46,430 nucleotides of DNA from Planctomycetota bacterium (GCA_016873155.1 VGXX01000005.1:1-46430); one strand, 5' to 3'; counted from the stretch's first letter, positions 1 through 46,430 are shown. The notes: generated by a model not told the origin, from the sequence alone. A program made the numbers and translations.

Positions 1-125
1 TTCTTTTTTTGTAAGTTTTTTGTGCCCTTTGCGTTTTGTTTTCTTTTCTTTGTGCTCTTTTTGGTTATGGTTTCATCCTATTTGATTCCTATTTTAACCA
101 CGAAGAACGCGAAGGACACGAAGAT
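1..125. repeat. Oppositely oriented dispersed intergenic repeats
   Basis: Two copies of an 'accacgaag...gcgaagg.acacgaag' type repeat face each other: one reads on the minus strand from about 66 to 19, the other on the plus strand from 96 to 124. A short open frame runs through this stretch, but its translation (NHEEREGHED) is the usual product of this repeat and I do not consider it a gene. No other feature is visible before the TumE-like gene apart from the two palindromes listed separately. Confidence 0.55.
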
Positions 126-180
126 ATTGCCATAAAAAAACCTGCCACAAATTTACACGAAAAACCACGAATATTTAGGC

Positions 181-205
181 GGGTTCAATTTTGTAAATTG
201 AACCC
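181..205. repeat. 25-bp palindrome (11-bp arms, 3-nt loop)
   Basis: Arms GGGTTCAATTT and AAATTGAACCC are perfectly complementary around the loop TGT. It belongs to a family of same-sized palindromes also seen at 248-272, 33584-33608 and 33671-33695. The outer GGGTTC/GAACCC is constant while the inner stem changes in a compensating way. Confidence 0.8.
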
Positions 206-247
206 ATTTTTTGAAATCTCATTGCGCTACAATCCTTGAAAATTTCA

Positions 248-272
248 GGGTTCAGGTTACAAACCAGAACCC
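248..272. repeat. 25-bp palindrome (11-bp arms, 3-nt loop)
   Basis: Arms GGGTTCAGGTT and AACCAGAACCC pair with one mismatch around the loop ACA. The size and outer bases match the palindrome at 181-205. It lies just beyond the 3' end of the TumE-like gene and could also end its transcript, although no T-run follows. Confidence 0.75.
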
Positions 273-286
273 GCAGAAATATGAAA

Positions 287-679
287 TTAACATTCGTATT
301 TTACGATAAGTTTCGTAATATCAGACAATACTTTTTTAATATCCAGAACAACGTTACCAGTCAATTCGGACTCTACAATATTGCTGTCTTCTGCATGAAA
401 ATGGTGGGGATGAGTTTTTATTTTTGGATAATGAGGTGAATTATCCCATCTAATGATAGGCGCATTACTAAAAAGTTGGTAAGAATATAAAATCTGTTCT
501 TGCGTTTTCACAAACCTTATCTCAAGCTTGTATTTCGAAGGGATTAAACTGCACCGCAGTTTATAAATACCACTTTCGTGAATTTCATCAATGGCTTTTA
601 TTTCTACCCTTGATATAAGTTCGCTCTCTTTTAAGGATGAAATAACTTCGGGAAAATTAAACGGTTGCTTCACTATCAA
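287..679 (-). CDS. TumE-like toxin (DUF6516 family)
   Basis: This 130-aa protein resembles the TumE/DUF6516 toxin family. What shows it is the C-terminal half: a 'RWDNSPHYP' segment followed by a His-rich 'THPHHFHAE' segment, which is characteristic of these proteins, after a beta-rich N-terminal half. Its start overlaps the end of the upstream gene by 23 bp, so the two are translationally coupled, as expected for an antitoxin-toxin pair. The family is known as the toxic half of type II TA modules; the cellular target is not something I can derive here. Assignment rests on motif and gene order, without a search. Confidence 0.72.
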   Translation of the reverse strand: MIVKQPFNFPEVISSLKESELISRVEIKAIDEIHESGIYKLRCSLIPSKYKLEIRFVKTQEQILYSYQLFSNAPIIRWDNSPHYPKIKTHPHHFHAEDSNIVESELTGNVVLDIKKVLSDITKLIVKYEC

Positions 680-968
680 TAACCTCTTTTAATGCCTCAT
701 TCCACGCCTTTTTCATCTCTATTACCCCATTCCATTCCATCCAATCGTCTTCTAATTCTGAAGTCGCTTTGTTTGCCAAATCTTTTGAGAAGGTGTCAAA
801 ATTCCTTCCGTATTTCTTCTGAAAAGTTTTTATAATCCTGTCGTAGGTCTTTATTTTACTTTCTATTTGGGTAATCACGATATCCTTCAGTGCGACAGTT
901 TCGTCTTTATATACTCCGGAAAGAACCAAAGGTTTAATCAAATGCATAAGAAATTTTTCAGTTTTCAT
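657..968 (-). CDS. TumA-like antitoxin
   Basis: This 103-aa, charged, mostly helical protein precedes and overlaps the TumE-like toxin gene, which is the usual antitoxin position. The C-terminal part (about residues 45-100) is helical and acidic (WMEWNGVIEMKKAWNEAL) and would suit toxin binding; no classical HTH or RHH signature is obvious. The start at 968 is supported by an AAAGGAG Shine-Dalgarno sequence located inside the end of the preceding small ORF. The function is inferred mainly from pairing with the toxin. Confidence 0.65.
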   Translation of the reverse strand: MKTEKFLMHLIKPLVLSGVYKDETVALKDIVITQIESKIKTYDRIIKTFQKKYGRNFDTFSKDLANKATSELEDDWMEWNGVIEMKKAWNEALKEVIDSEATV

Positions 969-971
969 CTG

Positions 972-1139
972 TTATGTCTCCTTTTTACTTTTAAAATATT
1001 TTCTGCAAATTTCTATTAATTGATTATACAATTCTTTATTGTCAGTTACACACCATTCTTTTTTGTGCTCTTCATCCATAAAATATATCTTCCCATCATC
1101 CCATCCGTATAACTCTTTAAATTCTTCCTTGTTCTTCAT
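972..1139 (-). CDS. Small acidic protein upstream of the TA pair
   Basis: A 55-aa ORF begins MKNKEEFKELYGWDDGKIYF and ends SKKET. It stops only 3 nt before the TumA-like start, and its last codons contain the ribosome binding site of that gene. Composition is charged and protein-like, with two Trp and two Cys, and no membrane segment. The tight spacing suggests it is the first gene of the same operon, perhaps an accessory or leader ORF. I do not recognise a family. It could also be chance coding of the upstream region. Confidence 0.45.
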   Translation of the reverse strand: MKNKEEFKELYGWDDGKIYFMDEEHKKEWCVTDNKELYNQLIEICRKYFKSKKET

Positions 1140-1240
1140 ACTGTATCCACCTTCTTATTACCCACTTCTCAATCCCCTACTGGGAGGGGAACTCAGGGGT
1201 GGGTTCGCGTTCGCTTAACCCACCATACATCAACTGACAG

Positions 1241-1984
1241 TTAGACATTTTTTATGAGACTCAGAAACTGTTCAGAAAAGTTTGCGACATACCCAGTAGT
1301 TTTTTCAGCATATCTATCGAAATCCTCATCGTTAATCGATGGCTTGATCACCCGGACAAGTCGTAGTTTCCCTTCATCAACTTGAAGATCAAGGGCAAAC
1401 ATCACACTGGAGAATCCTTTTCCAGGATGTATAAAAATATCCCGTGCCTTTACAGCCTGATCTATCCACATAGCTTTGTGCCGTGCAATCAAATCATCCA
1501 ATTTTACAGCTATCTCTTGGGTTTCCTTTTTTGCATTATTTCTCAGTGCATTCATAAGCTTTCCGCCAACATCGTCGCCTTTCTTATGAAATCCATGTAT
1601 CTGTTGAGAAACAATACCTTGCGCAGAAATTAACTGAACGATTATATCAAAAAAAATCTTAATCGAACCAAGAAACGCCTGAATACTGAGATGAGCCTCA
1701 GGAATCTCGACAAAATAAGAGAAAGTATTAATCTCCCACTTTGCAGTATTCCACTGACTTTCTAAATCTGCAAATCTGGGCAGACATAAAGCATCCGCTT
1801 GTTGAAAAATCGCCTTGAGCTTTGATGCCTCATATAGAAGAATGCCTTGTTGGACCGCACATGAATGAATGATTGCTTTACTGGCACCATTCCAGTCATT
1901 CGGATTAAATATCGAATATGCTAAAACGCTACTCTCATGGCACAGAATTACAGATACCTTAGAAGATGCTTGTTCTTTATGCAT
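1241..1984 (-). CDS. Unrecognised 247-aa protein with HEPN-like RxxxxH motif
   Basis: The family is not recognised. The protein is predominantly alpha-helical. Near residues 180-187 it carries 'ARDIFIHPG', an R-x4-H arrangement followed by Pro-Gly, as seen in HEPN-fold proteins, many of which are RNases of toxin or abortive-infection systems. The gene lies 41 bp downstream of the kinase gene on the same strand, so the two probably share a transcript. A 100-bp gap with palindrome-like sequence separates it from the TA operon that follows. An alternative is a non-enzymatic HEPN-like or simply unrelated helical protein. Confidence 0.6.
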   Translation of the reverse strand: MHKEQASSKVSVILCHESSVLAYSIFNPNDWNGASKAIIHSCAVQQGILLYEASKLKAIFQQADALCLPRFADLESQWNTAKWEINTFSYFVEIPEAHLSIQAFLGSIKIFFDIIVQLISAQGIVSQQIHGFHKKGDDVGGKLMNALRNNAKKETQEIAVKLDDLIARHKAMWIDQAVKARDIFIHPGKGFSSVMFALDLQVDEGKLRLVRVIKPSINDEDFDRYAEKTTGYVANFSEQFLSLIKNV

Positions 1985-2025
1985 TCAATAATTCAAGATA
2001 AGAGAAAAAATCTTATAAGAAACAC

Positions 2026-3042
2026 CTATTTAATCCACCAACCTTTTTGATCTGCCATATCTACCCGAAATAGTTGAATGTGACCACAATCAGAACAAAC
2101 TAAAACCCTCCAATCTGGAATATGTGGTGCCTGTAGACCTAAGTCGTAAGCTTGTTTATTATTGTAGTATCCAGAGCCACAGTATGTGCATGGTTGTTTA
2201 ATATCTTTAGCGATAGGGGTGAATTCTTTCCTTACCAATCTCTCTACTTGCTTGACCTCTTTTATAATTTCACTTATATTCCAGCGATCTTCAGACTTAT
2301 TAACAATCATATGATCCAACAATCTATTGGCATGTTCCATGTAGATATTATTCCAACCTGGGAATGTATCTTTTTTTCGTTTTAAATCATATTCTGGGTC
2401 TCTATGTTTTTCCCTACTAAAAATTTTCCCTCCCGATAGTAACCAATAAAGGACTTTCCCAAGTGAATAGATGTCACTTTTGGTAGATATATCATCTAAT
2501 CTCCCATCTTCAAGTTCAGGTGCAATAAACAATCTAGGGCCCACAGCCTCATCGGTAAGAGTTATGCGAGTACCATCTTGTTCAATAAAACATATTCCAA
2601 AATCACCAATAACAGCAGGACCACGCTCTGTTTTCAGGAAAATATTGTCTGGTTTTAAGTCACGATGAATAATATTATTGTGATGGGCATATTGTATTCC
2701 CGAACATATTTGCAAAAAAGTCTCAAATACTTTAGTTGGAGAATTGTGCCAAAAAGGTTTGGCGTGAGATAGGCTACCTCCTGAACAATATTCAGTCACA
2801 AGATAAGGTTTTTCGGTATCTATATCAAAATCTACTAATTGAACAATATTTTCATGTGAGATATTTCTAACAGCTTCAATCTCACGCTTAAAACGGTCAA
2901 TTCTATTAATATTTTTCAGACGTTTCAAAACGCACTGTGTTTTACCTCCATCTTTATTATCTTTTACTACGAAAGTATGTGCCTGTCCACCTTCACTTAA
3001 AGGCCGTATTACTTCCCATCTATCCCCATATATTGTTGACAT
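2026..3042 (-). CDS. Hanks-type Ser/Thr protein kinase with C-terminal zinc ribbon
   Basis: The protein (338 aa) has a full kinase core: a glycine-rich loop (LSEGGQAHTFVV, about residue 15), the ATP-binding Lys in VLKRLK (about 40), the catalytic loop HRDLKPDN (about 125), DFG in IGDFGICF, and APE in FIAPELEDG. All catalytic residues look intact. After the kinase, residues near 285 to 320 contain CTYC and CSDC, a four-cysteine zinc ribbon ending in a Trp-rich tail. There is no membrane segment or PASTA repeat, so it is cytoplasmic. Kinases of this soluble type occur both in signalling and in phage defence (Stk2-like). The neighbouring HEPN-like gene and TA pair make a defence role possible, but that is inference. 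Confidence 0.9.
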   Translation of the reverse strand: MSTIYGDRWEVIRPLSEGGQAHTFVVKDNKDGGKTQCVLKRLKNINRIDRFKREIEAVRNISHENIVQLVDFDIDTEKPYLVTEYCSGGSLSHAKPFWHNSPTKVFETFLQICSGIQYAHHNNIIHRDLKPDNIFLKTERGPAVIGDFGICFIEQDGTRITLTDEAVGPRLFIAPELEDGRLDDISTKSDIYSLGKVLYWLLSGGKIFSREKHRDPEYDLKRKKDTFPGWNNIYMEHANRLLDHMIVNKSEDRWNISEIIKEVKQVERLVRKEFTPIAKDIKQPCTYCGSGYYNNKQAYDLGLQAPHIPDWRVLVCSDCGHIQLFRVDMADQKGWWIK

Positions 3043-3704
3043 TAGAAAATCACTCCATATTTTTATAACTGACCAATGGCATAAGGGTGTTATCTATTTA
3101 CTCTATATTGGTTTTGCAATAAACTTTTATAGTTTCTATATCAGCATTAGTCAGCCTTTCAAAACGACCTATAAACCTTTTTTTCATTTAAAAAATTTTT
3201 ACCCATGTGTTAATCCTGCATTTGCTCTTGATTTCACCCTGATCAGTTATATACCGAACTAATTCAATCTTCTACGTTTAGGTTTTCTTCTGGGTTTTGA
3301 ATGCTGTTATCCATGTTGGGTTTCATTCAACCTAATCTACTGAAACCTAACAACTCCCTGAATACTCCTTTATTAAGGGTAACGGTTTAAATCCCCATTA
3401 ATAAAGGGGAACAAAGGGGCGAACAAAGCTGCATTTGGCTAAATAGTTACAGTGATTACTATTCTTTTATAGTTTACCGCTTGTTATTACTATATATTCT
3501 ACCTGATACTTGGTCAAGAAAGATAATCTCAGGCATAAAGAATGAATTAAAAATTGAGAAGCACTGAATATTTCATTTTTCGGACTTTATCTGATATAGA
3601 GTGCATCAAAGCCAAAAATATTTGAATTCCCTTGCATGCTTTGAAATTACAAGTAAAATAATGCAATATTAAAAAGATTTACAAGTTTGGAGGCTTTTTG
3701 AAAC
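3043..3704. other. Long intergenic region
   Basis: No convincing gene lies in this 660-bp AT-rich stretch between the divergent kinase and serS genes. It holds a degenerate 'ccccattaataaagggg' hairpin near 3392-3409, of the same kind as those at 24155 and 35445. A possible serS promoter is TTGCAT (3632-3637) with TAAAAT (3654-3659), 16 bp apart. Confidence 0.5.
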
Positions 3705-4979
3705 ATGCTTGATATAAATTTTATCAGGAACAACCCTGACAAGGTCAAACAGGCTATCGCGCTGAAGCACGAAAAGGCAGCAAGCATAGATCAAATCCTT
3801 GAGGTTGACGCCCAGCGCAGGTCTATGATTCATGCCTGTGAACAATCGAAGAGTAAACGCAACGAGAAGTCAAAAGAGGTCAGCGAACTTAAGAAAAAAG
3901 GACAGGATGCCTCTCAGATCATCGAGGAAACAAAAAAGATCGGCGATGACATAAAATCCATTGAGGAAAAACTGAAGGAACTGGATACTCAAATCACCAA
4001 TCTGATGCTGCGCATTCCCAATATTCCCGCAGCGGACGTGCCTGTCGGAAAGGATGAAAAAGATAATGTCGTTGTCAAGACATGGGGACAGCGGAAGACG
4101 TTTGATTTTCCCCCTCTGCCACACTGGGAACTGGGGAGTATCCTAAACATCCTGGATACGGAGCGGGCGTCCAAGATTTCAGGTTCTGGTTTTATCTTGC
4201 TGAAAGGGCTTGGCGCAAAGCTCGAACGCGCCTTGTTTTCCTTTATGCTGGATGTCCATACCAGAGATCACGGCTACACAGAATTATTCCCGCCGTTTCT
4301 CGTTACCCGCACGACCATGACGGGCACAGGGCAATTGCCGAAGCTGGAAGAGGATATGTACCGGACTGCCGCAGACGACCTCTTCCTCGTTCCCACGGCG
4401 GAAGTCCCTGTTACCAATATTCACCGTGATGAGATACTTTCTTACAAAGACCTCCCTATTTACTACACTGCCTATACTCCCTGTTTCCGGCGCGAGGCTG
4501 GTTCTTACGGCAAAGACACAAGGGGAATTATACGGGTTCATCAATTCAATAAAGTAGAGTTAGTTAAGCTTGTGAAACCGGAGACATCGTATGATGAATT
4601 GGAATCGCTGCTTGGTAATGCAGAGAAAATACTCCAACTACTTGGGCTTGAATACAGGGTGGCAAAGTTGTGTACAGGAGATATGAGCTTTGCTGCGGCA
4701 AAGTGCTACGATATTGAGGTCTGGGCGCCAGGTGTTGGTAAATTCCTGGAAGTTTCATCCTGCAGTAATTTTGAAGACTTTCAGGCACGGCGCATTAACA
4801 TACGTTTCCGGGATGAGGATGGAAAGCTGCGATTTGTACACACCTTAAACGGCTCTGGTTTGGCCTTGCCAAGAACAGTTATAGCGCTTCTTGAGACCTA
4901 TCAGCAAAAGGACGGATCCGTTGTGATTCCAGATATCCTTCGGCCTTATATGGGCGGGATCAAGGTTATTGCCAAGTAG
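3705..4979 (+). CDS. serS: Seryl-tRNA synthetase
   Basis: This is the class II synthetase that charges tRNA-Ser with serine in the cytoplasm. The 424-aa length is normal. The N-terminal about 105 residues form the long antiparallel coiled-coil arm that reads the tRNA variable arm ([18 protein letters not shown] region). Motif 2 is seen as '[16 protein letters not shown]' and motif 3 as '[17 protein letters not shown]'. Start ATG 3705 follows a GGAGG at 3690-3694. The gene is monocistronic, convergent with the membrane-protein gene downstream. Confidence 0.97.
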
Positions 4980-5003
4980 AAACTGGTTTACAACCTGTCT
5001 CTA
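4979..5003. repeat. Imperfect palindrome between convergent genes
   Basis: Overlapping the serS stop, AACTGGTTT and ACAACCTGTCT form an imperfect stem that shares the CAGGTT/AACCTG-like core of the dispersed palindromes. It sits exactly between two converging genes, so it may act as a bidirectional terminator. Confidence 0.45.
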
Positions 5004-5009
5004 CAACAA

Positions 5010-5552
5010 TTATTTTAAGGAATAACTCTTTCCAAACATCTCTAAGCCGAACCACTTTCCTTCGGAACCAATCAATAACCTGCCTTTGCCGGTAATGAGC
5101 AGGAATATTATCAGCAAAGGGAACAGTATCGGAAGCGCTATAGCGAAGATGGATAATGTCACGAAAACCACGGGTACTGACGCAACCAGCATGACAGCAA
5201 GGAGTGGGAAAATAAGCATACACACAATCACAAGGATGCCAAATGCAAATATGAATACGGGTGGTAAAATAGCGATTGAGAAAATACCCCAGAATCCCTT
5301 CTTAAACACACCGGAAACCTTCTTTCCGTATAGGATTAGCCCACTGCTCAAACCTTCCTGAAGTACCTCAGTACCTTCAGACACAGACGGTTTCTCGGAG
5401 ACAGGTTCTTCCGGTTTGGGTTCTTCTTTCGTTGAAGTTGTTTCAGTAGCTGTTACAAAAGAAACATCAGTCTCCGATAATTCTTCTGTCCCCACTTTCT
5501 GAGCAGTATCTTCAGAATCCTTTGCCTTTTTTTTCCTTTTCCAAAGCGCCAT
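5010..5552 (-). CDS. Hydrophobic membrane protein with charged N-terminus
   Basis: No family is recognised. The first 65 or so residues are highly charged and low in complexity (KRKKKAKDSEDT, then a Glu/Pro/Ser-rich EEPKPEEPVSEKPS stretch). Residues from about 80 to 160 form two to three long hydrophobic segments, ending in a short polar tail. This suggests an inner-membrane protein with a disordered cytoplasmic N-terminus. The ispF gene lies 24 bp upstream on the same strand, so the gene is probably the last of the 8.6-5.0 kb minus-strand cluster. Confidence 0.7.
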   Translation of the reverse strand: MALWKRKKKAKDSEDTAQKVGTEELSETDVSFVTATETTSTKEEPKPEEPVSEKPSVSEGTEVLQEGLSSGLILYGKKVSGVFKKGFWGIFSIAILPPVFIFAFGILVIVCMLIFPLLAVMLVASVPVVFVTLSIFAIALPILFPLLIIFLLITGKGRLLIGSEGKWFGLEMFGKSYSLK

Positions 5553-5576
5553 AGTGAAGTTGATTAACCTCTAAAA

Positions 5577-6053
5577 TTAAGTATCCTCACATAAACTTGC
5601 GATGGCCTGAGCGGCAATGGCCTCACCATGACCAATGGCATCTACACCTTCCATCGTTGTGGCTTTAATGTTGACCCTGCTTGCATCCACACCGAGCCAT
5701 TCTGCAATATTTTTCTTCATTTCCATTTTTTTAGAACCGATCCTGGGTTTTTCGGCAAGGATCATCACATCTACATTATTGACTTTGAAGCGTCTTTCTT
5801 TCACAAGATCAACGACCTTTAAAAGGAGGGTCTTACTGGGGACGCCTTTCCACCTCTGGTCGGTATCAGGAAAATGTTCTCCAATATCACCAAGGGCTGC
5901 CGCTCCCAGTATTGCATCGCATACGGCATGGAGCACTACGTCGGCGTCAGAATGGCCGTGCAGTCCCAAAGGATAATCGAATTCAACCCCTCCCAGCACA
6001 AGTTTGCGGCCTTCGACAAGTCTATGAATGTCGTACCCAATCCCAAAGAGCAT
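5577..6053 (-). CDS. ispF: 2-C-methyl-D-erythritol 2,4-cyclodiphosphate synthase
   Basis: IspF is the fifth enzyme of the MEP isoprenoid pathway. It converts CDP-methylerythritol 2-phosphate to the cyclic diphosphate, releasing CMP. The 158-aa length is standard. The metal-binding D-x-H is in 'GIGYDIHRL' (residues 6-10) and the third ligand His is in 'LGLHGHSDADVVLHA'. The substrate-binding 'LGDIGEHFPDTD' and the C-terminal 'KATTMEGVDAIGHGEAIAA' block are intact. The gene follows the TPR protein gene by only 6 bp. Confidence 0.97.
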   Translation of the reverse strand: MLFGIGYDIHRLVEGRKLVLGGVEFDYPLGLHGHSDADVVLHAVCDAILGAAALGDIGEHFPDTDQRWKGVPSKTLLLKVVDLVKERRFKVNNVDVMILAEKPRIGSKKMEMKKNIAEWLGVDASRVNIKATTMEGVDAIGHGEAIAAQAIASLCEDT

Positions 6054-6059
6054 ATCGCC

Positions 6060-6842
6060 TTATTTTTTACCAGCAGTTCCTTGTTCCAATACTGATAGTC
6101 TGGCTTGCGCCTTCTTGCGTGACTTTGCATCAGGACTGTACAGGGCGGCCTGTTGGTAAATTGCCTTTGCCCTTTCATGGTCAGCAAGCATTTTGTCGTA
6201 CGTTTCGGCAGCGCTCAACAATGCAGGTTGCTTAATATAGGGATTTAATTGATAGCTTTTTATATAATATTTCGCTGCGCTTTCGTAGTCATGGAAGTAG
6301 CTGCCGGCATAAATTTCTGCAATTTCGAATGCTGCATCACCGACTTTATCGCTGTCAGGATATGTAGCCATAAGCTTTTCCAGGCGCTTAATGGCTGTAA
6401 CACGGTTCTCTTTACTGAAAGACTTTTTGTACATCATGGCGTCGTTAAATAAGGTGTTGGCGTCTTCGATATCCCGTAATATCACTCCGGTCCGCACATT
6501 TCCCAGTCCTTCGTCGGTATACAGCGGTTGCGGCACTTTATCCAGGGCGTCAAGTTCCCTGCGTGTCTTCTGGAGTCGGAGTTGGTTCCCTGTCTCCTGG
6601 TAATACTGTCTTAATTCATCAAGTGTCTCACGGTAGTTTTTCCTTGAGACGGTTACGGCATGAATCAACTGCTCTTCTTTGGTCTTTAATTCATCGACAG
6701 ACAATTTCGCCTTGCATACTACACAATATTTTTCGCTTTCGTCAATCAGGTCAAAACAATTCAGACAATAATTTGCTGCAAATGCTGTGTATGAAACAAA
6801 CACCAAACAAACCGACACAAAAAACATTTTTACTATTTTCAT
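6060..6842 (-). CDS. Exported zinc-ribbon/TPR protein
   Basis: A 260-aa protein with a cleavable signal peptide (MKIVKMFFVSVCLVFVSYTA, cleavage probably after AFA). A small CxxC...CxxC ribbon follows immediately (NYCLNCFDLIDESEKYCVVC). A coiled-coil part comes next, and the C-terminal half (about residues 120-250) holds three or so TPR-like repeats ('AFEIAEIYAGSYFHDYESAA', 'AKAIYQQAALYSPDA'). It is likely periplasmic and mediates protein contacts, like YbgF/BamD-type TPR proteins; a specific role cannot be assigned. It lies 10 bp after the dynamin-like GTPase gene. Confidence 0.8.
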   Translation of the reverse strand: MKIVKMFFVSVCLVFVSYTAFAANYCLNCFDLIDESEKYCVVCKAKLSVDELKTKEEQLIHAVTVSRKNYRETLDELRQYYQETGNQLRLQKTRRELDALDKVPQPLYTDEGLGNVRTGVILRDIEDANTLFNDAMMYKKSFSKENRVTAIKRLEKLMATYPDSDKVGDAAFEIAEIYAGSYFHDYESAAKYYIKSYQLNPYIKQPALLSAAETYDKMLADHERAKAIYQQAALYSPDAKSRKKAQARLSVLEQGTAGKK

Positions 6843-6852
6843 GCTTTTCTCC

Positions 6853-8598
6853 TTAGCTTAAACCGCTTTTCCGCATGAGGCTCTTCACATTTTCCAGTAA
6901 CGAGTTTACTTCCGATACCTGCCGCACCATTTCTTCCCTTTCCGTCCAGCGAAGGTCACGATATGATGAGATATTATTACTGATATCCTCGATTACGCGA
7001 TCAATGGCCTTGTCAATCTCGAATTTCATAAACTCGACGAATCGTTCACATAATGCATCAGTCCGTTTCACGAATTCATTACGGAAACTCTTCCGCTTTT
7101 GCGGGAAGATGGCAAGCCCAATGAATGCCAGCGCCACGGAAATTCCTATAATAGCGGGAGGAGGCACAATAAACGAGAACATCATGGTAACACCCACCCC
7201 GATGCCAACCGCAAACGCCTCTGTTATCAAAAAGCTGATAAATCCGCCCTGCACTGAGCTGTTAAGCCTTTCCGATTCCCGTTCGATATCCAGTTCTCTG
7301 AACTCTTTGGAACGTGACTTTAAAGCAACCTCAATCTCATGCTTTCTGTCATCATAGTGGCGTTCCGCATGCCCATCAAGAATAGAACCAACCCTGCGGT
7401 CATATCCTACTTCTTTCTCGATGTGATCCCGCGCCAGATCCCATAACGAACGGTTGTTTCTTGCCACATAATCCACCACATCGTCGATAATTCTATCCAT
7501 GTCGGTTTGTGGATTTAAAAGTCCGTATACTTCCCTTTTGAATCGCTCATCAATCTTTTCCCTCCCTATCTTGGAGAGGATTACAGCCTTCATCGTGACG
7601 TATGAATTCAGGAAATTATCTAATTTTTCTTTTAATCGCGAGAATACGAGCTTGATTTCATCTTTATATTTTAATGTATACTCACGCATGTCCTGCTTTT
7701 TATTCTTCAAACGCGTCTCAAAGCGCTCGATACTTTTGATGTCTGTATTGCACTTGCTGACCTTCTCATTGAGATTCTGCTGGAGTTCGGAGAACACGTT
7801 ATGTAAATATTTTAAAGGGCTGACCAGTTTAAAATCGATCTTTGTATCGAGGTCCAGTTTATCAAATATAAAAGACTCGACCTCTGCGATTTTACTCTTT
7901 GCAAGGAGCGATTCGTTTGCTTCGGCCTTCCCCTTGTATGCATCCTTGGCAGATACCGACAGGATTTTTGGTTCGAAACCCAGCAATCGGTAACAATTCT
8001 TTTCCAAAAAGATTACAATCTCATTCAGCTCTTCGGGAGACTTCAAGTCTATCTTGTTTAAGATAAACAGCACCTTCCGACCCCACTTGCCCTTCAGGAA
8101 TTGCAGGAATTGCCTTTCGCTCTCGGTAAATGGATGGTCTGCAGAGGTTATAAAGAGTACGAGTTCCGCCCTGTGGACAAAGCTTTCAGTGAGCGCTGCA
8201 TGTTCTACAATAATCGAATTTGTGCCCGGAGTATCGACCAGGGTAACATCTTTCAATGTCTCCATGGGATACGTCGCCTGACACAGGTGATCTCCCACCT
8301 CCTTGACTTCGACCTTATCACCATACGTTAATAACGTAATTCGATTGGTCGTAGGGGTAGGACCTTGCTGCAGGATATGTTCGCCACACATGGCATTAAT
8401 GAAACTGGACTTGCCTGAATTGTATTCACCGGCCACCAGCAAATAAAAGGGTTCTTCCAGCTGGGTGCGCATCTCCGCCACTTTTTTCTCCATATCAGAG
8501 GTGCCGATTCGCTCAAAAAACTTTTTTGAGTTATCGAGGAGATTTACGACCTCAGGATAAATATCCCTGTGTTTTGCCTTTGATGTTATATTTAACAT
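6853..8598 (-). CDS. Bacterial dynamin-like GTPase
   Basis: A 581-aa large GTPase of the dynamin family. The G1 P-loop is 'GEYNSGKSSFINAMCG' (about residue 56), the G2 threonine lies in 'GPTPTTNRITLL', G3 is 'DTPGTNS' and G4 is 'NKID'. Long helical stalk segments surround a hydrophobic hairpin near residues 460-500 (VGVTMMFSFIVPPPAIIGIS), the expected membrane-inserting paddle. Such proteins remodel or repair membranes. Only one GTPase copy is present, whereas many bacterial dynamins occur as tandem pairs; the small coiled-coil membrane protein just upstream could be a partner. The first gene of this same-strand run may be that coiled-coil gene. Confidence 0.9.
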   Translation of the reverse strand: MLNITSKAKHRDIYPEVVNLLDNSKKFFERIGTSDMEKKVAEMRTQLEEPFYLLVAGEYNSGKSSFINAMCGEHILQQGPTPTTNRITLLTYGDKVEVKEVGDHLCQATYPMETLKDVTLVDTPGTNSIIVEHAALTESFVHRAELVLFITSADHPFTESERQFLQFLKGKWGRKVLFILNKIDLKSPEELNEIVIFLEKNCYRLLGFEPKILSVSAKDAYKGKAEANESLLAKSKIAEVESFIFDKLDLDTKIDFKLVSPLKYLHNVFSELQQNLNEKVSKCNTDIKSIERFETRLKNKKQDMREYTLKYKDEIKLVFSRLKEKLDNFLNSYVTMKAVILSKIGREKIDERFKREVYGLLNPQTDMDRIIDDVVDYVARNNRSLWDLARDHIEKEVGYDRRVGSILDGHAERHYDDRKHEIEVALKSRSKEFRELDIERESERLNSSVQGGFISFLITEAFAVGIGVGVTMMFSFIVPPPAIIGISVALAFIGLAIFPQKRKSFRNEFVKRTDALCERFVEFMKFEIDKAIDRVIEDISNNISSYRDLRWTEREEMVRQVSEVNSLLENVKSLMRKSGLS

Positions 8599-8628
8599 GA
8601 ACTTTCGATTTGAATCCTTTACCGGAAA

Positions 8629-8997
8629 TCATAATAACTTCATTAATGTGGTTATTAACGCTGCTTGCCCGATTAACATACCTGCGATCCATTTCAAGAT
8701 TTCAACTTTGATTTCTACTATCTTTTTTTCCAATTCTATTTTTAACTTTTCTATATCTATTTTTAGCTTTTCTATATCTGCTTTTGTTGAAACCGCCAAT
8801 GCTTCTATATCGGATTTTGTCGAAATCCTTAACTTTTCAATGTCTGATTTTGATGAAATCTTTAATGCTTCTATATCTGATTTCGTTGATAGTTCTGTGT
8901 TAACTATTTCATTAAATATTTCAGCGATTTCATTGGCTGCTTCTTCCTGAATACCTTTGTTTTTTAGTCTTGAATAAATTTTTAAAGTATCAATCAT
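8629..8997 (-). CDS. Short coiled-coil protein with 11-residue repeats and C-terminal membrane anchor
   Basis: This 122-aa protein resembles DUF1640/CCDC90-type coiled-coil proteins. Residues about 35-90 consist of tandem 11-residue units of the form (S/T)K(S/A)DIE(A/K)L.(V/I)S, visible in the DNA as imperfect 33-bp repeats. A hydrophobic C-terminal helix (LKWIAGMLIGQAALITTLM) should anchor it in the membrane. It lies 30 bp upstream of the dynamin-like gene. Repeat number is likely to vary between strains. Function unknown. Confidence 0.75.
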   Translation of the reverse strand: MIDTLKIYSRLKNKGIQEEAANEIAEIFNEIVNTELSTKSDIEALKISSKSDIEKLRISTKSDIEALAVSTKADIEKLKIDIEKLKIELEKKIVEIKVEILKWIAGMLIGQAALITTLMKLL

Positions 8998-9102
8998 GAT
9001 AAATAATACTTATATTTTCGCAATTTATCTGTAATATTGAACAAGACTTAAAATTAAAGAAGAATGTTAACAGTTTTTAACAGACAAGTCAAATTTTCTT
9101 TT

Positions 9103-9486
9103 TTAAACGCTAAAGGCGATGGCCTCGATCTCCACGCCGACGTCCCTGGGCAGCCTTGCCGCCTGAACTGCTGCCCTGGCAGGGGGTTTGTCGGTGAAGA
9201 ATTCTTTATAAACATCATTAATCGCCGTGTAATCATTCAGGTCTTTCATGAAGACAGTCGTCTTAACGACATTGTCTAAACATGAACCGGCTGCATCCAG
9301 GATATTTTTGAGATTTTCCAGCGCCTGTTTCGTTTGAAGCTTTATATCTCCCCTTAAAATTTCTCCGGTTGCGGGTATTATGGGGATTTGTCCTGATACG
9401 AACACAAGGTTGCCCGCCTTGATTGCCTGAGAATACGGCCCAATCGCAGCAGGGGCATTATTCGTTGAAATGACTGATTTTTCCAT
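9103..9486 (-). CDS. ridA: RidA-family reactive imine/enamine deaminase
   Basis: RidA hydrolyses the reactive 2-aminoacrylate-type intermediates made by PLP-dependent dehydratases. At 127 aa it is full length. The family hallmarks are visible: '[17 protein letters not shown]' at the N-terminus, '[13 protein letters not shown]', and the C-terminal '[20 protein letters not shown]', which contains the substrate-carboxylate-binding Arg and the conserved Glu. A GGAGG-like site precedes the ATG at 9486. It is divergent from truA across a 167-bp gap that must hold both promoters. Confidence 0.96.
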
Positions 9487-9653
9487 CCTGACCTCCCATT
9501 CAAAAAATTATTTGTAGCATATATTTTGCACCATAATAACAAAATCACCTATAAACTTTCAACCTTTGTTCAAATTGATTTCTCAATGCTTTTTCATTGA
9601 TTGTCCTCGCCTTTTTTGCTTCAATCTCTTCTGTAAATAAGGAGAAACGGCTT

Positions 9654-10391
9654 ATGCGTAATATACGGCTTCTGATAGAATATGACGGTACAAATTATGC
9701 CGGCTGGCAATGGCAGAAGAACGATAAAACCGTCCAGGAAACCCTCGCAAAAGCTGTAGGGCAGGTCGTTCAGGAGGCGGTTAAGATTTATGGCGCCGGT
9801 CGTACCGATGCGGGCGTCCATGCCCTCGGTCAGGTTGCCAATTTCCATACTCATTCGAATATTCCATCCGAGCGTTTACTTCTTGCGATAAATTTTTATC
9901 TCCCTCACGATATCACGATAAAAGATGCCGCAGACGTGCCAGAATCTTTTCATGCCCAGTATTGCGCCGTGTCCAAGGTTTACCAATATACCCTCTTCAA
10001 TGACTGGGTAAGAACCTCTCTCAACCGCAATTTTTGTTATGTGTGCGGGTTTCAACTGAATGTGAATAAAATGCTCGATGCCGTTCAATACCTCATAGGG
10101 ACTCACGATTTTACCTCCTTTACCACGAGGGCGCTTCAGGAAAAGAACCGGATACGCACCGTAAAAAGGCTGGAGATTAAGAAAGAAGGAACGTATATCT
10201 ATTTTATCGTTGAAGCAGATGGATTTTTGTACAATATGGTGAGAAGTATTGTAGGGACACTGATAGAGGTGGGAAGAGGGAAAATAGCAGTGGAAAATGT
10301 GAAGGATATCTTGGGCGCAAAGAATAGGAACCTGGCTGGTCCTACCGCACCTGCCAAAGGACTCTGTCTCGTGGAAGTAAAATACGAATAG
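9654..10391 (+). CDS. truA: tRNA pseudouridine(38-40) synthase
   Basis: TruA isomerises uridines 38-40 in the tRNA anticodon arm. The catalytic Asp lies in 'GAGRTDAGVHALGQ'. The N-terminal 'IEYDGTNYAGWQWQ' and C-terminal 'FLYNMVRSIVGTLIEVG' blocks are intact. I choose ATG 9654 because an AAGGAG (9639-9644) precedes it by 9 nt; the longer frame from TTG 9597 adds 19 residues that no TruA needs. Length from this start is 245 aa, normal for the family. Confidence 0.96.
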   Translation: MRNIRLLIEYDGTNYAGWQWQKNDKTVQETLAKAVGQVVQEAVKIYGAGRTDAGVHALGQVANFHTHSNIPSERLLLAINFYLPHDITIKDAADVPESFHAQYCAVSKVYQYTLFNDWVRTSLNRNFCYVCGFQLNVNKMLDAVQYLIGTHDFTSFTTRALQEKNRIRTVKRLEIKKEGTYIYFIVEADGFLYNMVRSIVGTLIEVGRGKIAVENVKDILGAKNRNLAGPTAPAKGLCLVEVKYE

Positions 10392-10443
10392 AGACCGTGA
10401 TCACAGGATCCTCTTTAAAGTAAGCCTTTGGCAACATTTTCAA

Positions 10444-10499
10444 TGTAGCGCGAACTTCAGTTCGCTTACATAGCTATGCGAACTAAAGTTCGCGCTACA
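10444..10499. repeat. REP-like double palindrome
   Basis: Two 22-bp arms (10444-10465 and 10478-10499) are complementary with one mismatch around a 12-nt centre. Each arm also contains its own small dyad (GCGAACT..AGTTCGC), so the sequence can fold as one long hairpin or two short ones. It sits downstream of truA and may serve as its terminator, but it looks like a dispersed REP unit. Confidence 0.8.
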
Positions 10500-10568
10500 C
10501 TTGCAACTTTAAACTTCCTGAACATTAAATCAGTTTTGGCTTTTCCCAAGAAAGGAGAAGAAAAGAAT

Positions 10569-10643
10569 ATGTCGGAAAAAATGAAATTCCGGTTTAGGTT
10601 TTTCACATCTGCAATTCTGGCGGTATTGTTTTTCAGTGTTTAA
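10569..10643 (+). CDS. 24-residue signal-peptide-like ORF
   Basis: The ORF encodes MSEKMKFRFRFFTSAI followed by LAVLFFSV, a basic N-terminus and a hydrophobic core without a following mature part. A strong AAAGGAG lies about 10 nt before the ATG. It may be the stub of a decayed exported-protein gene or a genuine membrane micropeptide. The evidence is the ribosome binding site and the non-random composition only. Confidence 0.3.
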   Translation: MSEKMKFRFRFFTSAILAVLFFSV

Positions 10644-10725
10644 TTCATTGACACAACTTTTAAAAACCGTTATATTCATAAAAAAATAAATGAGTATTTA
10701 TTTTTTATTTATGAAAGGTTTTTCT

Positions 10726-11052
10726 ATGATTTCAATTGAAGATTTTTTGAAGGTAGACCTGCGGGTAGCAGAGGTAAAGCATGCCGAACCCCATCCCAAT
10801 GCGGACAAATTGCTCATATTGAAGATTGATGCGGGAGACGGTTTGGAAAACAGACAGATTGTTGCAGGGATTAGAAATTATTATAAACCAGAAGACCTGA
10901 TTGGGAAAAAGATTGTTATTGTAAACAACCTGGCGCCGGCAACCCTCCGCGGTGTTGAAAGCCAGGGGATGCTGCTGGCAGCAAAGGATGGAGATCAATT
11001 AACAATCATAACAACGGAAAAAGATATAAAACCAGGTTCCAAAATACAATAG
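10726..11052 (+). CDS. MetRS beta-subunit / CsaA-like tRNA-binding protein
   Basis: A stand-alone OB-fold tRNA-binding domain of 108 aa: 'IEDFLKVDLRVAEVKHAEPH', 'ADKLLILKIDAG', 'RQIVAGIRNYYKPEDLIGKK' and 'LRGVESQGMLLAAKD'. This is the Trbp111 module found at the C-terminus of dimeric methionyl-tRNA synthetases, here as an independent gene, and annotated elsewhere as methionine-tRNA ligase subunit beta. It helps deliver tRNA and has no catalytic core. ATG 10726 is preferred to 10690 because AAAGG lies 7 nt ahead and the extra N-terminal residues are hydrophobic and non-conserved. Confidence 0.9.
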   Translation: MISIEDFLKVDLRVAEVKHAEPHPNADKLLILKIDAGDGLENRQIVAGIRNYYKPEDLIGKKIVIVNNLAPATLRGVESQGMLLAAKDGDQLTIITTEKDIKPGSKIQ

Positions 11053-11098
11053 TAAATAGTTCTGTTTTATTTAAAGTGCAGAAAATGGCGATTTAACC

Positions 11099-12814
11099 AT
11101 GCTGCAGGAGTTATACATAACCAATTTTGTATTGATTGATAAGGTCACGATAAAGCTCTGTGAACGGTTGAATGTATTTAGCGGGGCAACGGGCGTAGGG
11201 AAATCGCTGGTAATCGGCGCGCTCAACTTCATCCTCGGTGGACGCATGACCTCTGATGTTGTGCGGAGCGGCAAAGAGGAGGCCACCGTAATTGGTAAAT
11301 TTTATGTCAGGGACAAGCGCCTTCTCAGGCAAATTATAAAGGTATCTGATAACCAGGCGATTGAGGATGAGCTGCTAATCCAACGGAGCATAGACACCAG
11401 TGGACGGAGCAGATGCCGCATAAATGACGTCCCTATAACGGTGACCATGCTCAAAGAAATCGGGGAAATGCTGGTTAATATTCACGGTCAACACGAGCAC
11501 GAGGCATTATTGCACGGAATCAATCAACTGTATATCCTCGATGATTTTGGCGGAATTTCTCCATTACGGGAAGGTTTTTCCGAGACTTTCAGGCAGGTTA
11601 CAGAAAAAACCAGATTACGGGACGAACTGAAAAACAATCAAAATGAGCGAAGACAAAAGATAGATTTGTATGCCTTCCAGACCGATGAGATTGACAAGGC
11701 ACAACTCAAAGTGGGCGAGGCAGAAGAACTCGAAAAAGAAAGGAATATCTTAAGTAACGCAGAAAAGATATACGGTACCGTCACCTCTTGTTATGCGCAA
11801 CTCTACGAATCTTCCGAGTCCGTTGTTGAAAGATTAAAGTCCGTTGTAAAAGAAATGCAATCGGTTGCGAAACTCGACAAAGCCTTACAAAAGATATTTG
11901 ACGTCTGCAGCCAATCGCATTATCAAATAGAGGATGCAGCCTTTTCCCTGGGAAAATATAGAGACGGATTCAATTATGACCCTCAGAGGCTGGAATACAT
12001 TGAAGAGCGTTTAAACGCGATTCGAAAGTTGAAGGCAAAATACGGAAACACGGTAGAGGAAATTTTGGCGTTTCGTAACGAAGCAGCATTAAAACTGAAG
12101 CAGCTTACGGGTGAAGGAGCAACGATTGAGCAGGTGGATGAAGAATTACAGGCATTGGTAGAGGTGTTGAATCAAAAGGGTAACGAATTAACCCGGAAAC
12201 GCCTTTCAACAGCTGAAAAGCTGTCTCCATTGATAAATGAAGAGCTTCACGACCTGGGCATTCCTCACGGGCGGTTTTGCGCTCAAATCACGTCACCCTT
12301 CTTGAATAAGAATGGAAATCCCGATATGTCAGGCGCCAATAGTTACGGGTTTGATCAGATTGATTTTCTGATCTCACCTAATCCGGGCGAGGATTTAAAA
12401 CCGTTGAAGAAAATTGCCTCTGGCGGTGAAATATCGCGAGTCATGCTTGCCTTAAAACACCAACTGGCAAAAGTAGACAAAACGCCGCTACTGGTTTTTG
12501 ACGAGATCGACGCCAATATCGGCGGCAGGATGGGAGAGGTAATTGGTGAAAAGTTGAGCAGTATAGCAAGGTCGCATCAGGTAATCTGCATTACCCATCT
12601 TCCTCAAATAGCAAGTTATGCCGATGAACAGTGGAAGGTCAGCAAGCAGATAAAAAACGGCAAGACTTTTTCTACCATTGAAAATCTTACCGGCGATGCC
12701 CGTCTTGAAGAGATTGCCGATATGATCAGGGGCAGTGAAAAAACGGATATTACTCGCAAACAGGCTCAGGAGATGCTGCGGGATGCAAAAAGAAAGGTGA
12801 AAAGCAAGGGTTAA
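11099..12814 (+). CDS. recN: DNA repair protein RecN
   Basis: RecN is an SMC-like ATPase that acts at DNA double-strand breaks. The 571-aa protein starts with 'LQELYITNFVLIDKVTI'. Its Walker A is 'GATGVGKS', where most RecNs have GETGAGKS. A long coiled-coil middle (about residues 160-370) is interrupted by the usual hinge-like region. The signature motif 'IASGGEISRVMLALK' and Walker B 'LLVFDEIDANIGG' follow, then 'ITHLPQIASYAD'. Its TAA stop shares a base with the ATG of the next gene (TAATG), so the two are translationally coupled. Confidence 0.97.
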   Translation: MLQELYITNFVLIDKVTIKLCERLNVFSGATGVGKSLVIGALNFILGGRMTSDVVRSGKEEATVIGKFYVRDKRLLRQIIKVSDNQAIEDELLIQRSIDTSGRSRCRINDVPITVTMLKEIGEMLVNIHGQHEHEALLHGINQLYILDDFGGISPLREGFSETFRQVTEKTRLRDELKNNQNERRQKIDLYAFQTDEIDKAQLKVGEAEELEKERNILSNAEKIYGTVTSCYAQLYESSESVVERLKSVVKEMQSVAKLDKALQKIFDVCSQSHYQIEDAAFSLGKYRDGFNYDPQRLEYIEERLNAIRKLKAKYGNTVEEILAFRNEAALKLKQLTGEGATIEQVDEELQALVEVLNQKGNELTRKRLSTAEKLSPLINEELHDLGIPHGRFCAQITSPFLNKNGNPDMSGANSYGFDQIDFLISPNPGEDLKPLKKIASGGEISRVMLALKHQLAKVDKTPLLVFDEIDANIGGRMGEVIGEKLSSIARSHQVICITHLPQIASYADEQWKVSKQIKNGKTFSTIENLTGDARLEEIADMIRGSEKTDITRKQAQEMLRDAKRKVKSKG

Positions 12815-13557
12815 TGTTAGAACGTTTGCAAAAAATACTGGCAGAGGCAGGGGTCGGTTCACGCCGGGAGTGTGAAAGAATCATTGCCGCCGGAAGGGTG
12901 ACTGTTGACGGGAAGCGGGTCACAACCCTGGGGACGACTGTCGATGCCGATAAATCCAGGATTTGCTGTGATGACCTGCCGATAAAGAAGCAGCGTACGA
13001 TTTATTATTTACTCAATAAGCCGAAGGGTTTTGTATGCACAAATCGTGATGAGCTGGGCCGGCTACAGGCAATTGACATTATAGAAAATGTGACCCAGAG
13101 GATATACACCATCGGACGGCTGGATAAAGAAAGTGAAGGGCTGATCATTTTAACCAACGACGGCGACCTGGCAAACAAATTATCTCATCCGAAGTACGAG
13201 GTTAGCAAAACGTATTTTGTGGAGGTCGATGGATACCTGACGGATACGGCAGTTAAGTCGTTGGAATCGGGTGTCTGGCTTTCCTTTGGCAAGACACAGC
13301 CGGTAAAGGTTCAGCATGTGCGGAAAGGCAAGCAGCGGAGCAGGTTTGAGATGGTGTTAAAAGAAGGCAGAAATAGGGAGATCCGCCGTATGCTCAATGA
13401 ATGCAACTATAAGGTGCGCATCCTGCGGCGGATAAAAATCGGTAATTTATACGATCCGACATTGAAAATCGGCAGGTACCGGAAATTGACGGATGCCGAA
13501 GTAAAACGGCTTTATGCGCTCGCCGAAAGAAGTAATACAAAGGATATGAAGGAATAG
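12814..13557 (+). CDS. rluB: RsuA/RluB-family pseudouridine synthase
   Basis: A 247-aa protein with an N-terminal S4 RNA-binding domain ('LQKILAEAGVGSRRECERII', residues 4-23) and a pseudouridine synthase domain. The latter includes 'YTIGRLDKESEGLIILTNDG', which contains the catalytic Asp, and 'EGRNREIRRMLNE'. RluB modifies a uridine in helix 80-93 of 23S rRNA, while RsuA modifies 16S rRNA; B-type fits best but the two cannot be separated with certainty here. It overlaps recN by one base and is followed 25 bp later by thiC. Confidence 0.9.
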   Translation: MLERLQKILAEAGVGSRRECERIIAAGRVTVDGKRVTTLGTTVDADKSRICCDDLPIKKQRTIYYLLNKPKGFVCTNRDELGRLQAIDIIENVTQRIYTIGRLDKESEGLIILTNDGDLANKLSHPKYEVSKTYFVEVDGYLTDTAVKSLESGVWLSFGKTQPVKVQHVRKGKQRSRFEMVLKEGRNREIRRMLNECNYKVRILRRIKIGNLYDPTLKIGRYRKLTDAEVKRLYALAERSNTKDMKE

Positions 13558-13582
13558 CTCTACAAATACAATTGAGGAAGAT

Positions 13583-14857
13583 ATGACACAGCTACAACAG
13601 GCCAGGCAAAATATCATTACACAAGAAATGAAACAGGTTGCAAAGGATGAAGACCTTGACCCTGAATTAATCAGGATGCGCATTGCCGAGGGCAAGATCG
13701 TCATCCCTGCCAACCGCAAACGCAAGGCCGCAAAGGTCTGTGGTATTGGCGCGGGGCTCAAAACCAAGGTCAATGCAAACATAGGGACTTCTGCCGATTA
13801 TCCCGACGTTGAAAATGAGATGGAAAAGTTGCGGGCATCGGAAGAAGCAGGCGCTGATGCGGTAATGGACCTTAGTACCGGCGGCGATTTACGGGCGATA
13901 CGCAAAAGGGTTATTGAAGCGTCTTCTATTGCCGTGGGGAGTGTGCCCATTTATGAGGCAGCCGTCAAGGCTGTTCAGCGTAAACAGGCAATTGTTGATA
14001 TGACCGCTACGGACATGCTTGAAGCAATAAGGCTGCACTGCGAGGACGGCGTGGATTTTATTACCGTGCATTGCGGCGCCACAAAGGGCGTACTCAAGCA
14101 TTTAAAGGAAAGCAATCGCATTTGCGGCGTAGTGAGCCGGGGTGGAACGTTTCTGGTAGAATGGATGATCCACTCTGGCAAAGAGAATCCACTGTATGAG
14201 AAATATGATGAGATACTGGCGATTGCAAAAGAATATGATGTGACCATTAGTCTTGGAGATGCCATGCGGCCCGGCGCCCTGGCAGATGCATTCGATCGTG
14301 CACAGGTTTATGAGTTAAATGTGCTTGCAGAACTTGCCCAAAGAGCGTTGGATGCCGGTGTGCAGGTTATTGTGGAAGGACCGGGTCATGTGCCTTTGAA
14401 TCAGGTAGCTGCGCAGGTACAATTACAAAAGGAACTCTGCAAGGGAGTGCCTTTTTATGTGCTTGGGCCGATTGTCACGGACATTGCCCCCGGATATGAC
14501 CATATTACCTCTGCGATAGGAGGGGCTATCGCTGCCGCTGCAGGCGCCGACTTCTTATGCTACGTAACACCAACGGAACATTTGAGTCTGCCGGGTCCGG
14601 CTGATGTAAGAAGCGGTGTAATGGCGGCACGAATTGCCGCCCATGCGGCTGATCTTGTCAAGGGTGTTAAATCGGCCTGGGAATGGGACAAGCGGATGTC
14701 GCAATTCAGACGAAAGAGGGACTGGGAAGGGCAATTCAACACGTGTATTGACCCGCAGGTGGCAAGAAACATTCGTGAGAAGGGACGACCTCAGAATAGC
14801 GAGGTCTGCTCCATGTGTGCTGAATATTGTGTATTCAAGCTCAGCGACAAGGCGTAG
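13583..14857 (+). CDS. thiC: Phosphomethylpyrimidine synthase ThiC
   Basis: ThiC is a radical SAM enzyme that rearranges aminoimidazole ribotide into HMP phosphate, the pyrimidine of thiamine. The C-terminal 'CSMCAEYC' (CX2CX4C) binds the 4Fe-4S cluster. The core blocks 'NANIGTSADYPDVENEMEK', 'DAVMDLSTGGDL' and 'EGPGHVPLNQVAAQVQLQK' are intact. At 424 aa it is the short form without the long N-terminal extension. A GAGGAAG precedes the ATG. Only 25 bp separate it from the upstream gene, so no TPP riboswitch fits between them. Confidence 0.98.
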   Translation: MTQLQQARQNIITQEMKQVAKDEDLDPELIRMRIAEGKIVIPANRKRKAAKVCGIGAGLKTKVNANIGTSADYPDVENEMEKLRASEEAGADAVMDLSTGGDLRAIRKRVIEASSIAVGSVPIYEAAVKAVQRKQAIVDMTATDMLEAIRLHCEDGVDFITVHCGATKGVLKHLKESNRICGVVSRGGTFLVEWMIHSGKENPLYEKYDEILAIAKEYDVTISLGDAMRPGALADAFDRAQVYELNVLAELAQRALDAGVQVIVEGPGHVPLNQVAAQVQLQKELCKGVPFYVLGPIVTDIAPGYDHITSAIGGAIAAAAGADFLCYVTPTEHLSLPGPADVRSGVMAARIAAHAADLVKGVKSAWEWDKRMSQFRRKRDWEGQFNTCIDPQVARNIREKGRPQNSEVCSMCAEYCVFKLSDKA

Positions 14858-14872
14858 ACAATTTTGGATTTG

Positions 14873-14936
14873 GGAATTACGATTTACAATTTGCCGATAG
14901 AAAATCGTAAATCTAAAATCGTAATTCGTAAATGAT
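14873..14936. repeat. Dispersed 'atcgtaaat' inverted repeat
   Basis: The segments GAATTACGATTTACAATTT and AAATCTAAAATCGTAATTC are near reverse complements, giving a weak AT-rich hairpin, with extra TCGTAAAT copies inside. A related fragment occurs near 17184-17200. It looks like an intergenic repeat between thiC and the amidotransferase gene. Confidence 0.55.
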
Positions 14937-14942
14937 TTAATT

Positions 14943-15680
14943 ATGATCTTATTCATAAAACATATTGATATAGAAGGTCCGGGCACCATTGCAGACTTTC
15001 TGGATGATAACAAGTTACTATACACCGTTATTGACGTTTCTTCCGGCGACAAATTGCCTAAACTGAAAAAGGATTTTCAGGCGATTGTTTGTCTCGGCGG
15101 TCCCATGAATGTGTATGAAGAGGGGAAATACCCGTTTCTGAGAGAGGAAGACACTTTTCTTTACAGAGTGGTTGAAGAGGAAGTGCCGTTTCTTGGAATT
15201 TGTCTTGGCGCGCAACTGATTGCAAAGGCAACGGGGGCCAGGGTCACGAAAAATCCCGTGAAAGAGATTGGGTGGTACAAGATAGTCCTCAACGATCATG
15301 GATTCAAAGACGATTTGTTTAAAGGCCTTCCGGAAATTTTTACCGTATTTCAATGGCACGGAGATACCTTCAGCATTCCCCAGGGAGGGAAAAGATTGGC
15401 ATTCTCAGAACTCTGTCAAAATCAGGCGTTAAAGTACGGCAGGAATATTTACGGTATCCAGTTTCACGTAGAAGTAACAAGGGTTATGATTGCCCAATGG
15501 GCCGACGCCTATAAAGGAGAATTAGAATCTCTCAAGGGCATCGTCTCTGATAAACAAAAGATGCTGAAAGACTATGATAAATTGTCAAAGGTTTATATGA
15601 AACAGGCGGAGCAATTTTATGTAAACTTCTTTACCATCGCAGGTTTATTGAAAAAAAGGACATTTTCCTTTCCACAGTAA
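14943..15680 (+). CDS. Class I glutamine amidotransferase (GMP synthase-like)
   Basis: A stand-alone 245-aa class I GATase domain. The nucleophile elbow is 'FLGICLGAQLIAKATG' (Cys near residue 86), and the His-x-Glu pair is in 'GIQFHVEVT'. 'FQWHGDTFSIP' is also typical of the GuaA-related subgroup. It should release ammonia from glutamine or hydrolyse a gamma-glutamyl bond; no synthetase partner lies beside it, so its substrate is unknown. The last 60 or so residues are helical and extend beyond the core domain. Confidence 0.88.
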   Translation: MILFIKHIDIEGPGTIADFLDDNKLLYTVIDVSSGDKLPKLKKDFQAIVCLGGPMNVYEEGKYPFLREEDTFLYRVVEEEVPFLGICLGAQLIAKATGARVTKNPVKEIGWYKIVLNDHGFKDDLFKGLPEIFTVFQWHGDTFSIPQGGKRLAFSELCQNQALKYGRNIYGIQFHVEVTRVMIAQWADAYKGELESLKGIVSDKQKMLKDYDKLSKVYMKQAEQFYVNFFTIAGLLKKRTFSFPQ

Positions 15681-15756
15681 TGCCAGGAGTGAGTTTGGCT
15701 AAATAAAGGTTTGTCCCTATGTATGACTTGCGGATAGACCAGAATGAAGAATGGGT

Positions 15757-17139
15757 TCACAGGGCTTGTATCATGTCTTTGAATTGTCTGCCACGCTCTT
15801 CATAATTAAGAAACATGTCGTAACTGGCGCAGGCAGGTGAAAGCAATACAACATCTCCCGCCTTTGCCAGGGAATTCGCCTGTCTAAATGCCTCCTCGAA
15901 GGTTTTTAACATGAATATCGAAGGGGTTTCGGTAGAACCCTTTTTCTCCAGGATGAGTTCTTTTATTTTCCCTGCCGTCTTTCCGATAAGAATGACAGCC
16001 CTGGTGTGTTGTGCGCATTTTCCGGCAAATTCACTAAAATTGCTCCCCTTGTCATATCCGCCGGCAATGAGTATAACTTGAGCTTGAAAGGCTGTAACGG
16101 CAGCGATGGACGATTCAGGCGTGGTTGCCTTGGAATCATTGTAATATCGCACGCCGTTTACTTCCCGAACAAATTCAAGCCGGTGCGCTAGCCCGGAAAA
16201 GGTTGTTATTGCCTTCTCGATATGTTGTTCCCTTGCGCCTCCCAGATAAGCGGCACAGGAGGCAGCAAGGACGTTTTGGAGATTATGAATGCCTGGTATC
16301 TTTATCCTGGACACACACGGTATTGTTGTATTCTGGCCGTCTACGGCTATTACGATGTTATTGCGTTTTATAAATACGCCGTTTGGCAGTGTATGGTTTG
16401 CACTGTACCACAAAACACGGCCTTTGCAGTCCTTTTCCCACCGCCTTAATTCCGGATCATCATAGTTGAGAATTGCATAATCCCCGGAACCCTGGTGTAA
16501 GATAATGGTTTTTTTCGCCTGAATATATTCATCCATATCGGCGTGTCTGTCGAGGTGGTTGGGCGATATGTTGGTTACGATACTGATGTGAGGACTTTTT
16601 CCCGTTTTGTTGAGTTCTTCGAGTTGGAAACTGGAGAGTTCGAGCGCCACAATATCCGCAGGTTTCATTTCCTCAAGGTCTCTTAAGAGCGATTTCCCAA
16701 TATTCCCTCCTATCCACGTCTTTCGCTTAGTTTCCTCTAATATCTTGCCCGTAAGGGTGGTGGTGGTTGATTTCCCATTGCTGCCGGTTATACCGATAAT
16801 TGGGGCAGGACACAATTTGAAAAAGATATTCATTTCAGTATCGATCCGTACATGGTTATTTTGCGCTATTTGTATAAATTTTGAGTTTTTTGGTACGGCA
16901 GGATTAACGACAACCACGTCTGCGTTTATAAAATCTTCTTCAAAATGCCCTCCAAGTTTGTATGAAATAGGAAGTCCTTCAAGCTGTTTTATGGAAGAGG
17001 AGAGTTCCGCTGCGTTTCTCAGGTCGGTTACGGTGACGCAAGCGCCTTGTTTTGCAAAAAATTGGGCAACACCGACACCGCCGCCGAACAGACCCAATCC
17101 CATCACCGTTATCTTTTTATTTTTGAATTCATATTGCAT
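15757..17139 (-). CDS. murD: UDP-N-acetylmuramoylalanine-D-glutamate ligase
   Basis: MurD adds D-glutamate to UDP-MurNAc-L-Ala in peptidoglycan synthesis. The 460-aa protein has an N-terminal Rossmann-like domain ('VMGLGLFGGGVGVAQFFAKQ'), the ATP-binding P-loop 'GITGSNGKSTTTTL' (about residue 115), 'SSFQLEEL', 'NISPNHLDRH', and the C-terminal domain with 'YNDSKATTPESSIAA' and 'LSPACASYDMF'. All the Mur-ligase family blocks are intact. It stands alone, away from other mur genes, and is convergent with the amidotransferase gene. Confidence 0.96.
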   Translation of the reverse strand: MQYEFKNKKITVMGLGLFGGGVGVAQFFAKQGACVTVTDLRNAAELSSSIKQLEGLPISYKLGGHFEEDFINADVVVVNPAVPKNSKFIQIAQNNHVRIDTEMNIFFKLCPAPIIGITGSNGKSTTTTLTGKILEETKRKTWIGGNIGKSLLRDLEEMKPADIVALELSSFQLEELNKTGKSPHISIVTNISPNHLDRHADMDEYIQAKKTIILHQGSGDYAILNYDDPELRRWEKDCKGRVLWYSANHTLPNGVFIKRNNIVIAVDGQNTTIPCVSRIKIPGIHNLQNVLAASCAAYLGGAREQHIEKAITTFSGLAHRLEFVREVNGVRYYNDSKATTPESSIAAVTAFQAQVILIAGGYDKGSNFSEFAGKCAQHTRAVILIGKTAGKIKELILEKKGSTETPSIFMLKTFEEAFRQANSLAKAGDVVLLSPACASYDMFLNYEERGRQFKDMIQAL

Positions 17140-17223
17140 GGTATGAATTTTATCAGTATTTTCAAGGCTTTCAATGAAATAAATCGTAACTCGTAAATTA
17201 TCACTTTTAAATCAGTTTGTGCC

Positions 17224-17236
17224 TGTCATATTGACA
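17224..17236. promoter_or_regulatory. TGTCA-N3-TGACA dyad upstream of groEL (copy 1)
   Basis: A perfect inverted repeat TGTCA-TAT-TGACA about 250 bp before groEL. Its right half also provides a TTGACA that could be a -35 element. A second dyad of the same form lies 43 bp downstream. This is not the CIRCE element. Confidence 0.5.
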
Positions 17237-17266
17237 CATTGTTAAAGAGAATTCAAATAGAGACAC

Positions 17267-17279
17267 TGTCATAATGACA
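17267..17279. promoter_or_regulatory. TGTCA-N3-TGACA dyad upstream of groEL (copy 2)
   Basis: TGTCA-TAA-TGACA, with arms identical to copy 1 and only the spacer changed. The 43-bp separation is about four helical turns, so both sites face the same side of DNA. This suits a dimeric regulator binding cooperatively. Confidence 0.5.
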
Positions 17280-17477
17280 TATACAACTTTTGAAGATTTT
17301 TCAATATTTTCCATTTGCCGGATAGGTATGTTTTATTTAATTGCAATGTAATGACTTAGCTCAATGAAAAAATGATACAGCAACGTATTTTAATTATTGA
17401 TTTGTCGGCATCCAGTTTGCTAAAATCTCTACTAAGTTTTTATTAGAGGATTGAAAAATATTGGAGGGTACGTAGAT

Positions 17478-19118
<1,641 letters not shown>

Positions 19119-19189
19119 TAATTTCCGTTATAGAACCCGGAGCATGAGCCGGGCGAGTAACTGTTGAATACAATAGCGTTCAGACTTAT

Positions 19190-19218
19190 AAAACCCCGCT
19201 TTCCAGGCGGGGTTTTTT
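19190..19218 (+). terminator. Rho-independent terminator after groEL
   Basis: AAAACCCCGC and GCGGGGTTTT form a GC-rich hairpin with a short TTTCCAG loop, followed by a T-run. It lies about 70 bp after the groEL stop and separates groEL from hsp20. Confidence 0.9.
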
Positions 19219-19300
19219 ATTATAAACCCTTGCGCTTGCAAAAAAAAATTGCTATAGTAATTTTCGTCCCGGAGTCCAAACGGAGGTATAGACGTCTCAG

Positions 19301-19756
19301 ATGACAACAAATTACAACAGTATTAATTATAAAACCGATGCAAGACAGAATAAGATAGAAAGTCTCTTTAAAGAGCTTTTTACCTTTAATAAAAATATAT
19401 CTATCAACTCATCAAACCCGTGGCAGCCTCCAACGGACGTCTATGAAACTCCGGATGAAATCGTCGTGAAGATGTCCATATCCGGTACAAAGTCAGAGGA
19501 TATTCAAGTCGCTTTCTCAGACGAAATTCTCACCATCAGTGGATATAGAAACGACACTTCGCCCCACGAAAAGACCTGTTTTTATCAGGTGGAAATTCGT
19601 TATGGATACTTTGAAAGGAGTGTCTTTATTCCCAAACCTATTAATAAGGACACTATTCAAGCCGCTTATAAAGACGGGTTTCTCGTTGTTGTCTTGCCCA
19701 AGGCGGAACAGCATCCAACAAAAACGTTTTCGATAAAGATTGATATTCAGCAATAG
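19301..19756 (+). CDS. Small heat shock protein (Hsp20/alpha-crystallin)
   Basis: A 151-aa holdase that keeps unfolding proteins soluble. The alpha-crystallin domain covers about residues 45-140: 'WQPPTDVYETPDEIVVKMSI' opens it, 'YFERSVFIPKPINKDTIQAA' follows, and the hallmark 'YKDGFLVVVLPKAE' (G-x-L variant GFLVVVLPK) closes it. The short C-terminal extension has 'FSIKI', a degenerate I-x-I motif. CGGAGGT at 19280 lies rather far (about 14 nt) from the ATG. The lon gene starts 26 bp after its stop, so the two are likely co-transcribed. Confidence 0.95.
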   Translation: MTTNYNSINYKTDARQNKIESLFKELFTFNKNISINSSNPWQPPTDVYETPDEIVVKMSISGTKSEDIQVAFSDEILTISGYRNDTSPHEKTCFYQVEIRYGYFERSVFIPKPINKDTIQAAYKDGFLVVVLPKAEQHPTKTFSIKIDIQQ

Positions 19757-19782
19757 GTTCTTTAGAAACGGTGCGGGTTTAT

Positions 19783-22224
19783 ATGACGGAAAACGATAGC
19801 AAAAACACATCGGAAGCGAAAGTACCGACAAGCCTGGATGCTCATATAGAAGAAGCAGGAAAAGCAGATAGGATAAAAATACCCAATGAAATGCCTGTCC
19901 TTCCCGTCCGGGATACCGTAGTTTTCCCCAGCATGGTGGCGGCATTGAGTGTTTCTACGGAAAGAGACCTCAAACTCTTGAATCACGTCCTGGCCGGCAA
20001 CCGGTTCCTGGCGCTCGTGGCTCAAAAAGATAAAGAAGCAAAGATTGTAAAACAATCTGATTTATACAACTATGCTACAGCCGCTGTAGTGCTCCAGATG
20101 CTTCGTATGCCGGATAATTCTGCAAAGATGCTGGTGCAGGGTATCCGGAGGATAAGGATCGATGAATATACACAAACCGACCCTTATTTTAAGGCAAAGG
20201 CGACCGCCCTCGAAGATACCATTCAGAATGATATGGAGACGGAGGCGCTGGCCAGAAATGCTGCGGATCAGTTTATTCGCATGATCTCCCTGGCTCCGTC
20301 CTTGCCGGAAGAATTAAAAATAGCAATTGTCAACATTGACAGCCCCAGCCGTTTGGCCGATATGATCGCATCCCACCTGAACGTTAGTATAGCGGAGAAA
20401 CAACAGGTGCTTGAAGCCATCGATGTAAAAGCCCGGTTACAAAAGGTCACGGCCTTGATTACCGGCGAAATGGAAGTCCTGGAAATGGCCACAAAGATAC
20501 AATCGCAGGTAAAAAGCGAGATGGAAAAGGGGCAAAAGGATTATTACCTGAGACAGCAGCTCAAGGCAATCCAGGAAGAATTGGGAGAGGGAGACGAGCG
20601 GACACTCGAAGTCAAGGAACTGACCAAAAAGATCGAAGAGGCTAAATTGCCACCCGAAGCGAAAAAAGAGGCGGAGCGGGAATTAAACCGGCTCTCCAAA
20701 ATGCCCACAGCTTCCGCTGAATATACTGTTTCCCGGACATACCTCGACCTGATGGTCGCCCTGCCGTGGTCGATTAGCACAACAGACAATCTTGATATTC
20801 TGGCAGCCCGTAAGGTGCTGGACGAAGACCATTATGACCTGGAAAAGGTCAAAGAGAGGATACTGGAATACCTTGCAGTGCGAAAATTAAAGCAGGATAT
20901 GAAGGGGCCGATTTTATGTTTCGTTGGCCCGCCAGGCACTGGAAAGACGTCCATAGGAATGTCCATTGCCCGCGCCATTGGCAGGAAGTTTTTTCGCATG
21001 TCGCTTGGCGGTGTCCGGGACGAGGCGGAAATTCGGGGTCATCGCCGTACGTACATTGGCGCACTGCCCGGACGCATTATCCAGGGTCTGAGAAAGGTAG
21101 GCTCAAACAACCCGGTATTCATGCTGGACGAGATTGATAAGCTGGGCGCTGATTTTCGGGGTGACCCTTCAGCAGCATTGCTTGAAGTCCTGGATCCGGA
21201 ACAAAACCATGCGTTTTCAGACCATTACCTGGACGTTCCGTTCGACCTTACCAATGTGATGTTTATTACTACTGCAAATATCCTGGATCCTATTCCTCCG
21301 GCGCTCAAGGACAGGATGGAAGTGCTGGAACTCCCCGGATACACGGCGGAGGAAAAGGTATTTATCGCAAAACAGTTTACCATACCGAAACAATTCAAGG
21401 AACATGGACTCACGAAAGAACAAATCACAATCGAGGATGACGCTGTCAGGGCAATCATCAGTGATTACACTCGCGAGGCGGGCATCCGTAATCTCGAACG
21501 GGAAATCGCCCACATTTGCCGGAAGGCCGCTAAAGAAATTGCCTCAGGCGAAAAAAAATCTGTAACCGTAACAGCCGGGCAACTGCACAATTTGCTGGGG
21601 CCTGTCAAATTCTTCTCGGAAGTCGCGGAACGGACATCCGAAGCCGGCGTTGCCACGGGTCTTGCCTGGACACAGGCCGGTGGAGACATCCTCTTTATTG
21701 AGGCTACCTCAATGCCGGGCACGGGGAAGCTCATGTTGACAGGCCAGTTGGGTGACGTCATGAAAGAATCGGCCCAGGCGGCAATGAGCTATATTCGTGC
21801 CAAAGTAAAGAAACTGGGAATTACTTTCAAGGATTTTAATAAGTACGATTTCCACATCCACATCCCCGCCGGCGCTATTCCCAAGGACGGCCCCTCGGCT
21901 GGCGTAACGATGGCCATGGCGCTAATCTCACTGTTGAAGGAAATACCGGTTCTTTCTCATGTGGCAATGACGGGCGAAATCACGTTGCGCGGGCGTGTTC
22001 TTCCTGTCGGCGGCATCAAAGAGAAGGTCCTTGCGGCCAAACGGGCTGGAATTACTACCGTTATTTTACCAAAACGAAACGAAAAAGACCTGGTCGAAGT
22101 GCCTGAAAATGCCAAGAAGGAGATGAACTTTATATTTGTAGAAAAGGTTGATGAGATGCTGCCGGTCGTTTTCGGAATAGAAGAACCGGAGAAGAAAAAG
22201 AAAAAGATTTTTAGTAAGACCTAG
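19783..22224 (+). CDS. lon: ATP-dependent Lon protease
   Basis: An 813-aa AAA+ serine protease degrading misfolded and regulatory proteins. It has an N-terminal substrate-binding domain ('MPVLPVRDTVVFPSMVAAL'), a coiled-coil linker, Walker A 'GPPGTGKTSIG', Walker B 'VFMLDEIDKLG', and a C-terminal protease domain. The catalytic Ser is in 'PKDGPSAGVTMAMAL' and the Lys in 'KEKVLAAKRAG'. ATG 19783 and an in-frame GTG at 19771 are both possible and neither has a clear Shine-Dalgarno. It lies directly behind hsp20 in what looks like a heat-shock operon. Confidence 0.97.
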   Translation: MTENDSKNTSEAKVPTSLDAHIEEAGKADRIKIPNEMPVLPVRDTVVFPSMVAALSVSTERDLKLLNHVLAGNRFLALVAQKDKEAKIVKQSDLYNYATAAVVLQMLRMPDNSAKMLVQGIRRIRIDEYTQTDPYFKAKATALEDTIQNDMETEALARNAADQFIRMISLAPSLPEELKIAIVNIDSPSRLADMIASHLNVSIAEKQQVLEAIDVKARLQKVTALITGEMEVLEMATKIQSQVKSEMEKGQKDYYLRQQLKAIQEELGEGDERTLEVKELTKKIEEAKLPPEAKKEAERELNRLSKMPTASAEYTVSRTYLDLMVALPWSISTTDNLDILAARKVLDEDHYDLEKVKERILEYLAVRKLKQDMKGPILCFVGPPGTGKTSIGMSIARAIGRKFFRMSLGGVRDEAEIRGHRRTYIGALPGRIIQGLRKVGSNNPVFMLDEIDKLGADFRGDPSAALLEVLDPEQNHAFSDHYLDVPFDLTNVMFITTANILDPIPPALKDRMEVLELPGYTAEEKVFIAKQFTIPKQFKEHGLTKEQITIEDDAVRAIISDYTREAGIRNLEREIAHICRKAAKEIASGEKKSVTVTAGQLHNLLGPVKFFSEVAERTSEAGVATGLAWTQAGGDILFIEATSMPGTGKLMLTGQLGDVMKESAQAAMSYIRAKVKKLGITFKDFNKYDFHIHIPAGAIPKDGPSAGVTMAMALISLLKEIPVLSHVAMTGEITLRGRVLPVGGIKEKVLAAKRAGITTVILPKRNEKDLVEVPENAKKEMNFIFVEKVDEMLPVVFGIEEPEKKKKKIFSKT

Positions 22225-22296
22225 GTTGTCTCGCTACACCCGGAAAGACACAGAATATCACTGGAACCCCCCGATAATCTTTGCTCATCCCGACTG

Positions 22297-23139
22297 ATGA
22301 CACAAATAACCGAAGACACCTTTGAACAGGCGCTGCACATCTTTAGAGAAGCACAGGAAATCGACCTTCACGGTGTGACCTTCATAGACCCTTACGGCAT
22401 GGTCGGTTTGCTTGAGATTGGAGAGATTCTTAAATCAAATGGTGTTCGGAAAACCATGTATCTTCCTGAATCGGAAGAAGTCCTCAAATACCTCGAAAGG
22501 ATGGATTTCTTCAGGTTTGCCGGTGGATACTTCAACTTAAAACCTGCCCAACCTCAAATATCGGAAAAATATTTACGAAATCAAAGTTCGGATGTCTTGC
22601 TTGAAATAACACCCATAGAAAAGTCAGATGATATTCATTTCATTGTCGGAAAGGTCAAAGGCCGCGCCCACGCAATTCTTGCAAAACATCTCCATTATGA
22701 CGAAAGGGCAATCAATGGGTTTATTGTGGCGCTTTCTGAGGTATGTCAGAACATCATCGAGCACAGCGAGACGAAAGGATTTGTAGGCATCCAGAAATAT
22801 CATTTTCACACAATGAATAAAAATGTGGTAAAAATTGCCGTTATGGATATTGGGATAGGTTTTCGGACGTCTCTTTCTGAGAGATTTTCATTAAAAAATG
22901 ACCTTGAGGCCATTGAAAAGGCGCTGCTTCATGGTGCATCGAGGTATGCTGAGAAAGGGCGGGGGCATGGTTTGGCAGCCGTACGGCGTTTTGTTAGCCA
23001 GTGGAACGGCAAACTCTCCATCCGCTCAGGAACAGCAAAACTCTCGATAATTCCCCAATGGGCATGGGGAAAAGAGAGAGAACTCAGTCTTGCATACTTT
23101 CCAGGCGCGCAAATTAATATCCTCCTGCCCGAAATATAA
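22297..23139 (+). CDS. STAS-HATPase fusion, partner-switching regulator
   Basis: A 280-aa protein. Residues 1-85 look like a STAS-type fold ('DLHGVTFIDPYGMVGLLEIG', 'LPESEEVLKYLERMDFF'). Residues about 125-280 are a GHKL ATPase: N-box 'ALSEVCQNIIEHSE', G1 box 'MDIGIGF', and G2-like 'GRGHGLAAV'. No phosphoacceptor domain is present, so it resembles the anti-sigma kinases of SpoIIAB/RsbW type fused to their STAS antagonist. Its last 45 codons recur, diverged, at 23930-24064, beyond a toxin-antitoxin module. A DUF4325-like STAS protein lies at 33723 and may be its separated partner. Confidence 0.85.
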   Translation: MTQITEDTFEQALHIFREAQEIDLHGVTFIDPYGMVGLLEIGEILKSNGVRKTMYLPESEEVLKYLERMDFFRFAGGYFNLKPAQPQISEKYLRNQSSDVLLEITPIEKSDDIHFIVGKVKGRAHAILAKHLHYDERAINGFIVALSEVCQNIIEHSETKGFVGIQKYHFHTMNKNVVKIAVMDIGIGFRTSLSERFSLKNDLEAIEKALLHGASRYAEKGRGHGLAAVRRFVSQWNGKLSIRSGTAKLSIIPQWAWGKERELSLAYFPGAQINILLPEI

Positions 23140-23191
23140 TTCGCAATTGATATAGGACTCGGGAGTATTGATGTATGAGAAGTTGAAATTC

Positions 23192-23222
23192 GGTATTCTT
23201 TGTGGTATTCTATTCGGTATTC
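23192..23222 (+). promoter_or_regulatory. Three GGTATTC direct repeats before the TA module
   Basis: GGTATTC occurs at 23192, 23204 and 23216, each exactly 12 bp from the next, ending 34 bp before the antitoxin start. Ribbon-helix-helix antitoxins commonly bind such phased short repeats to repress their own operon, so this is a likely operator. Confidence 0.55.
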
Positions 23223-23256
23223 CTAATTCAAAATAGTATTATGAGGGGTCTTTAAA

Positions 23257-23532
23257 ATGTCAGTCACAAAACTTGGAATAAGTATTCCAGAGGAGATTCT
23301 TGAGGAAGTAGACAAGATTTCGCAAGGATTAAAAAAGAACAGAAGTGAAGTTATTAGAGAAGCGATTACAAAGATGATCAATGATTACAAGAAGCAACAG
23401 GTTGTTGAAAAGGCGGGAAAAATTTATAGAGAGATTGCAGAAGACGACAAACGTCTTGCGGAAGATTTTTTGAGTATCTGCGAAAAGCCCGGTGCAAAAT
23501 ATAAAGCCGGTATTAAGACAAAGAGAAAATGA
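23257..23532 (+). CDS. Ribbon-helix-helix antitoxin of a MazEF-like module
   Basis: A 91-aa protein whose N-terminal 45 residues form a ribbon-helix-helix DNA-binding domain ('TKLGISIPEEILEEVDKIS' strand and helix, 'NRSEVIREAITKMI' second helix). The charged C-terminal half would wrap the toxin. It overlaps the toxin gene by 4 bp (ATGA). GAGGGG lies ahead of the ATG. It should bind the GGTATTC repeats upstream and neutralise the downstream toxin; both roles are inferred from the family. Confidence 0.85.
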   Translation: MSVTKLGISIPEEILEEVDKISQGLKKNRSEVIREAITKMINDYKKQQVVEKAGKIYREIAEDDKRLAEDFLSICEKPGAKYKAGIKTKRK

Positions 23533-23888
23533 AGCAACCCAAAAGGGGTGAGATATATTTTTTCGATTTCAGTTCTTCAAAAGGAAGGGAGATAAAAGGT
23601 TCGCATCCTGCCTTAATCATTCAGAATGACGTCGGCAATAAAGGAAGTAGTCTCACAATCGTTGCCGCTATAACAAGTAATCTTAAAGTGGCCGAACTCC
23701 CGATTGGTGTAATAATAACACCGGAAGAAAGCGGCCTTCCTCAGAAGTCTGTTATCCACCTCGGACAAGTATATACCATTGATAAAGAAAGGCTTGAAAA
23801 TCTCATCGGAATGCTTTCAAAGGATAAAATGTTGGAAATAGATAAGGCTATAGAGATAAGCCTGGGGTTGAGAGAGTTTTGGGAGTAA
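23529..23888 (+). CDS. MazF/PemK-family mRNA interferase toxin
   Basis: A 119-aa protein with the PemK/MazF fold. The family's opening 'KRGEIYFFDFSSSKGREIKG' is followed by the 'SHPALIIQND' strand, in which the conserved Arg-Pro of most MazFs is replaced by His-Pro. 'LTIVAAITSN', 'SGLPQKSVIHLGQVYTIDKE' and a C-terminal helical 'AIEISLGL' complete it. MazF toxins cut mRNA at short sequence motifs. The gene sits between the complete ATPase gene and a duplicate of the ATPase 3' end, so the whole module looks inserted. Confidence 0.88.
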   Translation: MKQPKRGEIYFFDFSSSKGREIKGSHPALIIQNDVGNKGSSLTIVAAITSNLKVAELPIGVIITPEESGLPQKSVIHLGQVYTIDKERLENLIGMLSKDKMLEIDKAIEISLGLREFWE

Positions 23889-23929
23889 AATATTGGCATT
23901 GTAGGGTGTTCCAATCAATCAATCAATGT

Positions 23930-24064
23930 AACGGCAAACTCTCCATCCGTTCAGGGACTGCAAAACTCTCGATAATTCCCCAATGGGCGTGGGGAAAAGA
24001 AAAAGAACTCAGTCGCGCGCATTTCCCCGGCACTCAAGTTAACATCCTCCTGCCTGAAATTTAA
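23930..24064 (+). pseudogene. Duplicate 3' fragment of the STAS-HATPase gene
   Basis: These 45 codons correspond to the end of the ATPase gene (23005-23139), with 20 base differences in 135 by my alignment. About half of the changed codons are silent and no indel occurs, the frame stays open, and the stop is conserved. The fragment has no start and no upstream part. This pattern suggests that it diverged inside a working gene before being stranded here, behind the TA module. A short CAAT tandem run (23913-23927) lies at the junction. Confidence 0.88.
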
Positions 24065-24154
24065 TTTTTTGTTTGACAAAGATTTTTTTATAAGTACAAT
24101 TCAATTGAATCTATTGAATACATTTATTGTTTCCAACAATAAATATTCCAAAAT

Positions 24155-24172
24155 CCCCCTTAAGAAAGGGGG
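24155..24172. repeat. CCCCCTT hairpin
   Basis: CCCCCTT and AAGGGGG pair around AAGA. The same motif appears in longer form at 35445-35466 and degenerately near 3392. It may act as a terminator or simply be a dispersed repeat. Confidence 0.6.
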
Positions 24173-24229
24173 CTAGGGTGTGTATAATTTTATATCTCCA
24201 AAAAATTACGATAAGGGAGGATTTTCAGT

Positions 24230-24463
24230 ATGGAAGAAGATATTGAAAAAGAAGCATTAAGAAAGCATTTTAACGAAACAGTAGAGAAATTTGAAAAATA
24301 CTATAACGACCCCGATCAGCACCACAAGATATTCACAGAACTTGGGTTTACCTATGTTGATGACGGCTGTGACGGCTTTTGCCCTCAATGTAAGCAAAAA
24401 CAGACTTGTGATCTCTATGATGAATTTAAGGATGAGTGGGAAGCCCTTTATCGTAACAATTGA
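24230..24463 (+). CDS. Small Cys-rich acidic protein
   Basis: No family is recognised. The 77-aa protein is acidic and helical at the N-terminus (EKEALRKHFNETVEKFEKYY). Near residues 46-60 it has a cysteine cluster, 'CDGFCPQCKQKQTC', spaced C-x3-C-x2-C-x6-C, which suggests a bound zinc or iron-sulfur cluster. GGGAGG lies 15-10 nt before the ATG. It stands between the ATPase fragment and the HQAVKYL fragment, so its original context is unclear. Confidence 0.65.
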   Translation: MEEDIEKEALRKHFNETVEKFEKYYNDPDQHHKIFTELGFTYVDDGCDGFCPQCKQKQTCDLYDEFKDEWEALYRNN

Positions 24464-24481
24464 AGAATATTTTCTTCCACC

Positions 24482-24550
24482 CATCAGGCGGTAAAATATC
24501 TCCCAGAGATTTCAATAGATAAAAGCAACATAAGGAATGTATTTAAATAG
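24482..24550 (+). pseudogene. Remnant C-terminus 'HQAVKYL...' (copy 1)
   Basis: Reading CAT at 24482 gives HQAVKYLPEISIDKSN followed by IRNVFK and a stop. The same 23 codons, with 20 base differences in 69, occur at 27090-27158 (HQAIKYLLELQTDKSD, then VRDILK). No start or longer open frame precedes it. The two tails bracket the SacI-like R-M pair. I do not recognise the parent gene. Confidence 0.7.
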
Positions 24551-24769
24551 CAATACTGCCTTCTGCCTGGCATTTCGGGTGCTGACAATGTGGAGACTCA
24601 ATTTCAAAAGGATCTTTAAGGAGGTGATGCTTATGGTATGGGTTAATCCTTGTGGTATCTTTTCAATGTTAACTTGGATAATTGGGAAGATTTTTGCTTT
24701 AAATGGCTATTTCATTACAAGCATAGTATTTGAGGCGACCTCCAAAATGTCAGGCAGAAGGCGGTATGC
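24550..24769. repeat. Inverted repeat pair 'ctgccttctgcctg'
   Basis: The left arm (about 24550-24575, containing ACTGCCTTCTGCCTGGCATT) is nearly the reverse complement of the right arm (about 24744-24769). Similarity fades beyond 25-30 bp. The interval of roughly 170 bp could be a small mobile element or the decayed ends of one. Confidence 0.5.
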
Positions 24770-24788
24770 TGTCCTAACCAAAGCATGA
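24633..24788 (+). CDS. Possible 51-aa hydrophobic protein with strong RBS
   Basis: The ATG at 24633 lies 6-7 nt after AAGGAGGTG, nearly the full anti-Shine-Dalgarno complement. The product starts MVWVNPCGIFSMLTWIIGKI, is hydrophobic to about residue 33, and ends in a basic tail (SGRRRYAVLTKA). It overlaps the right inverted repeat. It could be a micropeptide toxin or membrane protein, or chance. I do not recognise it. Confidence 0.35.
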   Translation: MVWVNPCGIFSMLTWIIGKIFALNGYFITSIVFEATSKMSGRRRYAVLTKA

Positions 24789-24812
24789 TTATATAAATAG
24801 GCTTGAAACATT

Positions 24813-25913
24813 ATGAACGCGAAAAGGAAAAAATCCTCAAAAACTAGTAAGTTTGAAATCAAAGAATCCACGACACAATATTGCACCACCAATAGAGTTA
24901 GTTCGTTTGAAAGTTTCTTGGACAATATAATACACGGAGATAACTTACTTACATTGCAATTAATTCCAGATAACAAAATAAATTTAATAATTACCTCTCC
25001 TCCTTATTTTAAGCAAAGGGACTATGGCAGTGGCATAGGGAATGAAAAAAGCGTTGAAGAGTATATAGAAAACCTTAAAAAAGTCTTTGCAGAATGCGTT
25101 CGTATTTTGAGAGACGATGGAAGTATCGTATTTAATCTGGGAGACAAATATTTAGAAGGAAATCTCCAGCTTATACCATATAGATTTACCTTGGAAGTAA
25201 TGAAAACATTTCCAGTGAAACTTGTAAATAATGTAACTTGGGTAAAACTCAATCCCACACCACGTCAATACCAAAAGCGACTTGTAAGCAGCACAGAACC
25301 GTTTTTCCATTTTGTAAAGAATGATAATTATTATTACAGCTTAGCTAATTATTTAAATAACGGAACAAAAAATAAAAAGCCTAATGGAAACAACATTGGG
25401 AAAAAATACTATGAGTTAATAGAATACTCGAATCTTACATTAGAACAAAAAAAGTTGGCATTCAACGAATTAGATAATGTAATTCAAGAGGTAAAAGAAG
25501 GAAAGATAGAAAGTTTTAGAATGAAAATTAAAGGCATACATTCAGAACCATTTGGCGGGCAGGACGGCGGCAGGAAATATCAACTTTTGAAAAAAGGGTT
25601 TACCATTATAAAAATCAAAGGAGATCCAATCAAAAGGGACGTAATAGAGTGCGCAGTGGAGACAATAAAAGGCAGCAAACATCCTGCAATTTATCCAGTC
25701 TACATCATAAAAGAACTTATTAAACTTCTGTCAAAACCAGACGATATTGTTTTAGATCCTTTTATTGGAAGTGGAACTACCGCGGTAGCAGCTAAAGAAC
25801 TTGGCAGAAAATATATAGGGATAGAGATAAACGAAGAATATTGCAAAAAAGCCAGGGAAAGAATTAAAAATACTCATAAGGAAAATCCATTGGGTCTAAT
25901 TTATGAAAAATGA
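24813..25913 (+). CDS. Type II DNA methyltransferase (beta order, SPPY)
   Basis: A 366-aa N4-cytosine/N6-adenine-type methyltransferase. The catalytic motif IV is 'ITSPPYFKQ' (near residue 68). The SAM-binding motif I is 'DPFIGSGTTAVAAKELGRKY' (near residue 310), followed by 'IGIEINEEY'. The IV-before-I order is that of the beta group, and SPPY is commoner in N4-cytosine enzymes. The central 150 residues probably hold the target-recognition domain. It overlaps the downstream endonuclease gene by 11 bp, so it should protect the host from that enzyme. Confidence 0.93.
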   Translation: MNAKRKKSSKTSKFEIKESTTQYCTTNRVSSFESFLDNIIHGDNLLTLQLIPDNKINLIITSPPYFKQRDYGSGIGNEKSVEEYIENLKKVFAECVRILRDDGSIVFNLGDKYLEGNLQLIPYRFTLEVMKTFPVKLVNNVTWVKLNPTPRQYQKRLVSSTEPFFHFVKNDNYYYSLANYLNNGTKNKKPNGNNIGKKYYELIEYSNLTLEQKKLAFNELDNVIQEVKEGKIESFRMKIKGIHSEPFGGQDGGRKYQLLKKGFTIIKIKGDPIKRDVIECAVETIKGSKHPAIYPVYIIKELIKLLSKPDDIVLDPFIGSGTTAVAAKELGRKYIGIEINEEYCKKARERIKNTHKENPLGLIYEK

Positions 25914-27036
25914 ATATAAAAACAAATCACATGTAAAAATATTACAAGAAATATACAAGAAAGCGTTATGTATTGTAAATGAAGGAAGCCTTCTGCCATT
26001 AACCAGCAATTTGGACAAAAAGGAAGAAACTCACCTAAAAGCTATTTTTGATAATTTTGAAAGAGGGCGTGGTGTATTGACGGTTTTAATAACAAGCCTT
26101 GTCCACAAATTACACAATCCAGAGCAGGACATCAGACTTCATCAAGAAAACATGAAGGGGGGCTACTCAGGCAGAGGAATTGATACCAAATATATTACTC
26201 CCTTTATGAAGGAAGTGAGATTCCCATCTATGGCTGAAAGCGGGTGGCTTACACGGTCGTTAGAACAAAACAGACCTTATGACTTTAATTATCCAGGCAA
26301 AATAACTCCAAAAGAATTAAAATCTGCGTTTCTTTTCTTACTCGATCAGATTCAAACTCATAATAAAAATCCGGAAATATATTTATTGATTCTGTTCGCA
26401 AAGTTAATAGAACATCGTGAACAGGAAAATATTGATTTAGCTAAACCAACAAATCTTCCAATTTCCACAATCGTTAACTATCTGAGAATGCACTTTGAAT
26501 CAAGCTATTCCTCACGTGGAGCATCAAGACTACCAACCTTAGCAATTTATGCCATATATCAATGCCTCTTAAAAGAGTTAAAGAGATTCGAGGGCAAAAT
26601 CTTAATCCCTCTGGAAGAACATACATCCGCAGACAAAAGCTCCGGCAGGGTTGGTGATATAGAAGTTAGAGACAAGGAAAACAGGGTGTTTGAGGCGGTA
26701 GAGATAAAGCACGGCATTACGATAAACGCGCAATTAATAAGAGACGCCTATGAAAAGTTTAAATCGCACCCCATTCAAAGATATTATTTATTAACAACAG
26801 CAGAAGAAAACGTATCCGGTATTGAACTTGTTTCTAAAGAAATTGCAAGAATACTGAAAATTCACGGCTGCCAGGTAATCGTCAATGGTATATATCCTTC
26901 CTTAAAGTATTACTTAAGGATGTTAAATAACCCATATGAATTCATTGAAAACTACGTGGAGAATTTAAAAATTGATACCGCAATAAAATATGAACACAGG
27001 CTGAAATGGAATGAAATTGCCAGTAGCGAACAGTAG
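25903..27036 (+). CDS. SacI-like type II restriction endonuclease
   Basis: A 377-aa protein that I recognise tentatively as the SacI (RE_SacI) family. Around residues 250-275 it has 'VGDIEVRDKENRVFEAVEIK', which reads as a PD-(D/E)xK nuclease core with GD at the metal site and ExK at the end. The N-terminal half is helical and includes 'GRGIDTKYITPFMKE'. SacI itself cuts GAGCTC; specificity here cannot be read from sequence. It overlaps the methyltransferase gene, completing an R-M pair. No controller gene is present. Confidence 0.72.
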   Translation: MKNEYKNKSHVKILQEIYKKALCIVNEGSLLPLTSNLDKKEETHLKAIFDNFERGRGVLTVLITSLVHKLHNPEQDIRLHQENMKGGYSGRGIDTKYITPFMKEVRFPSMAESGWLTRSLEQNRPYDFNYPGKITPKELKSAFLFLLDQIQTHNKNPEIYLLILFAKLIEHREQENIDLAKPTNLPISTIVNYLRMHFESSYSSRGASRLPTLAIYAIYQCLLKELKRFEGKILIPLEEHTSADKSSGRVGDIEVRDKENRVFEAVEIKHGITINAQLIRDAYEKFKSHPIQRYYLLTTAEENVSGIELVSKEIARILKIHGCQVIVNGIYPSLKYYLRMLNNPYEFIENYVENLKIDTAIKYEHRLKWNEIASSEQ

Positions 27037-27089
27037 TATAAGTGGGAAATCTATAGTAAGAACATTTCATTTATAAATTTCCCGCTGTC

Positions 27090-27158
27090 CATCAGGCAAT
27101 AAAATATCTCTTAGAGCTTCAGACGGATAAGAGTGATGTGAGGGATATATTGAAATAA
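27090..27158 (+). pseudogene. Remnant C-terminus 'HQAIKYL...' (copy 2)
   Basis: This is a second copy of the tail found at 24482-24550, with 12 of 22 residues the same and no indels. Here the open frame reaches back a little (HFIYKFPAV precedes HQAIKYL) until a stop near 27060. It follows the SacI-like gene, so the R-M pair is bracketed by direct, diverged fragments of one unknown gene family. Confidence 0.7.
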
Positions 27159-27204
27159 AGTTAGGATTTTAAACCGACATAATAATATTTGTGGGATTAT
27201 AAAT

Positions 27205-28044
27205 ATGGAACTATTTTCCCAAAGAAAAGGCTTAAAAGCTGTTAAAAAACTTATACAAATTGATAATATAGATGATGATTTACTTAATGGTTTATGGAAT
27301 GCATTAACTATCTACTATTGGGGTAAGACGTCTGAATATGCTTTTAGTAAAGATTTGTATATTTTGTTTAAACGTTTGTGGCATTCATATTTCAAAAAAC
27401 CGATAGATACCCTCTCCAGTAATTGGGAGATTAGTTATCAAGAAATAAGGGAATATTATTTTAATTGTTCATGGTTTGAAGTATATGATTTTATAGAATT
27501 TATTGCCAATAATTACCCAAATCAGTCAACAAACAAGATTTTTATTAATTTTTCCAATAATGTTTTAGAACGAGAATTATCAGCGTATCGTTTCATAGAC
27601 GGAAAAATTACACAGATCACAGCAAAAGAAGAAATTGACGAAATAGAAGAAGCTTTAGAAGCAACAAAATCTTTGAAAACCGTTTTTCTTCATTTAAAAA
27701 GTGCTCTAAATTTATTTGCAGATCGAAAATTCCCTGATTATAGAAATTCAATTAAAGAATCCATAAGTGCTCTTGAGGCAATTTGCAATTTAATAGCAAA
27801 AGATACTAAGGCAACGTTGGGACAGGCTTTAAAGGAAATCGAGAAGAAAATGACATTACACCCTGCTCTGAGAAAAGCATTTGATAGCCTTTATGGCTAT
27901 ACGAGCAATGCAGAAGGAATACGCCATGCATTATTGGATGAACCAACCTTGGATTTTGAGGATGCAAAATTTATGTTGGTTTCTTGTTCTGGATTTATAA
28001 ACTATCTTTTAGCAAAGTCATTAAAAGCTGGAATCAAGCTATGA
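27205..28044 (+). CDS. AbiJ-NTD4 / HEPN abortive-infection protein
   Basis: A 279-aa protein matching AbiJ-type abortive-infection proteins. The N-terminal domain (MELFSQRKGLKAVKKLIQID, then 'LLNGLWNALTIYYWG') is the AbiJ-NTD4 type. The C-terminal part from about residue 165 is a helical HEPN-like domain, ending 'AEGIRHALLDEPTLDFEDAK' and 'MLVSCSGFINYLLA'. Known AbiJ proteins block phage growth by stopping the infected cell; the biochemical target is not clear. It is encoded on the same strand between two R-M pairs, which supports a defence role. Confidence 0.85.
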   Translation: MELFSQRKGLKAVKKLIQIDNIDDDLLNGLWNALTIYYWGKTSEYAFSKDLYILFKRLWHSYFKKPIDTLSSNWEISYQEIREYYFNCSWFEVYDFIEFIANNYPNQSTNKIFINFSNNVLERELSAYRFIDGKITQITAKEEIDEIEEALEATKSLKTVFLHLKSALNLFADRKFPDYRNSIKESISALEAICNLIAKDTKATLGQALKEIEKKMTLHPALRKAFDSLYGYTSNAEGIRHALLDEPTLDFEDAKFMLVSCSGFINYLLAKSLKAGIKL

Positions 28045-28073
28045 TTCGATTCCCAGAATATTAGGAATATTTT

Positions 28074-29231
28074 ATGGTTAATACCGTAAAGGACGTCAGG
28101 GAAATTGTAAATAAATGGATAGATATCCACCTGCATGAATACAGCAACAAGATTTCGCAGGGACTTCCTGAAATAGACGACAGATATAATCTCTGGCGTG
28201 TATCACTCGTGGTAAAAAATGGAGCATCATCCTCGATAGGAGAGGTCAAGGTTTCCATGAACGGTGAGATAGCTGAACATACAGAGGTTGGTCTACTCGT
28301 AAAGCGTTTAAAGAAATTCATTGATCAAAAGGAAATTGTCAGAGAAAAAATAGCGGGTTTATTCTATCCAGCTCCTATTCCTAATAAAGTAATTCTTGGA
28401 GACGCAGCAATTGTACTTGATGAATTTCCACCCGATACTGCACAGCTTATTATTACATCCCCCCCTTATTTTAATGCAAAGCCTCAATATTCAGAATATA
28501 TAGATTACCAGGAATACCTGGATTTTTTAAGAAAGGTATTTGTCAGATGTCACACCATTCTTTCGGAAGGGAGATTTTTTATTATCAATGTCTCTCCCGT
28601 GCTTATACGAAGGACATCACGAAGCAACTCGAGCAAAAGGATTCCTATCCCTTTTGATATACATCGAATTATGGATACAACGGGTTTTGAGTTTATTGAC
28701 GATATTATATGGGTAAAACCAGAAGGAGCGGGATGGAATACGGGCAGAGGCCGAAGATTCGCAGCAGACAGGCAACCATTACAATATAAACCGGTCCCTG
28801 TTACAGAATACGTTTTAGTTTACAGGAAAAAAACTAATAAACTAATCGACTGGAATATAAGGAAGCACCATGATAAACGATTAGTTGAAGAATCAAAGAT
28901 AAAAGGGCAATATGATATAACGAACGTCTGGCACATACCTCCAGGGCATCACAAGGATCACCCCGCCGTATTTCCCAACGAATTAATTAGGCGTTTAATT
29001 AAATATTACTCGTTTATCGATGACCTTGTATTGGATCCATTTGCAGGTTCTGGAACAATTGGAAGAGTATCTATCGAAATGGAGAGGCGTTTTCTTCTCA
29101 TAGAAAACAATCCACGATTTTTTAAAGCAATGAAAAAAGAACTAATTTCCCTGTCTTCCAACCTTATACGTAATGTAAGAGTGGATTTTGATATAAATGA
29201 GGGTTTTAAAGGAGATTCAAATGGTGATTGA
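28074..29231 (+). CDS. Type II DNA methyltransferase (CfrBI-like pair)
   Basis: A 385-aa methyltransferase. After an N-terminal extension of about 100 residues, motif IV is 'IITSPPYFNAKPQ' (near residue 128). The target-recognition region contains a Gly/Arg-rich 'GAGWNTGRGRRFAADRQP'. Motif I is 'DPFAGSGTIGRVSIEMERRF', again the beta order. SPPY favours N4-cytosine methylation. It overlaps the next gene by 11 bp and should be that endonuclease's modification partner. It differs clearly from the first methyltransferase, so it is not a recent duplicate. Confidence 0.92.
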   Translation: MVNTVKDVREIVNKWIDIHLHEYSNKISQGLPEIDDRYNLWRVSLVVKNGASSSIGEVKVSMNGEIAEHTEVGLLVKRLKKFIDQKEIVREKIAGLFYPAPIPNKVILGDAAIVLDEFPPDTAQLIITSPPYFNAKPQYSEYIDYQEYLDFLRKVFVRCHTILSEGRFFIINVSPVLIRRTSRSNSSKRIPIPFDIHRIMDTTGFEFIDDIIWVKPEGAGWNTGRGRRFAADRQPLQYKPVPVTEYVLVYRKKTNKLIDWNIRKHHDKRLVEESKIKGQYDITNVWHIPPGHHKDHPAVFPNELIRRLIKYYSFIDDLVLDPFAGSGTIGRVSIEMERRFLLIENNPRFFKAMKKELISLSSNLIRNVRVDFDINEGFKGDSNGD

Positions 29232-30198
29232 TTTTGAAATTAATAAATATAGACAATGGCTACAGGAGAATATTACACTTTCAGACCCATTTTCCCCTGA
29301 TTCTCTTAGAACAATTATCCTCTATCTTATTTTAGGTAAGAATTACAGACTTCTTACTGAGAGAAATACAAAAGAAAAGCTTTTTGCAACATACGTGTGG
29401 CTTTCAGAAATTTATGATAGGGCAAAGAAGGAATATGGAGAAAACTGGAAAGAAAAAATGCTTAAAGAGCTTATGATCGTTGAGGGGTCTTCCAAAGAAG
29501 AAAAAGATTTGATGTTTTGGCTTCTGGGTCTGACCAAAAAGACCGCTGATAACCTTGATATTTCAAGGGAAGATTTTCCAGATTTCTTGAATCAAACAAT
29601 AATCTATTGCAAAGAACTTTTTTCCAGCCTTGATTATCAAGAAAAAGAAGATTATGTATGGCTTTTGATGATGGCAGGCTCAGCCACGTTGAATATAAGA
29701 GGTTCGCAAAAAGCAAAAATAGGCAAAGGCCTAGAGCGAACATTTTTGAGAGTAGCATTAACACTGCTTGGTCTCGAGCTTGGTGAAAATTTTTGGGTAA
29801 ATATTGGGAGAGATTTAGAAGTTGAGAGAGAAGCCGATGCAGAAGTTCAAACAAAACGGGGCAGGATTAGGATTGATATTGGGCTTATAGCAAGAGGAAA
29901 CCAGGAAGTTATAGAAGATAAGATTAATCGGGTAGGCCGACACGGTGTAGTAATTTTTGATAGATTAGGGGCTAGATCGACTGTTTATGAAACGGCCAGA
30001 AGAAACATGGTTAAATTAATCCAGATTCGACATAACCAGCCTCTTTTAGAGCTAAAACGTCATCTTACTCCATTAGTAAATGTAGAGTTAAAACAAATAC
30101 CCCAGGAAGAAAATAAACTAAAGAATCTTCTAAAAAAATTACCCGATAAATTTTTTACAATTGAAAAGAAATTAGGCGAAAGCGAAGAAGATGAATGA
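29221..30198 (+). CDS. CfrBI-like type II restriction endonuclease
   Basis: A 325-aa protein that I tentatively assign to the CfrBI endonuclease family. The likely nuclease region is about residues 195-230: 'EREADAEVQTKRGRIRIDIG' followed by 'QEVIEDKINRVGRHGVVIFD', with acidic residues and a Lys that could form the metal site. ATG 29221 is preferred because AAAGGAG lies 6-12 nt before it, inside the methyltransferase gene; a frame open from 29197 lacks such a site. CfrBI cuts CCWWGG, but specificity here is unknown. Confidence 0.68.
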   Translation: MVIDFEINKYRQWLQENITLSDPFSPDSLRTIILYLILGKNYRLLTERNTKEKLFATYVWLSEIYDRAKKEYGENWKEKMLKELMIVEGSSKEEKDLMFWLLGLTKKTADNLDISREDFPDFLNQTIIYCKELFSSLDYQEKEDYVWLLMMAGSATLNIRGSQKAKIGKGLERTFLRVALTLLGLELGENFWVNIGRDLEVEREADAEVQTKRGRIRIDIGLIARGNQEVIEDKINRVGRHGVVIFDRLGARSTVYETARRNMVKLIQIRHNQPLLELKRHLTPLVNVELKQIPQEENKLKNLLKKLPDKFFTIEKKLGESEEDE

Positions 30199-30239
30199 AA
30201 AAAGCAATAAATTTATTATACTTAAAATCTAGGTTTCAC

Positions 30240-30310
30240 AACCTATCAATTACCTCAATATTTTACAGCAAAATATCTGGTTATTGCAGTAAGACAGAGG
30301 CATAGAAAGC
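30240..30310 (+). pseudogene. Frameshifted fragment of the 97-aa gene
   Basis: The sequence matches 33168-33240 inside the 97-aa gene. It translates as TYQLPQYFTAKYLVIAV, then an extra A shifts the frame and DRG follows. Neither end of the gene is present. It lies directly behind the CfrBI-like gene, while the intact homologue lies behind the GIY-YIG gene, so the third R-M pair is bracketed by homologous sequence. Confidence 0.75.
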
Positions 30311-30378
30311 AAGGGCAATTAGAAACCAAAAACATTTTGAAAAATATTAAGCATACAATTACTGTGATAAACTAAAAA

Positions 30379-31773
30379 ATGCAACTAAAATTACCCCTCA
30401 TTGATAACAATACTACGGATGTCAGGAAGAAGAATGTCCTTTCTTCCCCCAAATTTGGCGGTTCTTGCGATATTGACTCAAAACCCTACCTGAAAGAGTT
30501 AGGGATTGAGATTGTTGAGAGCCGGCAGCCGATACAGTTTACATCGAACTTTGGTGAACACGTGCACCGATGGGCGCCTTATATTCAGGGTTTTTCCGCT
30601 GCATTTGTACAGTCGATACTTGACCAATACAGAGATGATTACAAATCACCGGTCATTCTTGACCCCTTTGCGGGCTGTGGAACTGTCCTTACCCAGAGCA
30701 AGTTAAACGGATATAAATCTGTTGGTACCGAATTAAATCCACTTCTTCAATTTATTGCAGATATAAAGGTTAATTCATGGGACGTTGCCCCTGAATTGCT
30801 CAAAGAAACGTTTTCATCTATCCCCAAAAACATAAGAACCCCTGCCCCTGAGTTCCTCAAATCAGAAAATCAATTCAATAAAGGTGTGTTAAAAAATTTG
30901 GAACTCATAAAAGGGGGAATTGATTCTATTCCCGCAAAAACAAAGGAACAAACTAAGGTCAAAAACCTTATCCTCCTTGCATTTTCTTCGATTTTGATTG
31001 ATTGCAGCAATCTTAAAAGAACTCCATGTCTTGGATATTGGAAAAACAAAAAAGTTCCCGACAATGCTCCCTGGATACTCATGGAGCAGAAAATTAAGGA
31101 TATTTGCAAAGACCTGGAAGTTCTTCAAGAAAAATTAAAAAATAATATACAGACAGAAAGCAAGGTTTTGCTTGCCAATGCAATGGAATATAAACACAAA
31201 CACTTATTTGATCTCATTATTACCTCACCGCCATATATGAATGGGCTTGACTATGTTATGAACTACAAGATTGAAATGGCATGGCTCGGCTTTACAAAAC
31301 AAACAAAGGACGCAAAAAAAGTGAAGGATAGTCTTGTTGTTTGCGACAATGTTTCGAAAGGTTTAATCAGGACATTTGTCCAATCAAACGCTAAATATAC
31401 AAATAATTGGATAGAGGAAATAAAAGTAAATATCGAGGAAAATATAAAAAGAAGAGGTAATTACAGGCGAAGCGACATGCCTTATATCGTACACAAGTAT
31501 TTTGATGATATGTATAAGGTCCTGAGTGTAGTTACAAAATCCCTCAGAGCAAATGGACGTTTCATCCTTGTTGTTGGTGATAGCCTGATTGCCGATGTTT
31601 ATGTGCCTACAGATTTACTTTTAGCCAAAATTGGAACAGAACTAGGACTATCCATTGAGAAGATAGAAAAGGCACGAAACCGCCGATCAGGTCAGGTAAG
31701 AAACTATAAACTTAGAGAAACAATAATTACTCTAAAAAAAGAATCAAGAGGAATACAAAACAATGGAAGATAA
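30379..31773 (+). CDS. DNA methyltransferase of I-before-IV order
   Basis: A 464-aa methyltransferase. Motif I 'DPFAGCGTVLTQSKLNGYKS' (near residue 95) comes before motif IV 'IITSPPYMNGLDYVM' (near residue 280). This order differs from the two other methyltransferases here. About 180 residues lie between them, containing a 'CSNLKRTPCLGYW' segment that may belong to target recognition. The C-terminal 'RFILVVGDSLIADVYVPTDL' completes the fold. It overlaps the GIY-YIG gene by 11 bp, so the two form a third R-M pair. The methylated base (N4C or N6A) cannot be decided. Confidence 0.9.
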   Translation: MQLKLPLIDNNTTDVRKKNVLSSPKFGGSCDIDSKPYLKELGIEIVESRQPIQFTSNFGEHVHRWAPYIQGFSAAFVQSILDQYRDDYKSPVILDPFAGCGTVLTQSKLNGYKSVGTELNPLLQFIADIKVNSWDVAPELLKETFSSIPKNIRTPAPEFLKSENQFNKGVLKNLELIKGGIDSIPAKTKEQTKVKNLILLAFSSILIDCSNLKRTPCLGYWKNKKVPDNAPWILMEQKIKDICKDLEVLQEKLKNNIQTESKVLLANAMEYKHKHLFDLIITSPPYMNGLDYVMNYKIEMAWLGFTKQTKDAKKVKDSLVVCDNVSKGLIRTFVQSNAKYTNNWIEEIKVNIEENIKRRGNYRRSDMPYIVHKYFDDMYKVLSVVTKSLRANGRFILVVGDSLIADVYVPTDLLLAKIGTELGLSIEKIEKARNRRSGQVRNYKLRETIITLKKESRGIQNNGR

Positions 31774-32674
31774 GTTTGGGTATCATCAAGATATTAAAAA
31801 TGGTGATGGAATAATAAGAGCAAGAACAATAGGAGGTCATTTACGGTCATGGGAAATTCCAAGAACGATGAATGCACTGGAAGTAATAAAGAAAGAATGG
31901 GGAAATCTCGAATATCCGGGTATCTACATTCTCTTTGATTCTTCGGGCAAAAAGGTATATATCGGTGAAGCAAAGGATATATACAGCAGACTTAAAACAC
32001 ATTTGACTTCTCCAGAAGATAAAATAAAAAACTGGGACAGGGCGATTATTATTAATGATGGTAGGTCAGCTACACAGTCTGATTTTAACGATACGGTAAT
32101 AAGGAAATCTTTAGAATTACATTTAATTTCATTATTTAAAGCTAACCGATATACGGTGGTTGCTCAAGGAGAACCACAAAAACATAACCCACAGCAAAAA
32201 TCCTTATTCCAAGCACTGAAAGAAGAATTCAATTTCTTTTTAATGAAGAAAAATCTTATTACAAAGCTCATTGACAAACCGGGACAAGAGGAAATTCTGA
32301 GAGACGAATTGAAGAAAATTTTAGAGAAAAAAGGGTATAAGATTGAGAGTTGGAAGGCTGATGAGGCGGTTCTAAACAGTGAAAAGGCATATATTAGACC
32401 TGGGAGTCCTAAGCCTAAAAATAATCCAAAACATTGGCAAATTACTTTTCGAGATGTTTTCAAAGATTCTTTGCAAAAAGGAGAAGGTTGTCTTTTAGTC
32501 CCAAGAGACGGTATCTTGCTTATTCCTCTTAAGGAAGTTCAAAAGGTAGTAACTGATTCCTCAAAATATAAGCAAAATACCATAGATGTCTATGTTAATT
32601 TCAAAGAGGAAGCCATCGAACTAACTTATACAACTAATATGGTGGATGTAACACAGTTCCGATTAATTAAGTAA
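31763..32674 (+). CDS. GIY-YIG nuclease, likely restriction endonuclease
   Basis: A 303-aa protein with a GIY-YIG nuclease domain at about residues 48-130. 'YPGIYILF' supplies the GIY, 'VYIGEAKDIYSRLKTHL' supplies the YIG plus the conserved Arg, and 'RKSLELHLISLF' supplies the metal-binding Glu. The remaining 150 residues are of unknown fold and probably bind the target ('WQITFRDVFKDSLQKGEGCL'). The overlap with the methyltransferase gene makes a type II restriction role likely, as in Eco29kI or Hpy188I; a homing or repair role is less likely. Confidence 0.82.
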   Translation: MEDKFGYHQDIKNGDGIIRARTIGGHLRSWEIPRTMNALEVIKKEWGNLEYPGIYILFDSSGKKVYIGEAKDIYSRLKTHLTSPEDKIKNWDRAIIINDGRSATQSDFNDTVIRKSLELHLISLFKANRYTVVAQGEPQKHNPQQKSLFQALKEEFNFFLMKKNLITKLIDKPGQEEILRDELKKILEKKGYKIESWKADEAVLNSEKAYIRPGSPKPKNNPKHWQITFRDVFKDSLQKGEGCLLVPRDGILLIPLKEVQKVVTDSSKYKQNTIDVYVNFKEEAIELTYTTNMVDVTQFRLIK

Positions 32675-32699
32675 GGTGGTTTAAAAAGGAAGATTGTCC

Positions 32700-32879
32700 G
32701 TGTTTTTCTTATACGATACGAAAGGACACAAAGAAAAGTTTAAAACAATGGATGAATTAAGGGATTATGTCGAAATTAGACACGCCGAAGAAGGTGGATT
32801 CGATTGGATTTCTGAGATTAAGGATGGCAAAGGGTGTCAATATGGATGTAGCTGGCACTTAGAAATTGTGCGTATTTAA
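32700..32879 (+). CDS. Small hypothetical protein
   Basis: The product has about 59 aa (FFLYDTKGHKEKFKTMDELR; later 'HAEEGGFDWISEIKDGKGC'). I prefer GTG 32700 because AAGGA (32686-32690) lies 9 nt before it; TTG 32694 would be too close. It has two Cys and two Trp and no membrane segment. It resembles the small acidic domains that accompany accessory genes, but I do not recognise the family. It lies 25 bp after the GIY-YIG gene and may be in the same transcript. Confidence 0.6.
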   Translation: MFFLYDTKGHKEKFKTMDELRDYVEIRHAEEGGFDWISEIKDGKGCQYGCSWHLEIVRI

Positions 32880-32948
32880 TTAACGTTCTGTGCATCTAAG
32901 TATGTTTTATTAACAGTCTCGAAATAGTATTTACAGACTCTGTGTCAT

Positions 32949-33018
32949 GCCCGAGGACTTTAATCGGGCACCCAGAGATGCAAATACTGCTGGATTCCCG
33001 CTAAAAACATGCGGGAAT
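32949..33018. repeat. Two intergenic hairpins
   Basis: GCCCGA/TCGGGC (32949-32969) and ATTCCCGC/GCGGGAAT (32994-33018) follow each other. The second is the common 'ggattcccgc...gcgggaatgac' type dispersed repeat. The rest of the gap between the small gene and the 97-aa gene shows nothing further. Confidence 0.65.
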
Positions 33019-33104
33019 GACAACTATAATGTACAGACTATTATGAGACCCTTAATAAGTACAAATGAATTGGAGGAAGTAATATTAATAGGTGAATAAA
33101 AAGC

Positions 33105-33398
33105 ATGAAAAAGAAAAGAACAAAAAAGGTTACAAACAAAATTAGTACGAGTAATCCAGAATGGATTACCTATCAATTGCCTCAGCCATGTGAAGCAAGA
33201 TATCTGGTTGTCGTAGTAGACAGAGGCATGGCATGCGAGGTCAACTATTTTGATTCACTGGATGATGCCAAAAGGACTTTTGAAGAAATTGCCCATGATT
33301 ACGGCTATGAACCAGAAGAAATAAATGAGTCTGATAAATACGATGTTTCGATATGGGAATGGGCTGAGGACAGATATGAAAAAGTTTTGTGTGTCTAA
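33105..33398 (+). CDS. 97-aa hypothetical protein with a duplicated fragment nearby
   Basis: The family is unknown. The protein has a basic N-terminus (MKKKRTKKVTNK), a middle segment 'YQLPQPCEARYLVVVVDRGM', and an acidic Asp/Glu-rich second half ('DSLDDAKRTFEEIAHDYGYE', 'SIWEWAEDRYEK'). This looks like a small alpha-beta domain. A frameshifted copy of its middle part lies at 30240-30310. Since both flank the third R-M pair, homologous sequence may have guided the insertion of that pair. Confidence 0.65.
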   Translation: MKKKRTKKVTNKISTSNPEWITYQLPQPCEARYLVVVVDRGMACEVNYFDSLDDAKRTFEEIAHDYGYEPEEINESDKYDVSIWEWAEDRYEKVLCV

Positions 33399-33429
33399 AA
33401 TAAGTGGAATATTTCACCCCCCCCTTAAT

Positions 33430-33478
33430 CCCTCCCGTCAAGGGAGGGAAAGTCCCCTCGCCCCTTGTGGGAGAGGGG
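33430..33478. repeat. Pair of G/C-rich dispersed hairpins
   Basis: CCCTCCC/GGGAGGG (33430-33448) and CCCCTC/GAGGGG (33454-33478) are adjacent. They belong to the common 'ccctcccgtcaagggaggg' and 'cccctcgccccttgtgggagagggg' repeat types found between genes. Confidence 0.65.
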
Positions 33479-33504
33479 TATTTTCGTGTCAAAGAAATGT
33501 AAAA

Positions 33505-33583
33505 ATGGGAATTGACGAAAGAAATATAGAAATAATCGATGACATTATGGCAAGAATATTCAGGGAAAAGACCCCCCTATGGC
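33505..33583 (+). pseudogene. Gene start cut off by a palindromic repeat
   Basis: The reading frame MGIDERNIEIIDDIMARIFR then EKTP looks like a real N-terminus (an amphipathic helix of the 'DD.MA.I...KTP' kind). It runs directly into the 25-bp palindrome at 33584, after which the frame is repeat-derived and soon stops. I interpret it as the stub of a lost gene. The family is not recognised with confidence. Confidence 0.4.
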
Positions 33584-33608
33584 GGGTTCAGGTTTGCAAC
33601 CTGAATCC
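33584..33608. repeat. 25-bp palindrome (11-bp arms, 3-nt loop)
   Basis: GGGTTCAGGTT-TGC-AACCTGAATCC, one mismatch. It has the same architecture as the palindromes at 181, 248 and 33671, and abuts the broken ORF. Confidence 0.75.
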
Positions 33609-33670
33609 TAAGTTTTGATGGTATGGTGACAGATTAAACATCAGTCATACCTTTGAATATGTAAACATTG

Positions 33671-33695
33671 GGGTTCGAGTTGCAAACTCGAACCC
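33671..33695. repeat. 25-bp palindrome (11-bp arms, 3-nt loop)
   Basis: GGGTTCGAGTT-GCA-AACTCGAACCC, perfect arms. The inner stem CGAGTT/AACTCG differs from the other copies on both sides, a compensating change. Confidence 0.8.
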
Positions 33696-33722
33696 GCGCT
33701 ACGTATTCCGTCTACATTTAAA

Positions 33723-34283
33723 ATGAATATTTATAATCTTTACAAACTCCTTAAGGAAGAACTAAAGAACGGCTCGAATGACCTTGTTACAAGGGTTTCG
33801 GGGCAGGTAATCAGGGAACGGATTGAAAGGGATATTGCCCAGGAGGAAGACGGCGCAGTCGTTGCCCTTGATTTTTCTAAGATAGGGATCATTGATTATT
33901 CATGCGCTGATGAGATCGTGGCTAAGCTCATCTCTCGTCTGCTCAGTGGAGAATACGGCGAAAAATATATCACTCTGACCGGTCTCAATGAAAATCAAAA
34001 GGAAAATATAGAAGTCGCCCTTGAGAGGAAAGACCTTGCCGTTATGGCGGAAATGCAGGATGGGAAAAAAATACTTCTGGGAAGCCTGAATAACTACCTA
34101 AAGGAGACGTTGAATCTGATTCTGAAGAAAGGGAGAATATCAGCCAAAGACCTTTCTGAAATCATGAAACTTGAGGCCAATACCAGCGGGACGAGACTTT
34201 TGAATCTTCATAAAAAACGGCTTGTAAAGAGGGTGGATGCAATAACAAATGGCGGGAAAGTGTGGGTATATGAGAAAATATAA
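33723..34283 (+). CDS. DUF4325-like STAS protein with winged helix
   Basis: A 186-aa protein. Residues about 40-110 form a STAS-like domain ('VVALDFSKIGIIDYSCADEI', 'YITLTGLNENQKENIEVALE') of the DUF4325 kind. Residues about 125-186 look like a winged helix ('RISAKDLSEIMKLEANTSGT', 'LHKKRLVKRV'). Such proteins often lie beside stand-alone GHKL ATPases, so I suggest it belonged with the STAS-HATPase gene at 22297, now some 10.6 kb away. No clear Shine-Dalgarno precedes ATG 33723; the region just before it is repeat sequence. Confidence 0.75.
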   Translation: MNIYNLYKLLKEELKNGSNDLVTRVSGQVIRERIERDIAQEEDGAVVALDFSKIGIIDYSCADEIVAKLISRLLSGEYGEKYITLTGLNENQKENIEVALERKDLAVMAEMQDGKKILLGSLNNYLKETLNLILKKGRISAKDLSEIMKLEANTSGTRLLNLHKKRLVKRVDAITNGGKVWVYEKI

Positions 34284-34301
34284 CATTTTTCTTTCGGATA
34301 T

Positions 34302-35426
34302 TTAAAAATTATACCCTATCGTACTCAGTATCGTGGCATCATTTTTACTTACGTTCTCAGCGCTTGGTTTATTATCGTATTGATTTATCCAGTTCATGTT
34401 CAGCGATAGAGATTTTGTGAGGTTGTGCCGCAACCCCATATCGGACTCCAGCCGCCAGTCTGCAAAATCCTCCGGCACGGGTAAAAAGTCCGCTTTAAAA
34501 TAAAATAGCGTTGAGGGAAGGATTTGCCAATCGAGGGAATTTCCTATCCTCAAACCAGGACTCGTCTGGTGAATATCGTCACGAAATCTTTCATAGGTAA
34601 ATGACGGGCCTATTTCAGATTTATATTTTAGCTTTTCCCGTTCGATAAATCGGTATCCAAATCCGCTCGATGTGATAGAACGCAGGTTCAGTTTTTCTAT
34701 CTCATCATGTTCCACGCTCTCCTGATAAAACGAATATAGTCTTATTTTGTGTTTTCGCTCATATTTCAATGTGCCTCGTTGTTCGTCTGCACTTTTTACA
34801 CTGTCTTTTGTTTCAAAAAGAAGGAGACCGGTAAAATACATATTATCTTTCGTTCTTTCCCAGGAAAAGTCAGTTTTTGCGTTGGTTGTTAATGCCTCTT
34901 TATTTCCTTTCTGGATTGTAAGACCGGCATCGACATTTCCCTTCCACGGCTTCTTTTGTTGGACAGCGTTCTGCCGGGGCGCATTTTGCGGTTTCAACTG
35001 CGAAGCGGAGAAAGGATCGTGTGACACCCCTTGCTCCGATTGCTCTCCCTCATGGGAAAAGGATGGGCGGTTGGATACTATTTCATCCGGGTAAATGTCC
35101 TGTATTTTATCTGTTGTCTTGAACCTTATGTCTTTAGCGGAAAAATCACCTGTGGTTGTTGTAAGAATAGAAAATTTCTTCCGATCATTTTCATGACTTA
35201 CGATAATAATTTCTCTGTTCCTTGAAATGAGACTGACTATACGCCATTGAATAAATACCATGTTGTCCTGCCCTTGTTTGACGGATATATATTCTTCGTC
35301 AACCCCCACTATTTCTCCAGCGATAATACTGCCGTCGATGGTTTTTATATCATCGGGAAATACGCTCTCCATAAGGCCGAAAAATATCAATACGGTGGTT
35401 ATCGTTATTAGGTAATAGCGCTTCAT
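34302..35426 (-). CDS. DUF481 outer-membrane beta-barrel protein
   Basis: A 374-aa exported protein. It has an N-terminal signal (MKRYYLITITTVLIFFGLME). An SH3-like domain at about residues 27-75 follows ('IKTIDGSIIAGEIVGVDEEY', 'VFIQWRIVSLIS'). Then comes a low-complexity linker and, from about residue 165, the DUF481 barrel ('GNVDAGLTIQKGNKEALTTN', ending 'DATILSTIGYNF' with a C-terminal Phe). DUF481 proteins are salt- or stress-related outer-membrane proteins of unclear function. The MscK-like gene lies 160 bp upstream, with hairpins between. Confidence 0.88.
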   Translation of the reverse strand: MKRYYLITITTVLIFFGLMESVFPDDIKTIDGSIIAGEIVGVDEEYISVKQGQDNMVFIQWRIVSLISRNREIIIVSHENDRKKFSILTTTTGDFSAKDIRFKTTDKIQDIYPDEIVSNRPSFSHEGEQSEQGVSHDPFSASQLKPQNAPRQNAVQQKKPWKGNVDAGLTIQKGNKEALTTNAKTDFSWERTKDNMYFTGLLLFETKDSVKSADEQRGTLKYERKHKIRLYSFYQESVEHDEIEKLNLRSITSSGFGYRFIEREKLKYKSEIGPSFTYERFRDDIHQTSPGLRIGNSLDWQILPSTLFYFKADFLPVPEDFADWRLESDMGLRHNLTKSLSLNMNWINQYDNKPSAENVSKNDATILSTIGYNF

Positions 35427-35444
35427 ATAAATTATTCTGTTTAA

Positions 35445-35506
35445 GTCCCCCTTAAAAAAGGGGGACTCTGGGGGTTGTGTTTTTTCTGGGCTATTTTACA
35501 ACCCCC
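35445..35506. repeat. Two successive G/C-rich hairpins
   Basis: GTCCCCCTT/AAGGGGGAC (35445-35466, 4-nt loop) and GGGGGTTGT/ACAACCCCC (35470-35506) are perfect. A third partial GGGGG run follows at 35519. They belong to the same family as 24155-24172 and may end the mscK-like transcript. Confidence 0.75.
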
Positions 35507-35585
35507 CTAGTTTTCTAAGGGGGATTCTCTATGCCATACATCATATAACCCGCTTAAATAAAATGAAAATTCCTATACAATCAAG

Positions 35586-38500
35586 CTATTTCTTGCCTTC
35601 TTGCTGAAGGTGTTTCTGTATGGTTTGGTCGGGAAAAGGCGCAATCGAACGGATATGAATATCCCGCTGCGGGAAGGAGATTTCGATTTTGTTCTTCCGG
35701 AACACTTCATCGATAGCAAAATTGAGTTCGCTCTGGGTAAACCATCGTTTACCAGGATCATCTGACCAAAAGTACAATTCAAAGATCAATGCGCTATCGC
35801 CAAACTCCGCAAACCGCACGAATGGCTCCGGGTATTTTCTTATGTTGGGATTCTGCCGGGCAATTTCCAACAAACACTTCTTTACCAGCAGGGTATCTGA
35901 GCCATACGCAACTCCTACTTTTACACACCCCCTTACCTGGGGAACCGGATGCGTCCAATTGGTAATCCTGCTCTCAATAAACTTTGAATTTGGCACGGTC
36001 ATGGTTGTACCATCCGGGGTGGTTATTGTGGTGCTCCTCGCATTGAATTTTTCAATTGTGCCCAATGCGCCGTCTTCCAGGGTAATAACATCGCCAACAC
36101 GCATGGGGCGCTCTATAAGCAGAATAACACCACTAATAAAGTTGCTAATAATGTTCTGCATACCAAATCCGATACCAATACCAAATGCGCCTGCAAAGAT
36201 TGCCAGACTTCGCAAAGGAATACCGGCTACAGTAAGCCCGATAAGTATGGCAATTCCCACGATAGCATAACGCACCATGGTTGATAACGTGTGTCTTGCA
36301 CCCCGATCAAGACGCAATTTATGAAACACTTTTTTATCCAGCAGGTTTTTTATATACCGCGCAATAAAAAATGAAACACCAAAGACGATTAACGCAATAA
36401 TTATTTTTAAGGGGGTGGTATATCTGCCTTCCTCAAAAACAAAACGATGCTGTAATGCACTGCCAATAGCGTTTAGAATTGCTCCGATCTGCCCAAAGGT
36501 TTTTTGCACCAGGTAGGGGGCGGCGGGCGAGTCTATTGAGTCACGAAACGTCCTGACCCATATGCGGATAATAATTACAGCCGCAATAATAGAAGCAACA
36601 TAATTAAACGATACTCTGTATATTGCCGTAACCGTGTGAAATTTCTTTTCATCGGGTGTGTCTTTTTTGATATGTTCCCTCTTCAGGCGCATCTCTCTGA
36701 CATAATTTAACCGATACACCAGGAACTTCCACACCCAGAATGCGATGAATGCAATGGCAAAACTCTTTACGCACGTTTTTAACAATACATAAGTTAGTAC
36801 AGGATATCCGAGGCTTCTTATGGTGAATAGAGAAACGATAAAGGCGATAAAGACCGGATAAATTACCGTTATTATACGATGGATAAACCTTCCTAATTGG
36901 CTTTCGGCGCCCGGCAATAATTTAAATATAAACACCCTCTGCGTTGCCAGCCACAATAAAAGCACTAACATCCCTACCCGATAAACAAACCATATCAACT
37001 CAATAACATCATGTTTGTATTCAAACACTCCCAGTACAGCAATTAGAGACAAGGAAATGAGGGAAAATAACAAGATACTATTTAACGACCTGTAGAGGTG
37101 TTTTGGGGATACATACGCCATTGAGGTAACTAATTTTTTATTCCCCTTTTCCGGGCTAAAAGCCTCAATCACAAAACCTTTGAAAACCCTGTAAGCGGCA
37201 ATATAGATGAGCACCTGTATCGTTGCCTTTGCTACCGGAATTTTTAGGTCAAAAAAAGCTGAGACAAGCACGGCAAGAATAGTCAATAATATGGCAAATA
37301 TACTTTTTTGCAGGATTATGAAAAGACTGTAGAAAAGTCTTGTTTTGTAGTCAGAAGGTTCCTCATATTCATAGAATTCAATTGCCTTTTTTGCGCAAAG
37401 ACGCCGGATACGTCGTTTCGTAAAATAACATCCCACGGCTAACAGCGCTATTCCGCACAATTTTACCCAGAACATGAGGGTATGCTTATTTTGTGCTACG
37501 TATGTTATAAAATCTTTTGTATGAACCCGGACGGCATTGAACAAATCGTCTAATAGAATATAGCTGCCTGCTATGTCTTTATATAACACAATAAATGTCT
37601 TTGTAGAAATCGAACTCCTTAACCTTGTCCAGACATTGGCCGCCTTCATAGTATTCAAGGTTTCTTTAGTCTCATCCAACAGGGCTAACGCATCTTTCTT
37701 GATTTCCAGTCGTTCATACAATCTGTCCAGTCTTGCGGATATGAGACCTGCCTGCTCTTCCAGTGTCTTTGCTATCTGGCGTGCATATTCCGTTGCCTTT
37801 CCTGCCAATTCTTTGTCTTCAAATACTGCTGCCTCTTTTTCAATTTTTGAAATTTCCTCATAGATGACGGATAGATTATCTGAAACCAGCTTTTCCTCCT
37901 GTTTTACAGAAGGGATGAGGCTTTCCAATGCCGTTATTGCCTCCGAGAAGCGTTTTATTTCCGACTCAACTTTTTTTAGCGATTCTTCAACGTCTTTTAA
38001 CGCCGCTCCTTTGTTTATTAAATCTTCGATTTCTGCTTCTAATTTTTTACATTCAGTAACGTCTTTATATCGTTGTGCGCCTATCGTGATAAGCTCGTCC
38101 TTCTTTTTTGCCACCAATCCAATTTGCTTGTGCACCTCGGCCTCTAACTCCAACACCCTCTTTTTCTCCGGGGAGGTAGTTACCATTTGTTCCTGTGCAA
38201 TTTCCTCAGTTTTCCTGGCTGTTTCCTGTATGGTCTTTTCTGCTTCTGCCCTCGTTACCTCAGCAACCTTCTGCGTTACCTCCTCGGCTTTTTTCGCAAC
38301 CTCCAATTCTGCCTGCTTCTTTTGTAATTCCTCTGTTTTTCGCTTTTCTTCCAACCGGCTGGCCTTTTCGGCCAAAAGGGCTGAATTGAGTTCTGCATTT
38401 TTCAATGCCAGCGAGGCTTCATCGTGACGAATTCCGGCTGTTTCCAATCGTATGGTAAATATCGTAATCCATTGGGTATTTACTGCCTTTTGCCACACTA

Positions 38501-39275
38501 ACGCATTGCTCACCTTCTCCAGCGCTGTCTTAAGAAGTCTCTCGTCCTTAATTTCTGCCTTTATCAGTTCTAAACTTATGTCAAGTTCTTGTCCCTTTGC
38601 GGATAGCCGCGTTTTAACATCCTCCAGTTCTCTGGTAAAATGTGAGACCTGTGTTTCTTTCTCCTTGAGATTTGCCTGCACGGCCGTAACATAGCCCTTT
38701 GCAATGTCCGCCTCTTTTCTTGTCGTGGCTGCCTGATCGGAAGACGTTACGGCAAGCGTTTCTGCCAGCTTTATAACTGAACTTAATAAGATGAGGCGGT
38801 CGGCGTAAACCTTTGATTGATTTTGAAGGGCTGCAATCCGGTCCTTATAGGCCTGTATCTGTTCGTTGTCTACATCTATCTTTTGTTTGACAATTTTAAG
38901 TTCCTTATCCAGCAATTCCAGAAATTTAGGATTTGTCTCTTTTGTCTGATAGAGATTTTTAGCCCGTTGTAATTCCTCAAGATAAATAGTCGTTGTTTCA
39001 GCGTCATTTTCTAAATCCGATATCACACGTTCTATTTCATTAATGGATTTACCCTGTATGGTTTTTAACTCTTCTGCCTTTATTCGGGCTGTTTCAATAT
39101 CTTCGGCTTTTACTGTTATGCCTGTTTCGGCGAGTTTCACTTCGTCGGCCTTTTTCTCAAGAGATTGTGACTGAACATCAGCACAGAGGCATATCCATAT
39201 AAAGCAAATGCCCAGCTTTTGCAGTAATGAAAAAGCATTTCTTGTATAAAACATCCTGCACTTAAAAAACATCAC
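35586..39275 (-). CDS. MscK/KefA-like large mechanosensitive channel
   Basis: A 1229-aa protein of the large MscS subfamily. It has an N-terminal signal-like segment (LLQKLGICFIWICLCADVQS) and a very long periplasmic coiled coil rich in Glu, Lys and Ala (about residues 40-560). Several transmembrane helices follow (about 600-960). The C-terminal MscS module has the pore helix 'AIFAGAFGIGIGFGMQNIIS' and the 'GVILLIERPMRVGDVITLED' beta domain. It should open on membrane tension and release ions during osmotic downshock. The start could also be the in-frame Met at 39254. It is near the family's maximum size because of the coiled coil. Confidence 0.93.
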   Translation of the reverse strand: MMFFKCRMFYTRNAFSLLQKLGICFIWICLCADVQSQSLEKKADEVKLAETGITVKAEDIETARIKAEELKTIQGKSINEIERVISDLENDAETTTIYLEELQRAKNLYQTKETNPKFLELLDKELKIVKQKIDVDNEQIQAYKDRIAALQNQSKVYADRLILLSSVIKLAETLAVTSSDQAATTRKEADIAKGYVTAVQANLKEKETQVSHFTRELEDVKTRLSAKGQELDISLELIKAEIKDERLLKTALEKVSNALVWQKAVNTQWITIFTIRLETAGIRHDEASLALKNAELNSALLAEKASRLEEKRKTEELQKKQAELEVAKKAEEVTQKVAEVTRAEAEKTIQETARKTEEIAQEQMVTTSPEKKRVLELEAEVHKQIGLVAKKKDELITIGAQRYKDVTECKKLEAEIEDLINKGAALKDVEESLKKVESEIKRFSEAITALESLIPSVKQEEKLVSDNLSVIYEEISKIEKEAAVFEDKELAGKATEYARQIAKTLEEQAGLISARLDRLYERLEIKKDALALLDETKETLNTMKAANVWTRLRSSISTKTFIVLYKDIAGSYILLDDLFNAVRVHTKDFITYVAQNKHTLMFWVKLCGIALLAVGCYFTKRRIRRLCAKKAIEFYEYEEPSDYKTRLFYSLFIILQKSIFAILLTILAVLVSAFFDLKIPVAKATIQVLIYIAAYRVFKGFVIEAFSPEKGNKKLVTSMAYVSPKHLYRSLNSILLFSLISLSLIAVLGVFEYKHDVIELIWFVYRVGMLVLLLWLATQRVFIFKLLPGAESQLGRFIHRIITVIYPVFIAFIVSLFTIRSLGYPVLTYVLLKTCVKSFAIAFIAFWVWKFLVYRLNYVREMRLKREHIKKDTPDEKKFHTVTAIYRVSFNYVASIIAAVIIIRIWVRTFRDSIDSPAAPYLVQKTFGQIGAILNAIGSALQHRFVFEEGRYTTPLKIIIALIVFGVSFFIARYIKNLLDKKVFHKLRLDRGARHTLSTMVRYAIVGIAILIGLTVAGIPLRSLAIFAGAFGIGIGFGMQNIISNFISGVILLIERPMRVGDVITLEDGALGTIEKFNARSTTITTPDGTTMTVPNSKFIESRITNWTHPVPQVRGCVKVGVAYGSDTLLVKKCLLEIARQNPNIRKYPEPFVRFAEFGDSALIFELYFWSDDPGKRWFTQSELNFAIDEVFRKNKIEISFPQRDIHIRSIAPFPDQTIQKHLQQEGKK

Positions 39276-39576
39276 TATTCTCCTATAACACGATGAAATA
39301 TTGTACCGTTTAAACGGTGTTGCCGTGGGATAAGCCGTGAAAATTTTTTACCTAATTTTTACGGATTGAAAATATATTTGATCTTTTCACGAAAAAACAT
39401 AGCTGATTGTCCACGCCTGCAACGAACGCACCGGAAGGGCTGTTATTTTTCTTGTCTTGACGCAACGTTACGAACTGTATTCCTATCAGAAGCCTTTTTG
39501 CGTATGCTGGAGAGGCAAATGCAAAAACTACAAGTGCAGTACGGGTAAATCCATCTTCTGCCCCGGTTTGTTTTCA
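39276..39576. other. Intergenic region
   Basis: No gene can be supported in these 300 bp between the mscK-like gene and the transporter gene. A 60-codon frame at 39366-39548 has no ribosome binding site and an unconvincing composition. Confidence 0.5.
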
Positions 39577-40920
39577 TCAGTAGCATTTTCCCTGGAGGAG
39601 ATAATATCGCAGCCAGATATATACGGTTGACAGTATGATCGTTTCAACGGTAATGGGTATCGCATAGATAATGAATTTTTTAAACGAGATCGGGTACCCT
39701 GCCTTTTCCGCCAGACCTATTGTGATAACATTGGCAGATGCACCGACCGGAGAACCGTTTCCTCCAAGGCACGCCCCAAGCGCCAGTGACCACCATACCG
39801 GCATAAGGGTTGAGTGCTGAAGAAAGGGCTTTATATCCCATCCGCCCGGCAATACGGACACTGCCGTATCCCTCACCAAAGGAATCATGCTCGCTACAAA
39901 AGGAATGTTGTCAACAATCGCTGAACCTATTGCTGAAAACCACAACATTGCAATCGATAGAGTGAACATGCTCTCGGCGTTTGGTCTTGTTAGCGTTATC
40001 AGGCCTTCAGAAAGTTTTGAAATGAGGCCGACCTTAACGACACCGCCTACAATAATAAATAATCCTATAAAGAAGAAAAGGGTTGACCATTCTAACTCAC
40101 GAAACACATGATGCACGTCCTTTTTCGAGATGATAAGCAGTATTGCCGCGCCGACGAGCGCTATGGTCGCCGGTTCATAGTGAAACAACCCATGAAAAAC
40201 AAATCCAAGCATCACCATGCCCAAAACACCAAGAGACTTTTTCAACAAACCAGCGTCTTTAATCAAGGCGTATTCGTCCATAGCGAGTATCTTCTTCCGT
40301 ACTTCCTCTTTAACATGCAACTTTTTCCCGAAAATGAATTTCATGGTCAGGATAAACCCAGCAAACACGAATAAAACGGCAGGCGTTAGATGATAAATAA
40401 AGTCCATAAAAGTAAGCTGTACCTTGCTGGCAATCATCATATTTGGGGGATCGCCGATGAGCGTTGCCGTGCCGCCGATATTGCAGGCCATAACCTCTGA
40501 AATCATAAAAGGAAATGGATCCAGTTCCAACTCCTCTGCAATGAACAACGCTACAGGGACAAGAAGCAAAACTGTTGTAACGTTATCAAGCAGCGCGGAT
40601 GCAAACGCAGTTATACAGGCAAAGAAAACGAGAATCAGAAACGGTTTGCCTTTTGCGAGTTTTGCCGACTTAATTGCAATGAATTGAAATATCCCCGTTT
40701 TCTTGAGGATGTCGACGATAATCATCATGCTTATGAGTAAAAATATCACGTTATAATCTATCGCGTAATGTTCATCATAAAAGGCCTCGTGCTGACTGAC
40801 GATTTTGAGAAGTATCATCAATCCGGCGCCAATCAATGCCACCTTTGTTTTATCAAGTTTTTCCGAGACAATTAACCCAAACGACACAAGAAATATTAAA
40901 GTAGCAATCCAAAAGACCAT
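39577..40920 (-). CDS. ArsB/NhaD-type ion transporter
   Basis: A 447-aa protein of the ion transporter superfamily with about 11-12 hydrophobic helices. The paired signature loops 'ALLDNVTTVLLLVPVALFIA' and 'SAIVDNIPFVASMIPLV' (internal repeats with DN) and 'NIGGTATLIGDPPNMMIASK' / 'GGNGSPVGASANVITIGLAE' are typical of ArsB, NhaD and P-protein homologues. A Na+/H+ antiporter (NhaD) or a dicarboxylate/anion carrier are the main options. The arsenite-pump role lacks support because no ars genes are near. Confidence 0.88.
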   Translation of the reverse strand: MVFWIATLIFLVSFGLIVSEKLDKTKVALIGAGLMILLKIVSQHEAFYDEHYAIDYNVIFLLISMMIIVDILKKTGIFQFIAIKSAKLAKGKPFLILVFFACITAFASALLDNVTTVLLLVPVALFIAEELELDPFPFMISEVMACNIGGTATLIGDPPNMMIASKVQLTFMDFIYHLTPAVLFVFAGFILTMKFIFGKKLHVKEEVRKKILAMDEYALIKDAGLLKKSLGVLGMVMLGFVFHGLFHYEPATIALVGAAILLIISKKDVHHVFRELEWSTLFFFIGLFIIVGGVVKVGLISKLSEGLITLTRPNAESMFTLSIAMLWFSAIGSAIVDNIPFVASMIPLVRDTAVSVLPGGWDIKPFLQHSTLMPVWWSLALGACLGGNGSPVGASANVITIGLAEKAGYPISFKKFIIYAIPITVETIILSTVYIWLRYYLLQGKCY

Positions 40921-41101
40921 AATGTTTTTTCCTCATTTTTATTAAAATAATTGATTATCTAATTCAAAAAAGTAAAATAGACTATCATAAAAATCTTTAA
41001 TTAAAAACAGTAAATTTTCAAGCAAGAGAATTTTTTGTATTTCATGATGCGGCCCGGTTTAAAGAATTAAAATATTTTTCACAGAAGGGGGATATTGGCG
41101 T

Positions 41102-41557
41102 ATGAAGGTTAAGGACATTATGAGTACAGACCCAACGGTAGTTCCTATCTCAGGCACATTTTTAAACCTTATGGAAATGCTTGGGAGGATCAGATTTCAC
41201 GTCATATTCGTGGTTGACCAGGATGAAAAACTTGCCGGGGTTGTAACCGAGACAGATCTTTTAAAGGTGCTTATGCCGAAGTATTTAAATACGGGCGACG
41301 TGTTATTTTCGATTATGGATGAAGATTATTTTGACAAAAGATGTCATGAGTGCAAAGATTTGAGTATTACTGAAATTATGTCAAAACCGATTATGGAAGC
41401 CACGGCTAAAGAGGATGATACCGTAATCAAGGTAGCCGCTGCCTTGCTAAACAAAAAAATACATGCTGTCCCCGTGTTAAGGGATGGCAAAGTTGTAGGC
41501 ATTGTATCCAGGTTACTCCTTTTACGGTATATGACGAAGATTATCAAAAAGAAATAG
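41102..41557 (+). CDS. Two-CBS-domain protein
   Basis: A 151-aa protein made of a CBS pair. The first domain begins 'KVKDIMSTDPTVVPISGTFL' with 'HVIFVVDQDEKLAGVVTETD', and the second has 'EIMSKPIMEATAKEDDTVIK' with 'IHAVPVLRDGKVVGIVSR'. CBS pairs bind adenine nucleotides and regulate partner proteins. Between the two domains lies a non-CBS insert with 'DEDYFDKRCHECKD', including two Cys. A paralogue, broken after its KIH codon, lies 600 bp away on the opposite strand. GGGGG at 41086-41090 serves as Shine-Dalgarno. Confidence 0.92.
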   Translation: MKVKDIMSTDPTVVPISGTFLNLMEMLGRIRFHVIFVVDQDEKLAGVVTETDLLKVLMPKYLNTGDVLFSIMDEDYFDKRCHECKDLSITEIMSKPIMEATAKEDDTVIKVAAALLNKKIHAVPVLRDGKVVGIVSRLLLLRYMTKIIKKK

Positions 41558-41639
41558 CTTTTATTTCTTCAAGCAGGGTTTTTTAATTGCAGAGGAATTC
41601 TATTTTATTTAAGCGAACCATAAGATGACATGGTTACAG

Positions 41640-42159
41640 GTAGAGTAGGGAACTGGCGTAGTGGTTTAGGTTTGGCCTATCCCCATTTTCATGAGGACGT
41701 ATCCGTATCTGTCCCTTTCGTCGACAGTGCCTCACGAGCCTAACCATGCTCTATTTCCAACTCCCCCTCGTCAAACCGTACGTTCAGTTTTCCCGAATAC
41801 GGCTTTCCAATCATCTTCTTCCACTGGCTTTCGCAGTTTGCGTCCAGCGGGCAGTCGTTTCTTTCTCCTGCGTGTCACCCTTGCTACCCCGGAAGTCTAC
41901 CTACTGGTTCTGGCAGTTATCGTTATAGTAGGTATGGCAGCCTTCCCCTTTTGACCACAGGGTCGGCAACTCCTTCTCTGAATTAACGAGGCTGCTTATA
42001 GGTTCGCTTGCGCTGCGACCCGCAGGTTTGCTCGACTCTCCAACGAGAGCCTTTGTCAGGGAACTTTGCGTTTCGGGTTGCCCTTAACACCTCCCTCTAG
42101 CTGCGTGGGTGAACTGCCGTTTTCCCACTGTCGGACTTTAACCGACTAGTCATACGCTA
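41640..42159 (-). ncRNA. Group II intron-like ribozyme without ORF
   Basis: On the minus strand the stretch carries typical group II intron blocks in order: 'CTAGTCGGTTAAAGTCCGAC' (domain I), 'AAGGGCAACCCGAAACGC', and near 41810-41775 a domain V hairpin with AAGCCGTAT and ACGTACGGTTT stems, AGC triad, GAAA-type loop and two-base bulge. About 135 nt later it ends 'CCCTACTCTAC'. No reverse transcriptase or maturase frame is present in these 520 bp, so it would need help in trans. The 5' end reads GTATG rather than GTGYG. A plus-strand frame across it (VPHEPNHA) is a well-known spurious product of such introns. Confidence 0.72.
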
Positions 42160-42528
42160 TACACGGCATACGTGTATTTTATTAACAACCATAAATGCCG
42201 CAGCCTTTATTATAGGGTCATCTTCACCAACAATGAAGATCACTATTGACATTATTTCATTAACTGTGAGATTTTTACTTTCTACGCATTTTCTTTCAAA
42301 GTAGTTTTCGTCCATTACAAAAATAAGCGTTTCATCCACGGTTATGTATTTGGGAACAAGCATCTTTATAATATCCCCTTCGGTTATAATTCCCACCAGC
42401 TTGTCTTTTTCATCAACCACAAAAATGACATGATATTTGACCTCACCCAATATCTTTATAAGACGTTCAAAGGTGTCCGAGGTTCGAATAATATCGGGCG
42501 ATGGATCCATTACGTCTTTTACTTTCAT
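42157..42528 (-). pseudogene. CBS-pair gene truncated by the intron-like element
   Basis: The first 120 residues parallel the CBS protein at 41102: 'KVKDVMDPSPDIIRTSDTFE', 'HVIFVVDEKDKLVGIITEGD', 'MDENYFERKC', 'NEIMSIVIF', and 'MVVNKIH'. Right after KIH, where the paralogue continues AVPVLRDGKV, the frame enters the intron-like sequence and stops. No sequence coding for the missing 30 residues is found on the other side of the element, so even splicing would not restore the gene. It is probably inactive or makes a short protein. Confidence 0.82.
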
Positions 42529-42565
42529 GGTTTTGCATTTCTTTTATAATAATCTTAAAATTAAG

Positions 42566-42693
42566 GTAACAATTTAGTTTTTTGAAAAAATTCCCTATAA
42601 TAATCTGTTACAAGCCACGTAGGGGCAGGTTTGAAACCTGCCCCTACAATAAATACCATTCGTGCGGGGTTTTTCAAAAAACTAAATTGTTAC
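42566..42693. mobile_element. 128-bp MITE-like element with perfect 24-bp TIRs
   Basis: The terminal segments 42566-42589 and 42670-42693 are exact reverse complements (GTAACAATTTAGTTTTTTGA... at the left). The interior contains a perfect 29-bp palindrome at 42619-42647 (arms GTAGGGGCAGGTTT), the same core as other palindromes in the window. There is no ORF. It separates the truncated CBS gene from the repeat-protein gene. An alternative is a large terminator hairpin. Confidence 0.78.
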
Positions 42694-42747
42694 GTTGGAC
42701 ATTATTATAGTTTGCAATTTGTAATACACAAACGTTTTACTAAGAAA

Positions 42748-43710
42748 TTAGTGATGACTTTCCGGATTATATCCAACAACATATATATTATCCTTCCTAT
42801 TTCCCCATATACCTACCAAGAGGTAATTGGTGACGCTTTTATGTTTCATCCATTTTGCACCATCGTAATACAGTATGGTACCATTGTCTCCGACGGAAAT
42901 TATGTTGTTTTTGTCAACACCCCATATCACTCTCAGCCAGTTAGTGGTATTACTTGCATGGTTAGACCACTTTGTTCCATCATAATGGAGAATAATGCCG
43001 TCAGCGCCGACAATAAAGACGTTGTTCGGATCTGTTCCCCAAACACTCATAAATCGTTTATTGGTAATTTGAACAGATTTCTCCCATTTCTTACCGTTAT
43101 AATGAAGTACAGTACCATAATCTCCAACAACGTAAACATCGTCTTCCCCATTGCCCCAAACACCATAAAGCCAGTTGGTAGTACCGCTGTTTTGTTCTTT
43201 CCATGCCTTTCCATCATAGTAAAGTATCTTTCCTAAACTACCAACAACGAATATACAATCGTCACGAAAACCCCAGATGCCGCTCAGCCAATTCACTACA
43301 TAGTGCTCAAGGCTTCTCCATTCAATACTGTCGTGATGAAGGATCGTGCCATGGTCTCCTACAATATAGATGTTGTTACGACTTTTACCCCATATTTGGG
43401 TTAATTTTGAAGTAATACGGCTTTTTTGCCCTTCCCACGATTTACCATTGTAATGGAGTATCGTACCATGTTTACCAATTGCAAAGATATTGTTATCATC
43501 GAACCCAAAAATATCATTCAGCCACATGTTGAATCCATGGTAAACAGTGTTCCATACCTCCCCGTTATAGTGAAGTATGATGCTGTCGCATTTGTCATGC
43601 TCCATGTTCTGTTTTTCTAAACCCCACTCATTTGCAAAGGTTACATCAATAGGTAAAAATTGAAAAACTATGAAGAGATAACAAATAAATAATTTTATAA
43701 TTGTTCTCAT
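42748..43710 (-). CDS. Secreted beta-propeller-like repeat protein
   Basis: A 320-aa protein with a signal peptide (IKLFICYLFIVFQFLPIDVT, cleaved about FAN). It has about seven repeats of about 41 residues, each with a core of the type 'W...N.I.VVG..GTILHYDG..W'. Examples are 'NIYIVGDHGTILHHDSIEW', 'DVYVVGDYGTVLHYNGKKW' and 'NVFIVGADGIILHYDGTKW'. The spacing suits blades of a WD40/YCF48-like propeller, probably extracytoplasmic and used for protein contact. No catalytic motif is visible. The name of the family is uncertain; the fold is inferred from the repeat. Confidence 0.8.
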   Translation of the reverse strand: MRTIIKLFICYLFIVFQFLPIDVTFANEWGLEKQNMEHDKCDSIILHYNGEVWNTVYHGFNMWLNDIFGFDDNNIFAIGKHGTILHYNGKSWEGQKSRITSKLTQIWGKSRNNIYIVGDHGTILHHDSIEWRSLEHYVVNWLSGIWGFRDDCIFVVGSLGKILYYDGKAWKEQNSGTTNWLYGVWGNGEDDVYVVGDYGTVLHYNGKKWEKSVQITNKRFMSVWGTDPNNVFIVGADGIILHYDGTKWSNHASNTTNWLRVIWGVDKNNIISVGDNGTILYYDGAKWMKHKSVTNYLLVGIWGNRKDNIYVVGYNPESHH

Positions 43711-43773
43711 AAATGTTCCTTAGCGGTTCCTATCTACCACCAGAAGGTATTGTTTCATTATCAAGATTAAAAT

Positions 43774-44754
43774 CTACTTAAGCATATACGTTCCGAGGGA
43801 AAAATACGAGGTTAATGAAATAATGTCGGCAATCGCCAATACCAGCGGACATGAGGCATGCGCCGGATTTGCACCGATCTTTTTAAAGAGAATCGGCAGA
43901 CTGCACCCAAGAAAGGAGGCATTGATAAGGGTCAGCAAAATAGTGAGAAACAACACCAGGGAAAAGTCCCGGTTCCCAATCCAGAAAATGGATACGAAAT
44001 AGAGCAACCCGCCACACAATAAACCCATTTTAGTCCCAACCAGCACTTCATAAACGACCAATCTCCTCAATTTAATGGTTTTATCAAGACAGGAAAGTGT
44101 GACGGCTACGGCCTGTGTTCCGATGCTCTCGGCAAGCCCCAGGATGATGGTGATAAAGAAGGCAATAAAAATAAATTCCTCGAGTGTTCTGCCGAATAGT
44201 TTTGTAATAAACGCGCAGGCAAGCCCGCTTGAGATGTTAAAAAGGAGATAGGGAAACCTCAAAAAGGCGCTTTTTAAGACGGTGGGCTTTCTGAATTCCT
44301 CTAATTGAATGCCGATTATTTTGAGAAGATCGTCGCGTTCATGTTCCGTTTTCTCTTCAATGGCTAGTGTGTCTTCTATAAAATCATTTGCCCGTGCAAT
44401 ACCAACAAGTTTTCCGTGTTCGTCAACAACAGGAAAGGCAATGAACTTATAAAATAAAAAAAACTCCAGCGCCGTATCTGCGGAAGAATCGGCGGTCAAC
44501 CGGATCGGGTTGCGCACCATAATGTCAGAAATTTTTGTTTCTTTATGAGCCGTTATAAGCCTTCTTATGGGTACAACACCAGCCAGTTTTCCTTCTTTAT
44601 CGGTCACATAGCAGTAATAAATATTTCCGGTAAGGTTACTATTGCGAATTAATTCAAGCGCGGCCTGTGCCGTGTCATCGGATGAAACGGCAAGCATTTC
44701 AGCGCTGAATTTGAATTCAAATTTGTTTTTCCCTGGTTTTTTACGAAACAGCAT
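43774..44754 (-). CDS. MgtE-like Mg2+ transporter lacking the N-terminal domain
   Basis: A 326-aa protein. A CBS pair fills residues 20-130 ('KLAGVVPIRRLITAHKETKI', 'IMVRNPIRLTADSSADTALE', 'IAFPVVDEHGKLVGIARAND'). The MgtE membrane domain with five helices follows ('RFPYLLFNISSGLACAFITK', 'GLAESIGTQAVAVTLSCL', 'CPLVLAIADIISLTSYFSLG'). The pore Asp of the last segment is retained. The about 130-residue MgtE N domain, which closes the channel with CBS at high Mg2+, is absent, so gating may differ. Full MgtE is near 450 aa. Confidence 0.88.
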   Translation of the reverse strand: MLFRKKPGKNKFEFKFSAEMLAVSSDDTAQAALELIRNSNLTGNIYYCYVTDKEGKLAGVVPIRRLITAHKETKISDIMVRNPIRLTADSSADTALEFFLFYKFIAFPVVDEHGKLVGIARANDFIEDTLAIEEKTEHERDDLLKIIGIQLEEFRKPTVLKSAFLRFPYLLFNISSGLACAFITKLFGRTLEEFIFIAFFITIILGLAESIGTQAVAVTLSCLDKTIKLRRLVVYEVLVGTKMGLLCGGLLYFVSIFWIGNRDFSLVLFLTILLTLINASFLGCSLPILFKKIGANPAHASCPLVLAIADIISLTSYFSLGTYMLK

Positions 44755-44883
44755 AACGGGTTAACCATGTCTAATCTAAGCGGGTTGAAGGAGTAATTGT
44801 TTTTGTATATGCGACGAAATTATTATAAGTCCCTTTTTAAAGAAATCAACCCCAGAATGATTTTTTCAAAAAATGTTGTCAAA

Positions 44884-45996
44884 TTATTTACCCATAATCT
44901 GCAAATATCGTGCAATGCCGTTTCTTGTAATTAAACCGACGACATTATCATTTTCCATAACGATAATCCTGCCTTTGTCTTCTTGTATCATTAATAAAAG
45001 GGCTTTCATGACATCGGAATCGTGGCTTATCTCCCATTTTTTGTTATGGGGGACTAAAATGTCTGATACCTTTACTTTACTCCAATCTTCCCGAGGAACG
45101 TTCTTGATTTCCTTGAGGGTTATAATGCCCAGAAATTTTCCGCCATCCATGACAGGAAATCCGCCGTATCCATATCTAAGAAAATACTTATCCACCGCCT
45201 CGCCGATGGGAATCGAGGAATTAACGGTTACAATATCCCTTGCCATGACGTTTTTGACCTTGATATTTGAGAGCGACTCCTGGAGGGTTGCCTGTTGTTG
45301 GCTTGACTGTGCTGCCAAGTAAAGGAACCATCCTATAAGCAACAGCCACAATCCACCGGAAGAACCGGTAAAAATCAAAAACATACCAAAAAGGAGGAAA
45401 AACAGGGCGATCCTTTGCCCGAAATTAGCCGCTTTCTGGGTAGCGTAAAAATAATCCTTTGTCCTGCTCCACAGTACTGACCTGAGAACCCTTCCGCCAT
45501 CCATGGGAAAGCCCGGGATGAGATTAAAAGCGCCGAGTATAAAATTGATTTGCGCAAGGTAAGAAAAAAGCGCCTTTGTCCCACCACCAGTATTTACAGA
45601 CACCAGGAAGAAAAGACCCGATAAGAAAAAACTTGAAAGAGGGCCGGCGATTGCCATCCTGAATTCTGCTCTGGGATGCGGCGGTTCCCCTTTTAACTGT
45701 GCGATACCCCCAAAAATAAGCAGGGTAATACTCGTGATAGAAATATGGTATTTTCTGGCAACATAAGAATGGGAAAGCTCGTGGAACACGACGGAGGCAA
45801 AAAGGAGCAAAGCAGCCAATGTCCCCTTAATCCAGTAAGAGGCTACCGGAAGTTCCGGGGCTGCCTTCGGGAAATAATGAGTGGATAAAGACCACGTTAT
45901 CAAACCAAAGACGATAAACCACGAGAAATGCAACCGTATAGGTATCCCCATCATCGTTGCAATTTTCCATGAACCCTGAACCAATGTTTTGTTCAT
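44884..45996 (-). CDS. M50 site-2 protease with C-terminal CBS pair
   Basis: A 370-aa intramembrane metalloprotease. The zinc site is 'VFHELSHSYVARKY' (HExxH) and the second motif is 'NLIPGFPMDGGRVLRS' with the Asp ligand. About six transmembrane helices are visible. The C-terminal CBS pair starts 'NIKVKNVMARDIVTVNSSIP' and ends 'GRIIVMENDNVVGLITRNGI'. ATG 45996 is chosen because GAGGTG precedes it by 6 nt; the longer frame to 46050 overlaps the neighbouring gene. S2P-CBS proteins cleave membrane-bound regulators, with CBS as a likely nucleotide sensor. The PRC-barrel gene lies 44 bp upstream. Confidence 0.93.
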   Translation of the reverse strand: MNKTLVQGSWKIATMMGIPIRLHFSWFIVFGLITWSLSTHYFPKAAPELPVASYWIKGTLAALLLFASVVFHELSHSYVARKYHISITSITLLIFGGIAQLKGEPPHPRAEFRMAIAGPLSSFFLSGLFFLVSVNTGGGTKALFSYLAQINFILGAFNLIPGFPMDGGRVLRSVLWSRTKDYFYATQKAANFGQRIALFFLLFGMFLIFTGSSGGLWLLLIGWFLYLAAQSSQQQATLQESLSNIKVKNVMARDIVTVNSSIPIGEAVDKYFLRYGYGGFPVMDGGKFLGIITLKEIKNVPREDWSKVKVSDILVPHNKKWEISHDSDVMKALLLMIQEDKGRIIVMENDNVVGLITRNGIARYLQIMGK

Positions 45997-46040
45997 TTTG
46001 TCACCTCTTTTTTTTATTTCTTCGAATGGGTTACACAGAG

Positions 46041-46430
46041 TCAAACCCAATACTTCGGACGGCAGTAATAATCATACAATGCAATTTCGTATTCTCTGCT
46101 CACAGGGATTGAAGGGTCGTATTTCGGGCTGTTTTTAACCATTTCCTTAGGCAAATCCACGTACACTTTTGATTCCTCCCAGCATACTTTGTCTATCCAC
46201 AGCGGTGCAATCAGTATCTTCTTACCCGGCAACCAACTTCCCGTATCTACCACGATATATCTGACAACCCATGTTTTATCATCGACGAGAAAATCTGACA
46301 CATGGCCGATTTCACCACCAATTGCATGGATGTGATAGTTTTTCACTTCTCGCATGCTTCTCAAGTGTGAATCACGTTCATCTTTCCGGGTTGAGGTCTT
46401 TTCTTGCTCTGTTTCCGCAATATGGGTAAC
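46041..46430 (-). CDS. PRC-barrel protein, cut by the window edge
   Basis: The C-terminal PRC-barrel domain is 'KNYHIHAIGGEIGHVSDFLV', 'VRYIVVDTGSWLPGKKILIA' and 'YVDLPKEMVKNSPKYD'. The same frame stays open without a stop to the window edge (…ETEQEKTSTRKDERDSHLRS…). The family commonly has two PRC domains joined by such a linker, so the first domain probably lies outside the window and no start is shown here. PRC-barrel proteins act in RNA metabolism or as structural adaptors. The stop lies 44 bp before the S2P gene. Confidence 0.85.
   Translation of the reverse strand, partial: VTHIAETEQEKTSTRKDERDSHLRSMREVKNYHIHAIGGEIGHVSDFLVDDKTWVVRYIVVDTGSWLPGKKILIAPLWIDKVCWEESKVYVDLPKEMVKNSPKYDPSIPVSREYEIALYDYYCRPKYWV

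What the first reader, a model, noticed from the sequence alone, without database searches (positions are those of the whole stretch)
30240..33398. Third R-M pair bracketed by a broken and an intact copy of one small gene
A frameshifted fragment (YQLPQYFTAKYLVIAV) lies before the methyltransferase/GIY-YIG pair, and the intact 97-aa homologue (YQLPQPCEARYLVVVV) lies after. Together with the two other cases, three of the modules sit between homologous gene fragments.
Basis: seen in the sequence. Interest (0 to 1): 0.7.

Follow-up and report, generated by a model that had tools for sequence, protein, structure and literature searches.

The report
Stacked restriction systems with a companion gene
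In an anammox bacterium, two copies (one broken, one whole) of a small gene lie either side of a restriction-modification pair because the small gene is a recurring companion of restriction enzymes and two such units were stacked, not because the pair jumped into the gene; the stack sits in a defence-gene hotspot bounded by the same two regulator-like genes in at least three bacterial groups.

Summary
A decayed copy of the 97-aa gene (g97) lies at 30194-30378 and the intact gene at 33105-33398, either side of the methyltransferase/GIY-YIG pair M3-R3. The implied mechanism (the pair sits between duplicated halves of one gene) is not supported here. The relic begins at an ATG that overlaps the stop codon of the preceding CfrBI-type endonuclease R2. 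It looks like the short N-terminal form of g97, whereas the intact gene is the long form. Sisterhood of the two copies is marginally rejected (AU p=0.044). In two same-genus genomes M3 directly follows AbiJ4, with neither M2-R2 nor relic. So M2-R2-g97 most likely entered upstream of a resident M3-R3-sm61-g97. Elsewhere g97 lies just 3' of unrelated restriction genes (EcoO109I, MvaI/BcnI, BglII, M.Eco57I types), including in Nitrospirota and a Deltaproteobacteria-labelled MAG: it is an R-M companion gene. The stack lies between a HATPase gene and a DUF4325 gene. That pair bounds variable, mostly co-directional R-M/toxin cargo in 28 loci, and is adjacent with no cargo in three Nitrospirota genomes. 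Real bracketing by neighbour-gene duplications does occur at this locus, most clearly in another genome (L067 against L063).

The parts
22297..23139 (+). HATPase_c (GHKL) gene, left bookend of the hotspot
   Evidence: PF02518 E 6e-8; 73-93% identical in relatives and in a Deltaproteobacteria-labelled MAG
23257..23888 (+). CopG-MazF toxin-antitoxin pair
   Evidence: PF01402 E 3e-8, PF02452 E 1e-27; absent from the same-genus site G004:C65
23924..24066 (+). second copy of the HATPase 3' end (143 nt, 85%)
   Evidence: D1
24230..24463 (+). g77, 77-aa conserved small gene of the hotspot
   Evidence: homologues in 12 loci
24481..24549 (+). tailA, first copy of the small repeat around M1-R1
   Evidence: D2
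24813..27036 (+). M1-R1: N6/N4 methyltransferase plus presumed endonuclease
   Evidence: PF01555 E 2e-51; R1 has no family match; orthologous pair in G013
27089..27157 (+). tailB, second copy (72%); single copy between g77 and AbiJ4 in G004 and G005
   Evidence: D2
27205..28044 (+). AbiJ_NTD4 protein (PADLOC candidate PDC-S32)
   Evidence: PF18863 E 6e-37; PDC-S32 E 9e-114
28074..30198 (+). M2-R2: methyltransferase and CfrBI-family endonuclease, inserted between AbiJ4 and M3
   Evidence: PF01555 E 4e-45, PF09516 E 9e-44; absent from G004 and G005
30194..30378 (+). g97 relic: starts at ATG overlapping the R2 stop, short N-terminal form, frameshift and 16-nt deletion, ends at the M3 start codon
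30379..31773 (+). M3 DNA methyltransferase (DPFAGCG and TSPPY motifs present)
   Evidence: 85-91% orthologues in 6 relatives
31763..32674 (+). R3 GIY-YIG endonuclease
   Evidence: PF01541 E 1.4e-8; weak match to UvrC N-domain
32694..32879 (+). sm61, 61-aa gene that follows R3 in relatives too
   Evidence: homologues in G001 and G004, fragments in G030 and G020
33105..33398 (+). g97 intact, long N-terminal form, resident copy at the DUF4325 end
33505..33594 (+). truncated remnant of g74, another small gene usual next to DUF4325
   Evidence: 30 of 74 residues, 70%
33723..34283 (+). DUF4325 STAS-like protein with possible winged-helix C-terminus, right bookend
   Evidence: PF14213 E 1e-5, HTH_24 E 0.006

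Best explanation
g97 is a small companion gene that lies directly downstream of many unrelated Type II restriction genes. In this genome two R-M units that each end in a g97 gene have been stacked: AbiJ4 | M2-R2-g97 (now a pseudogene) | M3-R3-sm61-g97 (intact) | DUF4325. Shown: M3-R3 was in the genus without M2-R2 or the relic; the M2-R2-relic block fills exactly the space between the AbiJ4 stop and the M3 start; the relic starts on the R2 stop codon; g97 follows restriction genes elsewhere; the stack lies in a hotspot between a HATPase gene and DUF4325. Inferred: M2-R2-g97 entered as one operon; its g97 decayed because a second copy was resident or because it is dispensable; g97 acts on restriction, for example by tuning expression or activity of the endonuclease (a beta-beta-alpha-beta-beta protein is predicted at modest confidence, function untested).
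For: Relic start ATGA overlap with the R2 stop at 30194-30198, and N-terminal length of the short form (53 nt to the conserved core, against 51-57 in short and 69 in long forms); the best N-terminal matches are short-form genes (z 4.5 and 4.3, against 2.9 or less for long forms). Sisterhood of relic and intact copy: AU p 0.044; the best tree puts the relic with G030. G004 and G005 have AbiJ4 followed after about 90-100 bp by M3, with no relic and no M2-R2; window homology to them stops at 28046 and restarts at 30379. M3 orthologues occur in six relatives and a Deltaproteobacteria-labelled MAG, R2 at this similarity only here and in G023:C100. In G032, M3 nt 1-252 is joined to sequence 12 nt upstream of g97, so M3...g97 order predates this genus. 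g97 lies directly 3' of EcoO109I (12 nt), MvaI/BcnI, BglII (L126; also L066, about 800 nt), M.Eco57I-type (54 nt), N4/N6 methylase (30 nt) and PLD-type (253 nt) genes.
Against: No genome with an intact M2-R2-g97 was found. The relic is only about 180 nt, so its placement on the tree is weak (best node 57/71) and a looser grouping of the relic with the long forms is not rejected (p 0.30). In G001, G005 and G016 the M3-R3 pair has no g97 downstream, so the M3-R3/g97 link is not obligatory. Two g97 neighbours (414 aa in G030, 172 aa in G013) match no known family.
Confidence: 0.75

Rival explanations
1. M3-R3 inserted into g97 and duplicated part of it (insertion with long target duplication, as described for R-M genes in Helicobacter), leaving a broken copy on the left and a whole one on the right.
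For: R-M pair lies between direct repeats; a similar geometry with an empty-site partner exists in another genome, L067 against L063, at the DUF4325 start.
Against: Relatives with M3-R3 lack the left copy, and the site without M2-R2 has no g97 at that place at all; copies are of different forms and sisterhood is marginally rejected; the left copy is trimmed on both sides and starts on the R2 stop codon.
Confidence: 0.1
2. Tandem duplication of g97 followed by separation: the gene was duplicated in place and M3-R3 or M2-R2 later recombined between the copies.
For: Two copies near each other in one genome.
Against: M3 lies between the copies in an order that predates the genus; the copies are probably not sisters.
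Confidence: 0.06
3. All brackets in the window, this one included, are scars of homologous recombination at shared small genes with DNA of other species, rather than of whole-operon gain or target duplication. (This rival overlaps with the best explanation: it differs on how M2-R2-g97 was joined, not on which genes belong together.)
For: In all three brackets the two copies are no closer to each other than to genes of other species: HATPase tails 85% against 85-89%, tails 72% against 75-78%, g97; M1-R1 and long-form g97 are shared with other genera.
Against: Old target duplications that have since diverged would look the same; L067 copies (90%) are closer to each other than to L063 (84-87%), as expected of a target duplication; M2-R2-relic is joined at gene ends (AbiJ4 stop, M3 start), not inside a shared gene.
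Confidence: 0.3
4. The similarity is a chance match.
For: The protein-level match of the fragment is weak (E 0.2).
Against: DNA score 68 against a shuffle maximum of 35 and 75% identity over 129 nt to G030 g97, E 2e-18.
Confidence: 0.01

Closest known systems
Insertion of R-M genes with long target duplication (Nobusato et al. 2000, Gene 259:99, as cited in PMC3031569)
   Same: R-M or toxin-antitoxin modules bracketed by direct repeats of a neighbouring gene, with one copy left whole; seen at the HATPase 3' end and DUF4325 5' end in several genomes
   Different: For the pair in question the empty site carries no copy of the repeated gene and the two copies are probably not sisters; HATPase-tail and DUF4325-head cases fit better, and only L067/L063 has copies closer to each other than to the empty site
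Immigration control regions / R-M hotspots (E. coli, Xylella; Listeria lmo0301-lmo0305, PMC10059834)
   Same: Fixed flanking genes and interchangeable R-M content
   Different: Here the two flanking genes are themselves a conserved pair shared by Planctomycetota, Nitrospirota and a Deltaproteobacteria-labelled MAG, and pair plus cargo sits at different chromosomal places even within one genus (Lon side in G000/G001, RibF side in G004/G005)
Small accessory genes of R-M systems (C-proteins, from general knowledge; RptR, PMC12255303)
   Same: A small gene tightly linked to R-M genes
   Different: RptR is a small repressor tied to Type I systems; g97 matches no Pfam, NCBIfam or PADLOC family, is predicted beta-beta-alpha-beta-beta without PDB match at E 0.001, and follows many unrelated Type II enzymes

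Membership tests
Insertion with long target duplication | module lies between direct repeats | tested here: met
Insertion with long target duplication | related genome without the module has exactly one copy of the repeated segment at the junction | tested here: not met
   G004 and G005 have no g97 between AbiJ4 and M3; met for L067 against L063 at DUF4325, a different module
Insertion with long target duplication | the two copies derive from one another | tested here: inconclusive
   different N-terminal forms; AU p 0.044 against sisterhood, marginal, on a short relic
Type II R-M system (M3-R3) | DNA methyltransferase with SAM and catalytic motifs next to an endonuclease domain | tested here: met
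   PF01555, PF01541, PADLOC MTase_II
Type II R-M system (M3-R3) | sequence-specific restriction and matching methylation | not testable with these tools
   needs methylome or enzyme assay
Defence hotspot / immigration control region | same flanking genes, different R-M content between genomes | tested here: met
   28 loci, gap 110 bp to 10.9 kb, cargo rich in methyltransferases and restriction enzymes
Defence hotspot / immigration control region | empty version of the site exists | tested here: met
   HATPase and DUF4325 110-168 bp apart in L133, L135, L141
IS-borne composite element | transposase or integrase genes at the ends | tested here: not met
   no transposase or integrase among the window genes scanned in the stack; one rve match among 105 pooled cargo ORFs of all loci
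Plasmid or phage module | bookend or g97 found on plasmids or phages | tested here: not met
   no g97 or DUF4325 match in plasmids, no DUF4325 in phages, no g97 in viral contigs

The most novel reading that the evidence does not exclude
The HATPase-DUF4325 pair is a dedicated docking and control unit for restriction and toxin-antitoxin modules. An ancestral two-gene operon (GHKL ATPase plus STAS/winged-helix protein, resembling a partner-switching regulator) accepts modules between its genes, expresses them co-directionally, moves with its cargo between chromosomal sites and across phyla, and g97 is an accessory factor used by whichever endonuclease is docked.
Probability: 0.22. Interest if true: 0.75.

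Novelty: new variant of a known kind. Interest (0 to 1): 0.5.

Why it matters
It replaces a tempting reading (restriction genes jumping into a gene) with a testable one: a small gene family that follows many unrelated restriction enzymes, and a defence hotspot whose two boundary genes are a conserved regulator-like pair across phyla. The hotspot supplies natural empty and filled sites, so the old question of how R-M genes enter chromosomes without their own recombinase can be studied by comparison. g97 may be an overlooked part of R-M systems.

Tried and rejected
Homology between g97 and sm61 (look-alike small genes after R genes): rejected, hhalign probability 0.3%. Fold assignment for g97: AF2 mean pLDDT 66, no PDB match at E 0.001, so no function from fold. 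Plasmid or phage origin: no matches. Target duplication as cause of this bracket: argued against by sister genomes. A tree of g97 DNA was mostly unresolved. Terminal repeats at the outer ends of the HATPase...DUF4325 unit: none obvious in alignments of 180-200 bp outside the two genes (output partly cut, so not excluded). Literature on DUF4325: two papers with one mention each; no paper found that links it to R-M hotspots.

Full report
WHAT WAS CHECKED. ORF 33105-33398 encodes 97 aa. The DNA at 30241-30322 aligns with 33168-33247 at 81% (score 68, best of 500 shuffles 35), and a looser alignment reaches from 30206 to 30378. Relative to the intact gene the fragment has a +1 frameshift and a 16-nt gap. 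The own genome has no other g97-like place. Between the copies lie M3 (N6/N4 methyltransferase) and R3 (GIY-YIG), plus a 61-aa gene, sm61. The other two brackets also exist as DNA: a 143-nt copy of the HATPase 3' end around CopG-MazF (a toxin-antitoxin pair), and a 69-nt repeat around M1-R1.

THE SURROUNDINGS. Reading outwards, the stack lies between a HATPase gene (22297-23139) and a DUF4325 gene (33723-34283). Same-family genomes show the same two genes around different contents. Record titles of matching contigs (Kuenenia, Brocadia, Scalindua) identify the group as anammox Brocadiales. Homology between genomes starts at about the HATPase start and stops at about the DUF4325 stop, and the outer neighbours differ. 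In G000 and G001 the unit follows Lon. In G003, G004 and most other relatives whose loci were read, Lon is followed by, or close to, ArgC. In G011, G018 and G022 the unit lies between TatC and RibF, while in G014 TatC and RibF face each other with nothing between. In Nitrospirota, DUF4325 of this kind was found in 24 of 198 genomes. In three of the 20 regions fetched around it the two genes are 110-168 bp apart with no cargo, and others hold M-R pairs. A Deltaproteobacteria-labelled MAG, L063, has HATPase-176aa-M3-R3-MTase-g97-DUF4325. Over 28 loci with both genes (one duplicate fetch not counted) the gap runs from 110 bp to 10.9 kb, and about 111 of 115 mechanical ORFs of 100 aa or more read in the same direction as the bookends. 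Of 105 pooled cargo ORFs, 16 match N6_N4_Mtase and 6 Eco57I, with GIY-YIG, BsuBI/PstI, TdeIII, EcoO109I, BglII, PemK and PIN also present.

G97 IS AN R-M COMPANION. A scan of 84,980 species genomes gave nine g97 loci, in anammox bacteria, Nitrospirota and Deltaproteobacteria-labelled MAGs. The gene directly upstream is an EcoO109I endonuclease in L064 (12 nt), MvaI/BcnI in L065, an M.Eco57I-type protein in L063 (54 nt), BglII in L126 (and in L066 about 800 nt away), an N6/N4 methylase in L124 (30 nt), a PLD nuclease in G020 (253 nt), and a truncated M3 in G032. In L065 and L066 neither bookend is within the fetched 20 kb, so the link to R-M genes does not depend on the hotspot. Two neighbours (G030 414 aa, G013 172 aa) match no family, and G025 is cut by the contig end.

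WHY THE BRACKET IS NOT A TARGET DUPLICATION HERE. (1) In G005 and G004:C65, of the same genus, AbiJ4 is followed by M3 after about 90-100 bp, with no M2-R2 and no g97; alignment to the window stops at the AbiJ4 stop (28046) and restarts at the M3 start codon (30379). (2) The relic begins at the ATG inside the ATGA that ends R2, and its distance to the conserved core fits the short N-terminal form (53 nt, against 51-57 in short and 69 in long forms); the N-terminal alignment is best with the short forms G030 and G013 (z 4.5, 4.3) and weaker with the long forms (2.9 or less). The intact gene is a long form, like G020 and G032. (3) Holding relic and intact copy together costs 14 log units, AU p 0.044; the tree itself is poorly resolved, so this is marginal. 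(4) In G032, M3 nt 1-252 is joined to sequence 12 nt before g97, which shows that M3-...-g97 order existed before this genus. The simplest history is therefore a resident M3-R3-sm61-g97 and a later gain of M2-R2-g97 between AbiJ4 and M3, followed by decay of the incoming g97. The donor was not found; R2 at this similarity occurs only here and in G023:C100, a 5.2-kb contig 100% identical to the window in a bin of another genus. That is either contamination of that bin or very recent transfer.

THE OTHER BRACKETS. G004:C65 lacks all three gains: it reads HATPase-g77-tail-AbiJ4-M3 fragment-sm61. The HATPase-tail copies in the window are 85% identical to each other and 83-89% to G001 and G005, and the two tails around M1-R1 are 72% to each other but 75-76% (tailA) and 88% (tailB) to G001 and G005. 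So neither bracket looks like a recent duplication inside this lineage; old target duplications or recombination with relatives' DNA both fit. Similar HATPase-tail repeats bracket toxin-antitoxin pairs in G030 (three copies), G026, G005 and G013, and a DUF4325-head repeat brackets a nucleotidyltransferase in G001. The cleanest case is L067: an M-R(MjaI) pair lies between a copy of about the first 120 nt of DUF4325 and the whole gene, the copies are 90% alike over 61 nt, and the related L063 has one copy. That is the pattern described as insertion with long target duplication (PMC3031569, citing Nobusato et al. 2000).

LOSS. In G004, G030 and G032 the M3-R3 pair has been removed by separate deletions that leave the first 138-252 nt of M3.

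HOW IT PROBABLY WORKS. Shown: co-directional cargo between two conserved genes, R-M units trailed by a g97, gain and loss between close relatives. Inferred: modules dock in the gap of a HATPase-DUF4325 operon, where they can be read from the upstream promoter; g97 helps or tunes the endonuclease; a second copy is dispensable and decays. The predicted g97 fold (beta-beta-alpha-beta-beta, mean pLDDT 66) has no PDB match at E 0.001, so its action is open.

LIMITS. Most genomes are MAGs with many contigs; the Deltaproteobacteria labels are those of the records; ORFs were called mechanically; the R1 protein has no family match and is called an endonuclease only by position.

Noticed in passing
22297-23139 and 33723-34283: HATPase and DUF4325 genes bound variable R-M/toxin cargo in 28 loci of several phyla and are adjacent without cargo in three Nitrospirota genomes (L133, L135, L141).
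   Followed up: yes
L067:12679-15373 against L063:10291-10884: M-R(MjaI) pair between a copy of the first ~120 nt of DUF4325 and the full gene; single copy in the related genome; g97 in L067 is broken up by two inserts.
   Followed up: partly
about 25300-30504 (G023:C100): A 5.2-kb contig in a bin of another genus is 100% identical to the window: bin contamination or very recent transfer.
   Followed up: no
L050:5491-6091 (G006): HATPase codons 3-43 are joined directly to DUF4325 codon 5 at a contig end: bookend-to-bookend deletion or assembly artefact.
   Followed up: no
L033:6023-8635 (G030): Three copies of the HATPase 3' end, separating a 407-aa DUF11 protein gene and CopG-MazF.
   Followed up: partly
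30379-32681: Independent deletions in G004, G030 and G032 each leave a 5' stub of M3, with 2-3 bp overlaps at the joints in G004 and G030.
   Followed up: partly
33505-33594: Truncated remnant of a 74-aa small gene (g74) usually intact next to DUF4325.
   Followed up: partly
32985-33025, 33420-33485, 24151-24172, 35443-35464: Short palindromic or repeat-like intergenic elements that look like interspersed repeats of this genome.
   Followed up: no
27205-28044: AbiJ_NTD4 protein matching PADLOC candidate defence PDC-S32 at E 9e-114; conserved beside M3 in two same-genus genomes (broken by frameshifts in G005).
   Followed up: partly
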